Shown here in pieces: positions 1 to 64,000 of a stretch of 64,000 nucleotides of DNA (positions are counted from its first letter, which is position 1; the number at the start of each line of letters is the position of its first letter). The notes below the pieces were generated by a model. The model worked only from the letters and a program-made list of their open reading frames with translations, was not told where the DNA came from and ran no database searches. Source of the stretch: Prosthecobacter debontii (GTDB lineage Bacteria; Verrucomicrobiota; Verrucomicrobiia; Verrucomicrobiales; Verrucomicrobiaceae); the NCBI RefSeq assembly GCF_900167535.1, contig NZ_FUYE01000002.1, positions 248,001 through 312,000 of the forward strand, in the 5' to 3' direction. A program made the position numbers and the translations under genes.

Positions 1-1
1 T

Positions 2-166
2 GCCGATGAAGACGGTGAATGGCTGGAAGCGAAAAGCCTGGATGACGCCTGGACTCAAGCCCAAAGCTATCCTGAACGCATTCTCGTGACGGGCTCACTC
101 TTCCTCGTCGGCGAGTTTCTCAGCCAAGTCAGTGCTTCCGGCGGCTACCAGCCCAGCGCGCAGTAG
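2..166 (+). CDS. folC: C-terminal end of a FolC-type folylpolyglutamate/dihydrofolate synthase (partial)
   Basis: An open frame runs into the window from the left and ends at TAG 164-166, giving the last 54 residues. The stretch RILVTGSLFLVGEFL is the usual C-terminal beta-strand/helix of Mur-ligase-like FolC proteins, where (V/L)xGSLYLVGEx is typical. FolC adds glutamate to folates in the cytoplasm using ATP. The catalytic domain lies outside the window, so the call rests on this short tail only. The gene converges on ispF with about 48 bp between the stop codons. Confidence 0.6.
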   Translation, partial: ADEDGEWLEAKSLDDAWTQAQSYPERILVTGSLFLVGEFLSQVSASGGYQPSAQ

Positions 167-214
167 CCCAGCGTTGGGCTCGTGGTCCTCATGAACAACG
201 TTGCCTATTTCGGA

Positions 215-688
215 TCACTTCTCCACCGCAGCCACCGCCATGGCAGCGATACCTTCCTCACGTCCCACGAAGCCCATACGCTCGTTGGTGGTCGCTTTCA
301 CACCGACCTGCTCCGCCGTGATCCCCAACGCAGCGGCGATCTTCTCTTTCATCGCTGGAGCGTGCTTCATGACCTTGGGCGCTTCGGCAATCAATGAGGC
401 ATCCACGTTGTTAATCACATAACCCTTCTCAGCAGCAAGAGCTGCACACTTCTCCAGAATGAGCAGACTGCAGATGCCCTCGATACTGGCATCCGTAGGC
501 GGGAAGTAGAACCCGATATCTGGCAGGCCCAGAGCCCCCAGCACCGCATCGGCAATGGCATGGCAGAGCACATCAGCATCGGAGTGGCCTTTCAGCCCAC
601 GCGTATGTGGGATCTCGACACCACCCAAAATAAGCGGACGCCCTTCCTGAAAGGGATGCACATCATAGCCAATACCAACACGGTTCAT
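215..688 (-). CDS. ispF: 2-C-methyl-D-erythritol 2,4-cyclodiphosphate synthase
   Basis: This enzyme of the MEP isoprenoid pathway cyclises CDP-ME 2-phosphate to MEcPP and releases CMP. From the chosen ATG at 688 the protein is 157 residues, the normal family length, and starts MNRVGIGYDVHPF. The divalent-metal ligands are visible as D9, H11 (YDVHPF) and H43 (SDADVLCHAIADA). The family signature near the C terminus reads KATTNERMGFVGREEGIAA. The frame stays open 16 codons upstream (to 736), but that extension has no counterpart in the family. The gene follows the DedA gene in the same direction after about 60 bp and may be co-transcribed with it. Confidence 0.95.
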   Translation of the reverse strand: MNRVGIGYDVHPFQEGRPLILGGVEIPHTRGLKGHSDADVLCHAIADAVLGALGLPDIGFYFPPTDASIEGICSLLILEKCAALAAEKGYVINNVDASLIAEAPKVMKHAPAMKEKIAAALGITAEQVGVKATTNERMGFVGREEGIAAMAVAAVEK

Positions 689-747
689 CCCTCCTGTCAT
701 AGCCCGGTCCACAGGCCTTTCCAGTAGAGAATGCACCCGCAGCGTGC

Positions 748-1389
748 TTACTGCTCGGCTTCCTTCTTCGCCGCCAGCTTGTGCTTGATCACTTCGATCA
801 CGATCGGCAGCACGGACACCACAATGATCAGCACGAAGACCAGCTTCAGGTTATTCTTGATGAAAGGAATGCTGCCCAGGAAATAACCCGCCAGCGTGAA
901 GGTCAGCACCCAGATGAATCCACCACCGAGGCTGTAGCTCAGGAATCGGGAATACTGCATCTGACCGAACCCTGCCGTGAAGGGAGCAAACGTACGCACG
1001 ATGGGCACGAAACGCGCCAGCACGATGGCCTTGCCGCCATGCTTCACAAAAAACGCCTCCGTTTTGGAGAGGTAATCCCGCTTGAACCATTTCTGCGTCA
1101 CCATCCAGCCTCCAGCCTTACGCCCAATCCAGTAGTTCAGGTTATCGCCAATGATTGCCGCCGATATCAGCAGCGGAATGATCAACTCCAGCCTCACAAA
1201 GCCCTGCACCGACAGTGCCCCCACCGCAAATAGCAGGGAATCCCCTGGCAAAAAGGGCGTCACCACCAGTCCGGTCTCACAAAACACAATCGCGAACAGC
1301 AGCACATAAATCAGGGTGCCATAGTTCTGCGCAAACGTGAGCAAATGCTTGTCCACGTGCAGGATGAGATCGAGGAAATCGCCAATCAT
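748..1389 (-). CDS. DedA-family inner-membrane protein
   Basis: A 213-residue multi-spanning protein of the DedA/SNARE-associated family. Members are implicated in polyprenyl-phosphate or phospholipid flipping and in envelope homeostasis. Family motifs are present: FLPGDSLLF near residue 47, GDNLNYWIGRKAGGW near 81, and the Arg-containing FVPIVRTFAPFTAGFGQM near 127-144. Hydrophobic segments alternate through the whole length and the C terminus is basic (KHKLAAKKEAEQ). The length is normal for DedA. The exact substrate cannot be read from the sequence. Confidence 0.93.
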   Translation of the reverse strand: MIGDFLDLILHVDKHLLTFAQNYGTLIYVLLFAIVFCETGLVVTPFLPGDSLLFAVGALSVQGFVRLELIIPLLISAAIIGDNLNYWIGRKAGGWMVTQKWFKRDYLSKTEAFFVKHGGKAIVLARFVPIVRTFAPFTAGFGQMQYSRFLSYSLGGGFIWVLTFTLAGYFLGSIPFIKNNLKLVFVLIIVVSVLPIVIEVIKHKLAAKKEAEQ

Positions 1390-1453
1390 GAAGCCCCGAA
1401 TCTCAAGCCCTTAAGTCGAACGGGCAAACGAAATGTCTGACGGAATCCGTCTC

Positions 1454-2833
1454 CTACACCTCCAGCAAACCGGCGCTATCACCGAAGGAAGGAACTTCCA
1501 CCCCAGCACGATTCAACATCCCCGCGTAGAGATTGCACAGCGGTGTGTCTTTGGCCGCCAGGATATGCTGACCACCCTTCACCCCACCGCCGTGTCCCGC
1601 TAGGACCAGCGGTAGATTGCGCGGGTCATGCTTGTTGCCATCGCGAATGCTGGAGCCAAAGAGGACTAGGCTGTTATCCAGCAGTGTCCCCTCGCCTTCG
1701 CGGATGCCTTTCAGCTTCTCGATGAAGTAGCTGTATTGCTCCACATGCCAGCGATTGATCTTCTCGTAGGCATCCAGTTTGTCGGCATGTCCCTCATGAT
1801 GCGAGAGCTGGTGATGCCCACCCTCCACGCCTGGGAGGAAAGAGAAATTCTTGCCGCTGACCGCCCAGCCAAACATGAAGGTGCTGGCACGGGTGCTATC
1901 CGTCTGGAAAGCCAGCGCCATGAGATCCAACATCAGACGACAGTGCTCGGTGTGATCCAGGCGCAGCTGTGAGCCCGGATGCTGGGGGGCCTTCGCCATG
2001 GCGTCGGCGATGCGCTTGTCGAGCTGACTGATCGACTCCTTCACGGATGGGTCCAGGTTTTCTCCCGTGGCGACACGGGCAATGTCCGCATCAATCCGGC
2101 GCTCGATGTGCCGCAGACTTTCCAGGTATTCATCCAGCCGCTGCTGATCCTCCTTGCCCACCTTGGCTCGCAGAGCCTTCGCATCCGCCAGCACCAGATC
2201 CAGCACGCTGCGATTTTCCTCCGCACTCGCCTTGCGCTGCGCCGCATCTTCGCGGAAGAGGCGATCAAACACAAACCGGGGGTTGATCTCCGCCGGGATG
2301 GGGCTCGTCGGCGTGCGCCAGGCGATGTGGCTGCCATAGAGCATCGTGTAGTTCACATTGCGATCCACCCCACTCATGATCGGGTCCGTGCCCAGTTCCA
2401 GAGAGGGAAACCGTGTCAGGTGACCGCGCTCCTTCGCCAGCACCTGATCCACCGACACCCCGCAGTGGAGGTCTTTCCCCGTGGTCTTGGCAATCGGCGT
2501 GCCCGTCAGCCAGTTGGCCGTCTTCGCATAATGTCCATCACCCGAAAGCGAGGCTCGGTTGCCCAGCCCCGTCAGTACCGTGATGTCGCGCTTATGCGCC
2601 TCCAGGGGACTCAGAATGGGCGACAGCTTGAACTCCGTGCCCTGCCCCTCCGGTGTCCAGCGGTCCTCCCGCACCCCGTTCGGCATGAACAGAAAAGCCA
2701 TGCGTATTGGGGCCGCCCCCGCCATCACACTCGCCGCCCGCGCACGACTCGGGCGCATGGCATCCAGAAATGGCAGCGCCACCGTGGCGCCCAGGCCACG
2801 CAGGACAGTTCGACGAGAAAGGGTTTTCGACAT
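1454..2833 (-). CDS. DUF1552 domain protein, probably exported by Tat
   Basis: A protein of about 459 residues beginning MSKTLSRRTVLRGLGATVALPFLDAM, a twin-arginine-type signal (SRRTVLRG) followed by a hydrophobic stretch. The rest matches the DUF1552 pattern known from Planctomycetes and Verrucomicrobia: FMPNGVREDRWTPEG early and LVLFGSSIRDGNKHDPRNLPLVLAG late. These proteins are usually encoded beside a DUF1588/DUF1592 cytochrome-type gene, but no such partner is nearby. Biochemical function is unknown. The ATG at 2833 is preferred over an upstream one at 2866 because it puts the RR motif close to the N terminus. Confidence 0.88.
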   Translation of the reverse strand: MSKTLSRRTVLRGLGATVALPFLDAMRPSRARAASVMAGAAPIRMAFLFMPNGVREDRWTPEGQGTEFKLSPILSPLEAHKRDITVLTGLGNRASLSGDGHYAKTANWLTGTPIAKTTGKDLHCGVSVDQVLAKERGHLTRFPSLELGTDPIMSGVDRNVNYTMLYGSHIAWRTPTSPIPAEINPRFVFDRLFREDAAQRKASAEENRSVLDLVLADAKALRAKVGKEDQQRLDEYLESLRHIERRIDADIARVATGENLDPSVKESISQLDKRIADAMAKAPQHPGSQLRLDHTEHCRLMLDLMALAFQTDSTRASTFMFGWAVSGKNFSFLPGVEGGHHQLSHHEGHADKLDAYEKINRWHVEQYSYFIEKLKGIREGEGTLLDNSLVLFGSSIRDGNKHDPRNLPLVLAGHGGGVKGGQHILAAKDTPLCNLYAGMLNRAGVEVPSFGDSAGLLEV

Positions 2834-3349
2834 GAGGCAGGAAAATCGGGGAAAGCTTGTCAACATACGCCGCCACGCCCCCCTTTGCTATCAGGGAAAC
2901 ACAATCTCAGGTCTCGGAAGCCCCCGCCTCGCTCCCATTCGCTTCTCCACATACTCCCCAGGCTGAGCCGCACCTCGTTCATCCCCTCAACTTCAGCACA
3001 AGGCACTTGTTCCCGTTTTTACACACTTTTCATTTTGTCGTCAAAGCCCACCCAAATCCGCCCCATAGCCTTGGCACTCAACTTGTTAGACCGACACTAA
3101 ATCCAGTGCCTTTTGTCTCAAAAAATCCCATTGGGGTCCATCCCTCTCGATTTCTCGACCACCGATCACGCTTGGGTGATCAAGCCAGCCTCGTGATGAT
3201 TTCATGCCTCAACCCGATGGAATAACGAGAAAGAATGCAAGCGGTTTTGGCTTCACCCTATCCCTCGATAGGCGGGTTATCCGGCCACCTGTTCTTCACC
3301 CAAGCCTCAGCCACAGCCAGACAAACCCGCCCTACCGCCCAACCCATCC
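2834..3349. other. Gene-free stretch upstream of the DUF1552 gene
   Basis: About 515 bp without a convincing gene; the ORFs here are short or antisense extensions. It must hold the DUF1552 promoter, though I could not place -35/-10 boxes with confidence. A small palindrome GATCAC-N6-GTGATC lies at 3164-3181. A copy of the hairpin repeat family occupies 3269-3335 and is listed separately. Confidence 0.6.
3269..3335. repeat. Hairpin repeat, copy 1 (right of the methyltransferase/zor block on the minus strand)
   Basis: An imperfect inverted repeat. The left arm GGCGGGTTATCCGGCC is at 3271-3286 and the right arm GCCAGACAAACCCGCC is at about 3316-3332, separated by some 29 bases. The same arms recur at 8678-8745, 8890-8955 and, in the opposite orientation, at 9661-9730. 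The arms would form a stable stem in RNA or single-stranded DNA. No ORF is present, so a REP/BIME-like or MITE-like non-autonomous element is the best description. Confidence 0.75.
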
Positions 3350-3964
3350 TCAGCCCTTTTGCACGATCAAATACACGTGCAGCTCTGGGTGCTGATCATA
3401 CTCCAGATGACGGCACACACAGCCCTGGCTCGCCACAATCTCCAGCAGCTTCGGAATCCCCAGCGCCGCGTGATACATCGGCTGCCCCATCATCTCATTG
3501 AAAATCTCCCCCGGCTCATCCACACCGCCACTGGTGAAGATCAAAACCCCACCCGCCTTCAAACCTTCACACAGCTTTCTCAAGATCCCCTCATGCTCGC
3601 TCAACGGCGCATGCCAGATGCTGTCCCAGGCCGAGATGAAATCATAGCGCTCCGGCAACTCCCACGTGCAGATATCCACCTGATGAAACGTCACCTCTGG
3701 ATGCCGTTCCCGCGCCAGCGTCACCATCGCGGCGGAAACATCCAGGCCCTCCACCTCAAAGCCTTCGGTGAGCAACAGGTCGATGATTCGCCCACTGCTG
3801 CCACACCCCACATCCAGCGCCTTGCGCAAGTCCTGTCCCTCCGCCTCCCGCACAAACTGCAACGCCCGCCAATGCTGCGCGATCCCATTCGATGGATTGA
3901 AATCCCCGCCGCTCCAGAACGAAGCGATCCGGTCATACGTCGCTGCGATTTGTTGAGGGGTCAT
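3350..3964 (-). CDS. Class I SAM-dependent methyltransferase
   Basis: A 204-residue protein from the ATG at 3964 (MTPQQIAATYDRIASFW). SAM-binding motif I is ALDVGCGSSGRIIDLLL (about residues 49-65), followed by the acidic strand end VEGLDVSAAM and the later VTFHQVDICTW. A Rossmann-like strand GLKAGGVLIFTSGG follows. The methyl acceptor is unknown; the fold is of the small-molecule type (TehB/UbiE-like) and there is no DNA-methylase NPPY motif. It lies 176 bp downstream of zorC on the same strand and is enclosed with the zor genes between hairpin-repeat copies, but the gap argues against tight operon membership. Confidence 0.85.
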   Translation of the reverse strand: MTPQQIAATYDRIASFWSGGDFNPSNGIAQHWRALQFVREAEGQDLRKALDVGCGSSGRIIDLLLTEGFEVEGLDVSAAMVTLARERHPEVTFHQVDICTWELPERYDFISAWDSIWHAPLSEHEGILRKLCEGLKAGGVLIFTSGGVDEPGEIFNEMMGQPMYHAALGIPKLLEIVASQGCVCRHLEYDQHPELHVYLIVQKG

Positions 3965-4140
3965 GGAAACAAGGGGGACGAGTCTTGAAACTAAACGTGA
4001 TGGCTCCAATCCGACAAGTCGTAGAGCGGAGTTAAGGGGGCGCGGCTCAAAAACGTTCGTTCCCCCAGAGATGATGCAGCCGCAAGTCAAAGCATCCTGA
4101 AGTCAAATCTCGAAGGGGCTGTCTGAGTTAAATCTCAGGT

Positions 4141-5580
4141 CTAGACGCTATAGTCACTGAGAGTGAGCCGGACACCTGTTTGATCGAAAATCAAAGACTC
4201 GAAATCGCTTTGCCAAAGGTAGGCATCCGAACCGTGATGAGATTTCGACACATCCTTCAAAAGGTTAAGGCTTGAGCGATCATAGATGGCTGCATCTGCA
4301 GGCGGCTTTTGCTTATTGGATGGCAGGAAAAAGTAGGCCGCTCCATGGTGGCTGAGGTCAATCAGCATCAGCTCATGGATTTGGAGTAAAAGCCCGCATT
4401 GGTCGGGATCCTGAGATTGGAGTTCTGCCATCGCGTCACCAAACTTTTTCCTGAGGGACGGCTCCCCATAGGCTTGGATGATACCATGACCGAGCAGCGC
4501 ACGAGCGGTCTTCACGACGCCTCGCTTATAGTAGGCTAGCCAAAAGTGACGGCGATAGCGCCACTGCCTCCTCATGGTGATGCTACCCGTCTCCTCCGCG
4601 TATTGACCCACCCGCTGGAAAAAGTCTTCCATGACATCCAGGATCATCCAGCGCTCCAGAATTTGCCGACTTAGAGAGGAAGCTGCACTCCAGTATCCTG
4701 TCCACCCCTCGGGCACGGACCCAAACCAACCCTCCAGCGTCCTTTTCTGAATCTCTTTCTGAAGCTCGAGCTCGGAGGGATTAAAGGCCGCCCAGGGTTC
4801 TAAGAGGCCATTGATGACGGCTGCGCACAGCACTTCGTCCCATGCAGATGACTCGCCGAACAAAAGGTTTTTCCATTCACGGATACGTTCCAGATGAAGG
4901 AAATCGTAGCCCTGGGCAGCAGGGATGGGAATATTCAGATAGGCGAGAAAGGCCTGCCGTGACAGGTCAGCAGCCTGAGCGCGCGCAGTCAGAAACCCCG
5001 CCTCGGCCAACACACTCCTCAATGACATATCCGGCGAGTTTTGCAGCCGACATGCTAGCTTTACGGGAAAATCATCGGGGGAAAAAAGGTCCCAATCGCG
5101 ATCCCGACGTCGCCACACATCGATGTGCTCATGGCCCTCCACGTCACACCATTGCCTCAGCGTGTCTCCCAGCCATGCACGGCCCTCTTCATTGGCGTCG
5201 GAGGCTTCTGTATAAGCCGTAGCCAGAGTCTCAATCCAGCTAGCAAGGGACACGCTCATGGAGGCTGCCCAGGCAATCCCTTCTCTCAAACGAGGGTACT
5301 CAATGGCCTGCTGCCCTTCGTAAGTCCTCCACAATAGGGCAGGAACTTGCTTCCAGATATCCAACGACAGCGCTCTGGCGGGTTGATCGGAACCGAGCCA
5401 TGCTTGCACTTGCGACCAGACGCCATTTACCTCAGCTTCGGATAGAGGTGGAGGCACTGGCACACTCCCCATTTTCACCGCCAACATTCTGAGGCGGTCC
5501 AACTCTGGCGGCGCGTGCATTTGGACGGTCGCTGCGTGGCTTTGAGCGACTGCTTGGAGTGATTTCACCACCGCACTCAT
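4141..5580 (-). CDS. zorC: ZorC-like protein with a degenerate EH signature (Zorya-like defence)
   Basis: A 479-residue cytoplasmic-looking protein without signal peptide or membrane segment, rich in Trp and Leu helices. In type I Zorya, ZorC carries the EH_Signature domain near its C terminus. Here the corresponding block is RRQWRYRRHFWLAYY (about 338-351), then LLLQIHELMLIDLSHHGAAYFF (about 397-418), with Asp408 where I expect the signature Glu and His411 as the His. The start codon overlaps the zorB stop by 4 bp. Assignment rests on this motif and on the operon partners, not on a database hit. In characterised type I systems ZorC binds DNA and works with ZorD, which is not in this window. 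Confidence 0.65.
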   Translation of the reverse strand: MSAVVKSLQAVAQSHAATVQMHAPPELDRLRMLAVKMGSVPVPPPLSEAEVNGVWSQVQAWLGSDQPARALSLDIWKQVPALLWRTYEGQQAIEYPRLREGIAWAASMSVSLASWIETLATAYTEASDANEEGRAWLGDTLRQWCDVEGHEHIDVWRRRDRDWDLFSPDDFPVKLACRLQNSPDMSLRSVLAEAGFLTARAQAADLSRQAFLAYLNIPIPAAQGYDFLHLERIREWKNLLFGESSAWDEVLCAAVINGLLEPWAAFNPSELELQKEIQKRTLEGWFGSVPEGWTGYWSAASSLSRQILERWMILDVMEDFFQRVGQYAEETGSITMRRQWRYRRHFWLAYYKRGVVKTARALLGHGIIQAYGEPSLRKKFGDAMAELQSQDPDQCGLLLQIHELMLIDLSHHGAAYFFLPSNKQKPPADAAIYDRSSLNLLKDVSKSHHGSDAYLWQSDFESLIFDQTGVRLTLSDYSV

Positions 5581-6527
5581 GGCTTTACGGTTTCGATCGT
5601 TTCCGTCGCTCTCTTGAGCTTAAGCTCCATCTCTGCGATTTCCGCTTGGCTTGGATAGGCCATGACAAAACGTATGTCGATACGACGGTTTTTCTGCCTT
5701 CCTTCCAGGGTCGAATTGTCCGCGACAGGTCGTTGCTCCCCGTAGCCGCTGATGCCGATGACAGCTCGATGTTGGTGATTCTGCAGAGCCTGAAGCTCTG
5801 GCTGGGAGCCTATTAACGCATTGAATGTGCTGATCGCCCGTGAAGATGAAAGTTGCCAGTTGCTCGGAAACTCGGGAGTCCGGATGGGGACGTTGTCGGT
5901 GTGGCCTTCGATATAAATGGCCTCCCATTTCAAGGGACTGTCTCCACAGCCTTTGCGAGCCACCGGCAGCATCTCTTGCGCCAGCAGGGCGATGGCGCGT
6001 TCACCTGTGGGTTGCAGCTTGGCCTCGCTCGTTTGGAATAAAAGTTCTTCCGGCAGTCTGAGAATGCCGTTGGTTTCATCGAGCTCAACCGCTAGGTTTT
6101 GCTCCTCTAACTTGCTGACAAGACGCTGCAGCTCTTCTTTGCGGAGCTGCTCTCGCTCTCGAAGCACTTTAGCCAGCGCGTCCAAAGCTTCCTGAACCTG
6201 CTGAGCTTTTCCATGCGCTTGGGTCGCTTCCTCCTTGGCTGCTTGCGCTGCTTGCCTCGCTTCATTAGCCTCGCTTTCAGCCAGTGCAGCATTCTTCAGT
6301 GCTTTCAATGTTTCGCTTTCCGCCTGAGCCGCATTCTTCAGCGCCTTCAACGTTTCGTTTTTAGCCGTTTCGAGCTCAGCTGCCTTCAGATGGTAATGCA
6401 GCGCCAATGCCGTCGTCAGAATGACAAAGACAAATAAAACCCCTGTCATGAGATCACTGAGCGAAACGAAGTAATTCTCTTCTTCATCTTCCATCAGCAG
6501 CGAAGAGGGTTCACGGCGAGGCTTCAT
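5577..6527 (-). CDS. zorB: ZorB-like MotB/OmpA-type stator subunit
   Basis: A 316-residue protein with a short cytoplasmic N terminus and one membrane helix (about 21-43, FVSLSDLMTGVLFVFVILTT) containing Asp25 at the position of the proton-carrying Asp of MotB/ExbD/ZorB. A charged coiled coil follows (about 48-145), then an OmpA/MotB peptidoglycan-binding domain (about 150-290) with IEGHTDNVPI (D211) and EGRQKNRRIDIRF (R281/R282). In Zorya, ZorA and ZorB form a proton-driven motor anchored to peptidoglycan. The start overlaps the zorA stop by 4 bp and the stop overlaps the zorC start by 4 bp, which indicates translational coupling. The coiled coil contains a 14-residue tandem duplication. Confidence 0.85.
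   Translation of the reverse strand: MKPRREPSSLLMEDEEENYFVSLSDLMTGVLFVFVILTTALALHYHLKAAELETAKNETLKALKNAAQAESETLKALKNAALAESEANEARQAAQAAKEEATQAHGKAQQVQEALDALAKVLREREQLRKEELQRLVSKLEEQNLAVELDETNGILRLPEELLFQTSEAKLQPTGERAIALLAQEMLPVARKGCGDSPLKWEAIYIEGHTDNVPIRTPEFPSNWQLSSSRAISTFNALIGSQPELQALQNHQHRAVIGISGYGEQRPVADNSTLEGRQKNRRIDIRFVMAYPSQAEIAEMELKLKRATETIETVKP
6289..6372 (-). repeat. 42-bp in-frame tandem duplication inside zorB
   Basis: Two neighbouring copies begin GCATTCTTCAG on the plus strand at 6289 and 6331, a period of 42 bp. They encode the 14-residue unit ETLKALKNAA(Q/L)AES twice in the coiled-coil linker between the membrane helix and the peptidoglycan-binding domain. The copies differ at several mostly silent positions, so the duplication is not brand new. 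Confidence 0.85.
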
Positions 6528-8272
6528 GCGGGAGTCGTGGTGGAGATGAGTGCCTGATCCGATGCCTTTCCAGAAGCCGCCTTTGCGCCCTGAGGCAGTT
6601 GCTGCTGAAGATCACTCTGGGTCTTCAACGTCTCCGTGAAACGGATGATGTTCGCGTTCATGGCATCCATGCTGCGCGACAACGCATCGGTCGAGTCTTG
6701 CCAGACCGTGCGCTGGACACGCAGTTCCTCCTGACTGCTCGAAAGGTCTTTGATGTTCGTGGAAAGCCCCCCGAGGGCCATCACCATGGCCCCTTGCCAC
6801 TCTTGACTGAATTCCTGCAGCTTTGCGGCATAGCTAGGGAAAACCTCACTCACACTCTCAACCGCACCCGCCAAATGAGTATCGATGGTTAGAATCAGAC
6901 CCGACAATTCTTCCCACCGTTTAACCACCGTTTCGTTCTGAGAATGAATGCGGGCCACCATTTCTGAAATGGTGTTGGCCGAGCTTGTCAGGTCCTTCGC
7001 CGCCGCTCGCGCGGGCTCCAACGCGTCGGGTAATGTGGCAAATTTCAAAGCCACCTCTTGAGCGGAGTTTGATGCCGCCGCAAGTGATGTCTCAATCGGC
7101 TTCACCGCCGTCGTAAAGGCATGGGCAATCGACGTCGTATTGTCCTGAACCAGCCCGACTAAGGCATTGAACTCCTCGGGCAGATTCGCCAAGGCCTTGC
7201 TGACCGCCTCCAGCCGTTCAGTCACGGACTTCAAATGGACCTCCGTGGCCTTGTGCAGCCCCTTGGTCATTTGTTGGGCAATTTCCGAGAATGCCTTCTC
7301 ATTCACCTGACTTAGGCTTTCTGCCACCTGACTGCCCATGGAGCCCATTTTTGAGCCCAGATCATCCCCAAGTTGCCCGAGTTTACCCCCCAGACCTGCC
7401 GCGACAGCCTCAAGCCTCTCACACAAGATTCGGTGCTGATCCACTCGGGTGGATTGAGTATCGGTGAAGCCATTCATGAGCAAACCCATTTGGTTCGCCG
7501 TGGTCGCCTGATACCCTTCGAGCTTTCGCAGAAGCTGGATGGATTCGTAGTGAAGCTCCTCCGCACTCACCACCCGCACACAGCGCCCCAGATCCCGGGC
7601 CAACAAGCCCACCACGCGCTCCATTTGCTGGCTGCGATTGCGAAGCCAAATGCCATACAAGACGGAGAGTAAGACCGCCGTGAGCGATGACCAAAACTTG
7701 CTGGACGCTGCCACCAAAAGATCGCGCAAAGCAAGGCTGCTGTCCCCATCTGTTCCTGGAGTGATCACTAAACTCGCATTGCCGATGACCACCGCCAAAC
7801 CCAAGAACGTGATGCACAGCCCCACACCGACCAAGTAGTTGGGGAAAGCACGGTATAACAACAATTGCACATTATGCTCCATCATGTGATCGGAAAGCCG
7901 AATCACGTCTGCGGGCACCACGGATGTCTCCAGACGCACACGGTCAGAGCCTTCGTTTTGAACCGGTTCACAGCGCCTTAGAAAAGCGCTGGTTTGACGT
8001 GCCAGAGGCTCATCTTCTGAAAGCTGAGAGAGCTCTTCCTGAGCGGCCTCAAATTTTTCCGACGCATAGTGCTGCCAACGCGTTTTCTCTTCCTTGATAG
8101 ACAAAGCCGAAGAAAGACCAGAAGCACTACGAATTTTTTGGATGATTGTTTCCAATCGTCTGCCATGCAGCCACCAGCGATAAGCGACTGTTGCGGTTAC
8201 GACAAACAACCCGCTCGAGATAATCCATGGCGTGTGGGGATTGTTAAAGATGCGCGTAAGCCATTCCATCAT
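6524..8272 (-). CDS. zorA: ZorA-like MotA/TolQ-type motor subunit with a long helical tail
   Basis: A 582-residue membrane protein. Hydrophobic segments lie at about 15-34, 146-168 (LVGVGLCITFLGLAVVIG) and 193-210 (FWSSLTAVLLSVLYGIWL); the last two have the MotA/TolQ/ExbB proton-channel look. The remaining 370 residues are a predicted soluble helical tail rich in Ala, Leu, Gln and Ser, as in ZorA, where a long intracellular tail is needed for defence. It is the first gene of an operon whose members overlap by 4 bp (zorA-zorB-zorC). Type I ZorA proteins can be longer, so this one may have a shorter tail. A generic MotA/TolQ-like transporter subunit is the alternative if the ZorC call is wrong. 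Confidence 0.8.
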   Translation of the reverse strand: MMEWLTRIFNNPHTPWIISSGLFVVTATVAYRWWLHGRRLETIIQKIRSASGLSSALSIKEEKTRWQHYASEKFEAAQEELSQLSEDEPLARQTSAFLRRCEPVQNEGSDRVRLETSVVPADVIRLSDHMMEHNVQLLLYRAFPNYLVGVGLCITFLGLAVVIGNASLVITPGTDGDSSLALRDLLVAASSKFWSSLTAVLLSVLYGIWLRNRSQQMERVVGLLARDLGRCVRVVSAEELHYESIQLLRKLEGYQATTANQMGLLMNGFTDTQSTRVDQHRILCERLEAVAAGLGGKLGQLGDDLGSKMGSMGSQVAESLSQVNEKAFSEIAQQMTKGLHKATEVHLKSVTERLEAVSKALANLPEEFNALVGLVQDNTTSIAHAFTTAVKPIETSLAAASNSAQEVALKFATLPDALEPARAAAKDLTSSANTISEMVARIHSQNETVVKRWEELSGLILTIDTHLAGAVESVSEVFPSYAAKLQEFSQEWQGAMVMALGGLSTNIKDLSSSQEELRVQRTVWQDSTDALSRSMDAMNANIIRFTETLKTQSDLQQQLPQGAKAASGKASDQALISTTTPA

Positions 8273-8500
8273 GCAACTTTACCAGAGTCTTGCATTTTGC
8301 CAATGGCGGAAAGCTAGAATATTCAAATCACTACAATAATTATAATTTCAGACTTGGTTTGATGAGGGTCCTTGGCCCATTTGGTTCAATCTCGATCAGA
8401 TAGGCGTCCGAACTTCGGCATGGCCTAAAAAAATCCAAGACTGAACCTCATTCCCTTGAGACACGGGGTCATCTTGCCACAAGGTCCCTCAGTAAAAGTC
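8273..8500. other. Upstream region of the zorABC operon
   Basis: About 230 bp without a gene. The part nearest zorA is AT-rich (8310-8350, including TTATAATTAT-like runs on the minus strand), so the operon promoter is probably here, but no clear pair of promoter boxes could be fixed. The hairpin-repeat array begins directly beyond it at 8501. Confidence 0.45.
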
Positions 8501-8955
8501 TCATCCACAGCCGGACAAACCACGCCCTACATCCCCGCAAATGAGCCCACCCGTAGGGCGGGTTTGTTCTGCTGGCGAGACTGTAACCTTCTCTCCTCTC
8601 CGATGCAGAATAACCCGCCTGTTTAGGGGATGTCGAAAGGTAGTGAATGCTCGAAGGCAAAGCCACATCTCTTGATAGGCGGGTAATCCGGCCACGACGA
8701 CTCACGATGAAAAGGGAATCCACAGCCGGACAAACCACGCCCTACATCCCACATTCGCCATCTACCCGTAGGGCGGGTTTGTTCTGCTAGCGAGACTGCC
8801 ACCTTCTCCCACTCCGTTGCAGAATAACCCGCCTGTTGGAGCGTGTTGAACGGTCATTGATGATCGAAGACCGAGCCACATCCCTCAAAGGCGGGTTATC
8901 CGGCCACAGGACGTTCACTCGAAATCTCATCCACAGCCGGACAAACCCACCCTAC
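8501..8955. repeat. Array of hairpin repeats organised as about 2.1 tandem copies of a 215-bp unit
   Basis: CACAGCCGGACAAAC starts at 8506, 8721 and 8932, and CCGTAGGGCGGGTTTGTTC starts at 8551 and 8766, so the period is 215 bp, slipping to 211 in the last copy. Each unit holds two different hairpins. Type B pairs GGCGGGTTTGTTCTGC with GCAGAATAACCCGCC (8553-8619 and 8768-8833). Type A pairs GGCGGGTTATCCGGC with GCCGGACAAACC(A)CGCC (8678-8745 and 8890-8955). No long ORF lies inside. Type A also occurs at 3269-3335 and 9661-9730. Confidence 0.9.
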
Positions 8956-8978
8956 GGACGATCACCCCATCTCCTACC

Positions 8979-9550
8979 TCAGGCCTCCTTCTGGGAACGC
9001 AACTCCCACTCCCGTTTCAACAGCGCAAAGACAAACTCGCTCTCCCAAGAGCTCTTGTACCAACGGTGCTCAATGTGGTGGGCCTCCTGCCGGAAACCCA
9101 GCCGCCGGAACAGGGAGGCGGCGGCATGATTTTGATCGCTCGTGATCGCGATTACCCGATGCAGGCCCAGAGTGTCAAACCCATACTCCAGCAGGCACTC
9201 CAGCGCCTCCATGGCGTAACCCTGGCCCTGATGACTGGGAGCCAAGGTGCCCCAAACTCCATTTGATACGGTTCGTCCTGCAAGCAGTGCAGCCCGCAAT
9301 CGCCGATCAGGACGTTCGTCGCCCGCTCGACCACGGCCACCTGAAACCAGGTCCCCGGAATCCCAGGCTCGGCGTGATCCTGGCTTTCAATGAGCCGCCG
9401 TGCATCCTCCGGGCCGAACGACTCCCACCCCTGATATCGCGCCACCTCCGGCAGCGACCGGTAGTTGCAAAGCGCGTCCCCATTGTCACGCTGCAACCGG
9501 CGAAGGAACAGGCGCGGCGTGGATAAAAAGCTGGGGAAGATGTGGCTCAT
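8979..9550 (-). pseudogene. GNAT-family N-acetyltransferase split by a frameshift
   Basis: Two overlapping minus-strand frames together make one RimJ/RimL-type GNAT protein. The N-terminal part starts at ATG 9550 (MSHIFPSFLSTPRLFLRRL) and reads to YQMEFG. The C-terminal part continues in another frame with TLAPSHQGQGYAMEALECLLEYGFDTLGLHRVIA and FRRLGFRQEAHH, which holds the acetyl-CoA-binding Q/RxxGxG/A motif. The switch falls at the run of four C (plus strand 9250-9253); one more base would restore EFGGTLAPSHQG. The gene is therefore either a recent pseudogene or carries a homopolymer sequencing error. The substrate is unknown; the family acetylates ribosomal proteins or small molecules. Confidence 0.85.
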
Positions 9551-9660
9551 CGCGATGGCTCGGCCTCAAGTTTCAAAATCGTTTTCACCTGACCGAAAAC
9601 CTCGCTCAGGAACTGACGGATTATCTTGTGATTGGGAGGCATGGGAGGATTTCTGCGCTC

Positions 9661-9730
9661 GTAGGGCGGGTGTGTCCGGCATCGATAGACTTCTTTACAA
9701 GGTAGATCAAGCCGCCGGATTACCCGCCTT
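9661..9730. repeat. Hairpin repeat, copy in inverted orientation
   Basis: GTAGGGCGGGTGTGTCCGGC (9661-9680) and GCCGGATTACCCGCC (9714-9728) form the same type A stem as at 3269 and 8890, but with the long arm first, so the element is inverted relative to those copies. The loop is about 33 bases. It lies in the 240 bp between the GNAT pseudogene and the small ORFs, where I see nothing else. Confidence 0.75.
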
Positions 9731-9794
9731 TTGGACGTGTTTGGCAGGCAAAACCTGGCAGTTCTGGATTCATGTTTTCAGAAGATCGAAGAGT

Positions 9795-9980
9795 TCATTC
9801 CGGCCCATAAGCCTGCCGGAGTTTGCGGTTCTTGATCTGGCCGCGCTGGCAGTAGGAGCAACCGCAAGGCTTCCGCCCATCCGAGTGTGATTCGGGATAG
9901 TAGCGCCAGCCTATTATCTGCTCAGGCGTGTAAATGCGAGTGATGGCCTTCGGTTCAATGGAAACAGGAATCAGCCTCAT
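9795..9980 (-). CDS. Small Cys-containing protein of unknown function
   Basis: A 61-residue ORF (MRLIPVSIEPKAITRIYTPEQ) with a compact CGCSYCQRG motif that could bind a metal. Its ATG overlaps the TGA of the ORF at 9977-10108 in an ATGA arrangement, which supports real or formerly real coding. I do not recognise the family. It lies downstream of the Avs-like gene and may be the end of an older gene pair cut by acquisition of that gene. Confidence 0.4.
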   Translation of the reverse strand: MRLIPVSIEPKAITRIYTPEQIIGWRYYPESHSDGRKPCGCSYCQRGQIKNRKLRQAYGPE

Positions 9981-10108
9981 GCGGCAAGTCCATCGGTGAT
10001 GATTTGTTCGACACCGCCCTTGGCCGCACCGGGCAGAGGATTTTTCTTTTGTAGCAAGGCCGCCTTGTCCCGGAACTCAGCGACGATATCTGGTCGGGAG
10101 CGTTTCAC
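9977..10108 (-). CDS. Small or 5'-truncated ORF coupled to the Cys-containing protein
   Basis: The open frame reads ELVKRSRPDIVAEF then RDKAALLQKKNPLP and ends IITDGLAA at TGA 9977-9979. It has no ATG. The first possible start is GTG at 10108; the frame is closed by TAA at 10136-10138, shortly after a run of seven T on the coding strand. It could be a short GTG-initiated gene of 43 residues or the remnant of a longer one. Function unknown. Confidence 0.3.
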   Translation of the reverse strand: MKRSRPDIVAEFRDKAALLQKKNPLPGAAKGGVEQIITDGLAA

Positions 10109-10156
10109 CAGCTCCCGAAAAAAAGCTTTGTTCGGTTATCTATATAATCAATACTT

Positions 10157-13100
10157 TCATTTCCACTGATCCAGAGTTGAAGAATCTACCTCGCCTCGTA
10201 GGCAAAGTTCATCAATCAGGTCCAAAGCATGTCGCCGCAGAATTCCATCTCGATTTTCGTGATACAAACGCTTTATGACTCTGCTTGCCGTTGCAATATG
10301 AAATGAGAGGCGATCTGCATGATCTTCTACAGGCTCATCCAGTCGATTTATCAGCGACTGGATAATGTCAAAAACGACATGCGGCAATACAGATCGACTA
10401 TCAGAAATGGCCTCGATCAGATTGCTAGGCGCCCTCGTGAAAGCACGTGTGGTCACGAACTTTTTCAATACATCTTCCAACTGATTAAAATCTAAAGGAG
10501 CTCTTTTCTGACTGTGATACAGCCCCGAGCCAATAGCACGACAAACATCCAAATCAGGATCGTTCGCTAGGGTCAAGAACGTCTTAATCGTCCAAGATCG
10601 ATTCGCTTCGATGTCTAAATTATGACTCGCAATTTCTGCACACTTGGCACGAACTTTGGGATCTGTTGAATTGACCAATTTTGAAGCAATATCCACGGCG
10701 TTGAGGCCAGACACTACAGCAATACACACCAAATGAGTGCCCGCCCTGCGAACTTCAGAAAATTCCGAAGCTAACATATTTTCCAGTATTGGGCGCAATG
10801 TTGACCAATGATCACGTAAACTTGCCCTGATAAATCGGATTGACCATTGACCCGCCAAAACATGTGGATCAGGAAGGTTTTCTGTAGCCAGAATAACAAA
10901 CAACTCCACCGAAAATCTACGATGCTGTGTAGCATATGCCACTGCATAGCATATTGATGCTAATTCGGCTCTGATCACGGCATTCGGATCTCTCATCATC
11001 GCAGGGAGATGGTGTGCAATTCGCGAGACGATCGACGGGTCTTCCCAAAGTTTGACTCTCAGGACTTCCAAAGCTCGGCCACGAACACTGTTAGACGCTT
11101 GACCGAGTAAATGTTCGGCTCGCCTCCCTTCCTCGGGTTGAGAAGAAGTTAATGGTGGTAGGGCTCCTTCTATAGCGTGCTGCATCAGTATCAGAAAAGC
11201 AGTATCTGAGAGATGTTCCGATGGCACTTTTTGAAGTAACCGAAGTACATCCATAGCCCATTTTTCTCCTAGCCGGTGAAACTCCATTGCAGCTTTTTCT
11301 GCCATCTCAATCTTCAAATCCGAGCTGGCAAGTCCGTGCGCTAGGCTCTCGAGAAAGCCCTCGTTCGTCATCCCATCACATGCAGATAAGTACTCCACAA
11401 AAACGCCGGGGTTTCTTTTGATCGCATCTATCAATAGATCGCCAAACCCAGTTTCATGTCCAAACTCATACCTCCTCGGGGCATTTGCAAGCCGTGCCTT
11501 ACGGGTTACCAAAGCCTCATAGTAGTCAGCAGGTCCCCACTCCCCCAAAGCAACTTTGTTGATTGGCTTGCTTTTATAGCTTTCTACGAAATATCGACGA
11601 ACTGAGTCAAACTTTCGCTCCCACTCATCACTCTTCCTTGATCCTTGGTTAGACAATAGCTCCCGGGGAAAGGAACGAAGTAGAATCATTTGCTGATATC
11701 CTCGCCAATTTCCCAAGCATCGTTTGATTTGATCGTCAGGATGTCGGCCATGCATCTCCCGCTTTGGATAGCAGCTAAGAATGGCAGACTCTACTGACAT
11801 CAATTCTTCTTTGGAAAATCGTTTTGCGTGATTCTGAAGAATTACGCGTGCAATCAACTTGTCACCATACGTCAAAAAGAATGCTTCTTCGTCACGCGAG
11901 AGAAAGTCTATCGCAAGGGCAGTGAATTCAGCTCCTTCTCCACATAAAACGCCTGCATAAATGGTATGACAGCCATCTGAAGATGAAGATCTCAATTGCA
12001 TCAGCCACTCGCGAGCTTCCTCATGATGGGTTTTCACCATCTTTTGAAGAGCCCTCACAAGGGAACTTGAGAGAACTTGATCTGGGCTGATATACCCACT
12101 TTCTTCGTCCCCTTTCTCATCTTGAATCCACAGATGCCAAGAGTCTGGGACCTTCATAATTTCAGGAACTATGTGGGAAACAAACTCAACAGGGTTTGCA
12201 GATGCAGATGCTCCGATTTGTTCAGAATCTATTGTATGATGCTTGATCAACTCGTATTCCTGGTCACCCCATGATGCAACCCTAGCTTGGATGTAGACAG
12301 CGATCCATTCAGCCAACCAAGCAGGCTGATTTTTAGCGAGGTCTTCAAGTAATGTGTGAAAGCGTTCCTGGTATTCTTGCTGCTGATTATGGCGATCAAA
12401 ATTTTCTCGCGCTTCTGCGAGCAGCCAGTCAAAAGTTTCCCGGCTATTTCCAGCCTTAGAGAACCGTGCGAGAAAATCTAACGCAGTATCAAATTTCGAA
12501 TTTTCACGTAAAGGAGCAATAATCTGCCAAACCGTTTCCTGCTCGACATTTTGGTGCTTGTTCAAAACACGAAACAGCATACCAACCGACATCGCCCCTG
12601 CATTTTGCAGCCAGTTCGTAAAAGCCCCTGAAGACACTGATACCTTAAATAGAGGTAATGAAACAGAGAATGCGTCGAACACATGACGCGCCCAAGTCCC
12701 TCTGTTGCCCGAATCAAAATCGATCAAGCTCTGTTCAAGATAGAGTCTCAATATTTCCCACTCCTGGATAGAAGGATCTTGAACATCACACAAGACAGCA
12801 ACCAAGAGTTGCTTCAGGTGGGCTCTAACATATTTTGCTTCAAGGATTCGTTGTGCTTCATCCAAGTATTCTCCAAGGTTTTCATCTCTCAGATAGGCCA
12901 TGACCTGTCGCAACTGTCCCCGTTGAATCAGTGTTTGATCGCTTCTCAGTAAATAGGTCAAGAGCGTCTCCCCTCGCTCGTCAAAAAAGCGAGCAAAACA
13001 ATAATCAAAAAATGACTCATGACCGAAACGAATAGTGTCCTTTCCTTTGGTCAAAACTCCATTTGTAAGCATCCAGTTAATCGCTAGTGGAGAAAAGCTC

Positions 13101-14734
13101 TGGAGAGACTTTGCAGAAACCGCAAGCGGGGCATCCACACTATCGGAATGCGCAGAAGGAGCAATCGCAAGAGCTACCTTCGAGAGTTTTTCAGTGATGT
13201 TACTCAGAATTTGATGCCAAAAATTAGCCTCCCACTGGGGGAAGTTTTTGGCCATATCACTCTGCTTTTTGTCCCAGTATGCATCAAAGAGCTTTTTGGG
13301 TGTGATAATCTTGGGCAATTCCTCATCGGAAGGATGTGTTTCAATCAATACAGCAAGGTATTGTGGGATACGAAGCAACTGCTGATGCTGTTGTGGGGAA
13401 AACGATGCTGCATCCATCCCATTGCTAGAGAGTAAAGCCGCAATCTCTCCATCCGATAGCGGCTCAACTTTATAAATACCTTTGTCAGCCTCGCTCTCCT
13501 TTTGGTTACAATGCAACTTTTTCAGTCTCCCGTCATGCTTCCAATCCACTTCCCGACAAGCAATAACCAAATGGATAGACATGTGATAACGGTAGCCCCG
13601 CAACTCCTGGATCAATTCACTAGCTCTCAGAAACAGATTTCCGGTTCTACCAGAATATTCGCTAACGGCATCCAATTGATCGATAACCACCACCACATGA
13701 TCTCCGGCCGCCGCAAAAGCGACTGCTCTTGCAGGAGGAATAGTTAGGCCTAGATTTTCCTGTAGCTGGCTGGTAGTTAGTGAAGCTGGAAGATCGTCCA
13801 GACGAAAGGCGAGGACGGGCCATCTTTTTTCCTGGCACAACTCCACGATTTGCATCATCACCGCACTTTTGCCACCACCAGGAGAACCGAGGACCACAAT
13901 ATCCTCTCCCATTTCAGACGCGGCCATCACCTCCACAATATCAGTGGCGATTTTACGCGGCAGCGGTGGCTGAATGAGTTTATCACGAATACCATCCACA
14001 TAAGAACGGGTTTGCCGTTCGAGCCGCTCGATCACTCGATGATCACCGAAATATGGACTCCGCCTAACTCCTTTCGTGGCTAGCCAATTCCACAAATCGC
14101 TGCTTCGCACCTTTTTATGCAAGTGTGTAAAACAGAAATCTCGTAAATGAGTGTGGGCGTCAACTGCATCCCCATCCACCAAATATTTCAAGATATGCAG
14201 GCAAGAGCTTTCGACTTCTTTTTCGTCGGCGTGGCGTGTAGAAATTCTCTGAAGACGCTCCCAGCAATCTTGCTCATCTAGCGCCCACCGTTTCAACAAC
14301 TCCTGATACCAAGCTTTGTAATCGCCAGTAATGTAATGCTCTTTAAAAAGGGCCGAATTTTCGGAGCGCCGTGCTCGTTCAGCTAAATATCCAAGCTGGA
14401 CCGCGGGTATCGTGGACACGAAATGACACCTAGCATTAGGATCCATTGAACGATTTTTGAAATCAGACAGGACGTCCTGGGCATCTAAATTGGCCATCGT
14501 CCATTCACTCCGGCTGCCAAAAGCCCTCTTTACCTGATGGTGCTCTTCACGGTCACCGATCCCCAGAATAAAATCCACTCCACTTTCACCAGGAAGCCCA
14601 CCCAAGCGAATCCAATCGGCGCGCTCATCCATCACTTCAAGGAAGTGCCGGACGGTCCAAGTAAACTCCAACGAGATACCATCTTTGAGGGCTTCTTCAC
14701 CACGCAAGCTACTCATGAGAACATTCAATCTCAT
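10157..14734 (-). CDS. Avs-like anti-phage protein: PD-(D/E)xK-like nuclease, STAND NTPase and HEAT-like repeats
   Basis: A 1,525-residue cytoplasmic protein. The N-terminal region (about 1-180) has SGVDFILGI with D54 and then EEHHQVKR with E64/Q67/K69, the D-(E/Q)xK layout of Cap4/DUF4297-type nucleases. The NTPase module (about 240-480) has Walker A GSPGGGKS (283-290), Walker B VVVVIDQLDA (D352, D355) and a sensor-like IACREVDW (R394). From about 480 to the end the sequence is helical; the last third resembles HEAT repeats (MMRDPNAVIRAELASI, STDPKVRAKCAEIAS, ANDPDLDVCRAIGSG). STAND proteins of this design sense phage proteins and then activate the nuclease. Codon use is visibly more A/T-rich than in neighbours, suggesting transfer. 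What it senses cannot be told. Confidence 0.8.
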   Translation of the reverse strand: MRLNVLMSSLRGEEALKDGISLEFTWTVRHFLEVMDERADWIRLGGLPGESGVDFILGIGDREEHHQVKRAFGSRSEWTMANLDAQDVLSDFKNRSMDPNARCHFVSTIPAVQLGYLAERARRSENSALFKEHYITGDYKAWYQELLKRWALDEQDCWERLQRISTRHADEKEVESSCLHILKYLVDGDAVDAHTHLRDFCFTHLHKKVRSSDLWNWLATKGVRRSPYFGDHRVIERLERQTRSYVDGIRDKLIQPPLPRKIATDIVEVMAASEMGEDIVVLGSPGGGKSAVMMQIVELCQEKRWPVLAFRLDDLPASLTTSQLQENLGLTIPPARAVAFAAAGDHVVVVIDQLDAVSEYSGRTGNLFLRASELIQELRGYRYHMSIHLVIACREVDWKHDGRLKKLHCNQKESEADKGIYKVEPLSDGEIAALLSSNGMDAASFSPQQHQQLLRIPQYLAVLIETHPSDEELPKIITPKKLFDAYWDKKQSDMAKNFPQWEANFWHQILSNITEKLSKVALAIAPSAHSDSVDAPLAVSAKSLQSFSPLAINWMLTNGVLTKGKDTIRFGHESFFDYCFARFFDERGETLLTYLLRSDQTLIQRGQLRQVMAYLRDENLGEYLDEAQRILEAKYVRAHLKQLLVAVLCDVQDPSIQEWEILRLYLEQSLIDFDSGNRGTWARHVFDAFSVSLPLFKVSVSSGAFTNWLQNAGAMSVGMLFRVLNKHQNVEQETVWQIIAPLRENSKFDTALDFLARFSKAGNSRETFDWLLAEARENFDRHNQQQEYQERFHTLLEDLAKNQPAWLAEWIAVYIQARVASWGDQEYELIKHHTIDSEQIGASASANPVEFVSHIVPEIMKVPDSWHLWIQDEKGDEESGYISPDQVLSSSLVRALQKMVKTHHEEAREWLMQLRSSSSDGCHTIYAGVLCGEGAEFTALAIDFLSRDEEAFFLTYGDKLIARVILQNHAKRFSKEELMSVESAILSCYPKREMHGRHPDDQIKRCLGNWRGYQQMILLRSFPRELLSNQGSRKSDEWERKFDSVRRYFVESYKSKPINKVALGEWGPADYYEALVTRKARLANAPRRYEFGHETGFGDLLIDAIKRNPGVFVEYLSACDGMTNEGFLESLAHGLASSDLKIEMAEKAAMEFHRLGEKWAMDVLRLLQKVPSEHLSDTAFLILMQHAIEGALPPLTSSQPEEGRRAEHLLGQASNSVRGRALEVLRVKLWEDPSIVSRIAHHLPAMMRDPNAVIRAELASICYAVAYATQHRRFSVELFVILATENLPDPHVLAGQWSIRFIRASLRDHWSTLRPILENMLASEFSEVRRAGTHLVCIAVVSGLNAVDIASKLVNSTDPKVRAKCAEIASHNLDIEANRSWTIKTFLTLANDPDLDVCRAIGSGLYHSQKRAPLDFNQLEDVLKKFVTTRAFTRAPSNLIEAISDSRSVLPHVVFDIIQSLINRLDEPVEDHADRLSFHIATASRVIKRLYHENRDGILRRHALDLIDELCLRGEVDSSTLDQWK

Positions 14735-15382
14735 CCTTAGCAGCCTGCAAGATTACGCTTGAGTTTTGAGCATTTTATCCACCCGGTCCGGGCATGAGAC
14801 ATGCATCTTTAGTTTATCGTCGGCGGTTGGAGGCCTGGGTGGAGATGATGCGGGCGCGGAAGGCGGCGGAGGTTTTGGCAGAGGAAAAACGGGCGGAGGA
14901 GGCTGCCGAGGCGGAGTTGCGGGCAGGAGTGCCCACACCATTTTTAGAAGAAGAGAAGCGGAGAGGAGTCTCCGCGCTCCTCTCGGGGGCTGAGCGGCGG
15001 AGTGTGGCTGCGCTCGCAAGAGCGTGGGGGAGTAAAGATGAGGGTGGTGTCAGCGGGACCACCTTTTTGCCAAGGCGGCTAAGGAGTGGCCCTGTCGAGC
15101 TTTTGAGCCGTCCGAGAGCCGTTTTTGAGCCAGGGACTGCTGACCCAATGGGTTCGTTTTCAAGACCCTATGCTGATTCCCAAGCCCCGAGAAGAGCCTG
15201 AACATCCAAAACACAACAAAAGGCATCAAAACACAACAAAGCGGGTGGGTTTGACCCGAAAGGCGAGGGCGGGAAACCGGGTCGGGAGTGGGTGCCCGCA
15301 GGAGGTGGCTAGGCCCAACAAGGCGGGTTTGCACAAAACTGGCTGCAAAGAGGGCGATTCGGTGCTAGGGAGGCCGCCCCTC
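14735..15382. other. Stretch between the Avs-like gene and the ABC-F gene, with a doubtful ORF
   Basis: The main content is a purine-rich plus-strand ORF, ATG 14794 to 15201. Its first 65 codons encode a charged helical stretch (RKAAEVLAEEKRAEEAAEAE) using GCG, CGG and GAG heavily, unlike neighbouring genes; the rest looks non-coding. A GC-rich block with several short inverted repeats lies at about 14965-15035. I treat the region as probable rearranged or remnant DNA. The frame of the ABC-F gene stays open upstream to 15125, but that leader shows no protein-like character. Confidence 0.4.
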
Positions 15383-16993
15383 ATGCTTACCCTCCGCGAC
15401 GTCACCAAGACTTTCAATGCCCGCACGCTGTTCGGCGGGGCCAACATGACTGTAAACTACGCCGAGCGCGTGGCTCTGGTCGGCCCGAATGGTGCGGGCA
15501 AATCCACGCTGTTTTCCCTGATCCTGAAAGAAGATGAACCGGATGCGGGCGAAGTGATCCGCGATGAGTGGACGACGCTGGGTTACCTGCCCCAGGAGAG
15601 TGAACCGGTGGGCGATGAAACGATCCTGGATGTGGCCACAGGTAAGGCGGGGGAAATGGAGCGGCTGGAAAAGATCCTGCGCGAGCATGAGGAGCGGGGG
15701 GACGTCTCCGCACCGGAATACAATGAGGCGCACTCCAAACACGACGCGCTGAACGACCCGCAGGCCGAGGCGAAGTGCAAAAAGATCCTGAAGGGTTTCG
15801 GTTTCAAAGAAGAGGACTTCAACAAACCGGCGCGCGAGTATTCGGGTGGCTGGGTGATGCGTGCGCACCTGGCACGACTGCTGGTGATCGAGCCCGATCT
15901 GCTGCTGCTGGATGAGCCGACGAACCATCTGGACCTACTCTCCCTGATGTGGTTCCGCAATTACCTGAAGAACTATCCCGGTGCGATCCTGCTGATCTCT
16001 CACGACCGCGACTTCATGGATGAGCTGATCGAGACGGTCTATGAGATCGAAGAGAGCAAGCTGGTGCAATATCAGGGCAACTACAGCGAGTATCTGAAGC
16101 AGAAGGAAGAGAACTGGGATCGTGCCTACCAAGCCTGGAAGAACCAGCAAAAGGAGATCGAGGCGATGCAGGAATTCATCGAACGCTTCCGCTCCGTGGC
16201 CTCGAAAGCTTCGCAGGCCCAGAGCCGCGAGCGTCAGCTGGAAAAGATGGAGAAGCTGGATCGTCCGCGCCCCCTACGTAAGGCTTTCCGTTTCAACTTC
16301 CCTCAGCCGCAGCGCAGTGGCCAGCGTGTGATCGCGCTGACGGACATCCATCAGGCCTATGGCGAGAAGAAGATCTACCAGGGCCTGGATCTGGAGATCG
16401 AAAAAGGCGAGCGCACGGTGTTGGTCGGCCCGAACGGTGCTGGTAAATCCACGCTGATCAAGATCATGGCGGGTGAGGTGGCTTTCCAGAAAGGTGAACG
16501 CCGCTTCGGCACGAATGTGAAGATGGGTTATTTCTCCCAGCACCGTGCGGATACCCTGGAACCTGAGCTGACCATCCTGGAAGAGCTGAAGCGCTGCGCG
16601 CCTGAACTGCGTGAAGATGACGCCCGCAGCATCCTGGGCAGCTTCCTTTTCAAACGTGAGGATGTGTATAAGAAGTGCAAAGTGCTGAGCGGTGGCGAAA
16701 AGAGCCGCCTGAACTTGGTAAAGTTCCTGGTGGACCCGCCTAACCTTCTTTTGATGGATGAGCCGACGACGCACTTGGACATCTGGGCGATCGAGGGTCT
16801 GATCCTGGCACTCCAGAAGTTCGAAGGCACCCTGGTTTTCATCTCTCACGACGTGCACTTCATCCGCAGTCTGGCCACCAAAGTCCTGCACATCAATGCG
16901 GGCACGGTGACTCCTTACAGCGGCGGTTACGACTACTACCTGGAGAAGACCGGCGCGGAGGAAAACGCCCGCGCGGCGGTCATCGCCCAGTGA
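15383..16993 (+). CDS. ABC-F family ATPase (translation factor type)
   Basis: A soluble protein of 536 residues with two ABC domains and no membrane segment, the ABC-F layout (EttA, Uup, YbiT). Domain 1 has GPNGAGKSTLF, signature YSGGWVMRAHLARLL and LLLLDEPTNHLDL. Domain 2 has GPNGAGKSTLIKI, LSGGEKSRLNLVKFL and LLLMDEPTTHLDI. The charged linker between them (about residues 230-310, QKEIEAMQEFIERF then ASKASQAQSRERQLEKM) is the P-site tRNA interaction motif region. These proteins act at the ribosomal E site. The start ATG 15383 fits the family N terminus MLTLRDVTKTF; the upstream extension does not. The gene converges on the DCC gene with 7 bp between. Confidence 0.94.
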   Translation: MLTLRDVTKTFNARTLFGGANMTVNYAERVALVGPNGAGKSTLFSLILKEDEPDAGEVIRDEWTTLGYLPQESEPVGDETILDVATGKAGEMERLEKILREHEERGDVSAPEYNEAHSKHDALNDPQAEAKCKKILKGFGFKEEDFNKPAREYSGGWVMRAHLARLLVIEPDLLLLDEPTNHLDLLSLMWFRNYLKNYPGAILLISHDRDFMDELIETVYEIEESKLVQYQGNYSEYLKQKEENWDRAYQAWKNQQKEIEAMQEFIERFRSVASKASQAQSRERQLEKMEKLDRPRPLRKAFRFNFPQPQRSGQRVIALTDIHQAYGEKKIYQGLDLEIEKGERTVLVGPNGAGKSTLIKIMAGEVAFQKGERRFGTNVKMGYFSQHRADTLEPELTILEELKRCAPELREDDARSILGSFLFKREDVYKKCKVLSGGEKSRLNLVKFLVDPPNLLLMDEPTTHLDIWAIEGLILALQKFEGTLVFISHDVHFIRSLATKVLHINAGTVTPYSGGYDYYLEKTGAEENARAAVIAQ

Positions 16994-17000
16994 TCATCAA

Positions 17001-17459
17001 TCAGTCGATCAAGTCCAGATCATGCCGTGGGGGTTTGATCTGGCAGGGTAACGGCGGCGGACTATCTCGCTCAACCACCGCAGTCAATTCGGCATCGCTG
17101 GTGAAACCCATCAGTTTCGACAAACCGATGCGGTTGGCCGAGATCCAATGTACCACCTTCCGAGCCATGGCCTGCATGCCCGGGCTGGCCAGCCGACCCG
17201 CCCATGCCCGATACTCCCGCAGCGCCCACAGGCAAATGACCCAGGCGCCTGCTCCCTGCCAAACCTCTCCTGTATCCGCCAGGATGACGATCTCCTGATC
17301 GGCCTGAAGATGGCGGATGGCAGGGAGGCGCTGAGCCGCCTCCGGCGAATCGTAGGGCAGAAAGTCCAACCGCACATAGGCGGGCTGAGCACTGAGCCAG
17401 CGCCTCACCTGGGAGCACAGGCCGCAGCGGGCATCATAGAAAAGGGTAAGTGTGTTCAT
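17001..17459 (-). CDS. DCC-family (DUF393) thiol-disulfide oxidoreductase-like protein
   Basis: A 152-residue protein starting MNTLTLFYDARCGLCSQVRRWL. The DxRCGLC block is the DCC signature (conserved Asp followed by CxxC). The downstream pattern ADTGEVWQGAGAW also fits the family, which has a thioredoxin-like fold of uncertain function. It is last in a minus-strand group with a small membrane protein and an acyl desaturase and may share their regulation, although no operator is seen directly upstream. Confidence 0.88.
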   Translation of the reverse strand: MNTLTLFYDARCGLCSQVRRWLSAQPAYVRLDFLPYDSPEAAQRLPAIRHLQADQEIVILADTGEVWQGAGAWVICLWALREYRAWAGRLASPGMQAMARKVVHWISANRIGLSKLMGFTSDAELTAVVERDSPPPLPCQIKPPRHDLDLID

Positions 17460-17494
17460 AACCGTTCATCGGGGTTCATTGGTTTAATGATCCG

Positions 17495-17887
17495 TTAGGC
17501 CTCAACCTTCAGCATGGGTGGCACGGGAGGAGGCATCGTGGCAAGCTGACCGCGCTTTCTCAGGCGGGCAAAGATCAGCAGGTTAAAGAAGTGCATGACG
17601 CCGAGCGCGAGCAGCACGATGCCCATTTTCCCGCTCAAGACCTCGAACACACCCTGCGCGCCATCAATCGTCTCTCGAGTCTTGAGGTAGAGCGAGACGA
17701 AGCCGATGTTGATGAGGTAAAAACCCACGACGAGCAGGTGATTCACACTGTCCGCGAGTTCCGTGTTGCCTTGGAAACACTCGACCAAAAAGATCCGCCC
17801 GTTTTTGTGCAGAGTTCGGGCGACCCAGATGGTCATTGTAATGGCCAGGATGAGGTAAAGGGCATAGGTGGTGATGGTAGCATTCAT
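17495..17887 (-). CDS. Small membrane protein, three hydrophobic segments
   Basis: A protein of 130 residues from ATG 17887 (MNATITTYALYLILAITMTIW). Hydrophobic segments fall at about 5-22, 50-68 (HLLVVGFYLINIGFVSLYL) and 88-110 (MGIVLLALGVMHFFNLLIF). The C terminus is Pro-rich (MPPPVPPMLKVEA). I do not know the family. The frame remains open up to 17986, but those extra residues are not membrane-like. Lying between a DCC protein and a desaturase, a membrane-related role is a fair inference. Confidence 0.65.
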   Translation of the reverse strand: MNATITTYALYLILAITMTIWVARTLHKNGRIFLVECFQGNTELADSVNHLLVVGFYLINIGFVSLYLKTRETIDGAQGVFEVLSGKMGIVLLALGVMHFFNLLIFARLRKRGQLATMPPPVPPMLKVEA

Positions 17888-17918
17888 AGGTATTGAGGTT
17901 TGGGTTAGGGTGAACGAA

Positions 17919-18884
17919 TCAGAGGGTGAAGAAAGTGGCGGCACGCGGCCTAACGGAGCGTTTTTCAGGTATGGCCTGCCGCTCAATTCTTGGCGGCAGG
18001 GTTTCCGGCGTCTGGATGTCCCAGGCTAGGCCGAGGCCCTTGAGCAGACAGATGAACCACCAGCCGGGATCATGGTGATGACGCTTCAGGCCCAGTTTGG
18101 CCGATTCGGGATAGGCATGGTGATTGTTATGCCAGCCTTCCCCCATCGTGATGAGGCCCAGATGCGGGAGGTTGTATCCCTGCACGGCATGGCCTTGCAG
18201 ATGCCAATCTCGACGGCTGCCATTGTGCGCCAGATAACCGATGAACCAATGCCCGGTAAGGCTCACCACAATGCGCACCGAGATTCCCCAGACCACCCAG
18301 GCCCAACTGCCAAAGGCATACAGGAGGAGGGCCCAGGGGAGTTGCTGCAGCATCCAGGTGCGCTGCATCCAGCGATAAACCGGATCATGGGCCACCTGAG
18401 GCTCAATGGTAAAGGCGGGTGGGTGCTCCAGCTTTAACTCAGCATGCGTCTGCCAAAACCAATCACGCCAAACCGGCCCCTGATCGGTGTAGAAGGGATG
18501 ACACTTTGGCTGCCGCTGGGCCCAGTCCCTAATGTCGTGCATGTGGAGAATGCGATGCGGACCGCCCATGCCAACGAGAGTGCCTAGATGAACCAGCGCA
18601 TACTCCAGCCAGAGAGGGCATCGAAAGCTACGATGCACCAGCAGGCGATGCAGCCCGACGGTGTGTCCCAGGCAAAGCGTCAGCAGGGTGAACACAAACG
18701 ACACGAGGACTGCATCAAGGCTGAAAGTGAACCAGCCACCGATCAACGCGAGGAACGCATGCGCGGTGAACCAGAGCGACTTAATCGGACTCCAGACCAC
18801 CCTGCCCTGGATGGGGTTGGTCTGACTGTTAACCGGGTGCATGCGCGGTTCATGAGCACCTGGGAGGCTTTGAATTGCATTCAT
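17919..18884 (-). CDS. Fatty-acid/acyl-CoA desaturase
   Basis: A protein of 321 residues with the three His boxes of membrane di-iron desaturases: HRLLVHRSF (about 79-87), HMHDIRDWAQ (about 114-123) and NNHHAYPESA near the C terminus. Hydrophobic segments flank the boxes. The second box has HDIRDWAQ in place of the more usual HRxHH, a pattern I also associate with bacterial desaturase-like proteins. It introduces a double bond into membrane acyl chains. The frame stays open to a TTG at 18923, but ATG 18884 is preferred because the 22-bp operator palindrome (18893-18914) then lies just upstream. Confidence 0.9.
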   Translation of the reverse strand: MNAIQSLPGAHEPRMHPVNSQTNPIQGRVVWSPIKSLWFTAHAFLALIGGWFTFSLDAVLVSFVFTLLTLCLGHTVGLHRLLVHRSFRCPLWLEYALVHLGTLVGMGGPHRILHMHDIRDWAQRQPKCHPFYTDQGPVWRDWFWQTHAELKLEHPPAFTIEPQVAHDPVYRWMQRTWMLQQLPWALLLYAFGSWAWVVWGISVRIVVSLTGHWFIGYLAHNGSRRDWHLQGHAVQGYNLPHLGLITMGEGWHNNHHAYPESAKLGLKRHHHDPGWWFICLLKGLGLAWDIQTPETLPPRIERQAIPEKRSVRPRAATFFTL

Positions 18885-18892
18885 AATACTGA

Positions 18893-18914
18893 ACTTTCGG
18901 ATATTTTTGAAAGT
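18893..18914. promoter_or_regulatory. Putative GbsR-type operator upstream of the desaturase
   Basis: ACTTTC-N10-GAAAGT, a 22-bp inverted repeat 9 bp upstream of the desaturase ATG. It matches in arms and total length the palindrome at 19458-19479 upstream of the regulator gene, so both are probably bound by the GbsR/MarR-type protein encoded between them. Confidence 0.65.
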
Positions 18915-18932
18915 CACGAGCAAATAAAAAGA

Positions 18933-19454
18933 TCAGCTCAACAAGCGCATGGCCCACTGAAGGGCGGAGGCATGCTTCATCCCGGAAACCACATCGGAGA
19001 CCTTCATGCCGAACTCCACGAACTCCTGAAGCTCCTTCATGTGCTGGTGAAACTCTTTACCGGGTCCTGCCTTCTCGTCCTTGGTCTGCTCAGAGCAGTT
19101 TTTCAGAACCGACAAAGCGGGGTCCAGCTCGCGGCGTTTACGCTCACGAGCGATGGTGATGAACATTTTCCAGACATCCTTTTCGGCTTCGAAATACTCC
19201 CGGCGTTCACCCTTTTTAACCACCACACGCACCAGGCCCCAGCCGACGAGCTCGCGCAGGTTCGTGTTGGCATTGCCCCGGCTCACCTTGAGGCGCTCCA
19301 TGATCTCCTCCGTGTGCATCGGCTCCGGTGCTGTCATGAGCAAAGCGTGGATCTGAGCCATGGTGCGGCTGATCCCCCACTGGCTTCCCAGAGCCCCCCA
19401 CTGGGCAATGAACTCCTCTCGCGAGGTTTCCCAGGGGGCGGTTTCAGATTTCAT
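18933..19454 (-). CDS. GbsR/MarR-family transcriptional regulator
   Basis: A 173-residue cytoplasmic regulator. The winged helix-turn-helix lies at about 30-100: ISRTMAQIHALLMTAPEPM, then HTEEIMERLKVSRGNANTNLREL, WGLVRVV and the wing KKGERREYFEAEKD. The C-terminal half is helical and probably dimerises. The GbsR family includes regulators of osmolyte and membrane functions. A perfect palindrome directly before its start and a related one before the adjacent desaturase suggest it represses itself and that gene. The effector is unknown; a lipid or membrane cue is a guess. Confidence 0.88.
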   Translation of the reverse strand: MKSETAPWETSREEFIAQWGALGSQWGISRTMAQIHALLMTAPEPMHTEEIMERLKVSRGNANTNLRELVGWGLVRVVVKKGERREYFEAEKDVWKMFITIARERKRRELDPALSVLKNCSEQTKDEKAGPGKEFHQHMKELQEFVEFGMKVSDVVSGMKHASALQWAMRLLS

Positions 19455-19457
19455 CTT

Positions 19458-19479
19458 ACTTTCAGTCTATTCTGAAAGT
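19458..19479. promoter_or_regulatory. Putative autoregulatory operator of the GbsR/MarR regulator
   Basis: ACTTTCAG-TCTATT-CTGAAAGT, an exact inverted repeat with 8-bp arms, 3 bp upstream of the regulator ATG at 19454. A further half-site-like CGAAAGT lies near 19504. Arms and overall length match the palindrome at 18893-18914. Confidence 0.7.
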
Positions 19480-19511
19480 TTTGACCCGCAACTGATTTCA
19501 CATCGAAAGTT

Positions 19512-20234
19512 TTAACTGCCCACTTCCGCCAGCAATTCATCCACGAGACGTGGCACTTCCACGCTCGCAGGGCCTTGGCGGTGCTCGGTGAAGTGGCTGC
19601 TGATCTCTGTGCTCTCAGGATTGATCTCGATCAGGCGCTGAGCACCATTCTCGGCCGCCAATCGAGCAAAGCCTGCCGCCGGATAAACGACACCCGAGGT
19701 GCCGATGCAGATGAAGATATCCACAGTCTCCAAAGCGCGTGTGATCTCGTCGATGTGATAAGGCATCTCGCCAAACCAGACGATGTCGGGCCGGAGCTTG
19801 CCCGTCTTCCCGCACTCAGGACAAGGTGTCTCCACGAACAAGTCTTCACGCCAGTCCAGCACCACCCGACACCAGACACAACGGACTTTGGCCAGTTGAC
19901 CATGCATGTGCAAGAGCTTTCGCGCACCGGCACGTTCATTGAGATCATCCACATTCTGTGTGATGTGGAGGAAACTCCCTGGCCACTCGCGCTCCAACCT
20001 AACTAGGGATTCATGGGCTGCGTTCGGCATAACCGTCTTCAAAGCTGCCCGTCGCAGGTTGTAAAAGCGATGTACCAATTCAGGCCTGTGTTTGAAGGCC
20101 TCAGGCGAGGCCACTTCCTCGACGCGATACCCCTCCCACAGACCATCCACGCCGCGAAAAGTCGGCACGCCGGACTCTGCGGAGAGTCCGGCACCGGTGA
20201 GAATGACGATGCGGGGATGGGGCATCAATGACAT
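19512..20234 (-). CDS. cobB: Sir2-family NAD-dependent protein deacylase
   Basis: A 240-residue sirtuin. NAD-binding motifs are VILTGAGLSAESGVPTFRG (about 10-28) and TQNVDDLNERAG; the catalytic His is in LLHMHGQL; four Cys (CVWC and CPEC) form the structural zinc site. The helix HRFYNLRRA contains the Y-x-x-R pair that in SIRT5/CobB favours removal of succinyl and malonyl groups, so desuccinylase activity is likely in addition to deacetylation. It is encoded 1 bp from the following gene (stop of the sirtuin against its upstream neighbour), suggesting co-transcription. Confidence 0.93.
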   Translation of the reverse strand: MSLMPHPRIVILTGAGLSAESGVPTFRGVDGLWEGYRVEEVASPEAFKHRPELVHRFYNLRRAALKTVMPNAAHESLVRLEREWPGSFLHITQNVDDLNERAGARKLLHMHGQLAKVRCVWCRVVLDWREDLFVETPCPECGKTGKLRPDIVWFGEMPYHIDEITRALETVDIFICIGTSGVVYPAAGFARLAAENGAQRLIEINPESTEISSHFTEHRQGPASVEVPRLVDELLAEVGS

Positions 20235-20235
20235 G

Positions 20236-21000
20236 TTACTTGGCAGCTTCCTGATACGTCAGTGCGACCTGGGTCTGTCCATCGGATTCGGTCGAGATCG
20301 TGAGGCCTAGGATGGTCTTTCCATCATCCTTGGTGGCCTGGATATTACCCGCTTTGTGTTCGTCAGAAAAACTGCTGGTGACTTCATACCCCTGGCTCTT
20401 GAGATCCGTTTCATAGTGCTGATACACCTGCGCGGAAGGAGCCGCCACCTTACCCACGGCGAGACCGCTAACGCCGCCATCAGGCCGCTGCATGCGTGCA
20501 CCACCCTCTTGCAAAGCTAAGCCAGGATACAAAGGCACCCAGGCAGGCGGCGCAGTCGCAGCCGCATTGCCACCCGTGATGATTTGACCATCAGGCCCTT
20601 TGATCACCATGCCTTCCGTTTCGGCCTTGGAGGCATCGACCGTGTATTCTTCGCCTTTGCTGTTTTTGATCTTCATTTTACCCTTTTCGAAATCCTCATA
20701 GGAGATCGTAGTCGTCTCACCGGAGGACTTCAGTTTAAAGGTCACTTCACGTTTCGTGTCGTCGGTGTTCAGTACCTCGACATCAGGGTTCATCTTCAGC
20801 GCCAGCATTGTTGCCGCCTTGGCAGGATCCTTTTCAAACTCAGCCGCTGCTTCTCTAATCTGCGGCATGAATTTGGCCACCAACGCACCTCCGGCTAAGA
20901 AGATGAGAACGATCAAGCCCAAACAGCCGATGCCCGCGATGGCGAGGCCTGACATGCCTTTTTTCTTCGGGACAGGAGGTGGAGATGCATGAGAACTCAT
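20236..21000 (-). CDS. Membrane-anchored protein of unknown function
   Basis: A 254-residue protein: a short Pro-rich cytoplasmic start (MSSHASPPPVPKKK), one membrane helix (about 18-43, LAIAGIGCLGLIVLIFLAGG) and a long polar exported part. The exported part has two similar-looking beta-rich regions joined by an Ala/Pro linker (TGGNAAATAPPAWVPLYPG). The second half (SAQVYQHYETDLKSQGYEVTSSF) resembles proteins in which a residual-strand domain follows a prepilin-like anchor, but I do not recognise a family. It is tightly followed by the sirtuin gene. Confidence 0.75.
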   Translation of the reverse strand: MSSHASPPPVPKKKGMSGLAIAGIGCLGLIVLIFLAGGALVAKFMPQIREAAAEFEKDPAKAATMLALKMNPDVEVLNTDDTKREVTFKLKSSGETTTISYEDFEKGKMKIKNSKGEEYTVDASKAETEGMVIKGPDGQIITGGNAAATAPPAWVPLYPGLALQEGGARMQRPDGGVSGLAVGKVAAPSAQVYQHYETDLKSQGYEVTSSFSDEHKAGNIQATKDDGKTILGLTISTESDGQTQVALTYQEAAK

Positions 21001-21112
21001 AGGAATATCAAAGGTAGTTAGGTTGGTTTACTTGCGGCTCGGCCCCGTCTTCGATCTGACCTATTCAGTTCAGATTCGAAAGCGATCCAGCAACACCCCG
21101 CATTCAAAGCCT

Positions 21113-22084
21113 CTATTTCCCGGCGAGCCGTTCCAAAGATGCCTTTAAATTCGAACGTGCTACAGCTTCATAACGGTCAGCGAACAGCTCTGTGACATAG
21201 ATACTCTTGCGGTTGAGAAAGGTTTCCAAAACACGAATCCGCCCCTGCCTATATTCGTTTTCATTCACCCATCCGTATTCCTGACGGATCGCACGTTCAT
21301 AGGCCCAAAAGCACTCCTCGGGCTGGCCTAGAATTGCGAGATCAATGTCACACATCAAACCCGCATCGGGCGTCTTATCCGGCACATGCTGTTTGGTCAA
21401 AAGAATGAGTCGGCGCACCTGCTTGATCAGATCTTTAGGTGCATCAGCTTCCTCCAAGACATCGCGTGCCCAATTGGCACTCAGCTCTTCGTTCTTCGAG
21501 GTCGTTTGAGGATCATAAATCGCATCGTGAAACCACAGCGCAGTCTCTAGGATGGCCGGTTGCTGCGCCTGATCATGCACGCCGTCCAACTCTTTGAGAC
21601 AGGCTTCCAAATGATGGAGATTGTGATAGGCACGGCGCGGCTCGGAGTAGGCCGCACACAGCCCGCCAAAACAGGGCTCCTGAACCTGTTTGACACCCAG
21701 CTTTCCCCATAGCTGAATCCACCGCTGTAAATCGATACGCGAGAGGGATTCATACCTCTCCACAAAGTCCATCAAACGCGCCCGTGAAAGAGTTTGATTG
21801 TCATGATAAAAACTGTCGGGCTTATCCTGTCGCGACAATGACGCGTCTGACTGAGAACCCAACCACAACGAAAAAGCCTCTCGGCTTTCAAAACACTGAG
21901 CCATGTTCTCAGCGAGGAGCAATTGACCATCCCAGACCTCGCCGTAATAAAAGCGGCCCTCATGATAGGTCAGCCCCATGCCACAGTAGTCCCGATGTCC
22001 ATACGCAAGCACATGGCCTCGCTCCAGGATACGAGCGACGCGTTCTGCAAAGACGAACTCATAAGGCTGGGAGCTAGAGGCCAT
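21113..22084 (-). CDS. HD-domain metal-dependent phosphohydrolase (COG4339-like) with an N-terminal extension
   Basis: A protein of 323 residues from ATG 22084. The C-terminal 200 residues match the predicted HD-type hydrolases of COG4339: RAYHNLHHLEACL, TALWFHDAIYDP (the HD pair), KNEELSAN and MCDIDLAILG, giving the metal-binding H...HD...D set. The first 100 residues (EFVFAERVARILERGHVLAYGHRDYCGMG) form a separate small domain I do not recognise; COG4339 proteins usually lack it. The start at 22084 leaves 7 bp from the stop of the large TPR gene, so the two are probably one transcript. The longer frame to 22201 would overlap that gene by 110 bp and is less likely. Confidence 0.8.
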   Translation of the reverse strand: MASSSQPYEFVFAERVARILERGHVLAYGHRDYCGMGLTYHEGRFYYGEVWDGQLLLAENMAQCFESREAFSLWLGSQSDASLSRQDKPDSFYHDNQTLSRARLMDFVERYESLSRIDLQRWIQLWGKLGVKQVQEPCFGGLCAAYSEPRRAYHNLHHLEACLKELDGVHDQAQQPAILETALWFHDAIYDPQTTSKNEELSANWARDVLEEADAPKDLIKQVRRLILLTKQHVPDKTPDAGLMCDIDLAILGQPEECFWAYERAIRQEYGWVNENEYRQGRIRVLETFLNRKSIYVTELFADRYEAVARSNLKASLERLAGK

Positions 22085-22091
22085 ATCGACG

Positions 22092-25000
22092 CTAGAAGGA
22101 CTCTTCGAGAATGGAAGGAAAAGAGCGAGATTCAGACGGTGGGGTGAATCGGGGATTATCGACAGGAACCTTGGGAGCGAAGCTGGGAGCAAGCCGATCA
22201 TCCACAGGTAGCCTTGGCGTCAGGGTAGGAGAAAGCGGATAAGCGGATTTGTTTCCACCTTCAGATCTCGAATGGAATTCGTTCAAGATCCTCTCGGTCT
22301 CGCGAGTGTTGTAACGTGTCGAGGGAGAAGTTGCGCAATTGCGGACGGCTTGGAACGCAATAAAAATCATGATGCCGATGACGATCCGAGGGAAAACAGA
22401 GTTGCTGTCAGGCACCTCTCTGGGGGGCACATAAGGCTTCGGTTTTTGCCAAGATCTGACCGCCATTCCAGTGTGGCTTTTCATTTTCTCGACAGCTTCT
22501 TCATAATCCCGCTGGGATTCCACCGATAGAGGCTGGCCTTGAACCAGCTTCTTCGCCGCGGCGATGAATTGCTTGAACCAAAAGCGGCCTTGGTCTGGCG
22601 TCACGGGCATGACATCACACAGAGCACGGGACGTGAGATTCAATAGCCGGAGTTCCATCGGTGCTTGGGAAAAGTCATTCTCATCGAGCAGTTTTTTACA
22701 ATCTACATACGCCCCCTGATGGGCATAACCCAAGGCGGCATGACTCACATGCAGCAGCCAGGTATGATCCCTCATGCCCTCACGCACCACATGCTGACTG
22801 ACCTCAGACGCATCACGGTTGCGCCGGCAGCAGCGCAGACTGGTGACGAGATTACTCAACATCCAAGCTTCGGCATCCGGCCGCTTGTAGTCTTGCCACA
22901 TCCAATCCACACAAGGGCGATAAGCCTGGCTGTTCGTGAGGGCATAGCTCACTTTTCCCCAGATCTCACTCCGACGACGCATCTCGGCATCGCAGCGCTG
23001 AATCCACTGCACCACAGCAGGATCAGCTTGCCGGGCTTCACCGTTCATCTCCAGGTAAACCGAGACGGCGGGATCCAACCGGGCCCCAAGTCTGGGCATC
23101 CACCGGGCCAGCTGAATCCAGGCCAGCCAGTTCTTCTTTTGACTTTCCCTTTGAGTCCAGAGGATAGCGAAGGCAGGGCCAATCGTATCTTCCTTGACCA
23201 CCTGCACCAGCACCTCATCCAACACCGCCAGGCAGCGACGGTTGTGCTGCTGAAAGTAATCCAACATCAGAGAAAGCAGCGGCCCCAACATGTCGGGCTG
23301 GGTGGCTAAAGCCATCAGATGCTCACGGACACCATCCAGATCTCCCGCATGTGCAGCAGCCAGCATCAGATAAGTTCGCCGAATCAAACCGACCGTGCCA
23401 TCTGGCATCAGCGCAGTCGCGGCTTCATGCAAGGCAGCGATGTCCTTTTTCTCCCAATAGTAACCTAACAAACGATGCGCTGCATAAGGCACTGTTGGAT
23501 CGATGTGCAAAGCCCTTTTTAAAAGCTCAATTCCCGCCTCTTGCTGGTGATCATGCAGCTCGGCGTCCGCCGCCGTGCAATAGGGAGCGGATGACCTCGG
23601 GCTGAGGCGAATCATTTGTTCAGCCGCCTCGCGCCAAGGCTTCAATTGACCGGATTGCTCGGCCCAATTTGCAATCATCTCCCAGCCCCAATAGTAATCT
23701 CGATGCACCTCGACGATGTCCTTCATCTGCTGCATGGCAGCTTTGGCATCTCCTCGCACAGCCTTTAGCCAGGCGAGACGGCCTCGGATATTGAAGGGCA
23801 TGGCCGCTTCGTCTTGGAAGGATCGGCGAAGAGACGCTTCCGCTTCATCCAAGCGACCGAGACGCGCCAAGATGTCTGCCCGATGATCCATGGCATCGAT
23901 TAGGCGGGGATTCAGCTCGATAGCCCGATCCAGAGCGGCCAAAATTTCTGTCACCCGCTCCAAGGGTAAGAGATTGGAATAAACATGCCAGGAGCGCGCC
24001 TCCAGAGGGCGCTGCTCGGTCAAGGTTCTCGCCATCTCCAATAACTGATCCTGCCGCTGGAGGATGCCGGCCCACGCTTTCAGGAAGTTCCAGGCCCAAT
24101 CCTGTCCAGGGTCCGTTTGAGCCGCTTTCGTGGCCATGTCCCAGGCTTCTTCGCGCTGCTCCTTACGCCACAACAAAGTAGCGAGGGCTGCTTTCAGGCT
24201 CATCTCCAGAGGCAGCCTGACGATCGCCCTCCTGAGCGTGGCTAGTGCTTCATCACCACGACCGGCATCATCCTGATAATCGGCCAGCAGACGCCAAGCT
24301 TCCGCCCAGTCTGGATTCAATTGCGTGGCTTTTGTCGCCGCTTGGATGGCTCCATCATGATCGCCATCCAGGCGCAAAACCGTCGCCAGATCAGACCACG
24401 CGGCAGGGAATAATGGAAAACGCTCTACAGCCTGTCGAGCCAATTGGGTCGCTTCCTCTCGATGACCACTGGCATCCAACAGCTGCAGGATCAATACCGA
24501 CCATGCCTCCCAAAGATCCGGCCGAGCTTGCCAGATTTCCCGCAGCTCGATGACAAGTTCTTCAGGGGCCAGGACGGTGAAAGCGAGTGCACGATAAGCA
24601 TGCAGGGCATTGCCATCCAGGACCTGCCGGATCATCTCTGTGCGGATGAAAGCGAGCTCGGCTCGCTTTGCTTCAGTGCCCGTCATCAGGCTAAGCATCT
24701 CACCGAAAGCAGGTGCATAGTTTACATTCATCCGCACGGCTTGACGCTGGGCTTGCACGGCCTCGGCTTCTCGCCCAGCTAAGGTCAGGGCGGTGCCTAA
24801 CACAGAGTGGCTCGCTGATTGATCCGGTGCTACGACACAGGCTTTTTCAGCCGCAGCCAGAGCCGCTGCAGAACGGCCCATTTCGACTAGAATCAAAGCC
24901 TTCTCTCGATGACCCCACGGATCCGTCGGATGTAGCGTGATCATGCTTTCCACATGGTCCAGAGCTTTCTGAAGGTCTGCATCCTTCAGCCACCCGACCA

Positions 25001-27455
25001 GCAGTTGCCCGAGTCCATAGTGATGTGGAAAAAGACCACATACAGCTTGAAGATGTGTGATTGCCTCTGCATTCCCCTGAGAAGCGGCCAGCTCACGAGC
25101 CAGGGCATGATGCGCATCCAAAGCCAAGGGCTCCTGCTCCAGAATCTGACGCCAAAGCCTGACCTCCTCCGCATGCTCACCACAGCGGCGATGAAGCGCG
25201 ATGCGTGCGCGCAGCCATGAGCCCGGCAGCACTTGTCCACGGGCCCGCTCCAGCACAGTAGCAGCCTCGGCATGATCACCCAGGCGGGTTTCCATCTTGG
25301 CGAGCTCCAGCAGCAATTCACCATCCGCTGGACGCAACGCCACTGCCTCACGAACCACATCCACGATTTCCTCCCGACCTAACATGTCCAGGGCCTGCAT
25401 AAGGGTGATGGCCGGGGCACCGGATTTCGCACCGTAATCCCGCACCCGCCGTTGCAGCCACTGAAGCGCTTCTTCACCGCGCTTTTGGCTAACGGCGTAG
25501 CTGAACCATTGCTGGGCATAGCCTTCAACCTTGTCAGAGAAGGCAGCCGCGAAACGATAGTATTGTAGGATTTCAGCCTCCTCGCACTCACGCGTGCGAC
25601 GCATGAGATCGGCCAGACGGACGAGCAGCAGGCCATCTGATGGCATCAAGGCATGCGCCCGCCATAGGATGCGCCGAGCCTTCGGCCAATCCTGGGCATC
25701 ACTCATCAGCTCCACCCCCCATTCACGCAGCAAAGCCGGGTGATTGAAACTGACATCACGGAGCAGCTCCAGTCGCGCGTCACGGTGCCCGATGGAGCGC
25801 AGCACCATCATTTTCCAGTAGATCAAACGCGGATCGCGAGGGAAAGCCTCCAGCAAGCGATCCAGACCTTCCAGCTTGGCCACATCGTTGCCGTCAAAAG
25901 AGGCCAAGGATAAACGCCCCAACAGTACCAAACGATGGCTGGAATCCAGAGACTCCATGGTTTGCAACGTCGTCACCGCCGTCTCGCGGTCATATTTAGA
26001 GAGCGCTTGGCTGAAACGATAATTGAGGTCGTGAATCTCCGCTTCAGGGAGTTCCAGACGATTCAACCACGTTGCTTTTTCTGCCGGAACGATAACCATG
26101 CCACGCGGCCCCGTGAGAGCATAATTGGCTAGGAAAGCTTCAGCCGGAACTTCTCGGTAATGTGGTTCGCTGGGATCTTGAATGAAAATCGTCTCGCGCA
26201 GTTCGTCGTAACCAATCACCGCTTGAGCATGGGCATTGCCTACATCCACAGTGCTCAGTTCAAAAGGCACTCCAGCGTCAATGAGCAACCTTACGGCATC
26301 CGTGGTGACGCGGAACTCCCGACAGGCGAAACCGTTGGCCTCGCACCAAGTACGTGCGGTATGATCATAAGTGCCATCGTAACAAATCGCGTCCACGATC
26401 TGCTCCATGGTGATGGGCACCTGCCAGAAATGAGCGATCGCGGCCAAGGTCGCCGGGGCGCAGGTGTTGTGTTTTTGATGCACAAACTCAAAAGGCAGAC
26501 GCACGCGCTTACCGGGGCTTGAGGCCTGCTTCAAGCGCGTTGCAAAGCCTGTGTAGTAGTCATTGCCGACCGCTTCAGCATATTCGGCGGCCTTGGGGTA
26601 GTCCCCCTTCAGATGGAAGATATCGGCACGATAGGATTGCAACCAGGCCTGCCCAGCAGAATCTAACAGCAACGATTCAGCCTCGACACGATCCGCCAAC
26701 TCGGCCATGCCGGCATGATCATCCAGCTCACGTTTCAAGCTCATCAACTGAGCCGTCACGGCATAACTTTGAAGGTGTTGCGAGGCCTCCGTGAGGAATT
26801 GAACGGCTTCATCCGCACGACCGAGCAGGTGAAGCATGCGGCCGCGATGCTGTACCGCCGGACGAAACCAGGGTCGGGTATGAAGTGCCTCATCTAGAGC
26901 CTCCAAAGCCTCAAGACGCTTTTCTTCGCACTGAAGAATGCTCGCTTTTTCAACCAGCAACCAAGCCCGATCAGGACAGAGCGCGAAGGCTTCCTGCCAT
27001 AGCTTCCACGCCGTTTCAAAGTCTCGATATGTGCCTGCCGTGATCGCCCGAATGGTTTTCAGATCAGCAAGCGCCTGCCCCCCGATCCCCGGCGAGGACT
27101 CCGCCTTCAGCGCATGCTGCCAAGCGGCCAGATGGCCCTGCTCATTGCGGACATGATACCCGTAATGCACCACGGCCTCTGGATGCGCCGGAGCCTCACG
27201 ATAGGCACGGGTGATCAGCAGGTCTGCCAAACGTGATGCCCCTAGATTGCCAGCGAGCCGGAAACCGAGCGTCAATGCCTCTGGGCCTGCCCATGCCTGA
27301 AGAGGCCCAGCCTTCAAAGCTACGCGGCAGGCATCCAGATATCTACCCGCCTCATAATTTTGACGGACCTCAGCCAGTAGAGCAGAGTCCACAGACAACC
27401 GGTCTTTTAATGGGTATCGGTCTTTTAACTTATGCGAGTTGAGATTCTCTGCCAT
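22092..27455 (-). CDS. Giant TPR protein with an embedded C39-like cysteine peptidase domain
   Basis: A 1,787-residue protein made almost wholly of TPR-like helical pairs with the usual A/G/P pattern. Between about 315 and 445 lies a papain-like C39-type domain: KHNTCAPATLAAIAHFW with Cys332, NAHAQAVIGYD with His409 and IQDPSEPHY with Asp427, so the catalytic triad appears intact. Known bacteriocin-export C39 domains process double-glycine leaders; C39-like domains in TPR proteins are less understood. A membrane helix near 1690-1710 (IVIGIMIFIAFQAV) is followed by a Pro/Ser-rich tail. No signal peptide is seen, so the bulk would be cytoplasmic. The N-terminal DNA has a small repeat encoding LKDR twice. 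Confidence 0.85.
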   Translation of the reverse strand: MAENLNSHKLKDRYPLKDRLSVDSALLAEVRQNYEAGRYLDACRVALKAGPLQAWAGPEALTLGFRLAGNLGASRLADLLITRAYREAPAHPEAVVHYGYHVRNEQGHLAAWQHALKAESSPGIGGQALADLKTIRAITAGTYRDFETAWKLWQEAFALCPDRAWLLVEKASILQCEEKRLEALEALDEALHTRPWFRPAVQHRGRMLHLLGRADEAVQFLTEASQHLQSYAVTAQLMSLKRELDDHAGMAELADRVEAESLLLDSAGQAWLQSYRADIFHLKGDYPKAAEYAEAVGNDYYTGFATRLKQASSPGKRVRLPFEFVHQKHNTCAPATLAAIAHFWQVPITMEQIVDAICYDGTYDHTARTWCEANGFACREFRVTTDAVRLLIDAGVPFELSTVDVGNAHAQAVIGYDELRETIFIQDPSEPHYREVPAEAFLANYALTGPRGMVIVPAEKATWLNRLELPEAEIHDLNYRFSQALSKYDRETAVTTLQTMESLDSSHRLVLLGRLSLASFDGNDVAKLEGLDRLLEAFPRDPRLIYWKMMVLRSIGHRDARLELLRDVSFNHPALLREWGVELMSDAQDWPKARRILWRAHALMPSDGLLLVRLADLMRRTRECEEAEILQYYRFAAAFSDKVEGYAQQWFSYAVSQKRGEEALQWLQRRVRDYGAKSGAPAITLMQALDMLGREEIVDVVREAVALRPADGELLLELAKMETRLGDHAEAATVLERARGQVLPGSWLRARIALHRRCGEHAEEVRLWRQILEQEPLALDAHHALARELAASQGNAEAITHLQAVCGLFPHHYGLGQLLVGWLKDADLQKALDHVESMITLHPTDPWGHREKALILVEMGRSAAALAAAEKACVVAPDQSASHSVLGTALTLAGREAEAVQAQRQAVRMNVNYAPAFGEMLSLMTGTEAKRAELAFIRTEMIRQVLDGNALHAYRALAFTVLAPEELVIELREIWQARPDLWEAWSVLILQLLDASGHREEATQLARQAVERFPLFPAAWSDLATVLRLDGDHDGAIQAATKATQLNPDWAEAWRLLADYQDDAGRGDEALATLRRAIVRLPLEMSLKAALATLLWRKEQREEAWDMATKAAQTDPGQDWAWNFLKAWAGILQRQDQLLEMARTLTEQRPLEARSWHVYSNLLPLERVTEILAALDRAIELNPRLIDAMDHRADILARLGRLDEAEASLRRSFQDEAAMPFNIRGRLAWLKAVRGDAKAAMQQMKDIVEVHRDYYWGWEMIANWAEQSGQLKPWREAAEQMIRLSPRSSAPYCTAADAELHDHQQEAGIELLKRALHIDPTVPYAAHRLLGYYWEKKDIAALHEAATALMPDGTVGLIRRTYLMLAAAHAGDLDGVREHLMALATQPDMLGPLLSLMLDYFQQHNRRCLAVLDEVLVQVVKEDTIGPAFAILWTQRESQKKNWLAWIQLARWMPRLGARLDPAVSVYLEMNGEARQADPAVVQWIQRCDAEMRRRSEIWGKVSYALTNSQAYRPCVDWMWQDYKRPDAEAWMLSNLVTSLRCCRRNRDASEVSQHVVREGMRDHTWLLHVSHAALGYAHQGAYVDCKKLLDENDFSQAPMELRLLNLTSRALCDVMPVTPDQGRFWFKQFIAAAKKLVQGQPLSVESQRDYEEAVEKMKSHTGMAVRSWQKPKPYVPPREVPDSNSVFPRIVIGIMIFIAFQAVRNCATSPSTRYNTRETERILNEFHSRSEGGNKSAYPLSPTLTPRLPVDDRLAPSFAPKVPVDNPRFTPPSESRSFPSILEESF

Positions 27456-27547
27456 GCGTCAAGCAGCAGATAACGACTAAGCAGCTGCCTGAATCAAGAC
27501 GGGATTTCATTTCAACCTCAAGATACTGGACTTAAGAGGCCTTTCCC

Positions 27548-29119
27548 TCAAGGCACGGGCCGAGGCTTGGCTTTATTGGGGCGAGCGCGATGTTTGGTGT
27601 CCACCTCCACAGCTTTGGCTTTGATGGCTTCGGTCATCGCCTCGTCCTGAGCTTTGAGCCAGGTTTCATAACCCTTCTTGCGGCTCGCCAGATACTTGTA
27701 GGTGTCAAAGATGGCCCCGTTACCGAGTGCACGCGGGTCTCCCTCTTCCTTGAGCATCGTCATCATCTTTTCGCGCAGTTCATTCATCACCGGGGCATGC
27801 GCCAAGTCATTGGCAAGGTTGATCACACCTTCGGGATCGCTCTTCAGATCATACAATTCGTCGGCTGGACGTTTGCCGAAGGACATGTCGTAGTAAGTGC
27901 CGCCGAGTGCCTTCAGCAGCTCTTTGGTGGGGCTGGGATCACAGTTGCCGTAGTCGGTTTCAGGATTGCCCGCAGGCCAGCGCTCGGGATTGAAGTTATG
28001 CACGTAGAGATAGTCCTTGGTGCGGATGGCTCGCACGGGATAACCCCAGTCGTTAGGCCGTCCCAGGTCATGCCGTTCTTTACCGGCGAGCATCACTTCG
28101 CGATTTTCGATGAACCCAGATTGGTCGGACTTGAGGATGCCCAAGAGGCTTTTGCCTGTCATCTGCTCGTGGGGCTTGAGACCCGCAAGTTCCATAAATG
28201 TAGGGGCAAAGTCGCGCACGTTGATGAAGTCCTCCACCACACGGCCAGCCTTGATGCCCTGACCCCAACGCATGGCCAGAGGCAGATGGAAGCCATCCTC
28301 ATGAATCTGCCCCTTCACATAGGGGAACGGCATACCGTGATCGGAAGTCACGACGATGAGTGTGTTGTCGAGTGCGCCTGCTTTTTCGAGGGCTTCAATC
28401 GCACGGCCAATGTGGGCATCGGCATACTCCACTTCCACGGCATAATCGGCGAGATCACCGCGCACGATGGAGGTGTCAGGAAAGTAAGGAGGCACCACCA
28501 CCTCTTCCAATTTCTTGCCCAATCGCACACCGGAATCGAGTTCATAGGCACGATGGGGCTCTTGAAAACCCATCCAGAAACAGAAGGGCTTGCCCTTATC
28601 CCGTTGAGTTAAAAATGCATCGAAGTTCTTGCTGTAATCATTTTGGCCGATGCCTTTCGCGGGCGGAACGATCTTATGCTCGTCGAAACTCGGTCCTGCA
28701 GGATTGTTCACGCGTCCGCTGTGCTTGAAGTCGCCAGGGCCCCAGCCTTTCCCCGTGAGGCCAATGGAGTAACCCGAAGCTTCGATCAGATCGGGATAGA
28801 CGGCGAATTTGGCCGGAAAGAGACCGTTGTGGCAGGAGGCTTCTTCGAGCTGCCAAGTATTGCGTCCCGTCAGAATGCTGGCGCGACATGGGCTGCACTT
28901 GGGATTGGATGTATAAGCATTTTTGAAAAGAATCCCTTCTTTGGCGATGCGATCAAAGTTCGGCGTCTTAACCCAGGTGGAACCATAGGCACCAGCATCA
29001 CGCCAGCCCCAGTCATCAAAGATAATGAACAACACGTTAGGCCGAGAGGCCTCAGCGGCCGACAAAATCGGAGCCGTCAGGGCCAGCAAAGAACACAAGG
29101 TGAAGAGAAGGCGTTTCAT
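27548..29119 (-). CDS. Exported sulfatase, heparan N-sulfatase-like
   Basis: A protein of about 523 residues with signal peptide MKRLLFTLCSLLALTAPILSAAEA. Arylsulfatase motifs: NVLFIIFDDWGW (metal-binding DD) and CSPCRASILTGRN, in which C75-x-P-x-R79 is the formylglycine site, then VTSDHGMPF. The C-terminal TYYDMSFGKRPADELYDLKSDPEGVINLA is typical of sulfamidase-like members. It hydrolyses sulfate from glycans once Cys75 is oxidised to formylglycine; no maturase gene is in the window. ATG 29119 is chosen because it starts the signal peptide. A second sulfatase gene lies just upstream on the same strand (40 bp gap). Confidence 0.93.
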   Translation of the reverse strand: MKRLLFTLCSLLALTAPILSAAEASRPNVLFIIFDDWGWRDAGAYGSTWVKTPNFDRIAKEGILFKNAYTSNPKCSPCRASILTGRNTWQLEEASCHNGLFPAKFAVYPDLIEASGYSIGLTGKGWGPGDFKHSGRVNNPAGPSFDEHKIVPPAKGIGQNDYSKNFDAFLTQRDKGKPFCFWMGFQEPHRAYELDSGVRLGKKLEEVVVPPYFPDTSIVRGDLADYAVEVEYADAHIGRAIEALEKAGALDNTLIVVTSDHGMPFPYVKGQIHEDGFHLPLAMRWGQGIKAGRVVEDFINVRDFAPTFMELAGLKPHEQMTGKSLLGILKSDQSGFIENREVMLAGKERHDLGRPNDWGYPVRAIRTKDYLYVHNFNPERWPAGNPETDYGNCDPSPTKELLKALGGTYYDMSFGKRPADELYDLKSDPEGVINLANDLAHAPVMNELREKMMTMLKEEGDPRALGNGAIFDTYKYLASRKKGYETWLKAQDEAMTEAIKAKAVEVDTKHRARPNKAKPRPVP

Positions 29120-29159
29120 AATGAAGGTGGTCAAGTCAACGTAGATCCGAGAGGGCGGT

Positions 29160-30824
29160 TCAAGATTTCTTGGGCGGGTGGGGGACTTTACTCGTGACGA
29201 ACTCCTCGTGGCTAAGCTGGCCATTGCCATCTTGGTCGCGGGCTTTGAACCACGCTTCCGCATCGGCTTGGCTGCGCCCTTTGCTGAATTCTTCCCAACT
29301 TAACACACCGTCTTTATTGGTGTCTTTTTGGAGGAACTGCTTCTCCCGGCTTGGGTCATTCTGAGCGGTGCCTTTTTGACCTGCTTTTTTCTTGGGAGCA
29401 CCCGCGAGAGGCAGGGGTAGGTAGTCGTAGTCCAGGATCATTTTTTCCTGGAGAGCTTCTTTGAGCTGCTGCTCCACCTCCTTCATATCTGGTTGTCCCG
29501 CCAGATTGCGCAATTCATTGGGGTCCTGCTCCAAGTCATAGAGTTCATACACGGCACGAGGGCTAGTGAACCACAGGGTCTCAAACTCAGACGCCAACTC
29601 CTGCCCTTCATGAGCTTTCACGATGTCCTGCCAACTCGGATCACCGCCGCTGTCCACCGGAGCGTAACGATGACTCGGCGTGACGTTATAGATGAGCTTG
29701 TAGCGGTCACTACGCACGGCACGGCTGTAGTCCACCCCTGAAGCATTGACGTTCTCATTGAAGGTGGCACTGCCATGAGGGCCGCGCTCTGCAAAGACGT
29801 ATTTCCGCGCTTCGTAATCCTGCCCACGCAGCAGCGGCAGGAAACTCTTTCCAGAGATTCGGTTAGGCACTTTCACCCCCGCAGCTTCTAGGCAGGTCGG
29901 TGCCACATCTTCACCCGAGAGCAACGTGCTGGATTCCCCACCCGGCTTCACGACTCCAGGCCACCAAACGAAGAGAGGCACATTCAGGCCTGGATCATGC
30001 AGGTTCCCCTTACCACTCGGGAAGGCCATGCCGTTATCACCGGTGAAAATGATGAGCGTGTTTTCCAAACCGGCGCGTTCTTTAATGATGTCCAACACGC
30101 CCTGAAAATCGCCATCCATGTGTTCGATCTCCCCCATGTAGCGGGAGAGATCACTGCGCACGCCGGGCAGATCGGGCAGGAAGCCGGGCACCTTGACCTT
30201 GGCCGGCTCTGGAGGATTCTCGCCAGTATCCCAGGGGTGATGCGGATCGCTAAAGTTCACCCATAGATAGTAGGGCTTGTCTTTGGGACGTTGGTTGAAG
30301 AATTCCTCCATCGTCTTTGGGATCGTCGTCTGGCCCGTAGAGTCCACATAGTCGAAACGTTCCTTGAAAGTCTGGAGATGATTCGCTTCAAACACCCGTG
30401 AGCTCACGTCAGGTCCACGACCCGAGCCATCCAGGTGATAGCTGCGGCCCAGCACCCCAACGAAGTAGCCCGCCTCCTTTTTCAGGATCTCTGGATAAGT
30501 GATCTCATCCCTGGGCAAAGGTGAGCTGAACCGGGTGATCCGACAGGCGACTGGAGAACGCCCCGTGAGAAAGGTGGCACGCGAAGGCACACACTGGGGA
30601 GCACCCGTGAACATGCGGCGGAACTTCATGCCCTCAGCGGCGAAGCGATCCAGGTTCGGCGTCTTCATCTCGCTCTGTCCATAGCAGCCCACGAAAGGGT
30701 AACTGTGATCATCACTGAGGATGAAGACAATGTTCGGCAGGGGCTGAGATTCATCCGCACGCGTAGGCATGCTGGCGATGACAGCCGTCAGACTAGCCAG
30801 GACAAGGAGGGATGACAAACGCAT
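29160..30824 (-). CDS. Exported sulfatase with C-terminal EF-hand pair
   Basis: A protein of 554 residues with a signal peptide (MRLSSLLVLASLTAVIASMPTRA). Sulfatase motifs: NIVFILSDDHSYP, the formylglycine site C78-V-P-S-R82 in QCVPSRATFLTGRS, and FTGDNGMAFP. After a basic linker, two EF-hands are present: DTNKDGVLSWEEF (about 501-513) and DQDGNGQLSHEEF (about 530-542), with Asp/Asn ligands and terminal Glu in place, so calcium binding is likely. Such EF-hand fusions occur in Planctomycetes and Verrucomicrobia. It is first of two tandem sulfatase genes and divergent from the DUF72 gene across a 73-bp promoter region. ATG 30824 begins the signal peptide. Confidence 0.93.
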   Translation of the reverse strand: MRLSSLLVLASLTAVIASMPTRADESQPLPNIVFILSDDHSYPFVGCYGQSEMKTPNLDRFAAEGMKFRRMFTGAPQCVPSRATFLTGRSPVACRITRFSSPLPRDEITYPEILKKEAGYFVGVLGRSYHLDGSGRGPDVSSRVFEANHLQTFKERFDYVDSTGQTTIPKTMEEFFNQRPKDKPYYLWVNFSDPHHPWDTGENPPEPAKVKVPGFLPDLPGVRSDLSRYMGEIEHMDGDFQGVLDIIKERAGLENTLIIFTGDNGMAFPSGKGNLHDPGLNVPLFVWWPGVVKPGGESSTLLSGEDVAPTCLEAAGVKVPNRISGKSFLPLLRGQDYEARKYVFAERGPHGSATFNENVNASGVDYSRAVRSDRYKLIYNVTPSHRYAPVDSGGDPSWQDIVKAHEGQELASEFETLWFTSPRAVYELYDLEQDPNELRNLAGQPDMKEVEQQLKEALQEKMILDYDYLPLPLAGAPKKKAGQKGTAQNDPSREKQFLQKDTNKDGVLSWEEFSKGRSQADAEAWFKARDQDGNGQLSHEEFVTSKVPHPPKKS

Positions 30825-30897
30825 ATGGCCCCTGTGAACGCAGGTCAGGCTTCTGCATTTGCGAGAAAAGCACAGCATTTGTATTTTGTGGCAACGC

Positions 30898-31899
30898 ATG
30901 CTGACCTCTCTTTCTCCCACCTTCCCCCTGGTGCCACTCAAGGCTGCCGTGGCGGAGTTGGCTGCCCATGGGGTCTTCGTGGGCACTTCCTCCTGGAAAT
31001 ACCCGGGCTGGCTCGGGCTTCTGTATGATGAGCAGCGTTACATCCACCGGGGTCGGTTCTCCGAAAGCCGCTTTCAGAAAGATTGCCTGGAGGAGTATGC
31101 TCAAGTCTTCCGCACCGTCTGTGTGGATGCAGGATACTACCAGTTTCCCTCCCCGCAATTCATCAACGACCTATGCAGCCAGGTGCCCGAGGGCTTTCGG
31201 TTTTCCTTCAAAGTGACGGATCAGATCACGACGAAAATATTCCCCAGTCTCCCACGTCATGGCAAACGTGCAGGGCAGCCCAATCCCCACTTCCTCGATG
31301 CCGATCTCTTCAAGCAAGCGTTCCTGGCCTCATGCGCTCCGCATCGGGATAAGATCGGCGTACTCATGTTTGAATTCAGCCATTTCCATTCCCGTGATTT
31401 TCAACGTGGTCGCGACTTTGTGGAGGCACTGGATACCTTCTTGGCTCAACTCCCCAAAGGCTGGCAATATGGCGTGGAGATTCGCAACAAAACCCTGCTG
31501 CATCCCGACTACTTCGCCGTGTTGAGGAAGCATCATGTCACCCACGTTTATAACAACTGGACCCGCATGCCGACCGTCGGGGAGCAGATGGACATTCCTG
31601 ACAGCCTAACTTGTGATGAGTTCAGCACAGCCCGCTTTCTTCTCAAACCAGGTCGAACCTTCGAGCAAGCCGTGGAGGCTTTTAAGCCCTACACGGAGAC
31701 CAAAGAAGTAAACGTCGAAGCCCGAGCCTCGGCAGTCCGGCTGGCCCGCAAGCTCATGGTCAAAGGTAAGCCTTGGCCCAGCTTCTTATTTTTCAACAAT
31801 CGCCTGGAGGGTAACTCACTCTTCACCCTCCTGGCCATTCTGCATGAATTGAATCTCTTCGGTCTGCAACCTGCACCCCCCAAGGATCCAATCGCCTGA
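30898..31899 (+). CDS. DUF72 family protein
   Basis: A protein of 333 residues with the DUF72/YecE TIM-barrel pattern: VFVGTSSWKYPGWLGLLY at the start, VDAGYYQFPSPQFI, FRFSFKVTDQITT, VLMFEFSHFH, YGVEIRNKTLLHPDYF and the late NVEARASAVRLARKLM. Function is unknown in the family, although it is widespread and cytoplasmic. ATG 30898 is chosen over 30859 because the family N terminus begins shortly before the VGTSSW strand. It is divergent from the EF-hand sulfatase. Confidence 0.9.
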   Translation: MLTSLSPTFPLVPLKAAVAELAAHGVFVGTSSWKYPGWLGLLYDEQRYIHRGRFSESRFQKDCLEEYAQVFRTVCVDAGYYQFPSPQFINDLCSQVPEGFRFSFKVTDQITTKIFPSLPRHGKRAGQPNPHFLDADLFKQAFLASCAPHRDKIGVLMFEFSHFHSRDFQRGRDFVEALDTFLAQLPKGWQYGVEIRNKTLLHPDYFAVLRKHHVTHVYNNWTRMPTVGEQMDIPDSLTCDEFSTARFLLKPGRTFEQAVEAFKPYTETKEVNVEARASAVRLARKLMVKGKPWPSFLFFNNRLEGNSLFTLLAILHELNLFGLQPAPPKDPIA

Positions 31900-31975
31900 C
31901 ACGTTGCCTGATCTTTGGAGACAAGCCCAGAAGTGCATTGACCTTAGCTTCACAAGCTTCGTATTCTAAATCTCT

Positions 31976-32623
31976 ATGAAAGCGATTTTCCACGTCTTGT
32001 TCATCAGTCTTCTCGCCTACGCCACCGCTCATGCGGATTGGGTTGTGGTTCAGAAATCCACCACCGACGGCCAAACCTCCGAGTCCACCCTCCAAATCAA
32101 AGGCGACCAAACTCGAATGGATCAGGGTAAAGAGATGAGCGTCATCGCCAACAGCACTGCGGGCACATCGGTCATGCTGATGCACGCCCAAAAGGTGATG
32201 ATGAAAATGGATGCCGAATCCGTCAAGAAACTGATGGCCCGGGCTGGGGCTGCCCTGGGAGGCAATCAACCCGCTGCCGCTCCCACAGCGACCGGCCAAA
32301 AGGAAAAAGTCGGGGAATATGACTGTGAGATCTACACCTGGACGGGAGCCTTAGGCACCGGCAAATTCTGGATCGCCAAAGACTTCCCTAACTTCAAAGA
32401 CCTGAACACAGCTCAAGACAACCTCATGAACGCAATGGGTAACCCCGCTGCAGCGCTCATGCCCAAGGCCTCTGACTTCGCCGGCATGGCGGTCAAAAGC
32501 GAGCTGCAAATCATGGGCAAAACTGTGACCTCGGAATTGGTGTCCGCCAAACAAGATCCCGTGGATGAGGCCGTCTTTACCATTCCCACAGATTATCAGG
32601 AAATGAAGGTGCCTGGTCTCTAA
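31976..32623 (+). CDS. Exported DUF4412-type protein
   Basis: A 215-residue protein with a signal peptide MKAIFHVLFISLLAYATAHA. The beta-rich body (VVQKSTTDGQTSESTLQIKG, EYDCEIYTWTGALGTGKFWIAKD, TVTSELVSAKQDPVDEAVF) fits the DUF4412 pattern of periplasmic or outer-membrane-associated proteins related in shape to the LolA/DUF4292 beta-barrel fold. Function unknown. It is alone on its transcript as far as can be seen, 76 bp after the DUF72 gene. Confidence 0.8.
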   Translation: MKAIFHVLFISLLAYATAHADWVVVQKSTTDGQTSESTLQIKGDQTRMDQGKEMSVIANSTAGTSVMLMHAQKVMMKMDAESVKKLMARAGAALGGNQPAAAPTATGQKEKVGEYDCEIYTWTGALGTGKFWIAKDFPNFKDLNTAQDNLMNAMGNPAAALMPKASDFAGMAVKSELQIMGKTVTSELVSAKQDPVDEAVFTIPTDYQEMKVPGL

Positions 32624-32698
32624 GCCCCTTCGTCATGGGATTCTATTCGCTTTTCATTGCCAGCGGTCATCGCACCGCCGTAATAGGGTGGAAAGAGA

Positions 32699-33331
32699 AT
32701 GCCCCCTACCCCCTCTGAAACCCGCCTGCCAGATGACCATCCTGCCTGGAGAGACCTGCGTCCTCTGGGCTATGAATGCGTAAAGTGGCAGCGGGCTATG
32801 AAGGTGCTACAAGCGCGTCATCGCAAAGGACGGTTGGGAGAACCCCTCACAGCCTTCCTCAGTGCATGGATGCCTGAAGCTGAGGTGGATGACGCTATGC
32901 CCGAGCCCTTTGACCTTCTCCTCAGCGATCAAGGGTTGATCTCTCCAGAGCTGCCCCTCCTTGGCCAGCCAGTCTGGCAGGCCCTGCTGCATCTCCCGGC
33001 CCTGCAGGATTTTTGGACAACTGAACTCCGCGCCAGTGCCTATGCCCATCTGCTGAAAGCCGTGCCGCACTCCTGGTGCATGGACCCCACTCCCCTACCT
33101 CCTGGTAGCGTTATTGCGGGATTGGACATCGTGGATTGGGGGGAACTACCTCTCCGTGAGGCCGAAGGGCGCACTTTCCAGCGCCACGAGCTAGGACAGA
33201 ACCAAGTTGTTTTGACCGAGACATCGGCGATAAGTGCAGGCTGGCGCGCCCGCTATGCCCTGCGGGACGGCGAGATCACCCTTCAGGAGGCTTTTGAGCT
33301 TCCCTCTCCCAGCGCCGGACCTAACGTCTGA
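32699..33331 (+). CDS. Protein of unknown function preceding rlmN
   Basis: A 210-residue soluble protein without signal peptide or recognisable motif, containing many Trp and Pro residues (PLGYECVKWQRAMKVLQ, HSWCMDPTPLPPGSVIAGLDIVDWGE). It ends 9 bp before rlmN and is almost certainly co-transcribed with it. A purine-rich GGAAAGAG lies just before the ATG. A link to rRNA modification is only suggested by position. Confidence 0.7.
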   Translation: MPPTPSETRLPDDHPAWRDLRPLGYECVKWQRAMKVLQARHRKGRLGEPLTAFLSAWMPEAEVDDAMPEPFDLLLSDQGLISPELPLLGQPVWQALLHLPALQDFWTTELRASAYAHLLKAVPHSWCMDPTPLPPGSVIAGLDIVDWGELPLREAEGRTFQRHELGQNQVVLTETSAISAGWRARYALRDGEITLQEAFELPSPSAGPNV

Positions 33332-33340
33332 TCTGCTGCT

Positions 33341-34480
33341 TTGACGACTGCCTCCATTCCAAAACCTGCCGTCCCAGTTTCGCTCCTGGGCCTGACCCCA
33401 CCCGAAATCACTTCATTGATGGCGGAGATGGGTGAGCCTGCCTTCCGTGCCAAGCAGGTGATCGAGTGGACTTTCACCAAACGCGCCGAGAGCATTGAGG
33501 CGATGTCGAATCTCTCCAAGGCTCTGCGACAGAACTTGGCTGAGAAATTCGTCACCCGCACGATGAAGATCGCCACCGTGACGGGGTCCAAGGACACCAC
33601 ACGCAAGTTTCTCCTGAAGCTGCACGATGGCCGGTTTGTGGAAACCGTGCTCATCCCCGCCAACCCCGCCCTGTATGGGGAAGCTTCTGACCGCCACACC
33701 CTCTGTGTCTCCAGTCAGGTGGGCTGTGCCTATGACTGTAAATTTTGCGCCAGCGGTCTGGCCGGATTCACCCGCAACCTGACGGCTGCCGAGATCGTGG
33801 AGCAGATCGTCCAAGTGGAAGCCTACGCCCAAGAGCGCGTGGATAACCTCGTCTTCATGGGCATGGGTGAGCCCCTGGCGAACTATGGCCATGTCACCAA
33901 AGCCATTGAGATCCTCAATGCCGAGTGGGGCATCGGCATCGGTGCCCGCCACATGACCGTGAGCACCAGTGGTGTGGCTCCGCAGATCAAGAAACTGGCG
34001 GACTTCCCGCTTCAGATTCGCCTCGCCATCTCCCTGCATGGAGCCAGCGACGAAGTGCGTAACAAGATCATGCCGGTCAACCAAAAGTATAACCTCGATG
34101 AACTCTTCGCGGCTTTGGCTTACTGGCGCTCCAAACGCAAGCAGCACATCACCTTTGAATACATCCTCATTCAGGATGTGAACGATGGCATTGATCAAGC
34201 GCATCGCCTAGCCAAACGCGCCAAAGGCCTGGAGGCCAAAGTCAATCTCATCCCCTACAACACGGTCGAAGGCCTGCCCTGGGTGCGCCCGACCGAGAAG
34301 CATCAGGATGAGTTCCAAGACGTGCTGCTGAATGCCGGGGTGAAAGCCACCCTGCGCCGCGAGAAAGGTCACGACATCGCCGCCGCCTGCGGTCAACTCC
34401 GCCTGCGCCAAGAAACCGAATTGGGCATCATCGAATCCCCCATTCCAGCCAAGCGCATCACGATCAGCGCAGGAGCGTGA
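33341..34480 (+). CDS. rlmN: 23S rRNA (adenine-2503-C2)-methyltransferase, radical SAM
   Basis: A 379-residue enzyme that methylates A2503 of 23S rRNA and A37 of some tRNAs. The radical-SAM cluster motif C129-x3-C133-x2-C136 is in GCAYDCKFCASG. The two mechanistic Cys are C122 (TLCVSSQVG) and C350 (HDIAAACGQLRLR). GMGEPLANY follows the cluster, as in the family. The start is a TTG at 33341; the first in-frame ATG would cut into the conserved N-terminal domain, so TTG is preferred. The gene lies 9 bp after an unknown gene. Confidence 0.96.
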   Translation: MTTASIPKPAVPVSLLGLTPPEITSLMAEMGEPAFRAKQVIEWTFTKRAESIEAMSNLSKALRQNLAEKFVTRTMKIATVTGSKDTTRKFLLKLHDGRFVETVLIPANPALYGEASDRHTLCVSSQVGCAYDCKFCASGLAGFTRNLTAAEIVEQIVQVEAYAQERVDNLVFMGMGEPLANYGHVTKAIEILNAEWGIGIGARHMTVSTSGVAPQIKKLADFPLQIRLAISLHGASDEVRNKIMPVNQKYNLDELFAALAYWRSKRKQHITFEYILIQDVNDGIDQAHRLAKRAKGLEAKVNLIPYNTVEGLPWVRPTEKHQDEFQDVLLNAGVKATLRREKGHDIAAACGQLRLRQETELGIIESPIPAKRITISAGA

Positions 34481-34753
34481 GGGTGGGAGAATGCTGGATC
34501 GGTGGATGATTGGATAGCGCCGGGCCCTGAGCGTTATCGTTCCCCGTTGTCCAGAGATATCACCTTGAGTCAGCGATGGCAGATCCCCGCGGTCCCAAGA
34601 ATCGTTCGGCCGCAGCCGCCTTCCATTCAACGGATGCTCCCCTCCCTTTCCCGCCCCCTTCCCACGATTCTCAGATTCGAGATTGAGTTGCCTTTATATT
34701 TTGGTAAAGTTGAATGTCTTTTTTGCTGAGTTAATCCTCGCTTCCCGAATTCC

Positions 34754-37492
34754 ATGGCTGCTGAACTCGCTAAATCCCGACCTGCCCGTGGCCGCGTGCA
34801 GGAGAAAGAAAGCCCCTGGAACGACGCCATCGGTATCGCCATGCTTGTCCTGGCGGCCATGTATCTCTTGGCGCTCGTTTCGTATGATCCCATGGATCTG
34901 CCGAGCTGGTTTTGGCTTAGCGTCACGGATCAACCGAACGCGGTGGTGAAAAATTTCGTCGGGCGTTTCGGGGCCATGGGGGCCGGTTTATCCCTGTATC
35001 TGGCCGGGATGGCGATTTACCTTTTACCCATCAGCATGACTTGGTTTGGCGTCTGCAAGCTGGCATCGAACCTGAAAGTCACGGGCCGCTCCTGGTTGGG
35101 CGTGGCTTTGATGGTCATCTCCATGGCCGCGATTTTTGAGGTGCAGGACATCCTCAATCAACGGGATAACATCACCCCGCTAGGCGGCGGTGGCGGCTTC
35201 GGATATCTGATTGGTGGCAGCATCTTAGCCAATCTTCTGGGCAGCGTCGGCTCCACCGTGGTGCTGGCGGGGGTTTACGCCGTCGGCTTTTTCCTGGCCA
35301 GCGGCATCCATCCACTCCAGGCCATCCAGGATATCCGCATGGAGATCACCCAGGCCTGGGAGACTTGGCAGATCCGTAAGGAACTGGCTGCCCGTGGAGT
35401 CGAGCCGGAGACCTCTGCGGTGTCTGCCTCCCCCTCACGCCGCCGAAAAACCACAGCGGACAAAGCCGATACCGTGCCGGCAGGCCCCTTGGTCACGCCC
35501 GAGCTAGGCCTGACCTTTGAGGCTCCGAAACCCAAAATCATCGACTCCTCCGCCAACCGCGAACATACCGAGAACAAGGACAAACCCCGCCTCTCGGAAG
35601 TCTGGGAAAAGAAACGCGCCCAAAAGCTGGAGCAGGCCCCGCATGGCACCTTGGGCAGCTTAGCCGTGCGCTTCAAAGACTACAAACTGCCGGAGCTGGA
35701 CCTCCTCTCCTGGCCCGATGAATCTCAGCGGAAACCGACAGACACTCGTGAACTCCTGGCCATTCAGGAGACGATCGTCAAGGCACTCGCCAGCTTTAAC
35801 GTCAAGGTGGAAGCTGGCGACATCACCCGCGGCCCTTCCATCACCCGCTACGAAGTGCGACCTGTGGACGGCCTACGTGTGGCCCGCATCGCTGCACTGG
35901 ATGACGACATCGCACGCGCTACCTGTGCGGAGAGGATCAATATCCTGGCTCCTATCCCTGGGAAGGACACCGTCGGCATTGAGCTGGCCAACCGGGACAA
36001 AGTCGCCGTGCCTATTCGTGAACTTTTGGAAGATGAAGTCTTCGCCAATGGCAAGGCCAAGCTGCCCATTGCGCTGGGGAAAGATGTGTATGGCAAGACC
36101 ATCATCGGTGACCTCGCTGCCATGCCGCACCTCCTGGTCGCCGGGGCTACAGGATCGGGTAAATCCGTCTGCATCAATGGCATCATCACCAGTCTGCTAT
36201 GCCGGTTTGCCCCAGATGAACTGCGCTTCATCATGATCGACCCCAAGGTGGTGGAAATGCAAAACTACGCCGACCTGCCCCACCTGGCCTTGCCCGTGGT
36301 AACCGACCCCAAAAAAGCCCTGCTCGCCTTGCGCTGGGTCGTGCGGGAGATGGAAAGCCGTTACCAAATGTTTGCCCAAGAAGGCTGCCGAAACTTCGAG
36401 ACCTTCAACAACCGCAACCGCAAACGAGCCGCCGCTAACGAGGCCCGCAAAGCCGCAGCGGCTGCCGCCCAGACTGTCATCCCGGCCAATGAAGTTGAGA
36501 CGGAGATCGAGGCGGACATGGAAACCGAAGCCGCTCCTCCACCCCCACCTTCCCGCACACCACGCAAGGCCGCCGCAGGTAAGGATGACTCCCGTGTGTC
36601 TGCCGCCTTTGCCAAAGCCGCCGCCGCGGCGGATCACCTCGTGGATGGCACCACCCCACCCTGGGATGACATGGATCAAAGCAATGAGGCCGACATGGAT
36701 GTCGAGACCGACGCAGATGCTGAGAATGAAGCCACCGAGCTGCCCGTAGATCAGCACGGCAACTGGATCGGCGATTCCCTCCCGCCTCAACCGAAGGTGC
36801 GCAGCCAGGAATTCATCATCCCGGATACCCTGCCCTACATCGTCGTTATCATCGACGAATTGGCCGATCTCATGCAGACTGCCCCGGCGGATATTGAGGT
36901 CGCCATTGCCCGCATCACCCAAATGGCCCGTGCCGCTGGCATTCACCTCATCGTGGCCACCCAGACCCCACGTGCCGACGTCATCACCGGCGTCATCAAG
37001 GCCAACATCCCCACCCGCATCGCCTTCCAGGTCTCCAGCGCGCTGGACAGTCGCGTGATCCTGGATCGCAAAGGTGCTGAGAATCTCGTCGGCAAAGGGG
37101 ACATGCTGTATGTGCCCCCCGGTGGTGCCCAGCCCATCCGTAGCCAGGGTGCCCTCGTCACCGACGATGAAATCCACGCCGTGGTGGAGCGCTGCGCAGA
37201 ACAGGGCAAACCCATCTTTGACGTGAAAGTGGATGACGAGACCGGCGAAATGGGCGGTGACGACGACGATGATAACGGCGGTGTCAGCAGCGAGGAGGAG
37301 CAAACTTTGGAGCGTTGCCTTGAAGTCATCCGTCAGGAGAAAAAAGCCTCCACCAGCCTATTTCAGCGCCGCCTCAAACTTGGTTACGGGCGCGCTGCGC
37401 GCATGATGGACATCCTCGAAGATCGCGGCATCATCGGCCCAGGCGAGGGTGCCAAGCCGCGCGAGATCCTCGTGGATATGGATATGATTTGA
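34754..37492 (+). CDS. ftsK: FtsK/SpoIIIE DNA translocase with an unusual insertion in the motor
   Basis: A 912-residue membrane-anchored DNA pump for chromosome segregation at the septum. The N-terminal part (about 22-190) holds four to five membrane helices. The motor starts near 330, with Walker A GATGSGKS (464-471) and FIMIDPKVVEMQNY after it. Walker B is VVIIDELADLM (697-707). Between them, at about 553-685, sits a low-complexity insertion of some 130 residues rich in Ala, Glu, Pro and Asp. FtsK-beta motifs resume with QTPRADVITGVIKANIPTRIAF. The C-terminal gamma winged helix (TSLFQRRLKLGYGRAARMMDILE) recognises KOPS sites. Most FtsK proteins have no such insertion. Confidence 0.94.
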   Translation: MAAELAKSRPARGRVQEKESPWNDAIGIAMLVLAAMYLLALVSYDPMDLPSWFWLSVTDQPNAVVKNFVGRFGAMGAGLSLYLAGMAIYLLPISMTWFGVCKLASNLKVTGRSWLGVALMVISMAAIFEVQDILNQRDNITPLGGGGGFGYLIGGSILANLLGSVGSTVVLAGVYAVGFFLASGIHPLQAIQDIRMEITQAWETWQIRKELAARGVEPETSAVSASPSRRRKTTADKADTVPAGPLVTPELGLTFEAPKPKIIDSSANREHTENKDKPRLSEVWEKKRAQKLEQAPHGTLGSLAVRFKDYKLPELDLLSWPDESQRKPTDTRELLAIQETIVKALASFNVKVEAGDITRGPSITRYEVRPVDGLRVARIAALDDDIARATCAERINILAPIPGKDTVGIELANRDKVAVPIRELLEDEVFANGKAKLPIALGKDVYGKTIIGDLAAMPHLLVAGATGSGKSVCINGIITSLLCRFAPDELRFIMIDPKVVEMQNYADLPHLALPVVTDPKKALLALRWVVREMESRYQMFAQEGCRNFETFNNRNRKRAAANEARKAAAAAAQTVIPANEVETEIEADMETEAAPPPPPSRTPRKAAAGKDDSRVSAAFAKAAAAADHLVDGTTPPWDDMDQSNEADMDVETDADAENEATELPVDQHGNWIGDSLPPQPKVRSQEFIIPDTLPYIVVIIDELADLMQTAPADIEVAIARITQMARAAGIHLIVATQTPRADVITGVIKANIPTRIAFQVSSALDSRVILDRKGAENLVGKGDMLYVPPGGAQPIRSQGALVTDDEIHAVVERCAEQGKPIFDVKVDDETGEMGGDDDDDNGGVSSEEEQTLERCLEVIRQEKKASTSLFQRRLKLGYGRAARMMDILEDRGIIGPGEGAKPREILVDMDMI

Positions 37493-37738
37493 ACTGGAAT
37501 AGAGCCATCAGAGCGGGCCGTGCATGATTCCCTGCAAGGTCTCATCAAGGCGTTGGAAGAGGTCGTGATGGCGCGAAAAGCGAGAGAATCGGATGCCGTG
37601 CCGCACTTTTCAAAAGCGATGGCTTGAAAAAAATCTGTCATTTTCGGAAAGTCAGGCACGCGGTGCGGTGCACCTTTGCGAACAAAGTTGGCGACAAAGG
37701 CGAACTTGCGCCATACTGCGTGTCCTGAAACACCTGTC

Positions 37739-39703
37739 ATGACCGAATCCGAAGCGACTCCCGAAGAAACACCAACGCCAAAACCCGCTGGGCTGGTGGA
37801 CCTTTCTGACCTGCGCATGATGCCCGCTTGGGTTTCAGGCATGAGCGCACCTAGTAACCTCAATAAGTTTGAGGACCGGGAAGAGCGTCGACCACGCCGC
37901 GAAGGTGGCGGTGGGCGAGATCGTTTTCAGGGTGATCGCCGTAGTGGTCCCCCACCACGCCGTGATGGGGGTGGTTTCGTCGGTGGCCAAAACCGTGATC
38001 GTGGCGAGTTCCGTCCGCGCCGTGATGGCCCACCAGGGCAAGGCCCCGGTGGCCCCCGCAGAGATCGTGATGATCGAGGTGGTCCTCGCCGGTTTGGCGA
38101 TCGGGATCGTGGTCACGGAGATCGCCCACAACGCGAGTGGGTAGAAATCCCAAAGGATATCAAGGTGGTGATCGAGCCCGAGGACAAGTCGTCGGAGGCC
38201 TTGGCCAATCACATCCGCACCAGCGGGCATGCCTTCAGCATGTTCGATGCCGCTCGCCTCGTGCTAGCGGAAGGAGATCGTTTCCACGTCCGTTTCACTT
38301 GTGCTGCCGAACGCCCAACGGGCCTGTTTGTAACCCAGGCCGATGGCGGCCTTTTCCTGAGCCGCGAAGAAGCGCTCAGCCATGTCCTGCGCGGCGCCGC
38401 CATCGATTCTTACTACAAGATCGAAGAGGTGGAATTGGAAGAGCCTAAGGGCGACTTCAAGAGCATCGGCGTTTGTGGCCTCACTGGAGAATTGCTTGGC
38501 CCACCGAGCCACCACAGCTATCAAAGCACCCTGTTGCGTCTGCATCGCGAGCGCTTTGCCCACATGTCTCTGGATGACTACAAGCGCCGCGTGCGCACGG
38601 AGGTGAATCCTGACCTCGTCGCCCAGTGGAAAGAGAGCCAGAAGAAGGGTCAGCGCTGGATTTACATCAAAGATCAACCGGAAGATGCCGAGCCGGTGGT
38701 GCTCAACAGCCGTGCGGAAATGGAGGCCCACTTCCGCCGCACGCACAGTGAAGATGCCGTCATCGAAGGGCGTGAAGTCGTCATCCCCGGCAGCCAAGAG
38801 AAAGGCAAGCTCACCCACATCCTCGGCATCATGATGCGTCACGCCGTGGAAGGCGCGCGCAAGCATCTCTTTGAAATGTCTCAGAAGCTCGGTGGCATCT
38901 TCGAGCGCCGTGGCCTGAAGCTCTTCAAGCGCCGTGCCGGCAAGCTCTTTGTGAGCCGAGTGAAGCCTCGTGCCGTGGACCCAGGCGTGGTGTTTTCTGA
39001 GCGAGTTTCCAAGATCGTCGAGGTTTTGAAAACCACTCCGGGTATGCCTCTCGCCAAGCTGGTGGAATCAATTGTGCCAGGCGCAGCTCCGATCCCCGAA
39101 GGCGAAGCCAAACCCCAGCTTTCTGAAGAACAAATCTCGGTCCTCAAGGACCTGCGTTGGCTGACCAATGAAGGCTATGTCATCGAATACAGCGATGGCA
39201 TGGTGTTTTTAGGCGTCCAGGGAGAGCCTCATCCTGCGAAGGATAAGGAACCCCCAGCCAAGGACAAAGCCATGTCAGAAACAGCCCCAGAACCCACCGC
39301 TACGGCTCTCACCGCATTGCCCGACAACGAGGAGAGCAACGGTGCCGCTGAAGCCGCCACAGCTACAGATGCGACTCCATCCGAAGTAGCCGCCGACGAG
39401 GTTGAAGCCCCAGTGGACGATGAAATTTCCGGCTTCGGGGCTACCGAAGGTTTCACCATCGAATCTCTGGAGGAGATCAATGAACCTGTAGAAGGCCCTT
39501 CCACCGACGATCTCGATCCCGAAGACAGCGTGCAAGACCTCGTCCAAGGTGAAGATGGCCCGGAAGCCGTCGGTCGGAACCAGATCAACGATACCGCTGC
39601 GCCGGAAATCGAACCTGAAGAAGACACACTCGAAGAGGAGCCCATCGCCCCAGAAATGCCTGTGGTGCACGATGACTCCAGCGATGAAGAAAAGGCTAAC
39701 TGA
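37739..39703 (+). CDS. Large protein with an Arg/Gly-rich N terminus and acidic C terminus, unknown function
   Basis: A protein of about 654 residues from ATG 37739 (MTESEATPEETPTP). Residues about 50-130 are a disordered Arg/Gly/Asp-rich tract with repeated RRDG, DRG and GGPRR units, typical of RNA-binding tails. A conserved-looking globular region follows (about 135-510: EIPKDIKVVIEPEDKSSEALANHI, SGHAFSMFDAARLVLAEGDRFHVRF, LTHILGIMMRHAVEGARKHLFEMSQKL in part). The last 130 residues are strongly acidic and Ala/Glu-rich. I do not recognise a domain; a role with RNA or ribosomes is only inferred from the RG tract. The frame stays open up to 37676, but ATG 37739 is the natural start. Confidence 0.8.
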   Translation: MTESEATPEETPTPKPAGLVDLSDLRMMPAWVSGMSAPSNLNKFEDREERRPRREGGGGRDRFQGDRRSGPPPRRDGGGFVGGQNRDRGEFRPRRDGPPGQGPGGPRRDRDDRGGPRRFGDRDRGHGDRPQREWVEIPKDIKVVIEPEDKSSEALANHIRTSGHAFSMFDAARLVLAEGDRFHVRFTCAAERPTGLFVTQADGGLFLSREEALSHVLRGAAIDSYYKIEEVELEEPKGDFKSIGVCGLTGELLGPPSHHSYQSTLLRLHRERFAHMSLDDYKRRVRTEVNPDLVAQWKESQKKGQRWIYIKDQPEDAEPVVLNSRAEMEAHFRRTHSEDAVIEGREVVIPGSQEKGKLTHILGIMMRHAVEGARKHLFEMSQKLGGIFERRGLKLFKRRAGKLFVSRVKPRAVDPGVVFSERVSKIVEVLKTTPGMPLAKLVESIVPGAAPIPEGEAKPQLSEEQISVLKDLRWLTNEGYVIEYSDGMVFLGVQGEPHPAKDKEPPAKDKAMSETAPEPTATALTALPDNEESNGAAEAATATDATPSEVAADEVEAPVDDEISGFGATEGFTIESLEEINEPVEGPSTDDLDPEDSVQDLVQGEDGPEAVGRNQINDTAAPEIEPEEDTLEEEPIAPEMPVVHDDSSDEEKAN

Positions 39704-39730
39704 GGTCACTTCTCTCACAGCTTTATACCC

Positions 39731-39994
39731 CAAGGAGTGACGGCAGCCTGCCGTCATGTTGAGGTCAGAGTGGCTTCACGCCTTGAAGGCACACTCCAGC
39801 GATATGGTCAGCACACTCTGTGTGTGCGGGATACCGCTCCGGAGTCTGAGCGAGACGTGATTTCCTCCAATCCTGAAATCTCCCAAGCTCCAGACATCCC
39901 TTGGCATAGGCTTCCGGAGTTACCGTCTCGTCTGGCTTGCCAGGTGGCGCTCCGCCCACGGAGGGTCCGGGCCACTTTGAGGGGTCACTCCTTG
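39731..39994. repeat. MITE-like element with 11-bp terminal inverted repeats
   Basis: CAAGGAGTGAC at 39731-39741 and its exact reverse complement GTCACTCCTTG at 39984-39994 bound a 264-bp non-coding segment. A second perfect hairpin, TGACGGCAG-C-CTGCCGTCA, lies at 39738-39756, and CACACTCTGTGTGTG near 39811 is another small palindrome. No ORF inside is convincing. It fills almost the whole gap between the Arg/Gly-rich protein gene and tsaC. Only one copy is present in this window, so mobility is unproven. Confidence 0.5.
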
Positions 39995-40028
39995 CATTCG
40001 CCCTGATCGTATTGGATCATGCAGGTTC

Positions 40029-41066
40029 ATGTCCACCCCCATCCTGCCGACCGATCAGCCGCCGCTCATGCACCACGCCGTGGAGGAGGCGGTTCGTCTT
40101 CTGCAATCGGGCGAGGTTGTCGCCCTGCCCACTGAAACGGTCTATGGACTGGCGGCCGATGCGCTGAATCCCCAAGCCGTCGCCAAAATCTTCGAAGCCA
40201 AGGAGCGCCCAACCTTCGACCCGCTCATTGTCCATCTACCGGACAAGAAGCTGCTCGATACCGTGGCCGAAGTCCCTGAGGACGTAAAAAAGGTGGTGAC
40301 CCGTTTGATCGAACGCTTTTGGCCCGGTCCACTGACCCTGCTCTTGCCAAAAAAACCGTGCGTGCCTGACCTCGTCACCGCAGGCCTGCCCACCGTGGCG
40401 GTGCGGGTGAGCAACAACCCAGTTTTCAAACGTGTCGCCCAGGCCCTGAACAAGCCGATTGCCGCACCGAGTGCCAATCGTTTTGGCTCCATCAGCCCCA
40501 CCTCGGCCAATGCCGTGCTAGCAGAGTTGGATGGCCGTATCCCGCTCATTCTGGATGGCGGTGCCTGCCTGCATGGCCTGGAGTCCACCATCATCAAGGT
40601 GGAACCCGGCACGCCCAAGGCCCTCATCACCGTCCTGCGTCCAGGACCGATCACCATTGAGGATCTGAAACTGTATGCCAAGGTGCAGCGCGTCACCAAA
40701 ACGCTCTTGGATGAAGCCAGCGAAGCCCCCGGCCAGCTCGCCTCCCACTACGCCCCACGCACGCCGCTGCGCCTGCTCAGCAAGCCCTCGGACTTCACCC
40801 CTGAAGAAGGCAGGCGCTACGCCCTCATGAGCTATCGCGGTGAGGAGAAAGACGGCTATGTTGATCTGGCCGATTGGGAGCAGATGATGATCCTCAGCCC
40901 GGGGAATGGCAAGCTGCCTGAGGCGGCCGTGCGTTTCTTTTACGTGCTGCGTGAGTTGGATAAACTTGGTGTGGATGAGATCATCGCCGAGCCGATGCTG
41001 GAGCACGGCATGGGTGCGGCCATGATGGATAAACTGCGCCGCGCTTCCGTTCGTCCTTCCCGTTAG
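40029..41066 (+). CDS. tsaC: L-threonylcarbamoyladenylate synthase (Sua5/TsaC type)
   Basis: A 345-residue long-form Sua5 protein that makes threonylcarbamoyl-AMP from Thr, bicarbonate and ATP for the t6A37 tRNA modification. The YrdC domain (about 15-205) has EVVALPTETVYGLAADA, KERPTFDPLIVHL, RFWPGPLTLLLPKK, VAVRVSNNPVFKRV and PIAAPSANRFGSISPTSA. The C-terminal Sua5 domain starts after LASHYAPRTPLRLL (about 235-250) and runs to the end. It is translationally close to tsaD (3 bp gap), and the two enzymes act in succession in t6A synthesis. Confidence 0.95.
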   Translation: MSTPILPTDQPPLMHHAVEEAVRLLQSGEVVALPTETVYGLAADALNPQAVAKIFEAKERPTFDPLIVHLPDKKLLDTVAEVPEDVKKVVTRLIERFWPGPLTLLLPKKPCVPDLVTAGLPTVAVRVSNNPVFKRVAQALNKPIAAPSANRFGSISPTSANAVLAELDGRIPLILDGGACLHGLESTIIKVEPGTPKALITVLRPGPITIEDLKLYAKVQRVTKTLLDEASEAPGQLASHYAPRTPLRLLSKPSDFTPEEGRRYALMSYRGEEKDGYVDLADWEQMMILSPGNGKLPEAAVRFFYVLRELDKLGVDEIIAEPMLEHGMGAAMMDKLRRASVRPSR

Positions 41067-41069
41067 GCC

Positions 41070-42071
41070 ATGCCCATCCTCGCCCTCGAATCCTCCTGCG
41101 ACGAAACCGCCGCGGCCATTTGCACGCCGGAGGGCACCCTGCTGGCCTCACGCATCGCCTCCCAGGCGGAGATCCATCGTCGGTATGGCGGCGTGGTGCC
41201 GGAGGTGGCCTCGCGCAATCACATCCTGCATGTGCGCCCCTTGGTGCAGGAGGTTTTGGAAGAAGCTGGCCTAGCTCTGGGCGAGATCACCGCCTTTGCC
41301 GCCACCAGCGGGCCGGGGCTTGTGAGTTCCTTGCTCATCGGCACCAGCATGGCCAAGGCTCTGGCGGTGGCCGAAAAGAAACCCTTCCTAGCCGTCAATC
41401 ACATGGAAGGCCACCTGCTTTCTCCCTTCATGGGCGGGCAAGGTCCTGTGCGCCCCAGCGTGGCCCTCATCGTCAGTGGTGGCCACACCATGCTCGTGCA
41501 GGTCAAATCGGTCGGTGAATACATTTTGTTAGGCCGGACGCGCGATGATGCAGCGGGCGAAGCCTTCGACAAAGTGGCCAAGATGATCGGCCTGCCCTAT
41601 CCCGGCGGACCGGAGATCGATAAGCAAGCGCGCCAGGGGAACCCACGCGCCTTTGCCTTTCCACGCAGTTTCATGGATGGGGAGAGTTTGGAATTCAGCT
41701 TCAGCGGACTCAAAACTGCGGTGCTCTACGAACTGCCCAAGCTGAACTTGGAAGACCCGACCGTGTTGGCCGATGTCTGTGCCAGCGTGCAGGAGGCCAT
41801 CATTGAGGTTTTGGTGGAAAAACTCGTCCTCGCAGCTCGCCAAACCGGTGAAACTCTGGTGACCGTCAGCGGTGGCGTAAGCTGCAATCGTGGTCTGCGG
41901 GAAAAACTGATGGCGCGCTGTGAGAAGGAAAAGCTCACACTGCTGCTCGCTAAACCAGACCTCTGCACAGACAACGCCGGCATGATCGCTTATGCAGCCT
42001 CGCAGCGCTTTCAGTTAGGCCAAAGCTCTGCCCTAGAAGCGGATGTGGACCCGAATTTAGCGCTGGTTTGA
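41070..42071 (+). CDS. tsaD: tRNA N6-adenosine threonylcarbamoyltransferase
   Basis: A 333-residue Kae1/TsaD protein that transfers the threonylcarbamoyl group to A37 of ANN-decoding tRNAs. It starts MPILALESSCDETAAAI. Metal ligands H111 and H115 lie in NHMEGHLL; SGGHTMLVQV and the late SGGVSCNRGLREKL and LCTDNAGMIAYAA are family motifs. The start follows tsaC by 3 bp and the stop precedes the ATL gene by 4 bp. TsaB and TsaE, the other partners, are not in this window. Confidence 0.96.
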   Translation: MPILALESSCDETAAAICTPEGTLLASRIASQAEIHRRYGGVVPEVASRNHILHVRPLVQEVLEEAGLALGEITAFAATSGPGLVSSLLIGTSMAKALAVAEKKPFLAVNHMEGHLLSPFMGGQGPVRPSVALIVSGGHTMLVQVKSVGEYILLGRTRDDAAGEAFDKVAKMIGLPYPGGPEIDKQARQGNPRAFAFPRSFMDGESLEFSFSGLKTAVLYELPKLNLEDPTVLADVCASVQEAIIEVLVEKLVLAARQTGETLVTVSGGVSCNRGLREKLMARCEKEKLTLLLAKPDLCTDNAGMIAYAASQRFQLGQSSALEADVDPNLALV

Positions 42072-42075
42072 TGTT

Positions 42076-42444
42076 ATGGCCAAGCCCAAGTCTCTCGCCG
42101 CCACTCGCATTCGTGCTGAAGTCATCCGGCTAGTGGGCCTGATTCCTGGCGGCAAATTCACCACTTACGGTTCCATTGCCATTCACATGAACGTCGCCGC
42201 GCTGCACGTCTCCAGCGTGATGAGTCGATTGACGGACGAAGAATCGAAGACCCTCCCGTGGCATCGGGTGGTAGGAGCCGACGCACGAATTAGCCCCAAG
42301 ATGAACGCCGAGCTTGCAGTCCTTCAACGAAAGCGTCTGGAACAAGAAGGATTTCACCTCGATGCCCAAGGATACATCCAGGATGCCGATTCACACTTCC
42401 ACGTCGTCGGTTTACGCCGAAGCATTCGCTGGAGCGATCCCTGA
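42076..42444 (+). CDS. Alkyltransferase-like (ATL) DNA-lesion-binding protein
   Basis: A 122-residue protein related to the C-terminal domain of O6-alkylguanine-DNA alkyltransferases. The active-site PCHR is replaced by P61-W62-H63-R64 (LPWHRVVGADARIS), so it cannot accept alkyl groups. ATL proteins with PWHR bind O6-alkylguanine, flip it out and hand it to nucleotide-excision repair. The DNA-binding region has IPGGKFTTYGSIA and the Arg-finger-like SVMSRLTDEESKTL. It lies 4 bp after tsaD in the same operon, which seems a chance pairing. Confidence 0.9.
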   Translation: MAKPKSLAATRIRAEVIRLVGLIPGGKFTTYGSIAIHMNVAALHVSSVMSRLTDEESKTLPWHRVVGADARISPKMNAELAVLQRKRLEQEGFHLDAQGYIQDADSHFHVVGLRRSIRWSDP

Positions 42445-42474
42445 GCGGTAGCGCCTAACCAAAAACGCGTTACC

Positions 42475-43149
42475 TCAAATCACCCCCGCATCGTGAAGAC
42501 CTCGACGTAGGAGGGCCTTACCGTTGGTTTCGATCACTTCCCCATGACCGACGATGACGCGGTCAAAATCCTTGGCAAAAATCTCAGTCATGGAAGCCTG
42601 AAATGCCGCCTTATCCTTGATGCACAGCTTGAAAATACGGCTCATCCCGGGATAACGGCGAAACCCGGCGATGTAGCGATGGAAGAAACGGTTCCAGCCG
42701 CGCTCATCAGGGCGGAAGTTAAAGACCAAATCCGCCACGATGAGGGTGCGGCTGGGAAGGTGGAGAATAGCATACTCCTTCAGCATCGGAACCCCCGCGA
42801 TGGGAAGCACCTCCACCTCACCCGCCCACTCAGGAGGAGCAGGTAGGAGTGGGAGAGTGGGAAAATCCACCACGTCTGAAAATCCCGGGGGACCGAGGAA
42901 CGGCACTTCTGGAAAAGCTTTCTTTCCGTCAGCGGCATAGGTGTCATGAAGCAACATCGCCTCCATCAACCACCCCGGCTTACCCAAGCTGGAGATATCC
43001 GCCACTTCCTTGGCCGAAAAAGGGGCCATGGAGTGAAGGATCAGGTGGCCTGAAGCCAGACGAATCAGAGTAACGTTACGTCCATGCTGCGTGCCCAACA
43101 CGGATAGCGGATAGGTGAGTAGCCAGAGGTGATCAGAGATTTGTTTCAT
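42475..43149 (-). CDS. DUF4336-like metallo-beta-lactamase-fold protein
   Basis: A protein of 224 residues from ATG 43149 (MKQISDHLWLLTYPLSVLG). The beta-rich pattern (VTLIRLASGHLILHSMAPFS, TLIVADLVFNF, FDRVIVGHGEVIE) fits DUF4336, a relative of the MBL fold in which the HxHxDH zinc motif is missing. Activity is therefore uncertain. It converges with the ATL gene across about 30 bp. Confidence 0.75.
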   Translation of the reverse strand: MKQISDHLWLLTYPLSVLGTQHGRNVTLIRLASGHLILHSMAPFSAKEVADISSLGKPGWLMEAMLLHDTYAADGKKAFPEVPFLGPPGFSDVVDFPTLPLLPAPPEWAGEVEVLPIAGVPMLKEYAILHLPSRTLIVADLVFNFRPDERGWNRFFHRYIAGFRRYPGMSRIFKLCIKDKAAFQASMTEIFAKDFDRVIVGHGEVIETNGKALLRRGLHDAGVI

Positions 43150-43282
43150 GCGAAGCGGGCTAAGAAGATGAGAAACGGTGCGCAGAATCATCCGTTCTTA
43201 TCAGTTAATCTCCTCAGCTCGCCCAAGTGGTCTTATCACCCCGTTAAAGCTAAAACGCCAAACGTCGCCGAGCGTCATCCAC

Positions 43283-43822
43283 TCACCCTTGATCCAAACC
43301 CGCCTCGCGGTAGCGGCGAGAGACCTCCACATATTTGAGGGCGAGGCGAGCATTGGCGGCCTTTTCTTCCTCCGTCAGGGAGCGCACCACCTTGGCAGGA
43401 GAGCCCATCACCAGGGAACCCTCCGGGACGACCATGCCCTTGGTCACCAAGGCCCCCGCAGCGACGATGCTCCGAGCACCAATGACGGCTCCATCCAAAA
43501 TAATGGCTCCCATGCCCACCAAGACCTCATCGCCGACGGTGCAGGCGTGCACCACCGCTCGATGACCGACCGTCACCCGTTCGCCCAGAATGCAGGCATG
43601 ATCATCACTCACATGGAGCACACTGCCATCCTGCACATTGCTTTGATCGCCAACGATGATGCGATTGATGTCTCCCCGCAGGACGCTGCCATACCAGACG
43701 CTGGACTCTGTTCCGAGCTCCACAGCCCCTACCACGATCGCCCCTGGCGCGATGAATGTGGAATTTTGCACGATAGGTTCAGTTCCAGGGATGTAGAACT
43801 GTTTGAAAGGAGAAATGCTCAT
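43283..43822 (-). CDS. Gamma-class carbonic anhydrase-like hexapeptide protein
   Basis: A 179-residue left-handed beta-helix protein with many hexapeptide repeats ([LIV]GxxxV steps such as TVGDEVLVGMGAIILDGAVIG). Zinc ligands of the YrdA/CaiE group are seen as His in DDHACILG, TVGHRAVVHA and the neighbouring His. Members hydrate CO2 or are catalytically weak relatives. An Arg at the entrance (WYGSVLRGDINRI) is conserved in gamma carbonic anhydrases. ATG 43822 gives the normal length. Confidence 0.9.
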   Translation of the reverse strand: MSISPFKQFYIPGTEPIVQNSTFIAPGAIVVGAVELGTESSVWYGSVLRGDINRIIVGDQSNVQDGSVLHVSDDHACILGERVTVGHRAVVHACTVGDEVLVGMGAIILDGAVIGARSIVAAGALVTKGMVVPEGSLVMGSPAKVVRSLTEEEKAANARLALKYVEVSRRYREAGLDQG

Positions 43823-43862
43823 GGAATCCGCATAAATACAGGGGTTCAGGCGATTTTTATGT

Positions 43863-43892
43863 TTGACGGCGCGAGAGGCTTAGCGTCTTAAT
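43863..43892 (+). promoter_or_regulatory. Candidate promoter of the HU gene
   Basis: TTGACG at 43863-43868 (five of six matches to the -35 consensus) is followed after 18 bp by CTTAAT at 43887-43892 (four of six). It lies about 70 bp upstream of the HU start codon. The weak -10 box makes this tentative. Confidence 0.4.
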
Positions 43893-43962
43893 CGCGCTCA
43901 ATTCCGCTTATCACCAAGCGTGGATAGCCTCAACCTCGAACTAGAACCACACCAGCACCAAC

Positions 43963-44238
43963 ATGAACAAAGCTCAACTCCTGGAACTCGTGCAGAAAAA
44001 CCTGGGTCCTGACACTTCCAAGCGCGCCGCTTCGGACGCTCTGGAAGCTGTGCTCGAAGCGCTGGCCAAGGGCATCAAGAAAGAAGGCACGGTGCAGCTC
44101 ATCGGCTTCGGCACTTTCAAGGTCGCCAAGCGTGCTGCGCGCACGGGCCGCAATCCTAAGACCGGTGAATCCATGAAGATCAAGGCGTCCAAGAACGTCC
44201 GCTTCGTGGCCTCCAGCGCACTCAAGGGCTCCCTGTAA
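43963..44238 (+). CDS. HU-family DNA-binding protein
   Basis: A 91-residue histone-like protein that bends and compacts DNA. The pattern [39 protein letters not shown] is the HU/IHF signature, with the conserved Pro (RNPKTGE) that intercalates at the arm tip. Length is standard for HU. It is a single-gene unit with a candidate promoter upstream and a strong terminator immediately downstream. Confidence 0.95.
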
Positions 44239-44269
44239 TTCGGCAGAGATTCCTGGTGTCTTTGACACC

Positions 44270-44313
44270 CATAAAAAAACCCCGCGGCAATATCAGCGCC
44301 GTGGGGTTTTTCT
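44270..44313. terminator. Bidirectional rho-independent terminator between HU and the AraC-type gene
   Basis: ATAAAAAAACCCCGCGGC, a short loop and GCCGTGGGGTTTTTC form a GC-rich stem with an A-run on the left and a T-run on the right, so it can stop transcripts from both the HU gene and the convergent AraC-type gene. A second perfect hairpin, GGTGTC-TTT-GACACC, lies just before it at 44255-44269. Confidence 0.9.
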
Positions 44314-44351
44314 TTGATTCCGATGCTTGGCGTCAAGCTGTGGTCAGTACC

Positions 44352-45167
44352 TTAAGCGAGCACGGGAGCATTGCCCTCACGCATGCGGCCACGATACTCC
44401 GTGGGAGATTCACTGGCGATCCGGCGGAAGCTGCGATTGAAGTGGGACAAGCTCTGGAAACCTACATCATAAGCCACTTCGGTGATGCGAGCGGCGGGTT
44501 TCATCAGCATGCGCTTAGCTTTCTCCACACGAGCACGATTGACGAAGTCCGTGAAGGTCAGGCCTGTAGCGCGCTTGAAGATTTTGCAGAAGTGGAATGG
44601 GCTCACATTCACCGCACCTGCCACTGCTTCCAGCGTCATGGGCTCAGCTAAATGAGCGTGAATGTAGATCTTAGCATTGCGCACCGCCTCAGGCTCATGC
44701 ACGGCATGGGCGAAGAGGAGACGATGGGCGCTTTCACCCAGTTGAAGCGCAAAGGAGCAAAGGATGGCGACAGCAGCGTCATAGCGTTCAGGCTCCATCA
44801 CGGGCACCTGATGGAAGTGGACCTGAGCGGACCGCACGTCATCCGCCGAGTGATTGTCCTCGAGCAAAGAAGCGGCCAGGGGCGCGAAAGTTTGCGCATT
44901 CGCAGGCTCCAGACGCACACCGCCAGTCTGGAGGAGGGCGACAGGGTTTTTACCGACACGGACCGGAACCAGAGTCTCCACGACACCGGAGATGGTCTTG
45001 TGGGTTTCCACCTTCTCGACAAACTCCATGTCCCGCTGAGCGCGCAGGGTGAGGGACAAGCCTGTCAGGGTGTGATAGGCATGCTGGTAACGTTGGAAGA
45101 GGTCACTCTCAGCGAGGGTTTCGATGAAACGCTGACGTCCGTTGGCCTGAGAAGTTTGGGTTTGCAT
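44352..45167 (-). CDS. AraC-family regulator with a PocR-like sensor domain
   Basis: A protein of 271 residues from ATG 45167 (MQTQTSQANG). The N-terminal half (FQRYQHAYHTLTGLSLTLRAQRD, VETLVPVRVGKNPVALLQTGGV) resembles the PocR sensory domain, but the Cys residues seen in many members are absent. The C-terminal 100 residues are a double helix-turn-helix of AraC type: EPMTLEAVAGAVNVSPFHFCKIFKRATG and RITEVAYDVGFQSLSHFNRSFRR. The effector and targets are unknown. A GTG at 45191 is an alternative start. Confidence 0.88.
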   Translation of the reverse strand: MQTQTSQANGRQRFIETLAESDLFQRYQHAYHTLTGLSLTLRAQRDMEFVEKVETHKTISGVVETLVPVRVGKNPVALLQTGGVRLEPANAQTFAPLAASLLEDNHSADDVRSAQVHFHQVPVMEPERYDAAVAILCSFALQLGESAHRLLFAHAVHEPEAVRNAKIYIHAHLAEPMTLEAVAGAVNVSPFHFCKIFKRATGLTFTDFVNRARVEKAKRMLMKPAARITEVAYDVGFQSLSHFNRSFRRIASESPTEYRGRMREGNAPVLA

Positions 45168-45309
45168 AGGTGTGAGTGGTTTGCTTGACACCCCGATGCT
45201 AATCTGCGCCGCACTTCTCCTCTATTGGGGTCAGCTACGGCACAAACCATGATGAACCACCGCAAGACCCGCATAGTGGAATCCATTACTACCCGCCTTC
45301 CCTGGCTTT

Positions 45310-45957
45310 TTACACCTTGGTCCGGCTCTCCACCCACTGCACGGCGTAACGCACCAAGGCAGCGCCATCGGTGATGGCGAGCTTGTCTTTGATATGAGCG
45401 CGATGAGCCTCCACGGTGCGAGCACTGATGCAGAGCTTTTCAGCGATGTTTTTGGTGGCGACCCCTTGGCCAATCATCTCCAGCACTTCCAGTTCACGGT
45501 CGGTGAGCGTGTCCAGGCTGGCAACAGTCTTAACACGCTGACCGGTCACTTGCTCCAACATGCGGCTGGCCATGCTCTCGCTCACATAGATACCACCGGA
45601 GAGGATCTTGCGCACTGCGGTGATGAGGTGATCGGCAGCCGCTTCTTTCATGATGTATCCACGCGCGCCAGCCCTGAGGGCACGCTCGCCATACATCGTC
45701 TCATCATGCATGGAGAGCACGAGGCACTGAGTGCCCGGATGCATGGCATGGATGTCTTTGAGCAGCTCCAGGCCGTTTTTATCAGGCAAAGTGAGATCGA
45801 TCACCACGAGGTCGGGCTTGAGGGTGCCTACGGCGTCCAGGCCTTCTCGCGCACTACCCGCCTCACCACACACTTCCAATCCCTCCTCCGCACGGATGAG
45901 CTGCGCCAAACCATGACGCATGATGGGATGATCGTCGATTAACAATAAGCGTTTCAC
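45310..45957 (-). CDS. NarL/FixJ-type response regulator paired with the FixL-like kinase
   Basis: A 215-residue regulator. The receiver domain (1-120) has the acidic pair in LLLIDDHPIM, the phospho-acceptor Asp in LVVIDLTLPD and Lys in GYIMKEA. The LuxR-type helix-turn-helix (about 150-210) is LTDRELEVLEMIGQGVATKNIAEKLCISARTVEAHRAHIKDKL. Its start overlaps the kinase stop by 4 bp. Targets are unknown; by position, the stress protein and copper ATPase genes are candidates. Confidence 0.94.
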   Translation of the reverse strand: MKRLLLIDDHPIMRHGLAQLIRAEEGLEVCGEAGSAREGLDAVGTLKPDLVVIDLTLPDKNGLELLKDIHAMHPGTQCLVLSMHDETMYGERALRAGARGYIMKEAAADHLITAVRKILSGGIYVSESMASRMLEQVTGQRVKTVASLDTLTDRELEVLEMIGQGVATKNIAEKLCISARTVEAHRAHIKDKLAITDGAALVRYAVQWVESRTKV

Positions 45958-47525
45958 GATTTTTTTCGAGCCGTCGCGCTTTTAGTTTCGCCGAGCGGCA
46001 CGCAGCAGCGGACGACGGTGCCGCCGAATTGATCATGCTCAAAGCTGAGCATACCGCCCACCATGCGCGCTCGATGGGTCATTGTCAGCAAGCCCATGCC
46101 GGTGCTCTTCCCCGAGATGTTGTCGGGAATCCCCACCCCATTGTCCCGCACACTCAGCGTGAGCTGTTCTTCATCCTGGCCAAGTGTGATCTCGATACGC
46201 TCAGCATGACTATGTTTGATTGCATTGGCCACAGCTTCCTGGGCGATGCGGAAAATCTGAGTGGCCATGGTGTTATCCGTGACCTGCACAGGCCGCTCGC
46301 AGCGGAAAGGACAACTCACTCGAAAGATGCGTTCCGTGCCTTGGGCGAGATCGGCCAGAGCCGCCATCAACCCTTCCGAATCCAGCACCACAGGCATCAA
46401 TCCCCGAGACATCTCGCGAGCGCGCACATTGGCCTGAGTAACGAGTCGGACGATCTCTTGAAGATTCTCCGCCTCGGGATTGCCACCGCGCTGAAGTTGT
46501 TGATGAGCCACTTTGGCCAGGCAGCCAATGGCAGCGAGTTGCTGGCAGAGATCGTCATGAATGTCCTGACCGATGCGATGCTGCTCAGCCTCACTGATTT
46601 GCAGGATCTTTTCTTCCAGAATCTTGCGGTCACTCAGATCTCGGATGATGCCGGTAAAAACGCGGCGACCATCCGGCAACACAGCCTCACCCACGGAGAG
46701 ATCAATCGGGAAAACAGTGCCGTCTTTGCGCTGCCCCACGGCTTCACGGCCTATGCCAATGATCTTCTTCACCCCTGTATTCAGGTAGCCCTGCACATAG
46801 CTATCGTGCTTCTCCCGGTAGGGCTGAGGCATGAGCATGCGGATATTTTGGCCCACCATCTCCTCTCGGGTATAACCAAAAATTCGCTCCGTGGCGCTAT
46901 TCACCGTCTCGATGATGCGATGCTCACTCATCGTGATGATTGCATTGACGGCGGTCTCCAGGACAGCGCTGCTGCGTTTTTCGGAGGCGACGAGAGCTTC
47001 CCGAGTGGCGTGGAGTTCGGTAACGTCTCTTCCCATGCAGAGGATGCCCGTCACATGGCCATCGGCATCTTTGATGTCAGAGTGAATCCACTCCACATGG
47101 CGACAGCCCCCATCCTTTTTCAAGAGAGGTTTAATGTGGCTATGACTGCGATCTCCACCGATGCTACCTCGACACAGGAGGGCTGCGGCAGCGCGGTGCT
47201 CTTCCGGCACGAAAGTCTTCACCCAATCCTGTCCTTTGACATCCTCGCTGGCGTAACCCGACAGAGCCTCCAGCCCTCGGCTCATCCACTGAATACGCCC
47301 GCGGGTGTCCAGCCCCATGACCAGCATGCCTGAGTGATCCATCAGGCTTTGAAGGAGAGCTGGGTCAGTTACGGGAATCATGTCGTCATCGTCATGATCC
47401 CCAGCATGGTGATGTCTGTCAAGGCAACCGCCCTTTCCACCACAGCCTCCTTTGCAGCCGCAGCCCGTCTGTTGCCGATTTAAAGAGGGAGCAGGAGCTG
47501 GCGCGGACATAGGCAAAAGGGACAA
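45954..47525 (-). CDS. FixL-like histidine kinase: metal-binding N terminus, two PAS domains, HisKA_3
   Basis: A 523-residue soluble kinase. The N terminus has CGCKGGCGGKGGC (22-34) followed by HHH and DHDDDD (38-48), a likely metal-binding cluster. PAS1 spans about 52-170 and PAS2 about 185-300. PAS2 is very close to FixL: GYTREEMVGQNIRMLMPQPYREKHDSY... with His240 at the haem-ligand position, then IIGIGREAVGQRKDGTVFPIDLSVGE, including Arg260/Arg266 near the FixL oxygen-sensing Arg residues. The DHp His is H323 in GQDIHDDLCQQLAA; the ATPase has NAIKHSHAERI and DNGVGIP. It probably senses O2 by haem and phosphorylates the overlapping regulator. No membrane segment is present, unlike some FixL proteins. 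Confidence 0.88.
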   Translation of the reverse strand: MSLLPMSAPAPAPSLNRQQTGCGCKGGCGGKGGCLDRHHHAGDHDDDDMIPVTDPALLQSLMDHSGMLVMGLDTRGRIQWMSRGLEALSGYASEDVKGQDWVKTFVPEEHRAAAALLCRGSIGGDRSHSHIKPLLKKDGGCRHVEWIHSDIKDADGHVTGILCMGRDVTELHATREALVASEKRSSAVLETAVNAIITMSEHRIIETVNSATERIFGYTREEMVGQNIRMLMPQPYREKHDSYVQGYLNTGVKKIIGIGREAVGQRKDGTVFPIDLSVGEAVLPDGRRVFTGIIRDLSDRKILEEKILQISEAEQHRIGQDIHDDLCQQLAAIGCLAKVAHQQLQRGGNPEAENLQEIVRLVTQANVRAREMSRGLMPVVLDSEGLMAALADLAQGTERIFRVSCPFRCERPVQVTDNTMATQIFRIAQEAVANAIKHSHAERIEITLGQDEEQLTLSVRDNGVGIPDNISGKSTGMGLLTMTHRARMVGGMLSFEHDQFGGTVVRCCVPLGETKSATARKKS

Positions 47526-47530
47526 CAGGT

Positions 47531-48442
47531 TTATTCAAGGTGGCTGTCGCTGAAGCCTTCGGGCTTCACGGCGAGGATGGAACAAGGGGCATTCGCCACG
47601 ATTTTTTCAGCGGTGGTGCCGATCAGCAATTCTCGCAGGCCCGTCTTACCACGGGTTCCCAGCACCACCATATCGGCATGGGTCTCTTGCACATGCTCCA
47701 GAATGGCCTCGCGGATGTTCACCCGCTCCAACACGATACCGCGCACAGGAACCTGAGGTCGCTCGGCCTTCAGAGGCTCGAGAAAAGTCTCTAGATCCTG
47801 TTTCCAAGCTTCCAGCGCCTGCGGATCCGTGCCCATGGGCATCGGCGTGACGATGCCGCCGTAATCCAGAGACATGGCCAGGGCAGACTGATACACATGC
47901 AGGCAGTCCAGCGAGGCCCCATCTTGTTCAGCCAGCTGCAGGGCAATGCGGACGGCTTTGCGCGAGTTATCTGAAAAATCCACGCAGGTAGCCAGATGCT
48001 TGAAGGGACCGCAGGCATCTTCTCGCACGAGCAGCACATCCACCGGAGCTTTCCGCACGCACTTGGTCGCGATGACCCCCACTCGATCAGGATCATTGCG
48101 AGAACCCTTGACGCCCATGACCAGCAGATCCGCTTGGTGGACTTGGCAAGCCTCTGACAACTCCGCAAAGGGATGTCCGATGCGGACTTCGATCTCGATT
48201 TGAGGCGTGCCGAGACCAGCTTCCTCGACAAATTTTCGCAGACGCTCCTGCCAATCCGCCCGGATGCTGGCTTGATCGGTGGAAAGAGCGCGCTTGAGCT
48301 CATGGGCCAAAAATTCGTCCATGACATGCACGGCCGTAAGAGACGCCTGTGATGCTGCGGCAAGCCGGACTGCCTCCCGCAGGGCGTTTCTGCAGGAGGG
48401 GGTGAAATCAATCGCCGCGATGATGTTGGAATACGCTTTCAT
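47531..48442 (-). CDS. Tandem universal stress protein
   Basis: A 303-residue protein with two Usp domains (about 1-145 and 150-303). The second has an intact nucleotide-binding motif, GTRGKTGLRELLIGTTAEKI, and ends APCSILAVKPEG. The first has a degenerate version (MGVKGSRNDPDRVGVIATKC). Usp pairs are often induced under oxygen limitation. It lies 5 bp upstream of the FixL-like kinase start on the same strand, which supports shared expression. Confidence 0.93.
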   Translation of the reverse strand: MKAYSNIIAAIDFTPSCRNALREAVRLAAASQASLTAVHVMDEFLAHELKRALSTDQASIRADWQERLRKFVEEAGLGTPQIEIEVRIGHPFAELSEACQVHQADLLVMGVKGSRNDPDRVGVIATKCVRKAPVDVLLVREDACGPFKHLATCVDFSDNSRKAVRIALQLAEQDGASLDCLHVYQSALAMSLDYGGIVTPMPMGTDPQALEAWKQDLETFLEPLKAERPQVPVRGIVLERVNIREAILEHVQETHADMVVLGTRGKTGLRELLIGTTAEKIVANAPCSILAVKPEGFSDSHLE

Positions 48443-48526
48443 AGGTATCTCCTCGTTAGAGCTTAAATTGTGAGACCCATTCTCGCCTCTCCGCGTTTGG
48501 TTTGTTCTGAGCGCACCTTGCGCCCC

Positions 48527-50881
48527 TCACGCAACAACGCCGACTGCGGCTGGCACCGGAAGCTCCGTTTGAGACACGAGACGAGCCCGTTTTTCCAGGC
48601 TGAAAGTCAGGGCCACGAGGCTGAGCGTGGCGACCGAACTCAAAGGCATGAGCACGGCTGCGACCAAGGGGCAGAGATGCCCCATCACCCCCATGGCCAC
48701 CGTAACGAGATTGTAGCCCACTGAGAAGGTGAACACGCGCCGCGTCGCCCGGCGGTGCAGGCGCGCTATGTCCAGCAGTCCACTGACGAAGCGCAAGCTG
48801 TGTCCGAGGAAAAAGAAATCCGCCTTTTGCTCCAGGAAACTACGCCCGGTCACTGGGCTACCCGCACAAAGCGCTGCATCGAAGGCAAGACTGTCATTGG
48901 CCCCATCGCCGATGTAGAGCGTGTCGTGGCGATCATGCTCCGCCACCCAAGCGGCTTTTTGCTCGGGGGTCATGCCCGCGTGCCAAGCGTCCTCGCCCAG
49001 GGCCAGTTGCTGGGCAATGTGAGCCACCTTGCTTTCGCGATCCCCACTGAGGATATACACGCCGAGAGCTCGTCCTTGAAGGGCGCGGATTTCATCCACG
49101 GACTCACCTCGCAGTTCATCCCGAAACCGAAAAGCAGCCGCCACTGCCCCAGCTTTGCTAAGACAGGCATCCCCTTCCCAACCACGCCCTAGAAACCACT
49201 CCTGGCCTGCCTCGTCGGTGAAGTGCAAGCCCAAGCCGACTTCCTCGCGCACTTCGGAATCGGGCCTCAGTTCACCGGGTCCAGCCGCATCGAAGAGACT
49301 GCGGCTGACCGGATGCAAATTACCCGCCACCAACGTGCGCAAGGCACTCAGGCTCTCGGCATCAAGGCGTGCTAAGGCCTCGGGGTTTTCCAAAACAGGG
49401 TTCTCCAGCGTAAGCGTGCCGGTCTTATCAAAGACGACACGTCGCACACGCATCAATCGCTTCCACAATCCGAGGCTACGCACAAAAACCCCCATCTTCT
49501 CAGCGCGTGACGCGGCCAACTCCTCCGCTAGCGGAACGGCCACACCGAGAGCGCAGGGACAGGAGACGACGAAAATGGAGATCATCACCTGAAGCGCAGC
49601 CGTCATCCCGGCCCCACGTAGAAGCCAGAGAGCTGCTCCGGCCATACCGATGACGACCACGATCGCCAAATACCAACGCAGAAGCCGCTCTAGACGCAGG
49701 TCTCGGAATTCGCCTGGGCGCCTCGCCTCCAGCAGCTTGCGCAGGGTGCTGTCCTGCCAACTTTCCAGTGCCTCCGCCTCCAGCGTGCGCGAACCGATGT
49801 TCAGAGCCCCAGAGGGCAGCATCTGGCCCGCCTTCCGATCCTGAGCTTCACTTTCACCATTGATCCACTCCAAGCTCACCGAAGCATGTGGACTCGTCAG
49901 ACGGCAGGCCACGGGCACCGATTGAGCGGGTTTGATCGTGAAAGCGGTGCCGGGTTTCAGCGCCTTGAGTGAGATGGTCTTTCCACCTTCCACCAGCGTG
50001 ACGCTGTCGGGGATGGAGGTATCTCGCATCAGCTTGCGGCGATTCCTCTCCACCGCCGCCTGCTGCGCCCAGCGCCCGACGAGCATAAGGAAGATGAAGA
50101 TGGCGACGAAATCAAAATACTTCAGCCCCTCGACTCCGAAAACCCACCCACCAATCGACCCCACATATGCGGCGATGATGCCCAACGCGATCGGCGTATC
50201 AATGTGCAGTGCGCCCATGCGCAGCCCATGCCAGGCTTTCTCAATGAAATAGCTCCCCCCCACCAGCATGGCCAGCGTGGCGGAGGCGGCAGCGATCATG
50301 TCAAACCATGACGCAAAAGCAAAATCGGCGGGCATCCCGAAATAAGCAGGCAGAGAAAAGGCCATGGCATTCATGGCAAAGGCCCCGCATACCCCCATGC
50401 GCCGCTCCAATCCTGAAGCCTGCTTCCTTTCCTCTCCTTCCACAGGTGGACCGACTAGATATCCAAAGGCTTGGAGATCTCTCGCGAAGGCGACCGGATC
50501 AAATCGGGCCGGATCGTAGCTGAGCAACATCTCTCCATGCACGAGATCCACGTTCACTCGCAGAGCCCCGCTATGGCGTGTGAACACCTTCTCGATCAAC
50601 CAGACACAACCCACGCAGGAAATACCCTGAAGAGCGAGACGCAGCTCCCCGGGAGGCTGAGCGATCTTGGCTAGATCCGCCAGCCACTCATAGTCGCGCT
50701 CCCGCAGGCTCTGGGGGGAAACAGGGGGCACTGAGAGGATGCCCTTCAGATCATAAAAGTGGTCCAACCCCTGCTGATGCAGCAGATCGAAGACATACTG
50801 ACACCCCGTGCAGCAAAAGCCGTCGTCCCGGTTGGCGGGAACGGGAGAACCGCAGTGCTTGCAGGAGGCTGGGGATGACAT
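48527..50881 (-). CDS. ccoI: CcoI/FixI-type copper-translocating P-type ATPase
   Basis: A P1B-type ATPase of 784 residues from ATG 50881 (GTG 50887 also possible). It starts with a Cys-rich metal-binding segment (CKHCGSPV, CCTGCQYVF), then an HMA domain with ISCVGCVWLI near residue 90. Eight membrane helices are expected; the ion-binding CPC is in VSCPCALGVAVPLA (about 441-443), the phospho-acceptor Asp in DKTGTLT (about 485), the HP motif in GNLHPVSRS and GDGANDSLAF near the end. The NGES motif replaces TGES in the actuator. CcoI/FixI members load copper into cbb3-type oxidases. No ccoNOPQ genes are visible here, so a general copper exporter remains possible. Confidence 0.88.
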   Translation of the reverse strand: MSSPASCKHCGSPVPANRDDGFCCTGCQYVFDLLHQQGLDHFYDLKGILSVPPVSPQSLRERDYEWLADLAKIAQPPGELRLALQGISCVGCVWLIEKVFTRHSGALRVNVDLVHGEMLLSYDPARFDPVAFARDLQAFGYLVGPPVEGEERKQASGLERRMGVCGAFAMNAMAFSLPAYFGMPADFAFASWFDMIAAASATLAMLVGGSYFIEKAWHGLRMGALHIDTPIALGIIAAYVGSIGGWVFGVEGLKYFDFVAIFIFLMLVGRWAQQAAVERNRRKLMRDTSIPDSVTLVEGGKTISLKALKPGTAFTIKPAQSVPVACRLTSPHASVSLEWINGESEAQDRKAGQMLPSGALNIGSRTLEAEALESWQDSTLRKLLEARRPGEFRDLRLERLLRWYLAIVVVIGMAGAALWLLRGAGMTAALQVMISIFVVSCPCALGVAVPLAEELAASRAEKMGVFVRSLGLWKRLMRVRRVVFDKTGTLTLENPVLENPEALARLDAESLSALRTLVAGNLHPVSRSLFDAAGPGELRPDSEVREEVGLGLHFTDEAGQEWFLGRGWEGDACLSKAGAVAAAFRFRDELRGESVDEIRALQGRALGVYILSGDRESKVAHIAQQLALGEDAWHAGMTPEQKAAWVAEHDRHDTLYIGDGANDSLAFDAALCAGSPVTGRSFLEQKADFFFLGHSLRFVSGLLDIARLHRRATRRVFTFSVGYNLVTVAMGVMGHLCPLVAAVLMPLSSVATLSLVALTFSLEKRARLVSQTELPVPAAVGVVA

Positions 50882-51063
50882 CGGCACAAGCTGCCGTCAG
50901 TCCGCCCAGAATGCTGTGCCGGACTTGGCCATCGCAGCCCTCCCATTGTGCGTATTAACGAGGGGATAAATGGATGAGTAGATAGCGGGAACCGCAAGCC
51001 ATGGCCTCCGGTTTTCCAATGATCCAATAGGCCGCCTATCCCCCTCCCAAGGAAAATGAAAAG

Positions 51064-51499
51064 TGGGTCGGCCTTCATAAGCCGGATTTTGTGCTCTCAG
51101 CCTTACGGCCTCCAGCGTGGTCATTTATCTGGCGCTGCCTTGCGGCAGCACCCCCTGCTTGCGCAGAGTGCGACTATTACCCGGAGTTATCCGCCCCCTT
51201 TCGGGGACTTGCGGCCAGGCGGGCCATTTCTCCTGTTCTGTCTTGCACCGCATGGGGTTTGTCATGCCTCCTTCATTGCTGTTGGAGCGGTGGGCTCTTA
51301 CCCCGCCGTTTCACCCTTACCCTCCATCGCCAGAGGCTTTGGAGGGCGGTTTGTTTTCTGTGACACTTTCCATTGCGCCGGGTTGCCCCGGAGCCTCCAG
51401 CGCTTGCGCGCGGCATGCTGCCTTACGGTGTCCGGACTTTCCTCTCGTCCGCGAATCCCGCAAGCGAGACCCCGACGAGCGACCACTCCGGCCGACCCG
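51064..51499 (-). ncRNA. rnpB: RNase P RNA (bacterial type A)
   Basis: Read on the minus strand, the 5' conserved block GAGGAAAGTCCGGACACC occurs at about 51427-51446 and the 3' block ACAAAATCCGGCTTAT near 51080. The ends pair exactly as helix P1: GGGTCGGCC at 51490-51498 with GGCCGACCC at 51065-51073. The span of about 436 nt suits a type A RNase P RNA, the catalytic subunit that removes 5' leaders from tRNA precursors. Several ORFs called across this region on both strands are artefacts. The exact ends are set from P1 and may be off by a few bases. Confidence 0.94.
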
Positions 51500-51552
51500 C
51501 CGTCATGATAGAGACGGGCGGGGCATTCGCCAAGCGGAATTGTAAGCGGGAA

Positions 51553-52236
51553 TTACTCCGCCTTTTTGCCGAGCTTGCGCATCTCCACCCAGCGGATGGC
51601 GAAGGAGGTCAGGGAGGTGCCTTCGGTGAGCTTGAGCTTCTGGCGGATCTTCAGCTTATGCACGTCCACCGTTTTGGGACTGATGCGCAGCGTCTCTGCA
51701 ATCTGGCCGGTGCTGCGGCCTTCACCGATGAGCTGGAAGACTTCAAACTCGCGGTCGCTGAGGTGGTGGATGGCACCATCTGGGCCTGGATTGGCCCCCG
51801 ACGAGAACGCCAGAAGGATGGTCTCGGACATCTTTTCACTGAGGGCGATACCACCACCCAGAATCCGACGCAGAGCTTTTTCAAAAGCCCCATGTGGCGC
51901 GTCCTTCATGACATAACCTTTGGCCCCGGCTTTGAGAGCACGTTGGGCATAGAGGGTTTCGTCATGCATGGAGACGACCAGCACCGGCAGGTCAGGATTC
52001 AGCACCCGCACATCTTTGATGAGTTCCAGGCCATTGCGACCTGGTAGGGTGATGTCCACGACAAGGATGTCCGGCACGTCTTTTTCCAGCATCTTGAGCG
52101 CCTCTTGGGAATCCGGTGCGGTCCAGGCGCAGTCGAAGTCTTCGAGGTTCTCCACGAACATTTTCAGGCCCTCACGCATGAGGGTGTGGTCGTCCACGAT
52201 GGCAATGCGATGAGTTTGTGTTTGGGGGGTAGTCAT
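51553..52236 (-). CDS. NarL-type response regulator of the binding-protein/kinase cluster
   Basis: A 227-residue regulator with receiver domain (IAIVDDHTLM, LVVDITLPGRNG with the phospho-Asp, GYVMKDA) and LuxR-type DNA-binding domain (HLSDREFEVFQLIGEGRSTGQIAETLRISPKTVDVHKLKIRQKL). Its start overlaps the kinase stop by 4 bp. It resembles the regulator at 45310-45957 closely enough to suggest that the two systems arose by duplication. Targets are unknown. Confidence 0.94.
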   Translation of the reverse strand: MTTPQTQTHRIAIVDDHTLMREGLKMFVENLEDFDCAWTAPDSQEALKMLEKDVPDILVVDITLPGRNGLELIKDVRVLNPDLPVLVVSMHDETLYAQRALKAGAKGYVMKDAPHGAFEKALRRILGGGIALSEKMSETILLAFSSGANPGPDGAIHHLSDREFEVFQLIGEGRSTGQIAETLRISPKTVDVHKLKIRQKLKLTEGTSLTSFAIRWVEMRKLGKKAE

Positions 52237-54002
52237 GCAGTTTCGATGGGGTGGGGTTCGGGGTTATCAGCAAGTGGAATGAGACACTCCACGGAACTGA
52301 AGGGTTCCTCCGGGTCTGGAGGATGGAAATGAAGTGAGGCACCGAGAGCATCCAGACGCTGACGCACCAGATGCATGCCCATGCCTTCGCCGCTGGTGGC
52401 CGTGGGTCGGTAGGGAATGCCATCATGCGTGACGAGCAAGCGGGCCTCTCGACCCGTCATCTCAAAGCTGATTTCAATCCAGGAGGCATTGGCGTGCTTG
52501 GCTGCATTGGTGGCCAGCTCTTGTGCCACACGGAAGATGTGCGTAGCAGATTCTCCCGTGAGGTCCGCATCGGAAGCGGAACACTCCACGCGGCAAGGGA
52601 TCTTAAATCCACGGGTGATGAAGTCGCCCAAATCCGATAGGGCGGCCGTGATACCGAGCGCTTCAATGCCGACCGGCGCCAAACCACGAGCGAAACCGCG
52701 GGCGATACTGGTCGCCTCAGAAAGGTCATTCGATAACTCCGCAGCTAGAGGCTCATGACTGCCTCCTGTACGAGCCAAGGCGGACTGGAGCACCCCTGTT
52801 TTCATCAGGGCTGCGGCAAGGCGCTGGCAGAGATCATCATGCAAGTCCATGCCGATTCGGCGGCGTTCATTCTCGGCCGTGTCCAGAAGCCTGCGCTCCA
52901 GTATCTTCCGTTCGCTCACATCCATCGCGATCCCAGCTACTGCACACTCGTGATCTTCCCCGCCCTGCACGGCAAAGCCGCGACAACGCACCCAGCGCAT
53001 CCCCTCAGGCGTGGTCACACGCACTTCGATCTCTTGGCGCGCCCCCCCTTGCCGCAGTGCACGGAGCATCTCCAAGCAGCGATGCCGATCTTCACGCGCG
53101 ATGGCATGCAGCCAATCCCACCGGTGATTGCGCAGACGTGTCGCCGGGCGTGAGAAAACCGTGCCGTAGGCTTCATTGACAAAAGCTTGGCTGCTAGAAT
53201 CTGGCGGTGCTAGCCAGAAGACATCACGCATCGTCGCCGCGATCTGCCGCAAGCGCTGCTCTGAGTGACGAAGTCTATCATGGGTCAAGCGAACGGCCTG
53301 GGACACTTGGGACAATTCATCCTGCCCGTGCATCGCGGACATGGGCTCGGTTTCCAAAGACATGCTGTGAACCTGACTCACCAACGTTTCCACCCGGTTC
53401 GTGACGAGATAACGGAGCAGCAACCATAACGCTAAGCAGCCTCCGGTGAGGGCCAGTGATTGGGCCAACAGAGCCTGAAGGGCCACTGAAGAAGCCGCTT
53501 CGAGCGGAGCTTCCAAATCATACTCCAAGACGACGCTCCCCTTCCCTTGGGATTGCCCCTCCCAAAATGGGAAAATCGCGACGAGTCGAGTGCCCTCAGC
53601 GCGTTCAAAAACCTTCCCCTCCATGGATTCGCGAACTTTCTCCAGCAAACCCGACACCCCAGCCAAGGGGGTCTCCGTAAAATTAAGCCCGCGCATTTGT
53701 TGCATGGTGGCGTGGCGCACGACATTCTTTCCATCCAATATCAGGCCTAACCGCAAGTCTTTATTCGTCGAGCTGTAACTCAACTCCAAATCCGCCGCTC
53801 GAGAGACATTCCGTCGTAGCAAATGCTGCGACATTCCCGACAGTCTCGACCCCTCGGTGAAGGCAAGATTCTTCATCATGTTCAGGCGCGACTGCCGAGA
53901 GATGCCATTGAGCCGGAAGGCATTGATACAAATCAAGGCAACCCCCACCACGAACAGCGAGATCGAGATCTTGAACTGGAGCGAGTAAACCAAGCGCCTC
54001 AT
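52233..54002 (-). CDS. Membrane histidine kinase with PAS domain and degenerate ATPase
   Basis: A 589-residue kinase. Membrane helices at about 11-29 and 178-198 flank a periplasmic sensor of about 145 residues. A HAMP-like linker, one PAS domain (about 255-375) and a HisKA_3 phosphoacceptor region (RRRIGMDLHDDLCQRLAAAL) follow. The ATPase has NAAKHANASWIEISF and a G box reading THDGIPYRPTATSGEGMGM, not DNGxG, so activity could be reduced. Its start overlaps the SBP-like gene by 4 bp and its stop overlaps the regulator gene. The ligand is probably delivered by the neighbouring binding-type protein. Confidence 0.9.
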   Translation of the reverse strand: MRRLVYSLQFKISISLFVVGVALICINAFRLNGISRQSRLNMMKNLAFTEGSRLSGMSQHLLRRNVSRAADLELSYSSTNKDLRLGLILDGKNVVRHATMQQMRGLNFTETPLAGVSGLLEKVRESMEGKVFERAEGTRLVAIFPFWEGQSQGKGSVVLEYDLEAPLEAASSVALQALLAQSLALTGGCLALWLLLRYLVTNRVETLVSQVHSMSLETEPMSAMHGQDELSQVSQAVRLTHDRLRHSEQRLRQIAATMRDVFWLAPPDSSSQAFVNEAYGTVFSRPATRLRNHRWDWLHAIAREDRHRCLEMLRALRQGGARQEIEVRVTTPEGMRWVRCRGFAVQGGEDHECAVAGIAMDVSERKILERRLLDTAENERRRIGMDLHDDLCQRLAAALMKTGVLQSALARTGGSHEPLAAELSNDLSEATSIARGFARGLAPVGIEALGITAALSDLGDFITRGFKIPCRVECSASDADLTGESATHIFRVAQELATNAAKHANASWIEISFEMTGREARLLVTHDGIPYRPTATSGEGMGMHLVRQRLDALGASLHFHPPDPEEPFSSVECLIPLADNPEPHPIETA

Positions 54003-54982
54003 GGGAGATCCTCCACAATGCTTGGTTCAAAGACTTCCCCCGGTTGAACGACGGTTGCCGTGGACACCCCTTCGATCAAACCGCTCTGCAATCCCATGAA
54101 AAGCCGACCTAACCAAGGATCTCGCAAATCAAGCAACTGCTGATTTCGGTCGAGGTCCACGCTTTCGATCTGCTTCAAGACTTCCTGAAAAACCTCTTGA
54201 GAGAGTCCTTCTCGACGCAAAACCAAGGCTGGAATTTCCTGTGCTTCACGAAGCTTACGTATCCATTTGAAATGCGCCTGGAGGAGCGAGCGCAACACCT
54301 TTTCGTGCGGCTCGATAGCATCCGGATTGATCGCCAAAACACGCACGATGGAGGCCCCTGGGGTGGACGAATCATAGATCCGGGTAAGATTCAATTCCCC
54401 CATCCGCTCTCTCCATGGCTCGGCCAGCACCACGCCATCCAGCGACAGTTCTTTAAAAATCTCTTCCACTTCGGCAGGATTGACAGGCACCGGCTGCACC
54501 TCCGTTAGCTTCAGATTGGCATTCGACAAAGCTTTACTGAGTAGCCAAGCCCCTGAGGTGCGGGGTTCATAACCGATACGCCCGCCTTTTAAATCGGCGG
54601 CGGAAGCAATGCTAGGCTTCGCCACCAACACATCTGCTCCTCTTGAGATGTCTAATACCGCAATGATCTTGAGGGGATATCCCTGCTGGATCTGACGAAT
54701 GACCTCATCCAAAGACAAAACGGCCGCATCCACCACCCGGTTACCCACGGCCCGCATCGCCGCGGAGGTCCAATTCATTTCCACCAGATTGACCTCTCCA
54801 TATTTGAGATCTCCGGCATCCCTCGCCAAAATTAAGGACTCCGTGCCTGGCCACATGCCGACGGCAACCCGCAAGGGCTCCTTTTGCATCGGAGTCGGGA
54901 CCATGAGAGCACTGGCCCACAACACAATCACCGAAATGGCAATGAGGATGGTGGCCAAAGTGGAGGGTGCTCGTTGACTCAT
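53999..54982 (-). CDS. NMT1/SsuA-like substrate-binding protein acting with the adjacent kinase
   Basis: A 327-residue protein with an N-terminal membrane/signal segment (about 9-28). The remainder matches nitrate/sulfonate/taurine-type periplasmic binding proteins: VAVGMWPGTESLILARDAG, VVDAAVLSLDEVIRQIQQG, LDISRGADVLVAKPSIASAADLKGGRIGYEPRT, and LDGVVLAEPWRERM. No permease or ATPase gene of a transporter accompanies it. Its stop overlaps the kinase start by 4 bp, so it most likely serves as the ligand-sensing part of the two-component system. Confidence 0.85.
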   Translation of the reverse strand: MSQRAPSTLATILIAISVIVLWASALMVPTPMQKEPLRVAVGMWPGTESLILARDAGDLKYGEVNLVEMNWTSAAMRAVGNRVVDAAVLSLDEVIRQIQQGYPLKIIAVLDISRGADVLVAKPSIASAADLKGGRIGYEPRTSGAWLLSKALSNANLKLTEVQPVPVNPAEVEEIFKELSLDGVVLAEPWRERMGELNLTRIYDSSTPGASIVRVLAINPDAIEPHEKVLRSLLQAHFKWIRKLREAQEIPALVLRREGLSQEVFQEVLKQIESVDLDRNQQLLDLRDPWLGRLFMGLQSGLIEGVSTATVVQPGEVFEPSIVEDLP

Positions 54983-55074
54983 GAAGAAAAGCTGAGATCT
55001 TCAGCAAGACTGACAGCCTAACCATGAGCCCCCCCTGATGGTCAATACGGGGTATCTTTATTATGTTATAAAGG

Positions 55075-56541
55075 TCAGGCTAGGATGCCTTTCACCAGAT
55101 GGTGCTCCTCCACACCCGTGAGGCGTTGATCAAGCCCTTGGAACTTGAAACTGAAACGACTGTGGTCAATGCCCATGAGGTGCAAGATGGTCGCATTCAG
55201 GTCATTGATATGCACAGGATCCTTCACGATGTTGTAACTGAAATCATCGGTTTCTCCCCAAACCGTGCCCGGTTTTACGCCGCCCCCGGCCATCCACATG
55301 CAGAAATTGCGCGGGTGGTGATCCCGCCCGTAATTGTCCTGGGTCAAGGTTCCTTGAGAATAAACCGTGCGACCGAATTCCCCGCCCCACACGACTAACG
55401 TATCATTCAACAAGCCACGCTGCTTGAGATCCATCACCAAAGCCGCGCAAGCTTGATCGGTGTCCTTCACCTGATTGCGCAGGTGCTTGGGCAGGCCGTT
55501 ATGCTGATCCCATCCGCGATGCAGAATCTGCACGACACGCGTACCACGCTCGATCAATCGACGCGCCAGGATCGCACTGTGGGTGAAGCTGCCTGGGCGA
55601 TTCACATCCTCCCCATACATTTCCAGAGTGGCCTTGCTCTCCTTACTGAGATCCGTCAGCTCCGGCACGCTGGCCTGCATGCGAAAGGCCATTTCATACT
55701 GAGCGATGCGCGTTTGGATTTCCGGGTCTCCAATGCGCTCGTGATTGATTTCATTCAATCGGTTCAGCGCATTGAGCATCGTCCTCCGATCCCCAGAATT
55801 CACGCCGGGAGGATTTTTCACATACAGCACGGGATCTCCCTGACCACGCAAGGCAACGCCAGTATATTTGGTCGGAAGAAAGCCGCTGCTCCACATGCGC
55901 GTGAACAAAGCCTGAGCCGCGCTCTCCGGTGGAAAGCTGGGGGTGAAGACGACAAACGCCGGCAGGTCATTGCTCTCGCTACCCAAACCATAAGCCAACC
56001 AGGAACCGATGCTTGCTTTGCCCGGCACCTCACTACCCGTCATCACGAAGGTGCAGGCCGGATCATGATTGATCGCGCTGGTGTGCACGGTTTTAACCAA
56101 GGCGAGTTCATCGACAATTTTAGCCGTGTGCGGCAGCAACTCGCTCACCCAAGTGCCGCTCTGACCATGCTGCTGAAATTTGAACATGGACGGAGCCACC
56201 GCCAAGCGAGCCTGACCACTGGTCATGGTGGTGATGCGCTGTCCATTGCGCACACTCTCCGGCAGATCTTTGTCAAAATACGGCTGAAGCTGCGGCTTGT
56301 AATCCCATAGATCCAGCTGGGAGGGAGCCCCATTCATGTGGAGATAGATCAGCCGCTTGGCCTTAGGCGCGAAGTGGGGGAGACCCGGCATCGGGGGATG
56401 CACCATTCCGGCTGCGGGTGCCGCCGAAGCAAACTCACGACCCAGCATGGAAGCCAAAGCAATGCTGCCCGCACGCAAACCGACCTGGCCGAAAAACTGG
56501 CGGCGAGTCTGCGCGAGGTGATAGTCGAGGAGCGGATCCAT
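55075..56541 (-). CDS. DUF1501 protein, Tat-exported
   Basis: A 488-residue protein. The N terminus has [23 protein letters not shown], a twin-arginine-type signal. The body has the DUF1501 landmarks: [73 protein letters not shown]1501 proteins have an alkaline-phosphatase/sulfatase-like fold and usually pair with a PSD1 (DUF1549/1553) gene. None adjoins this copy, but one lies 2.3 kb away at 58899. Function is unknown. Confidence 0.92.
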
Positions 56542-56724
56542 GTGCCCGAATACGTTGTCAGACTCCCACGGTTATCTTGGCAATGTTAGAAACTGCCCTT
56601 CCAGGCCTGGAGAAAGCTTGTGGTGCTTTGGCCATATCCGGCATCCGGCCGTTCGACCGGATTTGTCGCCCTGAGGTGGTTTCGCGAAGGATGGCCCTGA
56701 TGGCCTTCGTATTGGCTCGTTCTC

Positions 56725-57966
56725 ATGTTCTCCCGAGCTCTTCTTTTCCTGCCGCTGATCTCCCTGCTGGGCCTGACCTCCTGCCAGCCCAAAGCGGAGC
56801 AGGGTTTTGTGCCCATGTTCCATGCCAACGACCTCCACGGATGGGTGAATGCCAACTGCGCGCCGGAAACCTGGAGCATCAAAGACGGGGTGATCTCCTG
56901 CACGGGTTTCCCCACCGGCGCTCTCCGCACCGAGAAGCAGTATGAAAACTTCATCCTGGAGGCTGAATGGCGCCATCTGACAGAAGCTGGGAACTCCGGC
57001 ATCTTCGTCTGGGGCACCCCGATCAGCTCCCCCGGCGTGCCTTTCCTTCGGGGAATCGAGGTGCAGATCCTGGATCATGGCTACATGAAAAAGGCCGATC
57101 CAAAGAAACCCAAGTGGTTCACCACCCATGGCGATGTCTTCCCCATCCACGGAGCCACCATGGCCCCTCATGGCGAGCACAACGGCCAGCGCAGCTTCCC
57201 GAGCGAGGAACGCAGTAAACCGAGCCCTGAGTGGAACCACTACCGCATCGAAGCCAACAATGGCCGCATCACCCTGGCCGTGAATGGCAAGGTCGTCAGC
57301 GGTGGGGATAACTGCAACTATCGCAAAGGCTACCTGGCCCTGGAGTCCGAAGGTGCGCCAGTCGAGTTCCGCAACGTCCGCATCAAGGAACTGCCCTCCA
57401 CCAACGCTGTTCCAGAGGTCACCGCGCCTCTGGATCAAGGTTGGAAAGCCCTCTACACCGGCTTGGACTTCCGCCACTGGATCAAACCGGCTGCGGGTGG
57501 CGATAAGTGGACCACCGCCGATTGGCAAATCAAAGTGGCCGCCAGCCAGACCGGCCCCGCCCTGTGGTCCGAGGAATCCTTCGGCGACTGTGAGATCATC
57601 GCGGATATCAATCTACCCAAAGGCACCGATTTGACCAAGCCCGCCGCAGGCCTCTGTGTGCGGGGTTTAAGCCATCCCCTCGTCATGTTTGGTCAAGGCA
57701 AAGCCTCCATCGTGCTCGGCCCCGATCAGGTGAAAGCAGGCCAGTGGTACCGCGTCAAAGCCACCCTAAAAGGTAAAACCGCGCAGGTGCTCATCACCGA
57801 GCCGAAGGATGAGAATCCCCAAACCTTCGAAGTCACCGTGGATATGGGAGCCCAAGGGCGGATCGGATTGGCCGATCTCACCCAAGCAGTCAGTTACTCC
57901 AATATCTACGTGCGGGAGCTGGAGGCATCCGACCCTCCCACTACTCCCACCGCTAAGGCGGAGTAA
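56725..57966 (+). CDS. Lipoprotein with two DUF1080 (3-keto-disaccharide hydrolase-type) domains
   Basis: A 413-residue protein beginning MFSRALLFLPLISLLGLTSCQPK, a lipoprotein signal with lipobox LTSC. Domain 1 (about 28-220) has FVPMFHANDLHGWVNANCAPETWSIKDGVI, GNSGIFVWG and NHYRIEANNGRITLAVNGKVV. Domain 2 (about 235-405) starts GWKALYTGLDFRHWIKPAAGGDKW and lacks some of those residues. DUF1080 has a concanavalin-like fold and includes enzymes acting on 3-keto sugars. A tail of PTTPTAKAE ends the protein. It converges on the ABC ATPase gene with 8 bp between. Confidence 0.9.
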   Translation: MFSRALLFLPLISLLGLTSCQPKAEQGFVPMFHANDLHGWVNANCAPETWSIKDGVISCTGFPTGALRTEKQYENFILEAEWRHLTEAGNSGIFVWGTPISSPGVPFLRGIEVQILDHGYMKKADPKKPKWFTTHGDVFPIHGATMAPHGEHNGQRSFPSEERSKPSPEWNHYRIEANNGRITLAVNGKVVSGGDNCNYRKGYLALESEGAPVEFRNVRIKELPSTNAVPEVTAPLDQGWKALYTGLDFRHWIKPAAGGDKWTTADWQIKVAASQTGPALWSEESFGDCEIIADINLPKGTDLTKPAAGLCVRGLSHPLVMFGQGKASIVLGPDQVKAGQWYRVKATLKGKTAQVLITEPKDENPQTFEVTVDMGAQGRIGLADLTQAVSYSNIYVRELEASDPPTTPTAKAE

Positions 57967-57974
57967 ATCGCCTT

Positions 57975-58754
57975 TCACAACACCATCAGCGCATAACGGC
58001 CATTCTTGGCCGTCAAGCTGACGGGGGCCCCATAGATCTCACTCAAGGCCGCACTGGTCAGCACCTCATCTTTGGTACCTTCCGCGTGAATGTTGCCGTC
58101 TTTAAGCATCAGCACATGGGTCAGGCAGGGAAGGATTTCTTCCACGTGGTGGGTCACCATCACGAGTGAGGGGGCCTCCGGCCAGCTGGAGATTTCCGCC
58201 ATCCAGTTGAGAAAATGCTCCCGCGCCACGGGATCGAGCCCCGCACAGGGTTCATCCAAGATTAGGACATTGAACTTGGCCATGAGGGCCCGGCAGATGA
58301 GCACCTTCTGTTTTTCCCCCTGGGAAAGTGTGCCCCACAGGCTCTTGCGCAGGTGCTGGCTACCCGTTGCCTTCAGTAGAGTGGCGGCCTGACGCTGCCA
58401 CGCCGCCGGAGGGTCCTGCCAGAGATTCAGCTTCGCCTCGCGTCCACTGGCGATGACGTTGATCACGGGTTCACCGGGCTCAATAAAAGTGGTTAATGTG
58501 TTGGTTACCAAGCCCACACGCTTACGAACCTCCCGCCAGTCGCTGTTACCGAACTGGTCTTCTCCGATTTGGATATCCCCACTGGTGGCGGGTTCATAAC
58601 CCGTGATTAGGCTGATCAAAGAGGTCTTCCCGCAGCCGTTGGGCCCGAGGACGCACCAGTGTTGACCAGACTTCACCTCCCAATCGATGCCTTTGAGAAT
58701 GCGGCGCCCGCCGCGGACGAAAGTGACATTTTGAACACGTAAAACAGATGACAT
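57975..58754 (-). CDS. ABC transporter ATP-binding protein
   Basis: A 259-residue single ABC domain. Walker A LGPNGCGKTSLISLI (about 38), signature LSQGEKQKVLICRAL (the usual LSGG is LSQG), Walker B VLILDEPCAGLDP and the H-loop VMVTHHVEEILP are present. No permease or binding protein gene adjoins it, so the substrate is unknown; it resembles stand-alone ATPases of the ModF/YlmA group. It is divergent from the PSD1 gene. Confidence 0.9.
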   Translation of the reverse strand: MSSVLRVQNVTFVRGGRRILKGIDWEVKSGQHWCVLGPNGCGKTSLISLITGYEPATSGDIQIGEDQFGNSDWREVRKRVGLVTNTLTTFIEPGEPVINVIASGREAKLNLWQDPPAAWQRQAATLLKATGSQHLRKSLWGTLSQGEKQKVLICRALMAKFNVLILDEPCAGLDPVAREHFLNWMAEISSWPEAPSLVMVTHHVEEILPCLTHVLMLKDGNIHAEGTKDEVLTSAALSEIYGAPVSLTAKNGRYALMVL

Positions 58755-58898
58755 GAAGCCTCAATTAAGGCGGCAATCGCGGCACTGCCAAGCGCAAGAC
58801 ACGATTGAAGGAAGGCCCAGGCTGATGCAAGGTGGCACGGCCTTTGCGCGTATTGCTTGAGAAGCGGTTTTTCCCGCGGCTCTTCATCGTTCCCCCAG

Positions 58899-61800
58899 AT
58901 GACCTCACAGACTCCATTTTTCCTCTGGATTCTCGGTGGCAGTTTTGCCATCGCCGGATCACTTGCGACTGCTGCCGATAGCTTTCCTGCGGATCAGATC
59001 GAGTTTTTCGAGAAGAGCGTGCGACCCGTACTTGCCGAGAATTGCTACGACTGCCACGGCGATCACAAGCATGAGAATGGCCTGCGCATGAACCTGCGTA
59101 GCGCCATCCTGCGCGGAAGTGATTATGGCAAGGTGGTGGAACCCGGGAATCCCGCTGCCTCCAAGCTGATCAAAGCCATCAAGCATGAATCGGGTGTGGA
59201 ATCCATGCCCAAGAAAGGGGATAAGCTGAAGCCCGAGGAAATCGCAGCTTTAGAAAAGTGGGTGCAAATGGGATTGCCTTGGCCTGAAGAAAAAGAAGTC
59301 GCTCATGGCCATGACAAAGCAGATCCCATGCAGCACTGGGCCTTCCAGCCCGTGAAAAAGCCCTCTGGCACAGTGGACTCTCTGGTGGGGGCCAAGCTGA
59401 AAGCCGCTGGGCTTGACTTTGCTCCGCAGGCCGATGCTGCGGCTCTCTGTCGTCGCATTCATGTCACGTTGACTGGCTTACAGCCGTCATTCGAAGACGT
59501 TCGTGCCTTTGAAAAGGCGAGCGCTCAAAACGCCAAAGCGGCGGTGGATACCTTGGTCAATAAGCTCTTGGCCAGCCCCGCCTATGGAGAACGCTGGGGC
59601 CGTATCTGGCTGGATGTGGCCCGCTATGCGGATACCGATGGCTATCAGGTCGCAGGCAAAGACATCCGCTACCCCTACGCCTATACCTATCGCGACTGGG
59701 TGGTGAAGTCCCTGAACGAGGACATGCCGTATGACAAGTTCCTCATGTATCAGTTGGCTGCGGACAAGATGGTTCCTGCGGACAAGGCGAAGTCCGATCC
59801 GCACCTCGCCGCATTGGCATTCATGAATGTGGGCGATCGCTTCATCAGCAACAAGGACCTGCAGACCGATGATCGCATCGACGTGGTCACACGTGGTATG
59901 TTAGGCCTGACGGTCGCCTGTGCACGCTGTCACGACCACAAATACGATCCGATTCCTGCCCGCGATTACTACGCGCTCTACTCGGTCTTCAATAGCTGCG
60001 AGGAGCCTGCCAACGATGCCATGCCGGTGATCGGTCGAGCGCCCAATGAAAACGATGTCAAAGACTACGAGGCCAAGGTGGCTGAAATCGCCCAAAAGGA
60101 TCTCGAGTTCAAAAAGAAGGTCTATGAGGAGATTCGCACTCCCGAGCGCGTGACCGAATACTTGGCTTTCGCTCAAGAGGCTGTGACGATCAAAGATCGC
60201 ACCGCCCTAAAAGGACGCGCAGGCGCTCTGAAGCTGCGCGACAAAGTCGCCGATCAATGGGCCGACTTTTTGAAACGGCATGCGCTCAAAGCCAAGCCTC
60301 ATCCCGTGATGCTGGCCTGGAAAGAATTTGCTGCCCTCCCTGCAGATCAATTTGCCGCCAAAGCCCCTGAGCTGGTGAAAACGCTGACCAAGCCCGACAG
60401 CGGACTGAATGCCGTGCCGCGCAATGAATTGGCCAAGCGACCTGCACCCAAGAACTTCGGTGAAGTGGCCGCCCTATATGCGGATATTTTCAACACCTGC
60501 CTCGCTGGAACGCAGCCCGACAATGCCGATTGGAAGCAGGTGCGCGAAATCCTCCAAACCGATCCCAGCCCCATGTCTGTGCCGGTGGAACAGGCCAACG
60601 TGTTCTTTACCCGCAAGGATCTGACTCAGACCGTCAAAATGTCCAATGACCGCCTGAAGTTGGAGATCGAACACCCAGGCTCCCCACCACGCGCTATGGT
60701 CATGGTGGATAAACCCAAGCCCGCTGACGTCAGCATCTTCATCCGGGGTAACCCCAGCCGCCGCGGTGCGGTGGCTCCACGTGGGTGGTTGACCATGTTT
60801 GGGGGTGAGTCCTTCAAGGAAGGCAGTGGCCGACTCGAACTGGCCCAAAAGATCGCCAGCAAAGACAATCCCCTCACCGCCCGCGTGATCGTCAACCGTG
60901 TGTGGACACAGCACTTCGGCAAACCTTTGGTCGGCCAAACCAGCGACTTCGGGGTGCAGACGGACGAGCCCGTTCAGCATGATCTGCTGGACTATCTCGC
61001 CGCTAGCCTCATGGAGGAAAACTGGAGTCTCAAGAAACTACACCAGCGCATCCTCACCAGCCGCACCTACCAACAAGCGGTGCTGAACACGCCGGATAAG
61101 GCACTCAAGGATGCCGACAATGAACTGCTGAGCCGTCAGAATCGCCAGCGTCTGGACTACGAATCTATGCGTGACGCCATGCTGCAAGTCGCAGGCGAAC
61201 TGGACTCTGCCAATATGGGTGGCCGCGCTGTGCCTCTCACTGACAAAACCGTGGACAGCCGCCGCAGTGTTTACCTGCTGGTGAACCGCTACGACCAAGC
61301 CACGGTGCCAGCCACGTTTGACTTTGCCAACCCGGACAATCACAGCCCGATCCGCTACGTCACCACGGTGCCCCAACAAGCTCTATTTTTGATGAACAGC
61401 CCCTTCATGCAGCAGCGCTCGACGAAGCTGGCCGAGGCCACCCCGGTGAAAGGTAGCACCATTGACTCCGAGGCGATCCAATCTCTCTACCACCGCGTGC
61501 TTCTGCGAGACGCGAGTCCGGACGAGATTGAGATGACCCAGCGCTTCTGCAACGATGCCGATATGCTCAAGCGTCGCGCCGCCGCCTTTGTCTGGCGTTA
61601 CGGCACAGCTAAGGTGGAAAAAGACGCCACGACAGGGAAGGTCAGCCTGGCGGGCTTCGAGCCACTGGCCCACTTTGGTAAGGTGGGTCAAAACACCATG
61701 CGTTGGACCCCGGACAAAGTCCACCCATCCAAGGAGTATGGCTACCTCTACATCGGTGCCGGTAATGGCCACCCCGGCAGCCAATGGCCCGCCGTTATGC

Positions 61801-62219
61801 AGTGGACTACCCCCTTCTCCAAAGAGAAAATCCGCATCTCAGGAGCTATCAAGCGCAGCAGCGACAAAGGTAACGGCATCCGCGCCTGGATCATCTCTAA
61901 CAAAAAGGGTAAAATCCGTGAGGAATTCGTCAAACCCGCTAGCAGTGTGGAACTCACCGCCGACCTGGAAGTCGAGCAAGACGAAGTGCTGAGCTTTGTC
62001 GTTGAGTCCGAAAACAACGATACCAATAGCGATAGCTACAACTGGGCACCGAAGATCGAGCGTATCGCCAGCGATGGCAGCGTGGCTCCCATCACTCGTG
62101 CCGACACTGATTTCTGCGGCCCTTCCCAGTGGCCTATCAACCGCCCCAAACCACAAACTCCCCTCGCCCAGTTGGCCCAGGTGCTGATGATGTCGAACGA
62201 GTTTCAATTTGTTGATTAA
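58899..62219 (+). CDS. PSD1-type protein with planctomycete cytochrome c domain (DUF1549/DUF1553)
   Basis: A protein of about 1,106 residues from ATG 58899, with a signal peptide ([19 protein letters not shown]). Domain order: planctomycete cytochrome C domain with haem motif CYDCH ([14 protein letters not shown]), DUF1549 with [27 protein letters not shown] and a second [12 protein letters not shown], and DUF1553 near the end ([37 protein letters not shown] and [12 protein letters not shown]). The protein is exported and probably carries c-type haem. PSD1 genes normally precede a DUF1501 gene, and here the DUF1501 gene follows after an intervening toxin-antitoxin pair. Confidence 0.93.
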   Translation: [1106 protein letters not shown]

Positions 62220-62252
62220 CCGAACAAACCCAGTGATTTTGAATCCCTAACC

Positions 62253-62260
62253 AAGGAGGT
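62253..62260 (+). promoter_or_regulatory. Consensus ribosome-binding site of the antitoxin gene
   Basis: AAGGAGGT, a full Shine-Dalgarno match, ends 4 bp before the ATG at 62265. Most other genes in the window have no or weak Shine-Dalgarno sequences, so this one stands out and fits high antitoxin translation. Confidence 0.85.
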
Positions 62261-62264
62261 CTGT

Positions 62265-62501
62265 ATGTCATCCATCGCCCAAATTCGTGAACAGATCGAT
62301 GAGCTCAGCTATGCGGAGCGGGTCGAGCTTTCGGAATGGCTGCAGCTGACAACGCCTGTCGAGGAAGAGGAGGATCAAGCCTATCTGGATGAAATACTCG
62401 CCCTCGCAGAAAAGAGGTCTGAGGAGTTGCGGGCTGGTAAAGTCATCGGCATCCCGTGGGAAGAAGTGAAGCGGCAATTGGACGCTACACAGCCAACATG
62501 A
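62265..62501 (+). CDS. Antitoxin of a RelE/ParE-type module
   Basis: A 78-residue acidic protein: SSIAQIREQIDELSYAERVELSEWLQLT, then EEEEDQAYLDEILALAEKRSEELRAGKVIGIPWEEVKRQ. The latter resembles the addiction-module component family (TIGR02574-like), with the toxin-binding helix at the C terminus. Its stop overlaps the toxin start (ATGA). It is preceded by a strong ribosome-binding site. Function as antitoxin is inferred from the partner. Confidence 0.8.
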   Translation: MSSIAQIREQIDELSYAERVELSEWLQLTTPVEEEEDQAYLDEILALAEKRSEELRAGKVIGIPWEEVKRQLDATQPT

Positions 62502-62812
62502 ACATCGACTTCCACCCTTTAGCCGTCGGTGACTTGCTTGATGCCCAAAAATACTATGGAGAAATAAATCCAGCCCTTTCGAAAGACTTTCGCCAACAAC
62601 TCGATCTCATCGTCGATAGTCTTTTCGCTTCTCCTTTTCACTATCATCCCCTGTCATCTCGCTCCCGCTTTAGACGCGCCAATATGAAACGTTTCCCGTT
62701 CAACCTGATTTATGAGATCGTCGATGCCGACTCCCTCATCAGGATTGTCGTGGTGCGTCATAATAAACGCCATCCTTCGTATGGTCTGAACCGCAAGTGG
62801 TCATCAACTTAA
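62498..62812 (+). CDS. RelE/ParE-superfamily toxin
   Basis: A 104-residue protein from ATG 62498 (MNIDFHPLAVGDLLDAQKYY). The pattern VGDLLDAQKYYGEINPALSKDFRQQLDLIVDSL, then FPFNLIYEIVDADSLIRIVVVRHNKRHPSYG, matches RelE/ParE-type mRNA-interferase or gyrase toxins, with the conserved VVRHNKR near the C terminus. It overlaps the antitoxin gene by 4 bp. Whether it cuts mRNA or blocks gyrase cannot be told here. Confidence 0.87.
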   Translation: MNIDFHPLAVGDLLDAQKYYGEINPALSKDFRQQLDLIVDSLFASPFHYHPLSSRSRFRRANMKRFPFNLIYEIVDADSLIRIVVVRHNKRHPSYGLNRKWSST

Positions 62813-62821
62813 TCCCCCGCC

Positions 62822-64000
62822 ATGTCCCACCACGCCCCCAATCTTGAACATCACTTTCTGACCCGTCGTCAGTTGCTCGGCCGCCTCGGCATGGGCATGG
62901 GTTCCATCGCTCTGGGGGACCTGCTCGGAGCAGGCAAAGCGCAGGCCGCATTGAATGCGAACAACCCTTTCGGTGTGCGCCAGCCGCACTTTGAGCCGAA
63001 GGCGAAACGCGTCATTCACTTCTTCATGAATGGTGGTCCCTCTCAGGTGGACACCTTCGATCCCAAGCCCATGCTGGATAAGTATGATGGCAAGGCGCTG
63101 CCGAACATTCTGAAGACGGAGCGCCCGACAGGGGCCGGGATGAAGTCCCCCTTCAAGTTCCAGAAGTATGGCCAGTGTGGCTTGGAGGTCAGCGAGATTT
63201 TCTCTCGCACCGCTCAGTTTGCCGATGATCTCTGCGTGATCCGCTCCATGCAGGCGGATGTGCCTAACCATGAACCTTCTCTCGGTCTCATGAATACCGG
63301 TGACGGGCGCCTGCACCGTCCGAGCTTTGGCTCCTGGGTCACTTACGGCTTGGGTTCCGAAAATGAAAACCTGCCCGGCTACATCTCCATGTGCCCGAAT
63401 GGCATGCCCACCCGCCGCACGAAGAACTGGCAGTCTGCCTTCCTGCCCAGCATCTATCAGGGCACCTACATCAACACGGAGAATACCGATGTCGATAAGC
63501 TGGTGGAATACATCAAAAACACCTCCCTGGATCTGAAGCAGCAGCGTCGTCAGCTCGATCTGCTTTATGAGATGAATCACAATCACCTCGTCCAGCGCCA
63601 GAATGATCAACAACTGGATGCCCGCATTCAGAGCTATGAACTGGCTTATCGTATGCAGATGGAGGCGACCGACGCGTTCGACATCAGCAAGGAGCCCGAA
63701 CACATCCGCAAGGCTTATGGCGAAAATCATTTCGGTCGTCAGACCCTGATCGCGCGTCGTCTGCTGGAGCGTGGAGTTCGCTTCATCCAGCTTTGGACCG
63801 GTGCTGGCCAGCCTTGGGATAGTCACGATGAAATCCTCGATCACGCCCGGTTGGCGAAAGATGTGGATGGCGCGATTGCGGCCTTCATGGCTGATATGAA
63901 GCAGCGTGGTCTCTTCGATGACACCCTTATGATCTGGGGTGGTGAATTCGGCCGCACTCCAGCGGTTGAGCTTCCGACACCCGGAGCGAATGCAGGCAAG
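62822..64000 (+). CDS. DUF1501 protein, Tat-exported (cut by the window end)
   Basis: The open frame starts at ATG 62822, only 9 bp after the toxin stop, and runs 393 codons to the window edge without a stop. It begins MSHHAPNLEHHFLTRRQLLGRLGMGMGSIAL, a twin-arginine-type signal. DUF1501 landmarks follow: [69 protein letters not shown]. It would be the usual partner of the PSD1 protein, separated by the toxin-antitoxin pair. The C terminus is missing. Confidence 0.93.
   Translation, partial: MSHHAPNLEHHFLTRRQLLGRLGMGMGSIALGDLLGAGKAQAALNANNPFGVRQPHFEPKAKRVIHFFMNGGPSQVDTFDPKPMLDKYDGKALPNILKTERPTGAGMKSPFKFQKYGQCGLEVSEIFSRTAQFADDLCVIRSMQADVPNHEPSLGLMNTGDGRLHRPSFGSWVTYGLGSENENLPGYISMCPNGMPTRRTKNWQSAFLPSIYQGTYINTENTDVDKLVEYIKNTSLDLKQQRRQLDLLYEMNHNHLVQRQNDQQLDARIQSYELAYRMQMEATDAFDISKEPEHIRKAYGENHFGRQTLIARRLLERGVRFIQLWTGAGQPWDSHDEILDHARLAKDVDGAIAAFMADMKQRGLFDDTLMIWGGEFGRTPAVELPTPGANAGK

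Follow-up and report, generated by a model that had tools for sequence, protein, structure and literature searches.

Published models of type I Zorya (ZorABCD) treat ZorD as the effector and all components of the system as essential. In the type I Zorya of Serratia, removal of any component, ZorD included, ended protection, and in E. coli a type I ZorABC construct did not protect (PMC11890865). In the open-access papers searched, 'ZorABC' appeared in a single one, where it is a deletion construct, and no natural type I locus lacking zorD was found described there; the main Nature paper on type I lies outside that set, and the search is no proof of novelty.

The window analysed here, 64 000 nt of Prosthecobacter debontii (GCF_900167535.1, contig NZ_FUYE01000002.1, positions 248,001 to 312,000 of the forward strand), contains three open frames on its minus strand, with each neighbouring pair sharing exactly 4 bp. 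The zorA gene (6524–8272) encodes a MotA/ExbB-like motor subunit of 582 amino acids with a long coiled cytoplasmic tail, zorB (5577–6527) a MotB-like subunit of 316 amino acids with an OmpA domain for peptidoglycan binding and Asp25 in the membrane helix, and zorC (4141–5580) an EH-signature protein of 479 amino acids. ZorA matched the PADLOC profile ZorA1 (PDLC00595) at 7e-26 and the NCBIfam model antiphage_ZorA_1 at 8.5e-24, the latter falling under that model's cut-off. ZorB matched the ZorB1 profile at 8.1e-68 and PF00691 (OmpA) with 45 bits; its best solved relative was the type I ZorB 8vvn_B, with whose ion-carrying Asp residue Asp25 was aligned. An Asp occupies this position in 56 of 57 aligned ZorB proteins, the remaining one having a gap, and none of 35 conserved ZorB columns is lost in the window. 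ZorC matched the ZorC1 profile at 2.8e-41 and the Pfam family EH_Signature (PF15611) with 66.4 bits, well above the cut-off of 27.5. With profile scores far above chance, zorA, zorB and zorC are intact type I Zorya genes, and the reading of the three genes in the preliminary description, made from the open reading frames, was borne out by the profiles and the alignment to 8vvn.

The preliminary description had called ZorC from motif and context, a call that would have fallen had neither profiles nor structure shown similarity to ZorC; both did. No PDB sequence match was found with the window's ZorC alone; a profile of the ZorC family picked out the solved E. coli ZorC (8r68). An AlphaFold model of the window's protein had a mean pLDDT of 90.5, and a Foldseek search with it gave 8r68 as the sole confident match (E 2.3e-6, probability 1.00, TM 0.53). 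It had further been proposed that a DLSHH block stands in place of the EH signature, which did not hold up. Of 58 aligned ZorC proteins, 46 came from loci bearing zorD; among these 46, the first EH residue was Glu 36 times and Asp 10 times, and the equivalent of His448 of the second motif was present in all; the window's ZorC has Asp408 at the Glu position and keeps His448. Because Asp or Glu occurs across the family, including an Asp in the closest relative of the window, which bears zorD (L021, see below), DLSHH reads as the EH signature itself with Asp replacing Glu, a normal form of the family as judged from the alignment, and its interpretation as a lost signature was ruled out. The Asp form occurs in six of eight loci without zorD versus 10 of 46 with it; it was dropped as a hallmark of the former, as these loci are not independent and L021 combines Asp with zorD. 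Close relatives of this ZorC were not found in viral contigs, and the single match in plasmids was a distant one from Azospirillum with full zorABCD.

The absence of zorD and zorE from the surroundings, as first described, was confirmed. A tblastn search with a complete ZorD query detected no remnant in the 64 kb or in 10 kb past its low-coordinate edge (best E 0.98), and no ZorE was found among the neighbouring open reading frames scanned (3350–14734). The type II profile scored 4e-16 for the window's ZorB, compared with 8e-68 for type I. Neither ZorF nor ZorG lies beside ZorAB, the neighbours being a methyltransferase, a GNAT remnant and a STAND gene. The expected place of zorD is a junction of ~177 bp (3965–4140, no strand assigned) that runs from the zorC stop to the first methyltransferase ATG and contains no zorD fragment.

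The closest relative of the operon was found in a congener (MAG UBA11399, genome G402), whose locus L021 is a complete zorABCD with a zorD of 970 amino acids directly after zorC, overlapping its end by 4 bp. Identities between the two loci were 59% for ZorB, 44–45% for ZorC and 40–42% for ZorA, and they grouped together in the tree with a support of 1.00 and equal branches (0.52/0.52). The window's zorC stops at the residue corresponding to the end of zorC in L021. Since this closest relative is complete and its zorD overlaps zorC, the state of the window operon without zorD looks derived. The chromosomal site of L021 differs from that of the window, and only two of 48 genomes in the genus bear ZorC, P. 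debontii counted. In the dN/dS comparison of the two loci synonymous sites were saturated; at majority columns of ZorABC there were 19 lineage-specific changes in the window versus 12 in L021 (p 0.28), and the window's ZorABC is not detectably faster-evolving than that of L021.

The operon lies in a variable interval between DedA/DUF1552 and an ABC-F gene. In the same interval, G405 carries an N6-methylase, a GmrSD-N protein and a HEPN_MAE_28990 protein (L118, 14400–17507), and G188 a restriction-like gene; the site is a defence-gene hotspot. Directly after zorC, on the same strand, is a class I SAM methyltransferase (Methyltransf_25; listed as 3350–4090, with the conserved part starting from the ATG near 3964), and the homology of the congeners' methyltransferases ends at 3965. 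This gene is present in 22 of 48 congeners, and in G188 and G197 a 72–73% identical copy occupies the same hotspot without Zorya, marking it as a resident and not part of the Zorya. REP-like repeats occur on both flanks of the methyltransferase–zor segment, with one copy at 3260–3336, a cluster of three upstream of zorA at 8466–8950 and a further copy at 9660–9731 (none of them assigned a strand); there is none at the zorC end. Their 16-mer core has 19 copies in the genome at no more than one mismatch, versus 0 for a reversed control. Also upstream of zorA, a GNAT acetyltransferase (8979–9550) is split by a frameshift, its orthologue in G188 being a single frame of 196 amino acids, and 10157–14734 encodes an Avs-like STAND NTPase of 1525 amino acids with HEAT-like repeats that resembles the PADLOC candidate PDC-M54A. 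The GC content of this gene (0.467) is much below that of its surroundings and it is probably another acquired defence gene. For the zor genes we infer lateral acquisition and a loss of zorD at the methyltransferase junction. Overall, we give a probability of about 90% to a type I Zorya operon of lateral origin in a defence hotspot, whose zorD was either lost or never captured, with zorABC intact.

The recurrence of this arrangement was surveyed in the window itself, three reference loci and the 80 loci whose ZorB is closest to the window's. This yielded 58 ZorC proteins of at least 400 amino acids, 46 from loci with zorD and eight from loci without it, a locus being placed in the latter class only if 1 kb or more of sequence followed zorC; the other four were left outside the 54 loci scored. 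The eight loci (the window, L042, L045, L046, L055 and the clade L082/L098/L099) fall on six separate branches. Sequence past zorC extends over 1.1–1.5 kb in L098 and L082 and over more than 7 kb in L042, L045, L046, L055 and L099. No trace of ZorD was detected by tblastn near those outside the window, nor anywhere in six of their seven genomes, several of these being MAGs, in which absence is weaker; the seventh had a match to the SNF2 core only. Homologous loci thus do not always carry a zorD (46 of 54 do), and the reduced variant that had been suggested as one possibility is a real category. The three-gene loci of the Comamonadaceae clade L082/L098/L099, distant from the window in the tree, had dN/dS values of 0.15–0.32 for zorA, zorB and zorC, with 0.14 for the neighbouring recD, and zorABC has therefore been maintained in this clade without a zorD in the operon. 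What is new here is the occurrence of zorD-free ZorC loci on six branches, with one clade under purifying selection. In a comparison of neighbourhoods, as proposed earlier, neither the methyltransferase nor the STAND gene was seen again beside zorABC in the other loci without zorD.

Some further arrangements were observed in the course of the survey. In the Comamonadaceae-type loci, zorABC follows recD by 20–60 bp in two of three (L098, L099) and precedes acs in two of three (L082, L099). RecBCD was considered as a partner in this clade and not adopted, recD being beside zorA in only two of the three loci; it remains a lead. Two alphaproteobacterial MAGs (L051, 2109–4231; L060, 4457–6518) encode a short ZorA (261 and 269 amino acids), ZorB and then a protein of 191 or 192 amino acids whose similarity to ZorD is confined to the latter's N-terminal part (E 3e-14 and 1.5e-12), with ZorC and the helicase absent, a possible 'mini-ZorD' layout. 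In Geminicoccaceae-type loci (L022, L029, L030), ZorA/ZorB-like pairs are followed by what seem to be FIST-domain and Nudix proteins, with neither ZorC nor ZorD; ZorA was not found on the L030 contig.

Extrapolating from published type I models (PMC12904381), a three-gene system might work as follows. An ion-driven ZorA5B2 motor, anchored to peptidoglycan by ZorB, would sense the disturbance of the envelope at phage injection, and the ZorA tail would then bring ZorC to the DNA as it enters. In the absence of ZorD the system would have no dedicated nuclease, leaving ZorC to hold or block the DNA in the fashion of KwaB of Kiwa, or to expose it to housekeeping nucleases. Whether the window operon is active as such a reduced system, blocking DNA through ZorC, we regard as an even call. 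In favour are the intact frames, the full set of conserved ZorB columns, the lack of a significant excess of lineage-specific changes over L021, and the selected Comamonadaceae clade, which is not close to the window; against it stand the need for every component in Serratia, the failure of the published ZorABC construct to protect (PMC11890865) and the fate of the only other type I locus among 388 genomes sampled from the phylum. This locus (L011, 9216–13068), found in G078, a member of the same verrucomicrobial class, has intact zorA and zorB, a zorC truncated at 339 amino acids and no zorD, as decay would give. It and the E. coli result also fit a reading of the window operon as a dormant relic, in which zorD was recently deleted at the methyltransferase junction and protection was lost while zorABC has not yet decayed, and the retention of zorD in L021 also agrees with such a history. 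This is a serious alternative, if one that we would not put at even odds: all three frames have stayed open and every conserved ZorB column is kept, loci without zorD recur and include a clade under purifying selection, and no zorD fragment is left, which makes a very recent deletion less likely, other than a clean one. For the window operon a working reduced system is slightly ahead of a relic.

A third explanation, that the function of ZorD is supplied in trans by an SNF2 helicase of the host, is improbable. The genome (6.3 Mb, 99.6% complete, a draft of 56 contigs) does encode four SNF2 proteins that match ZorD with 34–38% identity, but the matches cover the helicase core only (ZorD residues ~464–914), the N-terminal half of ZorD is absent from all four and three of them score best to DpdE profiles. 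The family was found in 20 of 20 congeners examined, mostly without Zorya, and six genomes elsewhere with loci lacking zorD gave no such match at all. A ZorD encoded elsewhere in the P. debontii genome was ruled out, as only these genus-core proteins match its motor core.

Even less credit is due to an assembly artefact, in which a real zorD was dropped or misjoined. The draft state of the assembly and the REP-like repeats near the operon would allow for one, but the locus lies inside a contig of 561 kb with flanking gene order as in congeners, the zorC end is free of repeats and no piece of zorD is present on any contig, where only SNF2 helicase cores were found. Least probable of all is the replacement of ZorD as effector by the methyltransferase or the Avs-like STAND protein, as the preliminary description had considered: both genes are near, but the former is a genus gene found in the same hotspot without Zorya, the latter is a separate gene with no sign of linkage, and as neither is associated with zorABC in the other loci without zorD both were rejected.

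The six branches without zorD, together with the one selected clade, imply that the motor and ZorC can be useful alone or with host nucleases. Tentatively, and with rather more doubt than belief, we suggest that ZorABC may be a minimal Zorya that works and has evolved repeatedly, its motor and ZorC alone stopping phage DNA or passing it to host nucleases, with ZorD as a dispensable effector module. These loci offer a natural system for probing the separate and poorly understood role of ZorC, and they will be overlooked wherever annotation rules require zorD.

Among known systems, Kiwa (KwaAB) combines a membrane sensor with a DNA-binding, non-cleaving partner (PMC12904381), a likeness to the mechanism proposed for the window operon only and without homology. 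The ZorAB motor is common to the window operon and to Zorya of type II (ZorABE) and type III (ZorABFG); these differ in that type I profiles fit the window's ZorA and ZorB far better, ZorC is present and ZorE, ZorF and ZorG are not found nearby. With the type I Zorya of E. coli, Serratia and Shewanella the operon shares the ZorA, ZorB and ZorC families, the gene order and the 4-bp overlaps, as well as the Asp in the ZorB helix, the OmpA domain and the ZorC fold (8r68), but type I has the helicase-nuclease gene zorD, which both the operon and its genome lack. The loci L082/L098/L099 of the Comamonadaceae, although of a distant lineage and at another chromosomal position (acs, recD), have the same three-gene layout as the window.
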